The notes under the pieces were generated by a model. That model did not search any database. It was not told the origin of the DNA and worked only from the letters and a program-made list of their open reading frames with translations. Position numbers and translations under genes: made by a program. A DNA stretch of 16,347 bases. It comes from an uncultured Lachnospiraceae bacterium. GTDB taxonomy: Bacteria > Bacillota_A > Clostridia > Lachnospirales > Lachnospiraceae. Location of the stretch: contig CAJLNC010000059.1 in assembly GCA_905207905.1 (NCBI GenBank), positions 1 through 16,347 of the forward strand. Direction: 5' to 3'. Position 1 is the stretch's first letter. Each line of letters opens with the position of its first letter. Of this stretch, positions 1-16,347 are shown piece after piece.

Positions 1-1362
1 GCTCAGCAGCAGATGCAGAAAGCTCAGACTGACGCAAAAGCGGCAGTTGCCCAGGCACTGCAGTTTTCAGAAATTTTGCCTGGGCAGATTGCTGGCGTTG
101 GTTTTTCTGGACAAATGCATGGGATGGTCGCTTTGGATGATCAGATGCAGCCTGTGGATGAGGCGATTATCCATTTGGATGCCCGGTCATTGAAAGAAAA
201 AGAAACCATTTTTGAGCTTGCTGGAGACTTGATGAAGACAGAACTTCTAAATCAGCCAAGTACTGGGATGCTGATCTGTTCTTTGCTGTGGACGAAAAAT
301 CAGAAACCAGAATGTTATGAGAAAATCCGATATGTGATGTCGCCCAAAGACTACATCCGGTATCTTCTCACAGGCTGCGTAGGAACCGACTACAGTGATG
401 CAGGGGCAACGCTTGCATTTTCCGTAAAGCATCGCAGATGGTGTATGGAATTGATACAAAGACTGGGATTGAAGGAAGACATCTGGCCGCAAGTATACGA
501 ATCCAGTGAAATAGCAGGAAAAATCACAGCGTCGGCAGCGGCTGAGACAGGTTTGCCGGAGGGAATTCCTGTGGTGGCTGGCGCTGGGGACTGTGCGGCT
601 GCAATGATTGGAAATGCAGTGATTGAGAAAGGCATCATGACCTGCAATATCGGAACGGCATCTCAGATTGCAGTGATTACCGATAAGCCGGTGTTTGATG
701 AAGGAATGCGGTGCCAGCTGTGGTGTCATGCGCTTCCGGGAGCCTGGATCTACCAGGGAGGCGCACTGAATGGAGGAAACACTTTAAGCTGGCTGAAAAA
801 TAAGGTGCTTCGGGATAAGCGGCCCTTTGCTCAATTGGATCAGGAGGTGGCAAAGATTCCGGCTGGCAGTGAAGGATTACTGTTTTTGCCCTATCTGGCA
901 GGAGAGAGGACGCCCTTTAACGATCCAATGGCCAGAGGCGTTTATTTTGGAATGACGATGCGCCATGATCAGGCCTATGTGGTGAGAGCGACCATGGAAG
1001 GAGTACTTTACAATCTTAGAGAGTGTAAAACGATTTTTGATCAGATGAAAATTCCTCAGAAGAAGCTGATTTCTTCCGGAGGAGGAGCAAAAGGAAAAGC
1101 CTGGAAACAGATACAGGCGGATATGCTGGACATGCCGGTCTATACCACCAATACAGAGGAAGAGGCTTGTCTTGGCGCTGCGATACTGGCGGCAGTGGGA
1201 ACCGGACAGTATCAGGATGTATACGAAGCCTGCAGAGAAATGGTGACTGTAAATGATACGGTGACAGAACCCATTAGAGAAAATGCAGAGTATTACAGAG
1301 AGCGCCAGGGATTGTTCGATGATCTGTATGACCATGTTAAGGAATTATATAGAAGACTGTGA
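1..1362 (+). CDS. xylB: Xylulokinase, 5'-truncated by the window edge
   Basis: This is a FGGY-family sugar kinase that phosphorylates D-xylulose to D-xylulose 5-phosphate in the cytoplasm, linking xylose catabolism to the pentose phosphate pathway. The frame is open from base 1 and the first ATG is at 13. Roughly the first 45-50 residues, including the N-terminal phosphate-binding loop, lie outside the window. Visible motifs, counted from the ATG at 13, are FSGQMHG (about 31-37, typical of xylulokinases), LDARS (55-59), AGAGDCAAA with the likely catalytic-base Asp at 193 (codon 589-591), the NIGTASQ segment, YLAGERTPF and the C-terminal SSGGGAKGKAW nucleotide-binding loop. The stop TGA is at 1360-1362. 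The next annotated operon is convergent. I see no xylose isomerase or regulator in the window. Family identity is confident. Substrate specificity is from family resemblance, and a related FGGY pentulose kinase is the only real alternative. Confidence 0.93.
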   Translation, partial: AQQQMQKAQTDAKAAVAQALQFSEILPGQIAGVGFSGQMHGMVALDDQMQPVDEAIIHLDARSLKEKETIFELAGDLMKTELLNQPSTGMLICSLLWTKNQKPECYEKIRYVMSPKDYIRYLLTGCVGTDYSDAGATLAFSVKHRRWCMELIQRLGLKEDIWPQVYESSEIAGKITASAAAETGLPEGIPVVAGAGDCAAAMIGNAVIEKGIMTCNIGTASQIAVITDKPVFDEGMRCQLWCHALPGAWIYQGGALNGGNTLSWLKNKVLRDKRPFAQLDQEVAKIPAGSEGLLFLPYLAGERTPFNDPMARGVYFGMTMRHDQAYVVRATMEGVLYNLRECKTIFDQMKIPQKKLISSGGGAKGKAWKQIQADMLDMPVYTTNTEEEACLGAAILAAVGTGQYQDVYEACREMVTVNDTVTEPIRENAEYYRERQGLFDDLYDHVKELYRRL

Positions 1363-1454
1363 TCCCAGACATTTCAGAAATCGATTCCAAAGAAGAGTAT
1401 CATAAAAAAGCCGTAAGAGAAAAACAGAAGGATTGGGCTGGCCCGAAGGGGTAG
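1359..1454 (+). CDS. Possible 31-residue ORF overlapping the xylulokinase stop
   Basis: A GTG at 1359-1361 overlaps the xylulokinase TGA in the GTGA arrangement usual for translational coupling. It opens a short, very hydrophilic frame ending at TAG 1452-1454. The peptide contains SKEEYHKKAVREKQKDWAGP and looks more like a real protein tail than random translation. There is only a weak purine stretch (AGAAGA) in front of the GTG. I recognise no family. It may be the remnant of a downstream gene that has been deleted, or chance. Confidence 0.2.
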   Translation: MIPDISEIDSKEEYHKKAVREKQKDWAGPKG

Positions 1455-1492
1455 GAAGCAGAGTCAGTTCATTCCGAAAGTTTTGTCTTGCG

Positions 1493-1536
1493 GCATTTTT
1501 GCTTCATAGAAAATTTTTCCTGTGAAACAAAAATGC
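1493..1536. terminator. Hairpin between convergent xylulokinase and SDR genes
   Basis: Arms at 1493-1509 and 1520-1536 are complementary at 15 of 17 positions around a 10-base AT-only-plus-C loop; the arms carry GCATTTTTG and CAAAAATGC at their outer ends. It lies between two genes that transcribe towards each other, so a shared bidirectional terminator is the natural reading. There is no separate T-tract beyond either arm, so this is inferred from position and symmetry. The rest of 1455-1618 shows nothing else I can support. Confidence 0.4.
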
Positions 1537-1618
1537 TCTGCAGGATCACACTGTGGCGGACAGAAACGATGCCCCTGGTATGAACACTACCCAAAGCGCT
1601 GGAAGACGGCAGCCAGGT

Positions 1619-2692
1619 TTAAGTATTCCTCAGACATTCTATGGTTCTGGCAGCGCCTTTCTCCAGGGAAAAGCAGGGGCGCCAGCCCAGGCTTTCCAGA
1701 CGGCGGGAATCCAGAGCAGAATTGTCCATCAGGTTATAGCCCCTTTTCTCAAGTGCTGTGGCTTCCTGACAAATTACTTTCGTTCCGGCAGCTTTGGCCA
1801 GAGCGTCGGCCAGATCCCGGATGGTGACAATGGAATCCGGATTGGAAATATTGTAGGCAGTACTTCGCTCACCGTTTAACAGTACCGCAAGGATGGCAGA
1901 AGCGCAGTCCAGGGTATAGCAGTAGGAGCGAAGCTGTGTGCCAGCGCTTTTCATGATAATATCCTGCCCAAGTACAGCATTTCGGGTGAACTGTGCGGAG
2001 GCTCTGGAATCGGAAACCGTGATGGAGGGTCCGTAGATATGACCGGGCCGCACAATTACCGTGTCCGTGTTGTATTCCGCATTGTACGAGATGCAGAGTG
2101 TCTCCGCAGCGCGCTTGGCACAGGGATAACAGGCTCTTGGATTTAACAGATCTACATAGCCGTATTCGTCCTCACGATAAGGCGCTTTATTGGCGTTGCC
2201 GCCCATGCGCGTGCCGTAAACCTCGCTGGAGGACACATAGAGAAGACGTCTGGTGGAACTGCGGCGCATGAGATCTAGCAGGGCATTTAATCCTACCAGA
2301 TTGGCTAACATAGTCTCAGCGGGCTGTTTTGTGTAGGAGGCCGGAGAGGCATTGCTGGCGGCATGGATGATATAGTCTGTATTCAAGTTGATGATTGCGG
2401 AATCCGTGGCTTCATAAAAAACAAATTCATAGTCCTGATCCAACCGGAAGAGTGAGAAGCGACGCTGTATTTTTTCTCTGCTGCGTCCGGCCAGAAGAAG
2501 ATGAATATTGGCCTGTTTCTGCGTATTTAGATAAAAAATCAGATCTGCTATGGCAGATCCAATCATCCCGGTGGCGCCTGTAATTAACAGAGAGCAGCCG
2601 AAAAGCTGTTCCAGATTGGGAATCTGTGCGGCCGCTTTGGCTGTATCTGCCCAGTAATGTTCGGTATAATTCATAGTCATTATTTTAACCAC
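1619..2692 (-). CDS. NAD(P)-dependent epimerase/dehydratase, extended SDR family
   Basis: This is an extended short-chain dehydrogenase/reductase with a Rossmann fold, probably acting on a nucleotide-activated sugar or alditol. Numbered from the GTG at 2692 it shows the dinucleotide-binding GATGMIG (39-45), the catalytic-serine strand SSSEVYG (154-160), the catalytic YPCAK (YxxxK, 189-193) and RPGHIYGP. Overall it resembles UDP-glucuronate decarboxylase / nucleotide-sugar epimerases. Three starts compete. GTG 2692 has AAGGA only 3 nt upstream. ATG 2680 sits in a TAATG overlap with the preceding stop. ATG 2674 is two codons further. Coupling to the upstream gene makes 2680 or 2674 likely. It is the last gene of the licD - cytidylyltransferase - SDR operon, so its substrate is probably the sugar or alditol that the cytidylyltransferase activates. 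The exact reaction cannot be read from sequence. Confidence 0.85.
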   Translation of the reverse strand: MVKIMTMNYTEHYWADTAKAAAQIPNLEQLFGCSLLITGATGMIGSAIADLIFYLNTQKQANIHLLLAGRSREKIQRRFSLFRLDQDYEFVFYEATDSAIINLNTDYIIHAASNASPASYTKQPAETMLANLVGLNALLDLMRRSSTRRLLYVSSSEVYGTRMGGNANKAPYREDEYGYVDLLNPRACYPCAKRAAETLCISYNAEYNTDTVIVRPGHIYGPSITVSDSRASAQFTRNAVLGQDIIMKSAGTQLRSYCYTLDCASAILAVLLNGERSTAYNISNPDSIVTIRDLADALAKAAGTKVICQEATALEKRGYNLMDNSALDSRRLESLGWRPCFSLEKGAARTIECLRNT

Positions 2693-3390
2693 GTATCCTT
2701 TTTCGTGTGAAGCAGCGCTTTAAAGATCATCATGTCATCAAGGGTGGTAATTTTCAGATTTTCCTCGGAACCTTTGGAAAAATAAATGGTTTCCCCCAGC
2801 TTCTGCATCAGTACACAGGTGGCGGCAGTTCCGGTGATCCCCCGCTTCTGGGCTTCCCGATGTGCCCATAAAAGTTTGCCCAGAGAGTAGGCGTGAGGCG
2901 TCTGAGTGCGCAGCAGTTCCTCCCTTGGAATGGATACGGTGGAGGAAATTCCATCGCGGCTTTGCATGACAGCCTCCACACAGGGAATAGCGGCCACTGC
3001 GCTGCCGTATTTTTGATAGGTGGCCAGACAGTTGGAAATAATTTCGCTGGAGACCAGGCAGCGGTTGCCATCGTGAATCATTACAATATCCTCCGGGGAT
3101 AGCTCTTTTTCCAGAGTTTCCAATCCCAGGCGAATCGATTCTTGTCCGGTGTCTCCGCCGGGCACTACCCAGCGAAGCTTGGTAATATTAAACTGGCTGG
3201 CGTAGGCCTTTAGGACATCAATCCAAGAGGGAAGGGTGACCACCAGGATGGCGTCGATGCTGGGATGACGCTGAAATGCCTCCATGGTATGGATGATCAA
3301 AGGTTTGTTGTCAATATGGATAAACTGCTTTGGAATGTCCTGTCCCATGCGGGAACCGGAGCCTGCCGCTGTCAGCAGTGCTGTAATCAT
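2680..3390 (-). CDS. IspD/TarI-family cytidylyltransferase (likely CDP-alditol synthesis)
   Basis: This is a 236-residue nucleotidyltransferase of the family that makes CDP-methylerythritol (IspD) or CDP-ribitol (TarI, bacterial and animal ISPD) from CTP and an alditol phosphate. It shows the CTP-binding loop AAGSGSRMG (8-16) followed by PKQF (20-23), HDGNR (106-110) where IspD proteins usually have HDAAR, RTQTPHAY (161-168), and the C-terminal NLKITTLDD (211-219). I chose ATG 3388-3390. It overlaps the licD TGA as ATGA and has GGAGG 8 nt upstream; a longer TTG start at 3405 has no such site. Sitting between licD and an SDR gene, it is more likely to supply CDP-ribitol or a similar donor for LicD than to serve isoprenoid synthesis, but housekeeping IspD cannot be excluded from one window. 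Confidence 0.85.
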   Translation of the reverse strand: MITALLTAAGSGSRMGQDIPKQFIHIDNKPLIIHTMEAFQRHPSIDAILVVTLPSWIDVLKAYASQFNITKLRWVVPGGDTGQESIRLGLETLEKELSPEDIVMIHDGNRCLVSSEIISNCLATYQKYGSAVAAIPCVEAVMQSRDGISSTVSIPREELLRTQTPHAYSLGKLLWAHREAQKRGITGTAATCVLMQKLGETIYFSKGSEENLKITTLDDMMIFKALLHTKKDTWLK

Positions 3391-4286
3391 GATTCGTTCC
3401 TCCAATACATATGAAAGGTGTGGTCCGACTGCCGTTTTTCTTTGGGCGGCAGCTTCCCATAATCACCGTAAAGCTGAGTCAGGTAGGTATGATAATTTTG
3501 TGGTGCATGATAAGTTTTCCCTTCAAAGGAAACCTCCACAGTGGGAAGATATTCTTCCTTTACCACTTTTTCCTCTGTGGTATGCACCGGAGCAGTCATC
3601 ACGCCCACATAAGCCTCCTGGTCAAAGGAATATTTTTTTGCCAGTTTTTGGATCTGCTGACTCCAGAAACGGTAGCCTGCTAGTCTGGCTGGAAGAAACA
3701 TCACGATATGAAACAGATGAGCAGCCAGGCTGCTGGCTTCCATGTGCCGGAGTGCAGCCACACGCTGCATTCGCCGCAGATTTACCATTTTTCTGTAGTG
3801 CTTTTTTGTTTCTTTATCACTTTCGGGAAGTCCCTCAATGGGAAAAATATCCAGGAAAAAGGGCTGGTATACGATGTTTTTTTCTTTTGTCCCGCTGTTG
3901 CAGTTTTCAATTACTCCGCCAAAATCATAGAGACGATAAAAGCCGCAGTAACGTGCAAATTTGTTCATATCAGGCCCCATAAGAACATAAGGTCCTATTT
4001 TCCCACCGGTGAGGGAGAGAAGTTTTTCACAGTCCGGCCTTGGCATATTGATATCAATATCATCGTCCCAGGGAATAAAGCCCTTGTGCCGGATCGCCCC
4101 AAGAAGGGTGCCTCCGGAGAGGTAATAGCGAAGCCCCAGTCCGTCGCAGCAGTCTGCCAGGGCATCCAGCATGGCCAGCTGTTTTTGTCTGGCTTCCTGT
4201 GTGGTCATGGCTTTTCCGCAGTCCTCTTTTGTAAAGAGGGGGTATTGGGAATTTGTTTTGGTTTTTACAGTTTTTTTTCTATTCAT
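3387..4286 (-). CDS. licD: LicD-family phosphotransferase
   Basis: This is a 299-residue LicD-type nucleotidyltransferase-fold protein. Members transfer phosphocholine, phosphoribitol or similar groups from CDP-donors to teichoic acids, capsules or glycans; the fukutin/FKRP ribitol-phosphate transferases of animals belong to the same superfamily. The diagnostic block is intact: SGGTLLGAIRHKGFIPWDDDID, with GG at 58-59 and the metal-binding WDDDID at 73-78, numbered from ATG 4286. Further on are FFLDIFPIEG and the C-terminal YGDYGKLPP block. I prefer ATG 4284-4286 because AGGGA lies 8 nt upstream; a longer frame from ATG 4310 has no ribosome site. It is the first gene of the operon and its TGA overlaps the next ATG. 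The accepted group (ribitol, glycerol, choline or other) is not visible. The directly linked cytidylyltransferase favours an alditol phosphate. Confidence 0.9.
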   Translation of the reverse strand: MNRKKTVKTKTNSQYPLFTKEDCGKAMTTQEARQKQLAMLDALADCCDGLGLRYYLSGGTLLGAIRHKGFIPWDDDIDINMPRPDCEKLLSLTGGKIGPYVLMGPDMNKFARYCGFYRLYDFGGVIENCNSGTKEKNIVYQPFFLDIFPIEGLPESDKETKKHYRKMVNLRRMQRVAALRHMEASSLAAHLFHIVMFLPARLAGYRFWSQQIQKLAKKYSFDQEAYVGVMTAPVHTTEEKVVKEEYLPTVEVSFEGKTYHAPQNYHTYLTQLYGDYGKLPPKEKRQSDHTFHMYWRNES

Positions 4287-4597
4287 AGCATTTCCCTGCA
4301 GTTTTTGCATCTGTATGATTATGCTGAAAAAGCAGCGTCAGTATACAAAATTTCTCTGTAAAATATAATAATATGACCATTATTTTAACACGATAAATGG
4401 CTGCTGTAAAGGTGGCAATCTGTGGCTGCATGTACTGAAAATTTTACGATGCATTCTACCATTTATCAATGGAATAATATAACAGTAATATTTTAACATA
4501 ATGATTGACAATTCAGACAAGGAATGCTACCATCTTTAAAGAAATAATGAATACTTATTTAAAAAGTAGTGGTCGTATTTTAGGGAGGAATTTTTAC
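4287..4597. promoter_or_regulatory. Divergent AT-rich regulatory region between licD and blaI
   Basis: About 310 bases separate the two divergent operons. For the plus-strand operon there is a consensus -35 TTGACA at 4505-4510 with a poor -10 (TACCAT, 4528-4533) 17 bp away. A short dyad CCATT-tatc-AATGG lies at 4460-4473, and similar CTACCAT blocks recur near 4455-4462 and 4527-4533, which could be repressor contacts. A TACA/TGTA pair with a 9 bp gap lies at 4344-4360, but the spacing does not match known BlaI boxes. I see no convincing promoter for licD. The operator assignment is inference. Confidence 0.4.
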
Positions 4598-4984
4598 ATG
4601 AACAGACAGGCACTTAGTCCCCGGCAACTGCAGGTAATGGAAATTTTATGGCGGGCGGAAGAGGGCATGACTGCGTCCGCAATCGTGAAGGCAGATAAGA
4701 CGTTGCAGATCAATACAGTGCAGGCATCTTTAAGAAGTCTGATATCCAAAAAATATATTAAAATCGGTGAAATTGTTTACAGCGGAACGGTGTTGTCCAG
4801 AAGCTATGTGCCGCTTGTGAGCCGGGAGGAATATTTGGAACTTTCCTGCCAGAAACTGGTAGAATTTTCCTCATCTTCCGTGGTGATGGCTAACTTAATT
4901 AATGAAGAAAAAGACGGAAAACTGCTGGACGAATTGGAAGAAATGATCAAACAAAGGAAAAAAGAGATAGAAAGAGGAGAGTAA
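4598..4984 (+). CDS. BlaI/MecI/CopY-family transcriptional repressor
   Basis: This is a 128-residue winged-helix repressor of the BlaI/MecI/CopY family. These bind DNA as dimers and are inactivated by proteolysis by a partner M56 membrane protease. The N-terminal domain LSPRQLQVMEILWR (residues 5-18), then ASAIV and the recognition-helix region NTVQASLRSLISKKYI, fits the family. The C-terminal part is a helical, charged dimerisation segment ending in EEMIKQRKKEIERGE. I chose ATG 4598 because GGGAGG lies 9 nt upstream and the length equals the family norm; the frame stays open back to 4505 but that extension has no ribosome site. It is followed 1 bp later by the M56 gene, so the two are co-transcribed and almost certainly form a repressor/antirepressor pair. 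Autoregulation of the upstream promoter is expected from the family, not seen directly. Confidence 0.92.
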   Translation: MNRQALSPRQLQVMEILWRAEEGMTASAIVKADKTLQINTVQASLRSLISKKYIKIGEIVYSGTVLSRSYVPLVSREEYLELSCQKLVEFSSSSVVMANLINEEKDGKLLDELEEMIKQRKKEIERGE

Positions 4985-4985
4985 A

Positions 4986-6104
4986 ATGTCTTTTTCACTG
5001 GGAGCGTTTTTGATATGCTTTCTTACAGTGTTTTGCTTATTGCTGTTTACATATTACATCATTTATGTAAAGCGGGAACCCTTTGACAGGGGAATGCGCT
5101 TCCTGTTTTGGGTGATAGCATTGGTCTTAGTGAGAATGCTGATACCGGTGAATTTTCCTTTCACCATCACGGTTAGCTCCCGGGTGATTTTGCCGCCGAT
5201 TTCCAGGTTTTTGTTTGGATATTTTGGAAATACCAAAGTAAATCTTGCAAAAATCATATTTGTGGTTTGGCTGGCAGTGACGGTGATAAAGTTAGTTTAT
5301 TTGTTTTACAGGCAGAGCAGTTTCCGTAACTATTTATTGCCTTTTATCTGTGGAGAGAGGGAAAACACCCTAAAGATACGTGAAATTTTGACAGATTTAC
5401 ATGCGGATAAGGTTCGGATAGCACTGATACCAGGAGATATCACTCCCAGTATTGTAGGTCTTTTGCGTCCGGTGTTGATATTGCCGGTGAAAGAGTTTGA
5501 AAATCAGGAGCTCCGCTATATTTGTGAACATGAGATAGAGCATTATAAACGGCATGATCTGTGGTTGAAGTTTTTCTTGAAGTTGGTGACCTGCGCTCAA
5601 TGGTTCAATCCCTTGGCGTATCTTTTAGATCGGGAATTGACATTGGCGTTTGAGTTGTCTACAGATCAGGCAGTTCTGGAGAAACATGGAGATGAGGCTT
5701 GGAATGAATATGCTTCTTGCCTGATTAAAAATGCCCGAAGAAATGAAGACAGTGCTTTTGGCCTTTCTTTTGTGAAAATCCGTCCGGAGAATATTAAGAC
5801 CAGAATGAGATTTATAACTTCCTATTCAGCAAAGAAGAACAAAGTAAAGAAGAGAACGATGGTTTTGAGATACTTGTTTGTAATTGCTGTAGGTGTGGTC
5901 GCGGTGTTCTTTGTGCCAGAGGCATATCGGGTGGATGAAGAAGTGCAAGAAAAGACATTTGGTGTTTTGGGTGAAGATACATATTTAATAGAAAATGGCG
6001 AGAAGTATGACTTATATGTAGCGGGTGAATTTGTATTTTCGGTTTCTACTATATTTGAAGAATTTCAGGATTTGCCGATTTATACAGAGGAGGAATTAAA
6101 ATGA
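4986..6104 (+). CDS. M56-family membrane metalloprotease (BlaR1-like antirepressor) without penicillin-binding domain
   Basis: This is a 372-residue polytopic membrane protein of peptidase family M56. Predicted membrane segments are at about 5-27, 38-58, 89-108 and 293-311. The cytoplasmic gluzincin domain has HEIEH (182-186) as the zinc motif and the downstream ELSTDQ (223-228) carrying the third ligand Glu and the conserved Asp. In BlaR1 and MecR1 this domain cleaves the BlaI/MecI repressor after an outside signal. Here the large C-terminal beta-lactam sensor is absent, and only about 60 outward-facing residues follow the last membrane segment, so the signal is something other than covalent beta-lactam acylation. 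AGAGGAGA precedes the ATG. The stop overlaps the next start (ATGA). The pairing with the adjacent BlaI-type gene is strong; the inducing signal is unknown. Confidence 0.9.
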   Translation: MSFSLGAFLICFLTVFCLLLFTYYIIYVKREPFDRGMRFLFWVIALVLVRMLIPVNFPFTITVSSRVILPPISRFLFGYFGNTKVNLAKIIFVVWLAVTVIKLVYLFYRQSSFRNYLLPFICGERENTLKIREILTDLHADKVRIALIPGDITPSIVGLLRPVLILPVKEFENQELRYICEHEIEHYKRHDLWLKFFLKLVTCAQWFNPLAYLLDRELTLAFELSTDQAVLEKHGDEAWNEYASCLIKNARRNEDSAFGLSFVKIRPENIKTRMRFITSYSAKKNKVKKRTMVLRYLFVIAVGVVAVFFVPEAYRVDEEVQEKTFGVLGEDTYLIENGEKYDLYVAGEFVFSVSTIFEEFQDLPIYTEEELK

Positions 6105-6340
6105 AAAAGAAACAGATATTGTGTGCAATGGCAGTGATGGGGATGACTGTATTGTCAGCTCCCTTTGCTTCTGCTCAGGAGATGCAAGTAGTTCCGGTGA
6201 CAGAAGTCAGCCAGGAGGACGTTCAGGCAAGAACAGATATTAAGGAGTGGAGATTTAAGGTAGAGAATGGACATCTTTACAAGCGGCTGTATAATTGTTC
6301 TACTGGGAATTGGGAGACGGATTGGATTTTAATGGAATAA
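6101..6340 (+). CDS. Small secreted protein of the BlaI/M56 operon
   Basis: This is a 79-residue protein with a clear Sec signal peptide: MKKK, a hydrophobic stretch, then APFASAQ with likely cleavage after ASA near residue 25. The mature part is about 54 residues, acidic, and ends in an aromatic block WRFKVENGHLYKRLYN...W..DWILME (about 50-79). From memory, similar W-x-Y/F-K...NGxLYKRLYN...GxW..DW tails occur in small exported proteins of other Lachnospiraceae, often beside BlaI/M56 genes; I know no described function. ATG 6101 overlaps the M56 stop (ATGA) and has GAGGAGG just upstream, so it is translated in the same operon. It could be the secreted output, the ligand or a co-sensor of the M56 protein. 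This is inference from location. Confidence 0.8.
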   Translation: MKKKQILCAMAVMGMTVLSAPFASAQEMQVVPVTEVSQEDVQARTDIKEWRFKVENGHLYKRLYNCSTGNWETDWILME

Positions 6341-6453
6341 TGAAGAAGATCATCATTTGGTTTTAATAAATAATTTTAAGGAAAAATCTCTGGAACAGCA
6401 ACTTTCAAATCAGGTGGAAAAGAAAATATTGTCGCATATATGGTAAAAAGAAT

Positions 6454-6500
6454 GGGGCCGTCGCAGATGCCGGAAGGTACGCTGTGGCGGCCTCCTTTTT
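6454..6500 (+). terminator. Intrinsic terminator of the BlaI/M56 operon
   Basis: GGGGCCGTCGCAG (6454-6466) pairs with CTGTGGCGGCCTCC (6482-6495) with two wobble pairs and a small bulge, and is followed directly by TTTTT (6496-6500). An AAAAAG run precedes the left arm, so a weaker activity in the other direction is possible. It ends the transcript begun at blaI. Confidence 0.8.
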
Positions 6501-6530
6501 GCACCCTGGAAAGTTCTTTCTGACTCCAAG

Positions 6531-6640
6531 ACCTCAGCCATAGCGATTTGCTGAATTTGCAAGGCGGACGATAGAAGCGTATTGGACATACGCTGATTGA
6601 GGACAACGCAGAAAATTCAGCAAATCTCATGGCTTGAGGT
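6531..6640. repeat. Long imperfect hairpin (inverted repeat) between the terminator and aroC
   Basis: About 110 bases fold on themselves. The outer arms are ACCTCA-GCCAT (6531-6541) with ATGGC-t-TGAGGT (6629-6640). A perfect 14 bp stem joins GATTTGCTGAATTT (6545-6558) to its complement at 6613-6626. The tip is AGCGTAT-tggac-ATACGCT (6576-6594). The stretches between stems pair poorly. From memory, hairpins with a similar GCGGACGATAGAAGCGTA core recur between genes in other Lachnospiraceae, so this may be a dispersed non-coding repeat (REP/MITE-like). It does not look like a plain terminator, as no T-tract follows. A short minus-strand ORF inside it is an accident of the symmetry. Confidence 0.7.
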
Positions 6641-6656
6641 GTATTATCCCCTGTAA

Positions 6657-6678
6657 ACTGATGCTACACTGATGCTAT
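6657..6678. repeat. Tandem 11 bp duplication in the aroC leader
   Basis: ACTGATGCTAC (6657-6667) is followed immediately by ACTGATGCTAT (6668-6678), 10 of 11 bases identical. It lies 57 bp before the aroC start and could be a regulator site or replication slippage. I find no clear sigma-70 promoter or riboswitch in 6641-6734. Confidence 0.55.
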
Positions 6679-6734
6679 ATAAAACAAAAGAATTTTTGAG
6701 ATCAGAAAAATCACGATCAGAAAGGAGATCTGTC

Positions 6735-7829
6735 ATGGCTGGTTCATCATTTGGAACCTTATTTCGCGTCACCACCTGGGGGGAATCTCACGGAAAGGCT
6801 GTGGGTGCTGTGGTTGACGGCTGCCCCGCAGGGCTTCCCCTGACAGAGGCGGATATACAAAGCTTTTTAAATCGAAGAAAACCGGGACAAAATCAATATA
6901 CCACTGCCCGAAAAGAAAGTGACTCCGTAGAGATCCTGTCCGGTACCTTCCAGGGAAAAACCACTGGAACTCCCATCTCCATGGTGGTGCATAACCAGGA
7001 TCAGCGCTCAAAAGATTACGGAAATCTGGCTGTCTGCTACCGCCCCGGACATGCAGACTTTACTTTTGACCAGAAATATGGCTTTCGTGACTACCGGGGC
7101 GGCGGCCGCTCCTCCGGTCGCGAAACCATCGGCCGTGTAGCGGCCGGAGCTATCGCCTCCAAAGTATTGGGGCAGTTAAACATTTCTCTCACTGCTTACA
7201 CAAAAGCCATCGGCCCCATCAGCTGCGCACCGGAACGGATGGATCCTGACCGGATTCGGAGAAGTCCGCTGTTTATGCCGGATGAACAGGCCGAAGGGCT
7301 GGCTCTGGCCTATTTGGATGAATGCAAAGCCCATCAGACTTCCTCCGGAGGCGTGGTAGAATGCCTTATAAAAAACGTCCCTGCCGGTATTGGCGAACCC
7401 GTGTTTGACAAACTGGATGCCTGCCTGAGCAAGGCTCTGTTCTCCATCGGAGCTGTCAAAGGCGTGGAAATTGGAGACGGTTTCCTTGCCGCTCAGTCCA
7501 TGGGACACGAAAACAACGACCAGTTTGGTCTGATAGACGGGACGGTGCAAAAGCTCACCAACCATGCTGGAGGCATCTTAGGAGGCATGAGTGATGGCAG
7601 CCACATCACCATCCGGGCAGCTTTCAAACCCACTCCCTCCATCGCCCAGCCTCAGACTGCCCTGTTCCAGGACGGACACTGTGAAGAAATTGTGATCCAT
7701 GGCCGCCATGATCCCATTATTGTGCCCAGAGCAGTGGTGGTGGTAGAAAGTATGACTGCCATTACGCTGCTGGATCTTCTCCTCCAGAACATGGGATCCA
7801 CCATGGATAAGCTGAAAAAAATCTATTAA
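6735..7829 (+). CDS. aroC: Chorismate synthase
   Basis: This FMN-dependent enzyme converts 5-enolpyruvylshikimate 3-phosphate to chorismate, the last step of the shikimate pathway, in the cytoplasm. The 364-residue length is normal. Signatures are WGESHG (15-20), the flavin-binding GGGRSSGRETIGRVAAGAIA region (about 122-140), HAGGILGGMSDG, KPTPSIAQPQ and the C-terminal GRHDPIIVPRAVVVVE. I chose ATG 6735 because GAAAGGAGA is well spaced upstream; the frame extends back to an ATG at 6672 but that addition is charged, unconserved in character and has no ribosome site. It stands as a single gene between two terminator-like structures, with no other aromatic pathway gene in the window. Confidence 0.96.
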   Translation: MAGSSFGTLFRVTTWGESHGKAVGAVVDGCPAGLPLTEADIQSFLNRRKPGQNQYTTARKESDSVEILSGTFQGKTTGTPISMVVHNQDQRSKDYGNLAVCYRPGHADFTFDQKYGFRDYRGGGRSSGRETIGRVAAGAIASKVLGQLNISLTAYTKAIGPISCAPERMDPDRIRRSPLFMPDEQAEGLALAYLDECKAHQTSSGGVVECLIKNVPAGIGEPVFDKLDACLSKALFSIGAVKGVEIGDGFLAAQSMGHENNDQFGLIDGTVQKLTNHAGGILGGMSDGSHITIRAAFKPTPSIAQPQTALFQDGHCEEIVIHGRHDPIIVPRAVVVVESMTAITLLDLLLQNMGSTMDKLKKIY

Positions 7830-7836
7830 TTAAAAA

Positions 7837-7919
7837 GGCTGCTGCAAAGTAAAATGACCGGATCTTTACCATGTTTTCTGTCGATCCGAAATCTTCTTTC
7901 TTTGCAGCAGCCCTTTTTT
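7837..7919. terminator. Bidirectional branched terminator between aroC and the lactonase gene
   Basis: A perfect 13 bp stem joins GGCTGCTGCAAAG (7837-7849) to CTTTGCAGCAGCC (7900-7912). Inside it a second stem pairs CGGATC (7859-7864) with GATCCG (7883-7888). TTTTTT follows on the plus strand (7914-7919) and an A-run (7832-7836) gives a T-run on the minus strand, so it can end both convergent transcripts. Confidence 0.85.
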
Positions 7920-7997
7920 CAGACCTGCCAATATCTATCCCATGTCCTGCTTCCTGGCTGATCCTTTCCAAACCAATAGCAGGATTCCTCTGTTATC

Positions 7998-9053
7998 TTA
8001 TTCTTCCGCCTCAGAAATCAGAATGCAGTTTGGAGTTTCCACCTTTAACTGCTTTCCTTTCATGACAATGGTTCCTTTCTCATAATCCACTGTGAAAAAC
8101 CGCATATAGTTGGATTCATGACACAGCACAATCAGGGTTTTCTCATCCGGCAGCACATCAATATCCTTGGGATAACCGCCGCTGATGGGCAATATACAGA
8201 TCTTTCTCAAAAGCCCGGTCTCCTGATTGATTTCAAAAATCCCTACCGTATTCTCTCCTGCACTGGAACAGTAAAGATACCTGCCGCTGGGAGAAATCTT
8301 TAAGGCACAGCAGGCGCTGCTCACCTCATGCTCGTCCATCAAACTTTTCACTTCCTGAAGAAGTTCGAACTCCGGAGATTTCCCGCTTCCATCGTAGGAA
8401 TACACCCGTATCTTGTTGGTCAGCTCACAGTTAATGTAAGCAAAGCGTCCGTCCTTGCTGAAGCACATAAGCCTGGGGCCGGACTCCAGCTCACAGCGGA
8501 GAATATCATACAGTTTTAATTTACCTGTAGTGGGATGCACTTTATAGATTTTCACCTGATCCACCCCATTGTCTACTGCACACAAATACTTTCCATCCGG
8601 TGTGGGAATGACGCAGCTTACATGGGGTCTGAAATTCCGCTCCGCCACGCTGCCAAGACCCTTATGGAAAATCCCATCCATCACGCTGCCCAGCCGGCCG
8701 TTCCGATGGGTGTGCACCACGGTCACCTTTCCGTCATGATAACCGCCCACAAAAAGGAACTTTCCAGAAGCGTCCGTAGAAAGGTAGCAACCTCTCATCC
8801 CGTCGATACCCACCTTATTGATGGGAGTCAAATCCCCATTTGGTTCGATCTTCAGTACCTCCACCCCTTCATCAGCGATGGAGTACAGATAACGGCCATT
8901 GCAGGATTTCGTAAGGTAGGAAGCGTTGTGTACCGGAACCACATTCCGTTCCGTCAGCGTTCCATTTTCCATATCAATATCATATACATGTATTCCAATA
9001 CTGCTGCCATGGGTATAAGTCCCAACATAAGCCACATATTTCTTCTTATCCAT
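7998..9053 (-). CDS. Lactonase-family beta-propeller protein (6-phosphogluconolactonase-like)
   Basis: This 351-residue protein belongs to the seven-bladed beta-propeller lactonase family (Pgl/YbhE type), whose characterised members hydrolyse 6-phosphogluconolactone in the oxidative pentose phosphate route. It starts YVAYVGTYTHGSSIGIHVYDID and repeats the blade pattern '(D/S)GRYLY...G...V..I' several times, for example at SCNGRYLYSIADEG, SPSGRYLYCSSAGENTVGIFEI and PDGKYLCAVDNGVDQVKIY, with RPHVSCVIPTPDGKY marking the conserved His strand. The ATG has AGGAGG upstream with a rather long 10 nt gap. It is monocistronic and divergent from the rluA-type gene. The substrate may be another sugar lactone, since many Firmicute members have not been tested. 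Confidence 0.87.
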   Translation of the reverse strand: MDKKKYVAYVGTYTHGSSIGIHVYDIDMENGTLTERNVVPVHNASYLTKSCNGRYLYSIADEGVEVLKIEPNGDLTPINKVGIDGMRGCYLSTDASGKFLFVGGYHDGKVTVVHTHRNGRLGSVMDGIFHKGLGSVAERNFRPHVSCVIPTPDGKYLCAVDNGVDQVKIYKVHPTTGKLKLYDILRCELESGPRLMCFSKDGRFAYINCELTNKIRVYSYDGSGKSPEFELLQEVKSLMDEHEVSSACCALKISPSGRYLYCSSAGENTVGIFEINQETGLLRKICILPISGGYPKDIDVLPDEKTLIVLCHESNYMRFFTVDYEKGTIVMKGKQLKVETPNCILISEAEE

Positions 9054-9166
9054 CTTGGAATTCCTCCTGTGATCGTGAATATTAATCGCCCTCCACGGAC
9101 CGTTTTCCTCTTCCCTTTCCCATCGTTTTAAGGTATGATTACAGAAAAACCGGGAAAGGAAAAAAC

Positions 9167-10174
9167 ATGAAACGAAGCTTACAATATCTCATTGCCCAGG
9201 GAGACGCCTTACAGACTGTTGGAGATTTTTTGCGAAAAAAGGGATACTCCCATCATCTCCTGGCCCTTTTGAAGCGTTCCCCCTCCGGCCTTGTTCTAAA
9301 CAGCCTTCCGGTGCCTGCAGGCAAAATTCTAAACAGCGGCGACTGTCTTTTGGTCACTCTGCCTGAGGAAGAACCCTCCCAGAACATCACTCCTGCTTTT
9401 GTAGATTTCTCTGTAGTTTACGAAGATGAGGATCTTCTGGTAATCAACAAGCCGGCCGATACGCCCATCCATCCCTCCATAAATAACCGTGAACACACTC
9501 TGGCCAACGGCGTTCTCTGGTATTATCAGCAAAAAAATCTGCCTTTGGTATTTCGCTGTATCAGCCGCCTGGATCGGGACACCAGCGGTCTCCTTGTAGT
9601 GGCAAAAAATATGCTCAGCGCCTCCATCCTTACCTCCGTCATGAAACAGCACACACTGGCATTCAATGCCCAAACTTCCCTATCCCTGGGCAGCGCCTCC
9701 CACCAAACCTCGATCCCGCCCGCTTGGGAAGAAAACTTCCTGCCCAAGCTGCCTGGAAAGCCCATCCTGCGCACCTATCTGGCCATTGTGGAAGGCCGTG
9801 TCCCCCGCCCCGGCATCGTCAACGCCCCCATTGCAAGGCGGGAGGGATCTGTGCTTGAACGCTGCGTAGATTTTGAGAAGGGAGAACCTGCGCTCACCCA
9901 CTATGCGCCCGTAGCCTTTCGTCCGGACCTGAATCTTACCCTTCTCTCTCTTCGCCTTGAAACAGGACGAACCCATCAGATTCGAGTCCACATGAAGCAT
10001 TTGGGGCATCCTATCATCGGAGATTTTCTCTATCATCCGGACAGGCGTCATATCTCCCGCCAGGCTCTCCACTCCTGGCAGCTGTCCTTCTCTCATCCCA
10101 TCACCGGGAAACCACTGCAGTTCCAGGCTCCCCTGCCAGAAGATATGGCCGCCCTGTTTCCCCATCTCCCGTAA
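9167..10174 (+). CDS. RluA-family RNA pseudouridine synthase
   Basis: This 335-residue enzyme should convert specific uridines in rRNA or tRNA to pseudouridine. An N-terminal S4-like region (about 15-66, ending GDCLLVTLPEE) precedes the catalytic domain. The catalytic motif RLDRDTSGLLVVAKN has the nucleophile Asp at 136; further motifs are VINKPADTPIHPS, TYLAIVEG, and LETGRTHQIRVHMKHLGHPIIGDFLY. The SD GAAAGGA is 7 nt before the ATG, and a TATGAT -10-like box lies at 9134-9139. Odd feature: between SVMKQ (157-161) and LRTYLAIVEG (201-210), where relatives normally have only a handful of residues, there is an insertion of about 38 residues of low-complexity, Ser-rich character. RluC/RluD-like target uridines cannot be assigned from this. 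Confidence 0.9.
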   Translation: MKRSLQYLIAQGDALQTVGDFLRKKGYSHHLLALLKRSPSGLVLNSLPVPAGKILNSGDCLLVTLPEEEPSQNITPAFVDFSVVYEDEDLLVINKPADTPIHPSINNREHTLANGVLWYYQQKNLPLVFRCISRLDRDTSGLLVVAKNMLSASILTSVMKQHTLAFNAQTSLSLGSASHQTSIPPAWEENFLPKLPGKPILRTYLAIVEGRVPRPGIVNAPIARREGSVLERCVDFEKGEPALTHYAPVAFRPDLNLTLLSLRLETGRTHQIRVHMKHLGHPIIGDFLYHPDRRHISRQALHSWQLSFSHPITGKPLQFQAPLPEDMAALFPHLP

Positions 10175-10208
10175 AAGAGCTGCCCTGGCCGCCCTTTTAC
10201 GGAAGTTT
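10169..10208 (+). terminator. Probable terminator overlapping the end of the pseudouridine synthase gene
   Basis: CCGTAAAAG (10169-10177) contains the stop codon and pairs perfectly with CTTTTACGG (10194-10202); AAGTTTT follows. The T-run is short, so efficiency is uncertain. The remaining bases to 10290 contain no feature I can support, and no clear terminator for trpS beyond an AACGGATCCGTT palindrome covering its last codons (10291-10302). Confidence 0.5.
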
Positions 10209-10290
10209 TCGCCACAGTCATTGGCTCACCTGGCAAATTTTACAGGATTAACCGACAACCCATTTTTTGAGCTGCAATCCCTGCGGTTCC

Positions 10291-11295
10291 TTAACGGATC
10301 CGTTCCGGAAAACCAATCTTTTTCTGTACCTTGCGCAGTGTCTTGTTTGCTGTGTAGGCCGCCCGCTCTGCATTGGCCTTAATGATACTGTCAATGTAAG
10401 CCTTGTCCTTTTCCAGCTCTTTGCATCTGGTCTGAAGCGGCTCCAGCACGCCAACCACCGCATCTCCAACAGCTTCCTTTAACTGGCCATAACCACAGCC
10501 CTCAAATTCTTTCACAGCCTCATCCGGTGTCTTTCCAGTGCAGGCACAGTAAATATCCAGAAGATTCTTCACGCCCGGCTGTTCCTCCCGATAAAGGATC
10601 ACGCCTTCAGAATCGGTCACTGCCCGCTTGCATTTTCTGCGAATCGTATCCGGATCATCCATCAAATAGATACTAGCATTGGGATTCTCATCAGATTTGC
10701 TCATTTTCCTGCTAGGATCCTGAAGACTCATAATCTTCGCTCCCACCTTGCCCACATAGGCCTCTGGGATAGTAAACACCTCTCCATAGACTCCATTGAA
10801 CCTCTGGGCAATATCCCTGGTAATCTCCAGATGCTGCATCTGGTCAATGCCCACAGGAACCACATCTGCCTGATACAGCAGAATATCCGCCGCCATCAGA
10901 ACCGGATAAGTGAACAGGCCGGCATTGATGTTGTCCGCATGCTTTGCCGCTTTATCCTTAAACTGAGTCATACGGTTTAACTCTCCCATATAGGTAAAAC
11001 AATTTAAGATCCAGGCCAATTCAGCATGACCGGACACATGGGACTGATAATAGATGCAGTTTTTTACCGGATCAATCCCTGCTGCAATATAAAGAGTCAG
11101 CAAAGCTCTGGCCCGTTTGCGCAGCACCGCCGGATCCTGACGCACAGTGATGGAATGCATATCCACCACGCTGTAATAGCACTCATACTCATCAGAGAGA
11201 GTCACCCAGTTTTTCAGCGCCCCCAAATAATTTCCCAGGGTAAGATTCCCCGTAGCCTGCATTCCGCTGAACAGCACTTTATTTCCGTTAATCAT
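10291..11295 (-). CDS. trpS: Tryptophanyl-tRNA synthetase
   Basis: This class I aminoacyl-tRNA synthetase attaches tryptophan to tRNA-Trp in the cytoplasm. The 334-residue length is typical. The HIGH-type motif is TGNLTLGNYLGAL (15-27) after LFSGMQ; the tryptophan pocket strands include YPVLMAADILLYQADVVPVGIDQ (about 130-152); the KMSKS loop is intact (197-201), followed by SDENPNASIYLMDDP. The start has GGAGG and GAGGAAATG just upstream. It follows the DUF5662 gene by 27 bp on the same strand, so it is probably in the exoA-GH13-DUF5662-trpS transcription unit. No T-box leader is visible directly in front of it. Confidence 0.96.
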   Translation of the reverse strand: MINGNKVLFSGMQATGNLTLGNYLGALKNWVTLSDEYECYYSVVDMHSITVRQDPAVLRKRARALLTLYIAAGIDPVKNCIYYQSHVSGHAELAWILNCFTYMGELNRMTQFKDKAAKHADNINAGLFTYPVLMAADILLYQADVVPVGIDQMQHLEITRDIAQRFNGVYGEVFTIPEAYVGKVGAKIMSLQDPSRKMSKSDENPNASIYLMDDPDTIRRKCKRAVTDSEGVILYREEQPGVKNLLDIYCACTGKTPDEAVKEFEGCGYGQLKEAVGDAVVGVLEPLQTRCKELEKDKAYIDSIIKANAERAAYTANKTLRKVQKKIGFPERIR

Positions 11296-11322
11296 TTCCT
11301 CATTCCTCCAAAATCCTATATT

Positions 11323-12033
11323 TTACATGGGATATCCCTTTAGATAATACTGCCTCACAAAACGAAACAACGCCTGCTCCCCCTCTTTATCCAGAATCCG
11401 CAGCATCCGTTCCAGCTCCCGGGCTGTCTGGGGATGCATCAAACGATGCCCCCGCCCCCTCTGATAATACTTCAAAGGTTCATGGCGATTATACTTTTCC
11501 TTCAAATAAATCTTCGAGGCTGCTATGCGGTCCATCAGCATCTCCGCCACATATTTTCTTGGCATCTGCACTGCCTGCATAGGCGGTTCCCCCTGCACCG
11601 GCTTCAGAGAATAATCCGTCCAGAATTCAAAATGATGGCGGTTCCTCCCCTTGTGGTGCATCCAGGCATAAGAATACCCTTTATTCTCCCGCTCTCCGTT
11701 ATTAGGACTGCGCGTTCCATTCTGGTAATAGCGGCATCCTGGCACAAACTCCGCCAAACTATACTTGGACATATCATGCATGATGCCCTGATAATAAAGT
11801 CCAATGGCAAAACAGTGCTTCATCACCAGCAGCTTGTGTTCCGTAACCGTGCGAAAGTGTCCGGCCACCTTCTCCGGCGTAATCTGGCTCTCCCAAACCG
11901 ACTCCCCGACTGCATCTTTGCAGCGGCTCCCGGCGCGCTTCCCACAGCCTTTCCAGACAAACGCTGCGCTTCTATCCATTCTTCTCTGAGCCGGACTTCT
12001 GTCAGTCATCTTTCCATATACTGCTTCACTCAT
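11323..12033 (-). CDS. DUF5662-family protein
   Basis: This 236-residue protein of unknown function resembles the DUF5662 family (recalled, not searched). The core begins near residue 53 (TPEKVAGHFRTVTEHKLLVMKHC) and carries HDMSKYS (86-92) and HHKGRNRHHFEFW (126-138). Such a His/Asp-rich arrangement suggests a metal-binding, possibly HD-like hydrolase site. The first 50 or so residues are basic and Arg/Ser-rich and look unlike the rest, so translation may begin further in (Met 9 or Met 20), but no better ribosome site is visible. ATG 12033 overlaps the upstream TGA as ATGA with GGTGAG in front, which supports this start through coupling. It sits between a GH13 homologue and trpS; the neighbours do not suggest a role. 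Confidence 0.75.
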   Translation of the reverse strand: MSEAVYGKMTDRSPAQRRMDRSAAFVWKGCGKRAGSRCKDAVGESVWESQITPEKVAGHFRTVTEHKLLVMKHCFAIGLYYQGIMHDMSKYSLAEFVPGCRYYQNGTRSPNNGERENKGYSYAWMHHKGRNRHHFEFWTDYSLKPVQGEPPMQAVQMPRKYVAEMLMDRIAASKIYLKEKYNRHEPLKYYQRGRGHRLMHPQTARELERMLRILDKEGEQALFRFVRQYYLKGYPM

Positions 12034-13904
12034 TTATTCTCACCACTCACCTTTTCCATTTCTTTGCTGCCAATTAAAATCTGAACACAACGGGGAGGCA
12101 TTCGGAAAAACTTTGCCTGCGCCTCCAAAGTTTTTGGCAGTGACCCATCTTTCTCGTCTCTGTCCGCTGTATCCAAAACTATCTTCCAGCCCATTCCCTC
12201 CGGAAGGAAAGGCAGAGCCATCTCCTTAGGCTCCCAGTGGAAATTGTAGGCAATGTAGATAAATTCTTCTTCTCCTGCATACAGGCCGCAGTATAACAGC
12301 CCCACATGGCGGCTGGAATATTCAAAATCTCCATACCAGGCCCTGGTTCCATGGCAGGAAAAATCCGGGTATCCCAAAGACCGAAGATCCGATCCGGCCA
12401 ATTCCTGATCCATATGCAGGATCCTGTGAGCCTTTCGGAAAGCAATCAGCTCCTTCACAAACTCTCTCAGCTCTCCATAGGCTCTCTCCCTGCTCCAATC
12501 CACCCATGTCAATTCACTGTCATGACAGTAGGGATTATTATTCCCCTCCTGGGAATTTCCAAATTCATCTCCAGCTAACAGCATAGGCGTTCCCTGAGAC
12601 AGCAGCACCATGGCAAAAGCATTTTTCATCTGCTGCATCCGCAGTCGGGCAATCTTTTTCTTTCTGGAGGGTCCTTCAACGCCGCAGTTCCAGCTGTAAT
12701 TGCACTCGGAACCGTCCCTTCCCTGCTCTCCATTCGTCTCATTATACTTCCTGTCATAGGAAACCAGATCCATCAGCGTAAAGCCGTCATGCCCGGTAAT
12801 GTAATTGATCACGCCGCTGTTCTTAGGATTGTGGCGAACCCGGCTCACAAACTGCTCCAGCTGATTTTCGTCCCCTTTCAGAAGCCGTCTGGCAGTTACC
12901 TGAAAGTTCTCATTGCACTCCGCCAGAAATTTCTCCGGAAAGCCGGTCTCCATACCATAAATCTGCTCAGCAGGAAAATACCAGGAGATCAGCTTCACCC
13001 CCGTAAGAAACGGGCTTCTTGCCACTGTATTAGCCGCCTCCTGGTTCATAAACAGCCTAAAACCGTCCACATGATATTCCCGTACCCACCAGGCCAGACA
13101 GTCGCACACCATGGAGACATCCACAGGATCCGGAAAACAAAATTCCATGGCCACTTCCATACCATTTTCATGGAACGCTTTTACCATAGACTTAAACTCC
13201 AAGTCCGGAAATTTCCCCGCACAGTACGCGCTCTTTGGCGCGTAATAGCAGCAATCCCCGGTAAATCCCCAGTAATTTAATTTCCACTCCTGCCGGCTCT
13301 CCGCTCCGATAGCAGAGTACTTCATAGCCTCCTGAAACTCATAAGCCGGAAGCAGAAGAACCTGATTGATTCCCAAATCCTTTAAATAGGGTATCTTTTC
13401 CTGAAGCCCCAAAAAAGTCCCTTTATGGCGCACCCTGGAATTTTTCTGCTTCGTAAAGCCCCTGACATGAAGCTGATATAGAATCAGATCCTGATAGGGA
13501 AGCGCCGGAAACTGATCCCCTCCCCAATCAAAGGACTTTGTTAAAAATCCGCATCTTGTCTGGTGTTCTTCTCCTGGCGTCAGATTGCCAAAATCTTCTG
13601 TCCCGCTCACTAATCTGGCGGCTGGATCCTTTTTAATCTGATTCCCAATACGAAAATTATATTCATACCCATCCGGTGTCAGCCCCAAAACTTTCAGGCT
13701 TCTCACCATCCCTGTCACACTTTCCCCGGGAAAGGGGATCTCCTGTACCGGCTCCTGACACCCCTTTGGATACAGAATCAAGCTGGCACGCTCTCCCCGG
13801 GGTACTACAGCGGAGAAGGTAATCCCATCCTGTTCGATCTGGGCGCCCAAGGTTCTGCCTGCGCCCTCCGCAGCCGAAAACTGTTTGCATCTCTTATCTG
13901 TCAT
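12030..13904 (-). CDS. GH13 isoamylase/GlgX-type debranching-enzyme homologue, catalytic residues missing
   Basis: This 624-residue protein has the layout of a glycogen-debranching/isoamylase enzyme: N-terminal CBM48-like domain (about 15-100), a (beta/alpha)8 barrel (about 135-490) and a C-terminal beta domain. Family landmarks are clear: ILYQLHVRGFT, YWGFTGDCCYYAPKSAY, INYITGHDGFTLMDLVSY (367-383) and LLAGDEFGNSQEGNNNPY. The catalytic strands are degenerate. The nucleophile motif GFRFD is GFRLF, so Phe285 (codon 13050-13052) replaces Asp. The acid/base motif LIAEPW is LISWYF, so Trp308 (codon 12981-12983) replaces Glu. The DVVYNHT strand is absent, with MEFCFPD (253-259) joining straight to the next helix. 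Only the third carboxylate, Asp373 in GHD, remains. The frame is intact, so it is a maintained pseudoenzyme, possibly a glucan-binding or regulatory protein. The ATG has GGGAGG upstream. Its stop overlaps the DUF5662 start. Confidence 0.85.
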   Translation of the reverse strand: MTDKRCKQFSAAEGAGRTLGAQIEQDGITFSAVVPRGERASLILYPKGCQEPVQEIPFPGESVTGMVRSLKVLGLTPDGYEYNFRIGNQIKKDPAARLVSGTEDFGNLTPGEEHQTRCGFLTKSFDWGGDQFPALPYQDLILYQLHVRGFTKQKNSRVRHKGTFLGLQEKIPYLKDLGINQVLLLPAYEFQEAMKYSAIGAESRQEWKLNYWGFTGDCCYYAPKSAYCAGKFPDLEFKSMVKAFHENGMEVAMEFCFPDPVDVSMVCDCLAWWVREYHVDGFRLFMNQEAANTVARSPFLTGVKLISWYFPAEQIYGMETGFPEKFLAECNENFQVTARRLLKGDENQLEQFVSRVRHNPKNSGVINYITGHDGFTLMDLVSYDRKYNETNGEQGRDGSECNYSWNCGVEGPSRKKKIARLRMQQMKNAFAMVLLSQGTPMLLAGDEFGNSQEGNNNPYCHDSELTWVDWSRERAYGELREFVKELIAFRKAHRILHMDQELAGSDLRSLGYPDFSCHGTRAWYGDFEYSSRHVGLLYCGLYAGEEEFIYIAYNFHWEPKEMALPFLPEGMGWKIVLDTADRDEKDGSLPKTLEAQAKFFRMPPRCVQILIGSKEMEKVSGENK

Positions 13905-13952
13905 TGATTACTTCCCTCCCTCATTCCATTTTCCAGGTACACTTATGATCTG

Positions 13953-14034
13953 ATCATAAATTGATCTCTCAGCACCGTGTAACCGAATCACAAATCACTC
14001 TCTCGGCACCGCGCAGCCGGATCACAAATCGATC
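13953..14034. repeat. 34 bp tandem repeat arising from the exoA 3' end
   Basis: Two full units, 13967-14000 and 14001-14034, have an exact 34 bp period and 27 of 34 identical bases. A third partial unit at 13953-13966 matches the end of the unit in 12 of 14. The unit nearest exoA includes its last codons and stop (ATCGATTTGTGA on the minus strand), so the repeats look like successive duplications of the gene's end. Five of the seven differences are transitions. A palindrome ATGATC-a-GATCAT on the minus strand closes the array on the far side. No T-tract follows. Role unknown. Confidence 0.8.
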
Positions 14035-14777
14035 TCAAGCTCCACCGGACAGTGATCAGAGCCAAAAACTTCCGTATGGATCCCGGCTCCTTTCAGTCGA
14101 TCCTTCAGGCACTCTGAGACACAGAAATAGTCGATTCTCCATCCTGCATTTTTCTCTCTGGCCCGAAAGCGGTAAGACCACCAGCTGTAAACCCCTTCCT
14201 GATCCGGATAAAAATAGCGGTACGTATCAATAAATCCGGCATCCAGCATCGCTGTACATTTTGACCGTTCCTCATCTGTAAACCCTGCATTCTTTCGGTT
14301 TGTCTTAGGGTTCTTTAAATCAATCTCCTCATGAGCCACATTCAGGTCACCACAAAACACCACCGGCTTTTTCTCTTCCAATCCCTTAAGGTAGGACAAA
14401 AAATCATCCTCCCACTTCATCCGATAGTCAAGTCTTGCCAGCTCGCTCTGGGAATTGGGAGTATACACCGTCACCAGATAAAAATCTCGATACTCCAGCG
14501 TAATAACGCGCCCCTCCTGGTCATGTTCCTCCATCCCGATCCCATAAGATACGGACAGGGGATGACGCTTCGTAAAAACTGCTGTTCCGGAATACCCCTT
14601 CTTTACCGCATAATTCCAATACTGCTCATATCCCGGTGTCTGCAAATCCAACTGTCCGGCTTGAAGCTTACTCTCCTGGATACAGAAAATATCCGCATCC
14701 GCCTCATTCATAAAATCCAGAAACCCCTTCTGCAGGCACGCTCTGATGCCATTCACATTCCAGGAAATTAATTTCAT
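14022..14777 (-). CDS. xth: Exodeoxyribonuclease III (AP endonuclease)
   Basis: This 251-residue Mg-dependent enzyme of the exonuclease-endonuclease-phosphatase fold cuts DNA at abasic sites and has 3'-5' exonuclease activity in base excision repair. Active-site residues are all visible: Asn in SWNVNGIR (5-12), Glu35 in CIQESK, VYTPN (104-108), [11 protein letters not shown] with Asp144 and Asn146, WWSYR, WRIDYF, and the C-terminal SDHCPV with Asp241-His242. It is similar in length to ExoA of Bacillus. GAGGAGA precedes the ATG. It is the first gene of the minus-strand series and has its own extended -10 promoter upstream. Its 3' end has been duplicated as the 34 bp repeat. Confidence 0.95.
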
Positions 14778-14823
14778 AATCCGTTCTCCTCATTCATCAC
14801 TCTTAAAAATCCAATATGAATAA

Positions 14824-14832
14824 AGTATATCA
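14824..14832 (-). promoter_or_regulatory. Extended -10 promoter for the exoA operon
   Basis: On the minus strand the sequence reads TGATATACT, a TGn-extended -10 box, about 45 bp before the exoA ATG; no good -35 is present 17 bp upstream. A dyad TGGAAA-c-TTTCCA flanked by CCCT/AGGG lies at about 14851-14880 and may be an operator or the end of an older transcript. Confidence 0.45.
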
Positions 14833-14941
14833 TTTTTCATCGGATTTTCCTACCCTAACTTTTGGAAACTTTCCAGGGTCTAACCATTATGCTTAACCAA
14901 CAGAAAATAAAACATACCTTATGGGTATATGGGTAATATGT

Positions 14942-15148
14942 ATGGAAAAAGAAAACAGGAAAATGCCATTGCCACAAGAAGATGTCATGAAAATTTTGGT
15001 CTCTTGTTATGAAAAATATTTGCATGAAATTCCTAAAGTACGTTCAAACGCAGAGGACATGGCTGAGGAATATTACGGAAATAGAAACCTTCATAAAAGA
15101 AATGTAATAATGTCATTTGCAACTGTCATTTTGATTTCAGCCATCTGA
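14942..15148 (+). pseudogene. Truncated EcsC-like N-terminal fragment
   Basis: This frame is also open from ATG 14921. The segment MPLPQEDVMKILVSCYEKYL followed by HEIPKVRSNAEDMAEEYY matches, from memory, the start of Lachnospiraceae EcsC-family proteins (LPxxxxVMxxLxxxYxKALxGxP...AEELAExY), which normally continue for more than 200 residues with a Gly-rich hydrophobic core. Here the similarity ends at about residue 50 and the frame stops after an unrelated hydrophobic tail (FATVILISAI), 20 bp before a bidirectional terminator. No good ribosome site is seen at any of the three Met codons. I read it as the 5' remnant of a gene whose rest was deleted, beside the toxin-antitoxin insertion. A genuine small protein is the alternative. 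Confidence 0.5.
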
Positions 15149-15167
15149 ATTTTCCTCTCTTTTAAAA

Positions 15168-15228
15168 GAAAAAAGTTAGACACATCATGGGCATTTTGCT
15201 CAAAATAATGTGTCTAACTCTATTTTTT
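15168..15228. terminator. Bidirectional intrinsic terminator
   Basis: A perfect 12 bp stem, AGTTAGACACAT (15174-15185) with ATGTGTCTAACT (15208-15219), has TTTTTT on its plus side (15223-15228) and AAAAAA on its minus side (15169-15174), giving a T-run in both directions. It lies directly behind the left gene-tail copy and the toxin stop on the minus strand, so it probably was the terminator of the gene whose tail remains at 15250-15291 and now ends the toxin transcript. Confidence 0.85.
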
Positions 15229-15249
15229 AGAAATTCAGTTGTCTAAACC

Positions 15250-15291
15250 TTAGAACTTACCTGCCTTCGCTGCTTCCTCGATAGAAACAGG
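15250..15291 (-). pseudogene. Left copy of a gene 3' end (PVSIEEAAKAGKF-stop)
   Basis: Read on the minus strand in one frame, this encodes P-VSIEEAAKAGKF followed by TAA. The gene entering from the right edge ends with VSIEEAAKEGRF and TAG (16219-16260). The two align without gaps over 14 codons, with about three quarters of bases and 10 of 12 residues of the tail identical. The codon-wise pattern shows it was once coding. It overlaps the last codons of the toxin gene in a different frame. It marks one border of the toxin-antitoxin insertion. Confidence 0.75.
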
Positions 15292-15859
15292 AAACCTTGA
15301 TTTTCAGCCATTCCCTCATTGCGTTCTCACAACATGAAAAATCACAGTATGTACGCCTTACATTTTGTGTTTCTTTTTGATGCTTATAAATTTTTTCTGC
15401 TTTTGTCAGTATTTTATCCTTAATGGTTAAGCAAAAAGCATATTCCTTTTCAAATAAGTCCTGATAACGTTCATCGCTCAACTCATCAAATACAACTCTT
15501 TTGTAAGCGTCATCCGGAACGGGTATCATTTTTTTGATATCCAAGACAGACAGCACATGCATTTTTTTATCTTTGGAATATTCTTTATATACATCACCCG
15601 AAATATTTACAGACTTATCTATCACTTCATATATTAAAAAATGTTCGTCACAACTATTTTTCCACTTTTTATGTTTTTCCTTTGCCGATGTTAAAGGAAT
15701 AAAATATTTACATTCTATCATGTCTATGATAATACCAACAAAAGGTTTTATCGCATTCCTATAAGAAGCATTATAATATACTTCTGAATTCTTGTTGTTT
15801 AGATATTCCAAATAATCAGCATCAATGGTATAGAAACCAAAATTTTCAAATTCGGCCAT
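15257..15859 (-). CDS. toxN: Type III toxin-antitoxin endoribonuclease, ToxN/AbiQ family
   Basis: This 200-residue protein matches the ToxN/AbiQ toxin family, sequence-selective endoribonucleases inhibited by a repeat RNA and able to abort phage infection. It opens GFYTIDADYLEYL (8-20), the usual FYTI.xxYIxYL start, followed by AIKPFVGIIIDM (36-47) with a Lys at 38 matching an active-site Lys of ToxN. PLTSAKEKH (55-63) then supplies Thr57, Ser58 and Lys60, equivalent to the catalytic TS.K. IKKMIPVPDDAYK (108-120) is the conserved 'MIP' segment, and YCDFSCCE (171-178) resembles the ToxN C-terminal block. AAGGAGA stands 3-4 nt from the ATG. Upstream are the repeat RNA and its terminator, the standard gene order. 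Family members are about 150-190 residues; the last 11 residues (SCFYRGSSEGR) are read out of a foreign gene tail. Assignment to the ToxIN or CptIN subfamily is open. Confidence 0.9.
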   Translation of the reverse strand: MAEFENFGFYTIDADYLEYLNNKNSEVYYNASYRNAIKPFVGIIIDMIECKYFIPLTSAKEKHKKWKNSCDEHFLIYEVIDKSVNISGDVYKEYSKDKKMHVLSVLDIKKMIPVPDDAYKRVVFDELSDERYQDLFEKEYAFCLTIKDKILTKAEKIYKHQKETQNVRRTYCDFSCCENAMREWLKIKVSCFYRGSSEGR

Positions 15860-15873
15860 AGTTCTCCTTAGTC

Positions 15874-15902
15874 AAAAAGTGGAGAAGATTTCTCTCCTCC
15901 AC
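15874..15902 (-). terminator. Attenuating terminator between antitoxin RNA and toxin
   Basis: On the minus strand GUGGAGGAG, a six-base loop and CUUCUCCAC form a 9 bp stem with one G-U pair (15879-15902), then UUUUU (15874-15878). It lies 15 bp before the toxin start. In type III systems such a partial terminator sets the excess of antitoxin RNA over toxin mRNA. Confidence 0.9.
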
Positions 15903-16010
15903 TAAGCTTTAATGTTCCACCTTTTGGATATAGGTAGCGGGACACCTTCTTTAATGCTCCACCTTTGTAATGGGTAGTGGGACACCCTCTTTAACATTAT
16001 CCCTTTTTCT
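15879..16010 (-). ncRNA. toxI: Type III antitoxin RNA (ToxI-like repeats)
   Basis: Tandem units lie at 15949-15988 (40 nt, promoter-proximal) and 15907-15948 (42 nt, toxin-proximal), with a 9-base partial unit at 15989-15997. Both carry the blocks GGUGUCCC, CUACC, AAAGGUGGA and CAUUAAAG on the minus strand. The toxin-proximal core AGGUGUCCCGCUACCU and the distal GGGUGUCCCACUACCC differ so that a four-base stem changes from AGGU/ACCU to GGGU/ACCC, a compensatory change. The loop GUCC can pair with the downstream GGAAC or GGAGC, giving an H-type pseudoknot as known for ToxI. The AGGUG....GCUACCU core also recalls the Pectobacterium ToxI repeat (from memory). The RNA should be cut by the toxin into repeat units that bind and inhibit it. 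The ends are inferred from the promoter and terminator. Confidence 0.87.
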
Positions 16011-16016
16011 AATTTT

Positions 16017-16045
16017 AATATACATTAGTATATGCGCAAAGTCAA
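16017..16045 (-). promoter_or_regulatory. Promoter of the type III toxin-antitoxin operon
   Basis: On the minus strand TTGACT (16040-16045) and TATATT (16017-16022) are separated by exactly 17 bp. A second TTGACA lies 13 bp further upstream (16053-16058), and a TATACT (16027-16032) lies within the spacer. Transcription should begin near 16010, just before the first repeat. Confidence 0.75.
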
Positions 16046-16137
16046 TAACTTTTGTCAAAACACCACAGTTATGTAAACCAATTATTCGCACAGCAAAATG
16101 TAGGAATATCATATAGGATTAATGTATAAATAGTGTA

Positions 16138-16172
16138 GGAGTGACCCCTTATTTGCCATAAAAAGTCACTCC
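16138..16172. repeat. Inverted repeat between the toxin-antitoxin promoter and the right-hand gene
   Basis: GGAGTGAC (16138-16145) and GTCACTCC (16165-16172) form a perfect 8 bp stem with a 19-base loop. It has no following T-tract. It may be a terminator remnant or mark the right border of the insertion. Confidence 0.45.
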
Positions 16173-16191
16173 CAAATACTCTTAATTACTT

Positions 16192-16213
16192 CTAAAAACC
16201 GCTCAATACGGTT
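16192..16213 (-). terminator. Short intrinsic terminator for the right-hand gene
   Basis: On the minus strand AACCG-tattgag-CGGTT is followed by TTTAG, only 5 bp after the gene's stop. The stem is short (5 bp), so it is a plausible but weak terminator. Confidence 0.45.
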
Positions 16214-16218
16214 GTTTA

Positions 16219-16347
16219 CTAGAATCTGCCTTCCTTCGCTGCTTCCTCAATCGAAACTGCAACTGCTACAGTCATACCAACCATGGGGTTGTTACCTGCT
16301 CCGATCAGACCCATCATCTCAACATGAGCCGGTACGGAAGAAGAACC
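16219..16347 (-). CDS. C-terminus of an unidentified protein, cut by the window edge
   Basis: Forty-two codons and a TAG stop (16219-16221) are visible, the frame running in from the right edge. The tail contains SSSVPAHVEMMGLIGAGNNP, then MVGMTVAVAVSIEEAAKEGRF. It is Gly/Met/Val-rich and ends in a charged helix. I do not recognise the family. Codon use is that of a well-kept chromosomal gene. Its last 14 codons have a diverged second copy at 15250-15291, so this gene is the site at which the toxin-antitoxin segment was inserted, or the surviving member of a tandem pair. Confidence 0.75.
   Translation of the reverse strand, partial: GSSSVPAHVEMMGLIGAGNNPMVGMTVAVAVSIEEAAKEGRF

Follow-up and report, generated by a model that had tools for sequence, protein, structure and literature searches.

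A ToxIN-family module as the sole recognised gene content of a putative att-bounded, integrase-less unit at the 3′ end of a GGGtGRT gene

Type III toxin-antitoxin systems are known on plasmids and chromosomes. In the 16,347-nucleotide stretch of DNA analysed here (the window), a complete-looking ToxIN-family module occupies an att-bounded unit of ~0.97 kb that lacks an integrase, holds no other gene content that we could recognise and was probably inserted by site-specific recombination at the 3′ end of a GGGtGRT gene; recombinase action, the order of events and the function are what we infer from the arrangement described below. The original prediction had recognised the toxIN locus and called it a chromosomal copy. 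That reading of toxIN is right and ordinary in itself, and the description as a chromosomal copy is incomplete, as the module forms the content of an att-bounded unit; this setting at GGGtGRT, with independent counterparts at rpsI, is new.

In the proposed course of events, the tail of the GGGtGRT gene would serve as the attachment site for a family of tyrosine integrases. An older, integrase-bearing element would first have inserted there and decayed to its att copy, a hairpin and the first codons of its integrase gene, and the toxIN unit would later have entered between this older element and the gene, bringing its own copy of the gene tail; since the unit carries this copy, the end of GGGtGRT stays intact. 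In this toxin family, ToxN processes the toxI transcript into pseudoknot units, which in turn inhibit the toxin; once the supply of toxI stops, free ToxN cuts cellular RNA. Phage infection or loss of the unit would stop toxI in this way, defending against phages and punishing loss of the unit, and the module would thus be an RNA-antidoted endoribonuclease for phage defence and its own retention.

The toxIN module

The original prediction placed a complete type III locus at 15257..16045 with all its parts on one strand, and these were found on the minus strand in canonical order. The toxN gene (15257..15859, minus strand) encodes a predicted ToxN/AbiQ endoribonuclease of 200 aa, recognised by its open reading frame, profile and fold. 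The suggested search against the Pfam family ToxN_toxin (PF13958) confirmed the assignment with 144.3 bits (E 4.8e-42, cut-off 25) over residues 8-184, and the PADLOC AbiQ profile also matched (3e-29); NCBIfam profiles returned nothing at E <= 0.1. In the PDB, a sequence search retrieved ToxN (4ATO, 2XD0, 7D8O) and AbiQ (4GLK) and no others at E < 0.1, and a profile-based search likewise returned ToxN and AbiQ. The AlphaFold2 model of the protein (pLDDT 83) gave four PDB matches at E <= 0.001 (TMt 0.71-0.80), which were exclusively ToxN Bt, ToxN Pa, E. coli ToxN and AbiQ. A CptN chain was absent from the single-sequence and profile searches of the PDB at E <= 1 and from the fold matches listed (the best 50 of 295). 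Because CptN was found neither by sequence nor among the listed folds, the system is assigned to ToxIN and not to CptIN: of the anticipated "ToxIN/CptIN-like" character and the proposed structural likeness to ToxN, AbiQ and CptN, the ToxN and AbiQ parts hold, with profile, PDB sequence, predicted fold and RNA covariation agreeing on ToxIN, and the CptN part was not borne out by these searches.

The active-site residues of ToxN Pa (Tyr29, Lys33, Thr52, Ser53 and Lys55, as listed in the part of PMC5086642 available to us) correspond to Y33, K38, T57, S58 and K60 in a HMMER alignment to 2XD0, in agreement with the Lys38, Thr57-Ser58 and Lys60 originally named. Of these, K38, S58 and K60 are invariant across 29 aligned sequences (the window and 28 of 120 listed relatives). 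The closest aligned relatives agree with the window toxin to about residue 186, after which their endings diverge; residues 191-200, the last 10 codons, come from att copy 2 and are not common to the 28 relatives aligned, and residues 194-200 form the sole stretch of at least three residues with pLDDT < 50 in the model. The differing ends past about residue 186, together with the low pLDDT at 194-200, point to a toxin tail that is an out-of-frame reading of the copied GGGtGRT tail, and these altered last codons may affect ToxN activity.

Relatives 92-97% identical to the window toxin exist, one of which, at 95%, is named Eisenbergiella sp. MAG; together with a best DNA match of xthA at 80%, in a genome set chosen by way of a locus labelled Lachnospiraceae, this makes the predicted Lachnospiraceae host plausible. 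Such close relatives are absent from the 53 genome loci found, where the best segment reaches at most 69%. A search of viral contigs gave no ToxN, and the ToxN proteins in phage records (3) and plasmid records (141) are, every one, less than 60% identical to the window toxin. Among the toxN loci collected, toxN is split into two ORFs in L026-L034, and two tandem toxN ORFs with starts 883 bp apart occur at L166:4941-6252.

Upstream of toxN, a sigma-70-like promoter of toxI (TTGACT-17-TATATT; 16017..16045, minus strand) matches the consensus at 10 of 12 positions and lies in the right place. Promoter-like matches are common in the region (10 sites versus 5.6, sd 2.5, in shuffles), so the predicted promoter of its own rests mainly on position and is plausible rather than proven. 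It is followed by a partial repeat end, ATGTTAAAGA, and by two full toxI repeat units, each a predicted pseudoknot, at 15950..15988 (unit 1) and 15908..15948 (unit 2), both on the minus strand and identified by tandem repetition (15907-15994; period 40, 2.1 copies, score 127), unit pattern and covariation. An intrinsic terminator with 11 pairs, located by a terminator scan at 15878-15903 (15874..15903 for the whole part; minus strand), separates toxI from toxN, in a region (15000-16347) with 4 terminator-like sites versus 0.5 (sd 0.8) in shuffles, and a Shine-Dalgarno-like AAGGAG stands with the start codon in 15857..15870 (minus strand, ATG at 15859). The tandem repeat RNA, terminator and ribosome site expected from the original prediction are thus all in place. 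A search of the window at Rfam gathering thresholds returned nothing.

Units built on the same plan as the window toxI precede toxN in many relatives, and 37 distinct units were gathered from these by pattern, units of other plans not being counted. This pattern constrained stem 1 for the most part and, in stem 2, a portion of the 3′ strand, whose 5′ partners it left free. All four positions of stem 2 are paired in 37/37 units; one of its pairs occurs as A-U, G-U, U-A, G-C and C-G (shuffle mean 21.1, maximum 29/37) and another as C-G and U-A (shuffle maximum 33/37), with the remaining two invariant. In stem 1 (GGU:ACC), three positions are paired in 37/37 units, mostly fixed by the pattern, and the inner pair alone varies (U-A 32, C-G 3, U-G 2; 1 in 1000 shuffles as good); the outer stem 1 pair is weak (25/37, with 42 of 1000 shuffles as good). 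Covariation in these 37 units supports an H-type pseudoknot with crossing stems for the repeat RNA, the form also described for the solved ToxI in the retrieved part of PMC5086642.

The GGGtGRT gene tail and its second copy

The 3′ end of a GGGtGRT gene (PF14057, Pfam E 1e-15) occupies 16219..16347 on the minus strand and is cut by the end of the window. Its last 41 nt (16219-16259, minus strand), which spell VSIEEAAKEGRF, constitute att copy 1. A second GGGtGRT 3′ end, att copy 2 (15250..15290, minus strand), spells VSIEEAAKAGKF followed by a stop codon in a frame that differs from that of toxN, so that both copies still give a good GGGtGRT end. The direct-repeat search paired 15251-15293 with 16220-16262 (43 nt, 81%, 8 of 43 positions differing) at a distance of 969 bp, which is the length of the unit from repeat to repeat. 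The repeat is modest, with a 38-nt core; a gene-tail score as high as the 23 of the window came up once among 6,642 mismatched pairs of loci, for which 82 of the 99 loci were usable. Inside the unit, a short hairpin with a T-run (16194..16213, minus strand), which is absent from the sites of the terminator scan, may be the GGGtGRT terminator, judging from the sequence, and a hairpin of 17 pairs from the terminator-like scan (16136..16174, minus strand) lies in the left end. Between the att copies, toxN is the only ORF of at least 60 aa on its own strand, the other one listed being antisense to toxN, and integrase and transfer genes were not found in the ORF listing or by Pfam, applied to toxN only. 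As read from the DNA, toxIN is thus the only gene content recognised in this unit, which has att copies at both ends and no integrase.

Directly after att copy 2 lies a hairpin with a T-run, GTTAGACACAT...ATGTGTCTAAC (15169..15218, minus strand), which comparison with other loci places elsewhere between GGGtGRT and a tyrosine integrase gene. It is followed by a remnant of about 15 codons of the start of such a gene, MAEIKMTVANDIITF... (15091..15144, minus strand), recognised by peptide alignment: the peptide scores 53 against integrase N-termini such as MAKIKMTIANDLTF, and in 200 shuffles the top-scoring protein out of 120 never exceeded 29. The motif GTTAGACACAT occurs in 2 of 192 loci and the inverted pair in L084 only, where it stands downstream of GGGtGRT, with a broken N-terminal integrase domain after it (Phage_int_SAM_3, E 0.0013, which falls short of the cut-off); this integrase piece has matches in 5 of 378 genomes of the family, its own (G137) included. 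In L198 and L199, GGGtGRT and the hairpin are followed by a full-length integrase (314 and 310 aa; Phage_integrase, 110 bits each). The window sequence from att copy 2 through the integrase start scores 67.5 against L198, 86.0 against L199 and 60.0 against L202, with maxima of 33.5, 31.0 and 23.5, respectively, in 100 shuffles each. The order of GGGtGRT, hairpin and intact integrase elsewhere, combined with the stump in the window, argues that the GGGtGRT 3′ end is an attachment site.

Further observations concern the integrase family and the surroundings. The first gene of the viral contig L203 is 71% identical to the L198 integrase, indicating that the family also occurs in phage-like elements. 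At 14921-15148 on the plus strand of the window, a 75-codon ORF without a family match has its end antisense into the integrase remnant, possibly at the cut point of the decayed element, and a 34-nt tandem repeat of 1.9 copies lies at 13965-14030, between GlgX-like and exonuclease III genes.

The GGGtGRT gene is present in 307 of the 378 genomes of the family searched. To survey its 3′ end, 60 downstream regions were taken from the matches listed, mostly in list order; genes near the downstream contig end and one locus already in the set were skipped, and several pieces still run off the contig. The survey covered 57 loci with at least 3 kb downstream, and the window, L198, L199 and L202 were not chosen blind. 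Of the 57, the window and L257 have a second gene tail (score at least 20, against a maximum of 16.5 for 1,500 null pairs); in L257, a 3.2 kb segment (L257:227-3500) with HicB, a resolvase and a sigma factor lies between two GGGtGRT tails (45/47 nt) and GTAACACACA-like arms recur near both ends. Besides L198, L199 and L202, an integrase match behind GGGtGRT was obtained in L285 (another type) and L283 (weak). The L285 enzyme, a different tyrosine integrase (356-aa ORF), stands directly behind GGGtGRT on the other strand, in surroundings that are prophage-like by eye. A search of 105 loci, of which 57 extend for at least 3 kb, found ToxN within 6 kb behind GGGtGRT in the window only, which argues against a generally inherited neighbourhood, and in L249 (G071) GGGtGRT and xthA stand in the window order with one other gene between them and the element absent.

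On the reverse strand of L200, at about 1000-4530, HTH, AAA ATPase and TIR genes lead into an orphan GGGtGRT tail, after which come the hairpin and an integrase stump, a layout that resembles the window with other cargo. Upstream of this tail the contig runs for ~4 kb before it ends, and G233, the genome of L200, is missing from those with a GGGtGRT match; the left boundary of this module therefore lies outside the view, and the TIR/ATPase module apparently sits at a GGGtGRT 3′ end. The L200 stump runs into a short ORF that is antitoxin-like by eye. The GGGtGRT 3′ end is thereby added to the integration sites, holding, besides toxIN, integrases (L198, L199, L285), the HicB segment (L257) and apparently the TIR/ATPase module (L200).

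toxIN units at rpsI and the origin of the window unit

Seven of 99 non-redundant toxN loci have toxIN behind rpsI (L043-L047, L050 and L052). In L043, L044, L046 and L050, a toxIN-only unit of 1032-1098 bp extends from the rpsI stop codon to a second copy of the last rpsI codons, TCCAAGAGATAA, which is eroded in L043; the left ends are similar, the right arm is like GTAAGTGACAAGTAACTAACAAA, and in L050 the left end is preceded by an additional stretch that contains more core-like copies. Apart from toxN, the only ORFs of at least 60 aa inside these four bounded units are antisense ones, none longer than 108 aa, and the right core is absent in L045 and L047. The toxN DNA of L043 and L044 is 95.5% identical versus 79.0% for rpsI, that of L043 and L046 96.0% versus 74.0%, and that of L044 and L046 96.5% versus 77.1%, and the next 1500 bp downstream of these three share only short local matches (at most 51 columns), nothing clear. 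As the collection holds one genome per species, these values suggest that a toxIN-only unit moved between species into one site. Among the 15 pairs formed by six of the loci (all but L047), the likeness of toxN exceeds that of rpsI in 11, the exceptions being L044-L050, L045-L052, L046-L050 and L050-L052, with the second of two modules measured for L052. In that locus, rpsI is followed by two tandem type III modules, which are separated by a copy of the rpsI tail (L052:8240-10760).

In a general test, with redundant loci removed, repeats spanning toxN were found in 8 of 99 toxN loci versus 3 of 141 control ORFs, two of which represent the same repeat; an earlier form of the test, with redundant loci kept in, had given 5 of 54 loci versus 13 of 769 positions. 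The tail of the upstream gene forms the spanning repeat in only three of the 8 loci, namely L050, L179 and the window, and for this reason the general figure is not used as proof. L179, with a 56-nt repeat (84%) of the tail of a 422-aa ORF, offers a weaker third target gene. The repeats of L003, L010, L052, L144 and L151 are not the upstream gene's tail; L151 and L144 were rejected as examples because, by eye, they hold repeated coding stretches, and L003 and L010 because their repeats are intergenic. A AAAATCAA motif, common by eye near right junctions, was dropped as a possible coincidence. In 18 loci between L002 and L040, from Peptoniphilus, Anaerococcus and others, toxIN stands behind a topoisomerase-like gene family (mostly 568 aa).

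A sharper form of the preferred explanation, to which we give not far short of an even chance, is that toxIN and its att site form the mobile unit itself, excised and integrated in trans by integrases that belong to other elements with the same target. The four bounded rpsI units with their similar ends, and the greater likeness of toxN than of rpsI in L043, L044 and L046 amid unlike flanks, favour such mobilisation, and the integrase-less unit of the window adjoins the target gene, the expected place of the last arrival. Against it stand the four of 15 pairs in which toxN is not the more alike and two exact right-end patterns of the rpsI units, which have no match in viral contigs; the unit could also travel in cis with a helper that was later lost.

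It is also quite possible that the unit is a decay remnant, a classical CIME: a larger phage, ICE or IME would have brought toxIN and lost the rest in place, with toxIN kept as its loss kills. The neighbouring integrase is itself decayed, IMESag-rpsI carries a toxin-antitoxin system (in the part of PMC5704250 retrieved), and CIMEs of 1.2-13 kb lie behind rpsI, rpmG and fda in S. salivarius (in the retrieved part of PMC7563491). Several genomes with differing flanks, however, carry units with similar ends and no other content, which independent decay does not readily explain, and no remnant of another gene was recognised in the window unit by ORFs or Pfam. A unit that adjoins the gene is expected to have entered most recently, and the position of the window unit therefore speaks, without proof, for entry in minimal form rather than for decay after insertion.

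Local duplication or homology-facilitated illegitimate recombination, in which a donor with a GGGtGRT tail and toxIN recombined within the gene and was joined by chance downstream, appears unlikely. The junction does lie inside the last codons of toxN, where relatives end differently, but the second tail continues into the hairpin and the integrase start as at intact integrase insertions, and similar units with similar ends occur at rpsI. Moreover, each GGGtGRT tail remains a coding sequence, and some of the differences between the two are silent, which means that neither was recently copied from the other. An assembly error joining two contigs at the repeat, conceivable insofar as the window may be a metagenome contig, is highly improbable, given that the copies differ at 8 of 43 positions and that the order of tail, hairpin and integrase start agrees with L198, L199 and L200.

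Insertion of a toxIN unit by site-specific recombination thus remains the preferred reading. In its most general form, which we advance tentatively, toxIN with a gene-tail att site would be a self-contained mobile unit, ~1 kb long and without an integrase of its own, which any tyrosine integrase with the same target (the end of GGGtGRT or rpsI) could move in trans, and the toxin-antitoxin system would be its whole cargo and its retention device. A dissemination route would then be readable from the DNA, as this shows where the unit begins and ends, its attachment site, a family of integrases and no fewer than two target genes; the movement of solitary chromosomal modules becomes testable by PCR of excision and empty sites, and the boundaries help to find such units in other genomes. 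The available part of the review PMC5086642 says of a chromosomal type III system only that it might spread by horizontal transfer, and a literature search, within the portions of text it returned, gave no description of toxIN as the sole content of an att-bounded unit or of GGGtGRT as an attachment site.

Comparison with known systems

The window module shares with ToxIN (E. coli ToxN 7D8O, AbiQ 4GLK) the toxin fold and the active-site residues, as well as the order of promoter, repeats, terminator and toxin and a pseudoknot repeat RNA. It differs in its repeat, with two full units of 39-41 nt compared with 34-36 nt for ToxI (PMC5086642, in the part retrieved), in the toxin tail read from the att site and in being att-bounded as a whole. 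With CptIN of Eubacterium rectale it shares a chromosomal location, a gut Firmicute host and a longer repeat unit, although this is shorter than the 45 nt of CptI (given in the retrieved part of PMC4627078), and the toxin has neither a sequence match nor a listed fold match to CptN.

CIMEs, as described in the retrieved parts of PMC5704250 and PMC7563491, keep their att sites, have no integrase and form accretions with other elements downstream of rpsI, rpmG and fda. Correspondingly, the window unit has two att copies at a gene 3′ end and lacks integrase and transfer genes, and the integrase stump and hairpin directly after att copy 2 speak for tandem arrangement or derivation; like streptococcal CIMEs, it stands in tandem with another element. 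In S. salivarius, according to the available part of PMC7563491, decayed CIMEs are always farthest from the gene and the smallest CIME with cargo measures 1.2 kb, whereas the window unit is smaller, carries toxIN only, targets GGGtGRT and adjoins its target gene, and similar toxIN units recur at rpsI in several genomes. IMESag-rpsI and other IMEs and ICEs at gene 3′ ends offer a further parallel, with insertion into the 3′ end of rpsI by a tyrosine recombinase and known toxin-antitoxin cargo; IMEs, however, encode an integrase and usually a relaxase, whereas the four bounded rpsI toxIN units have no ORF of at least 60 aa beyond toxN and its antisense ORFs. The CIME is a known kind of element, and a toxIN-only version that, judging from sequence comparison, moves between species would be new.
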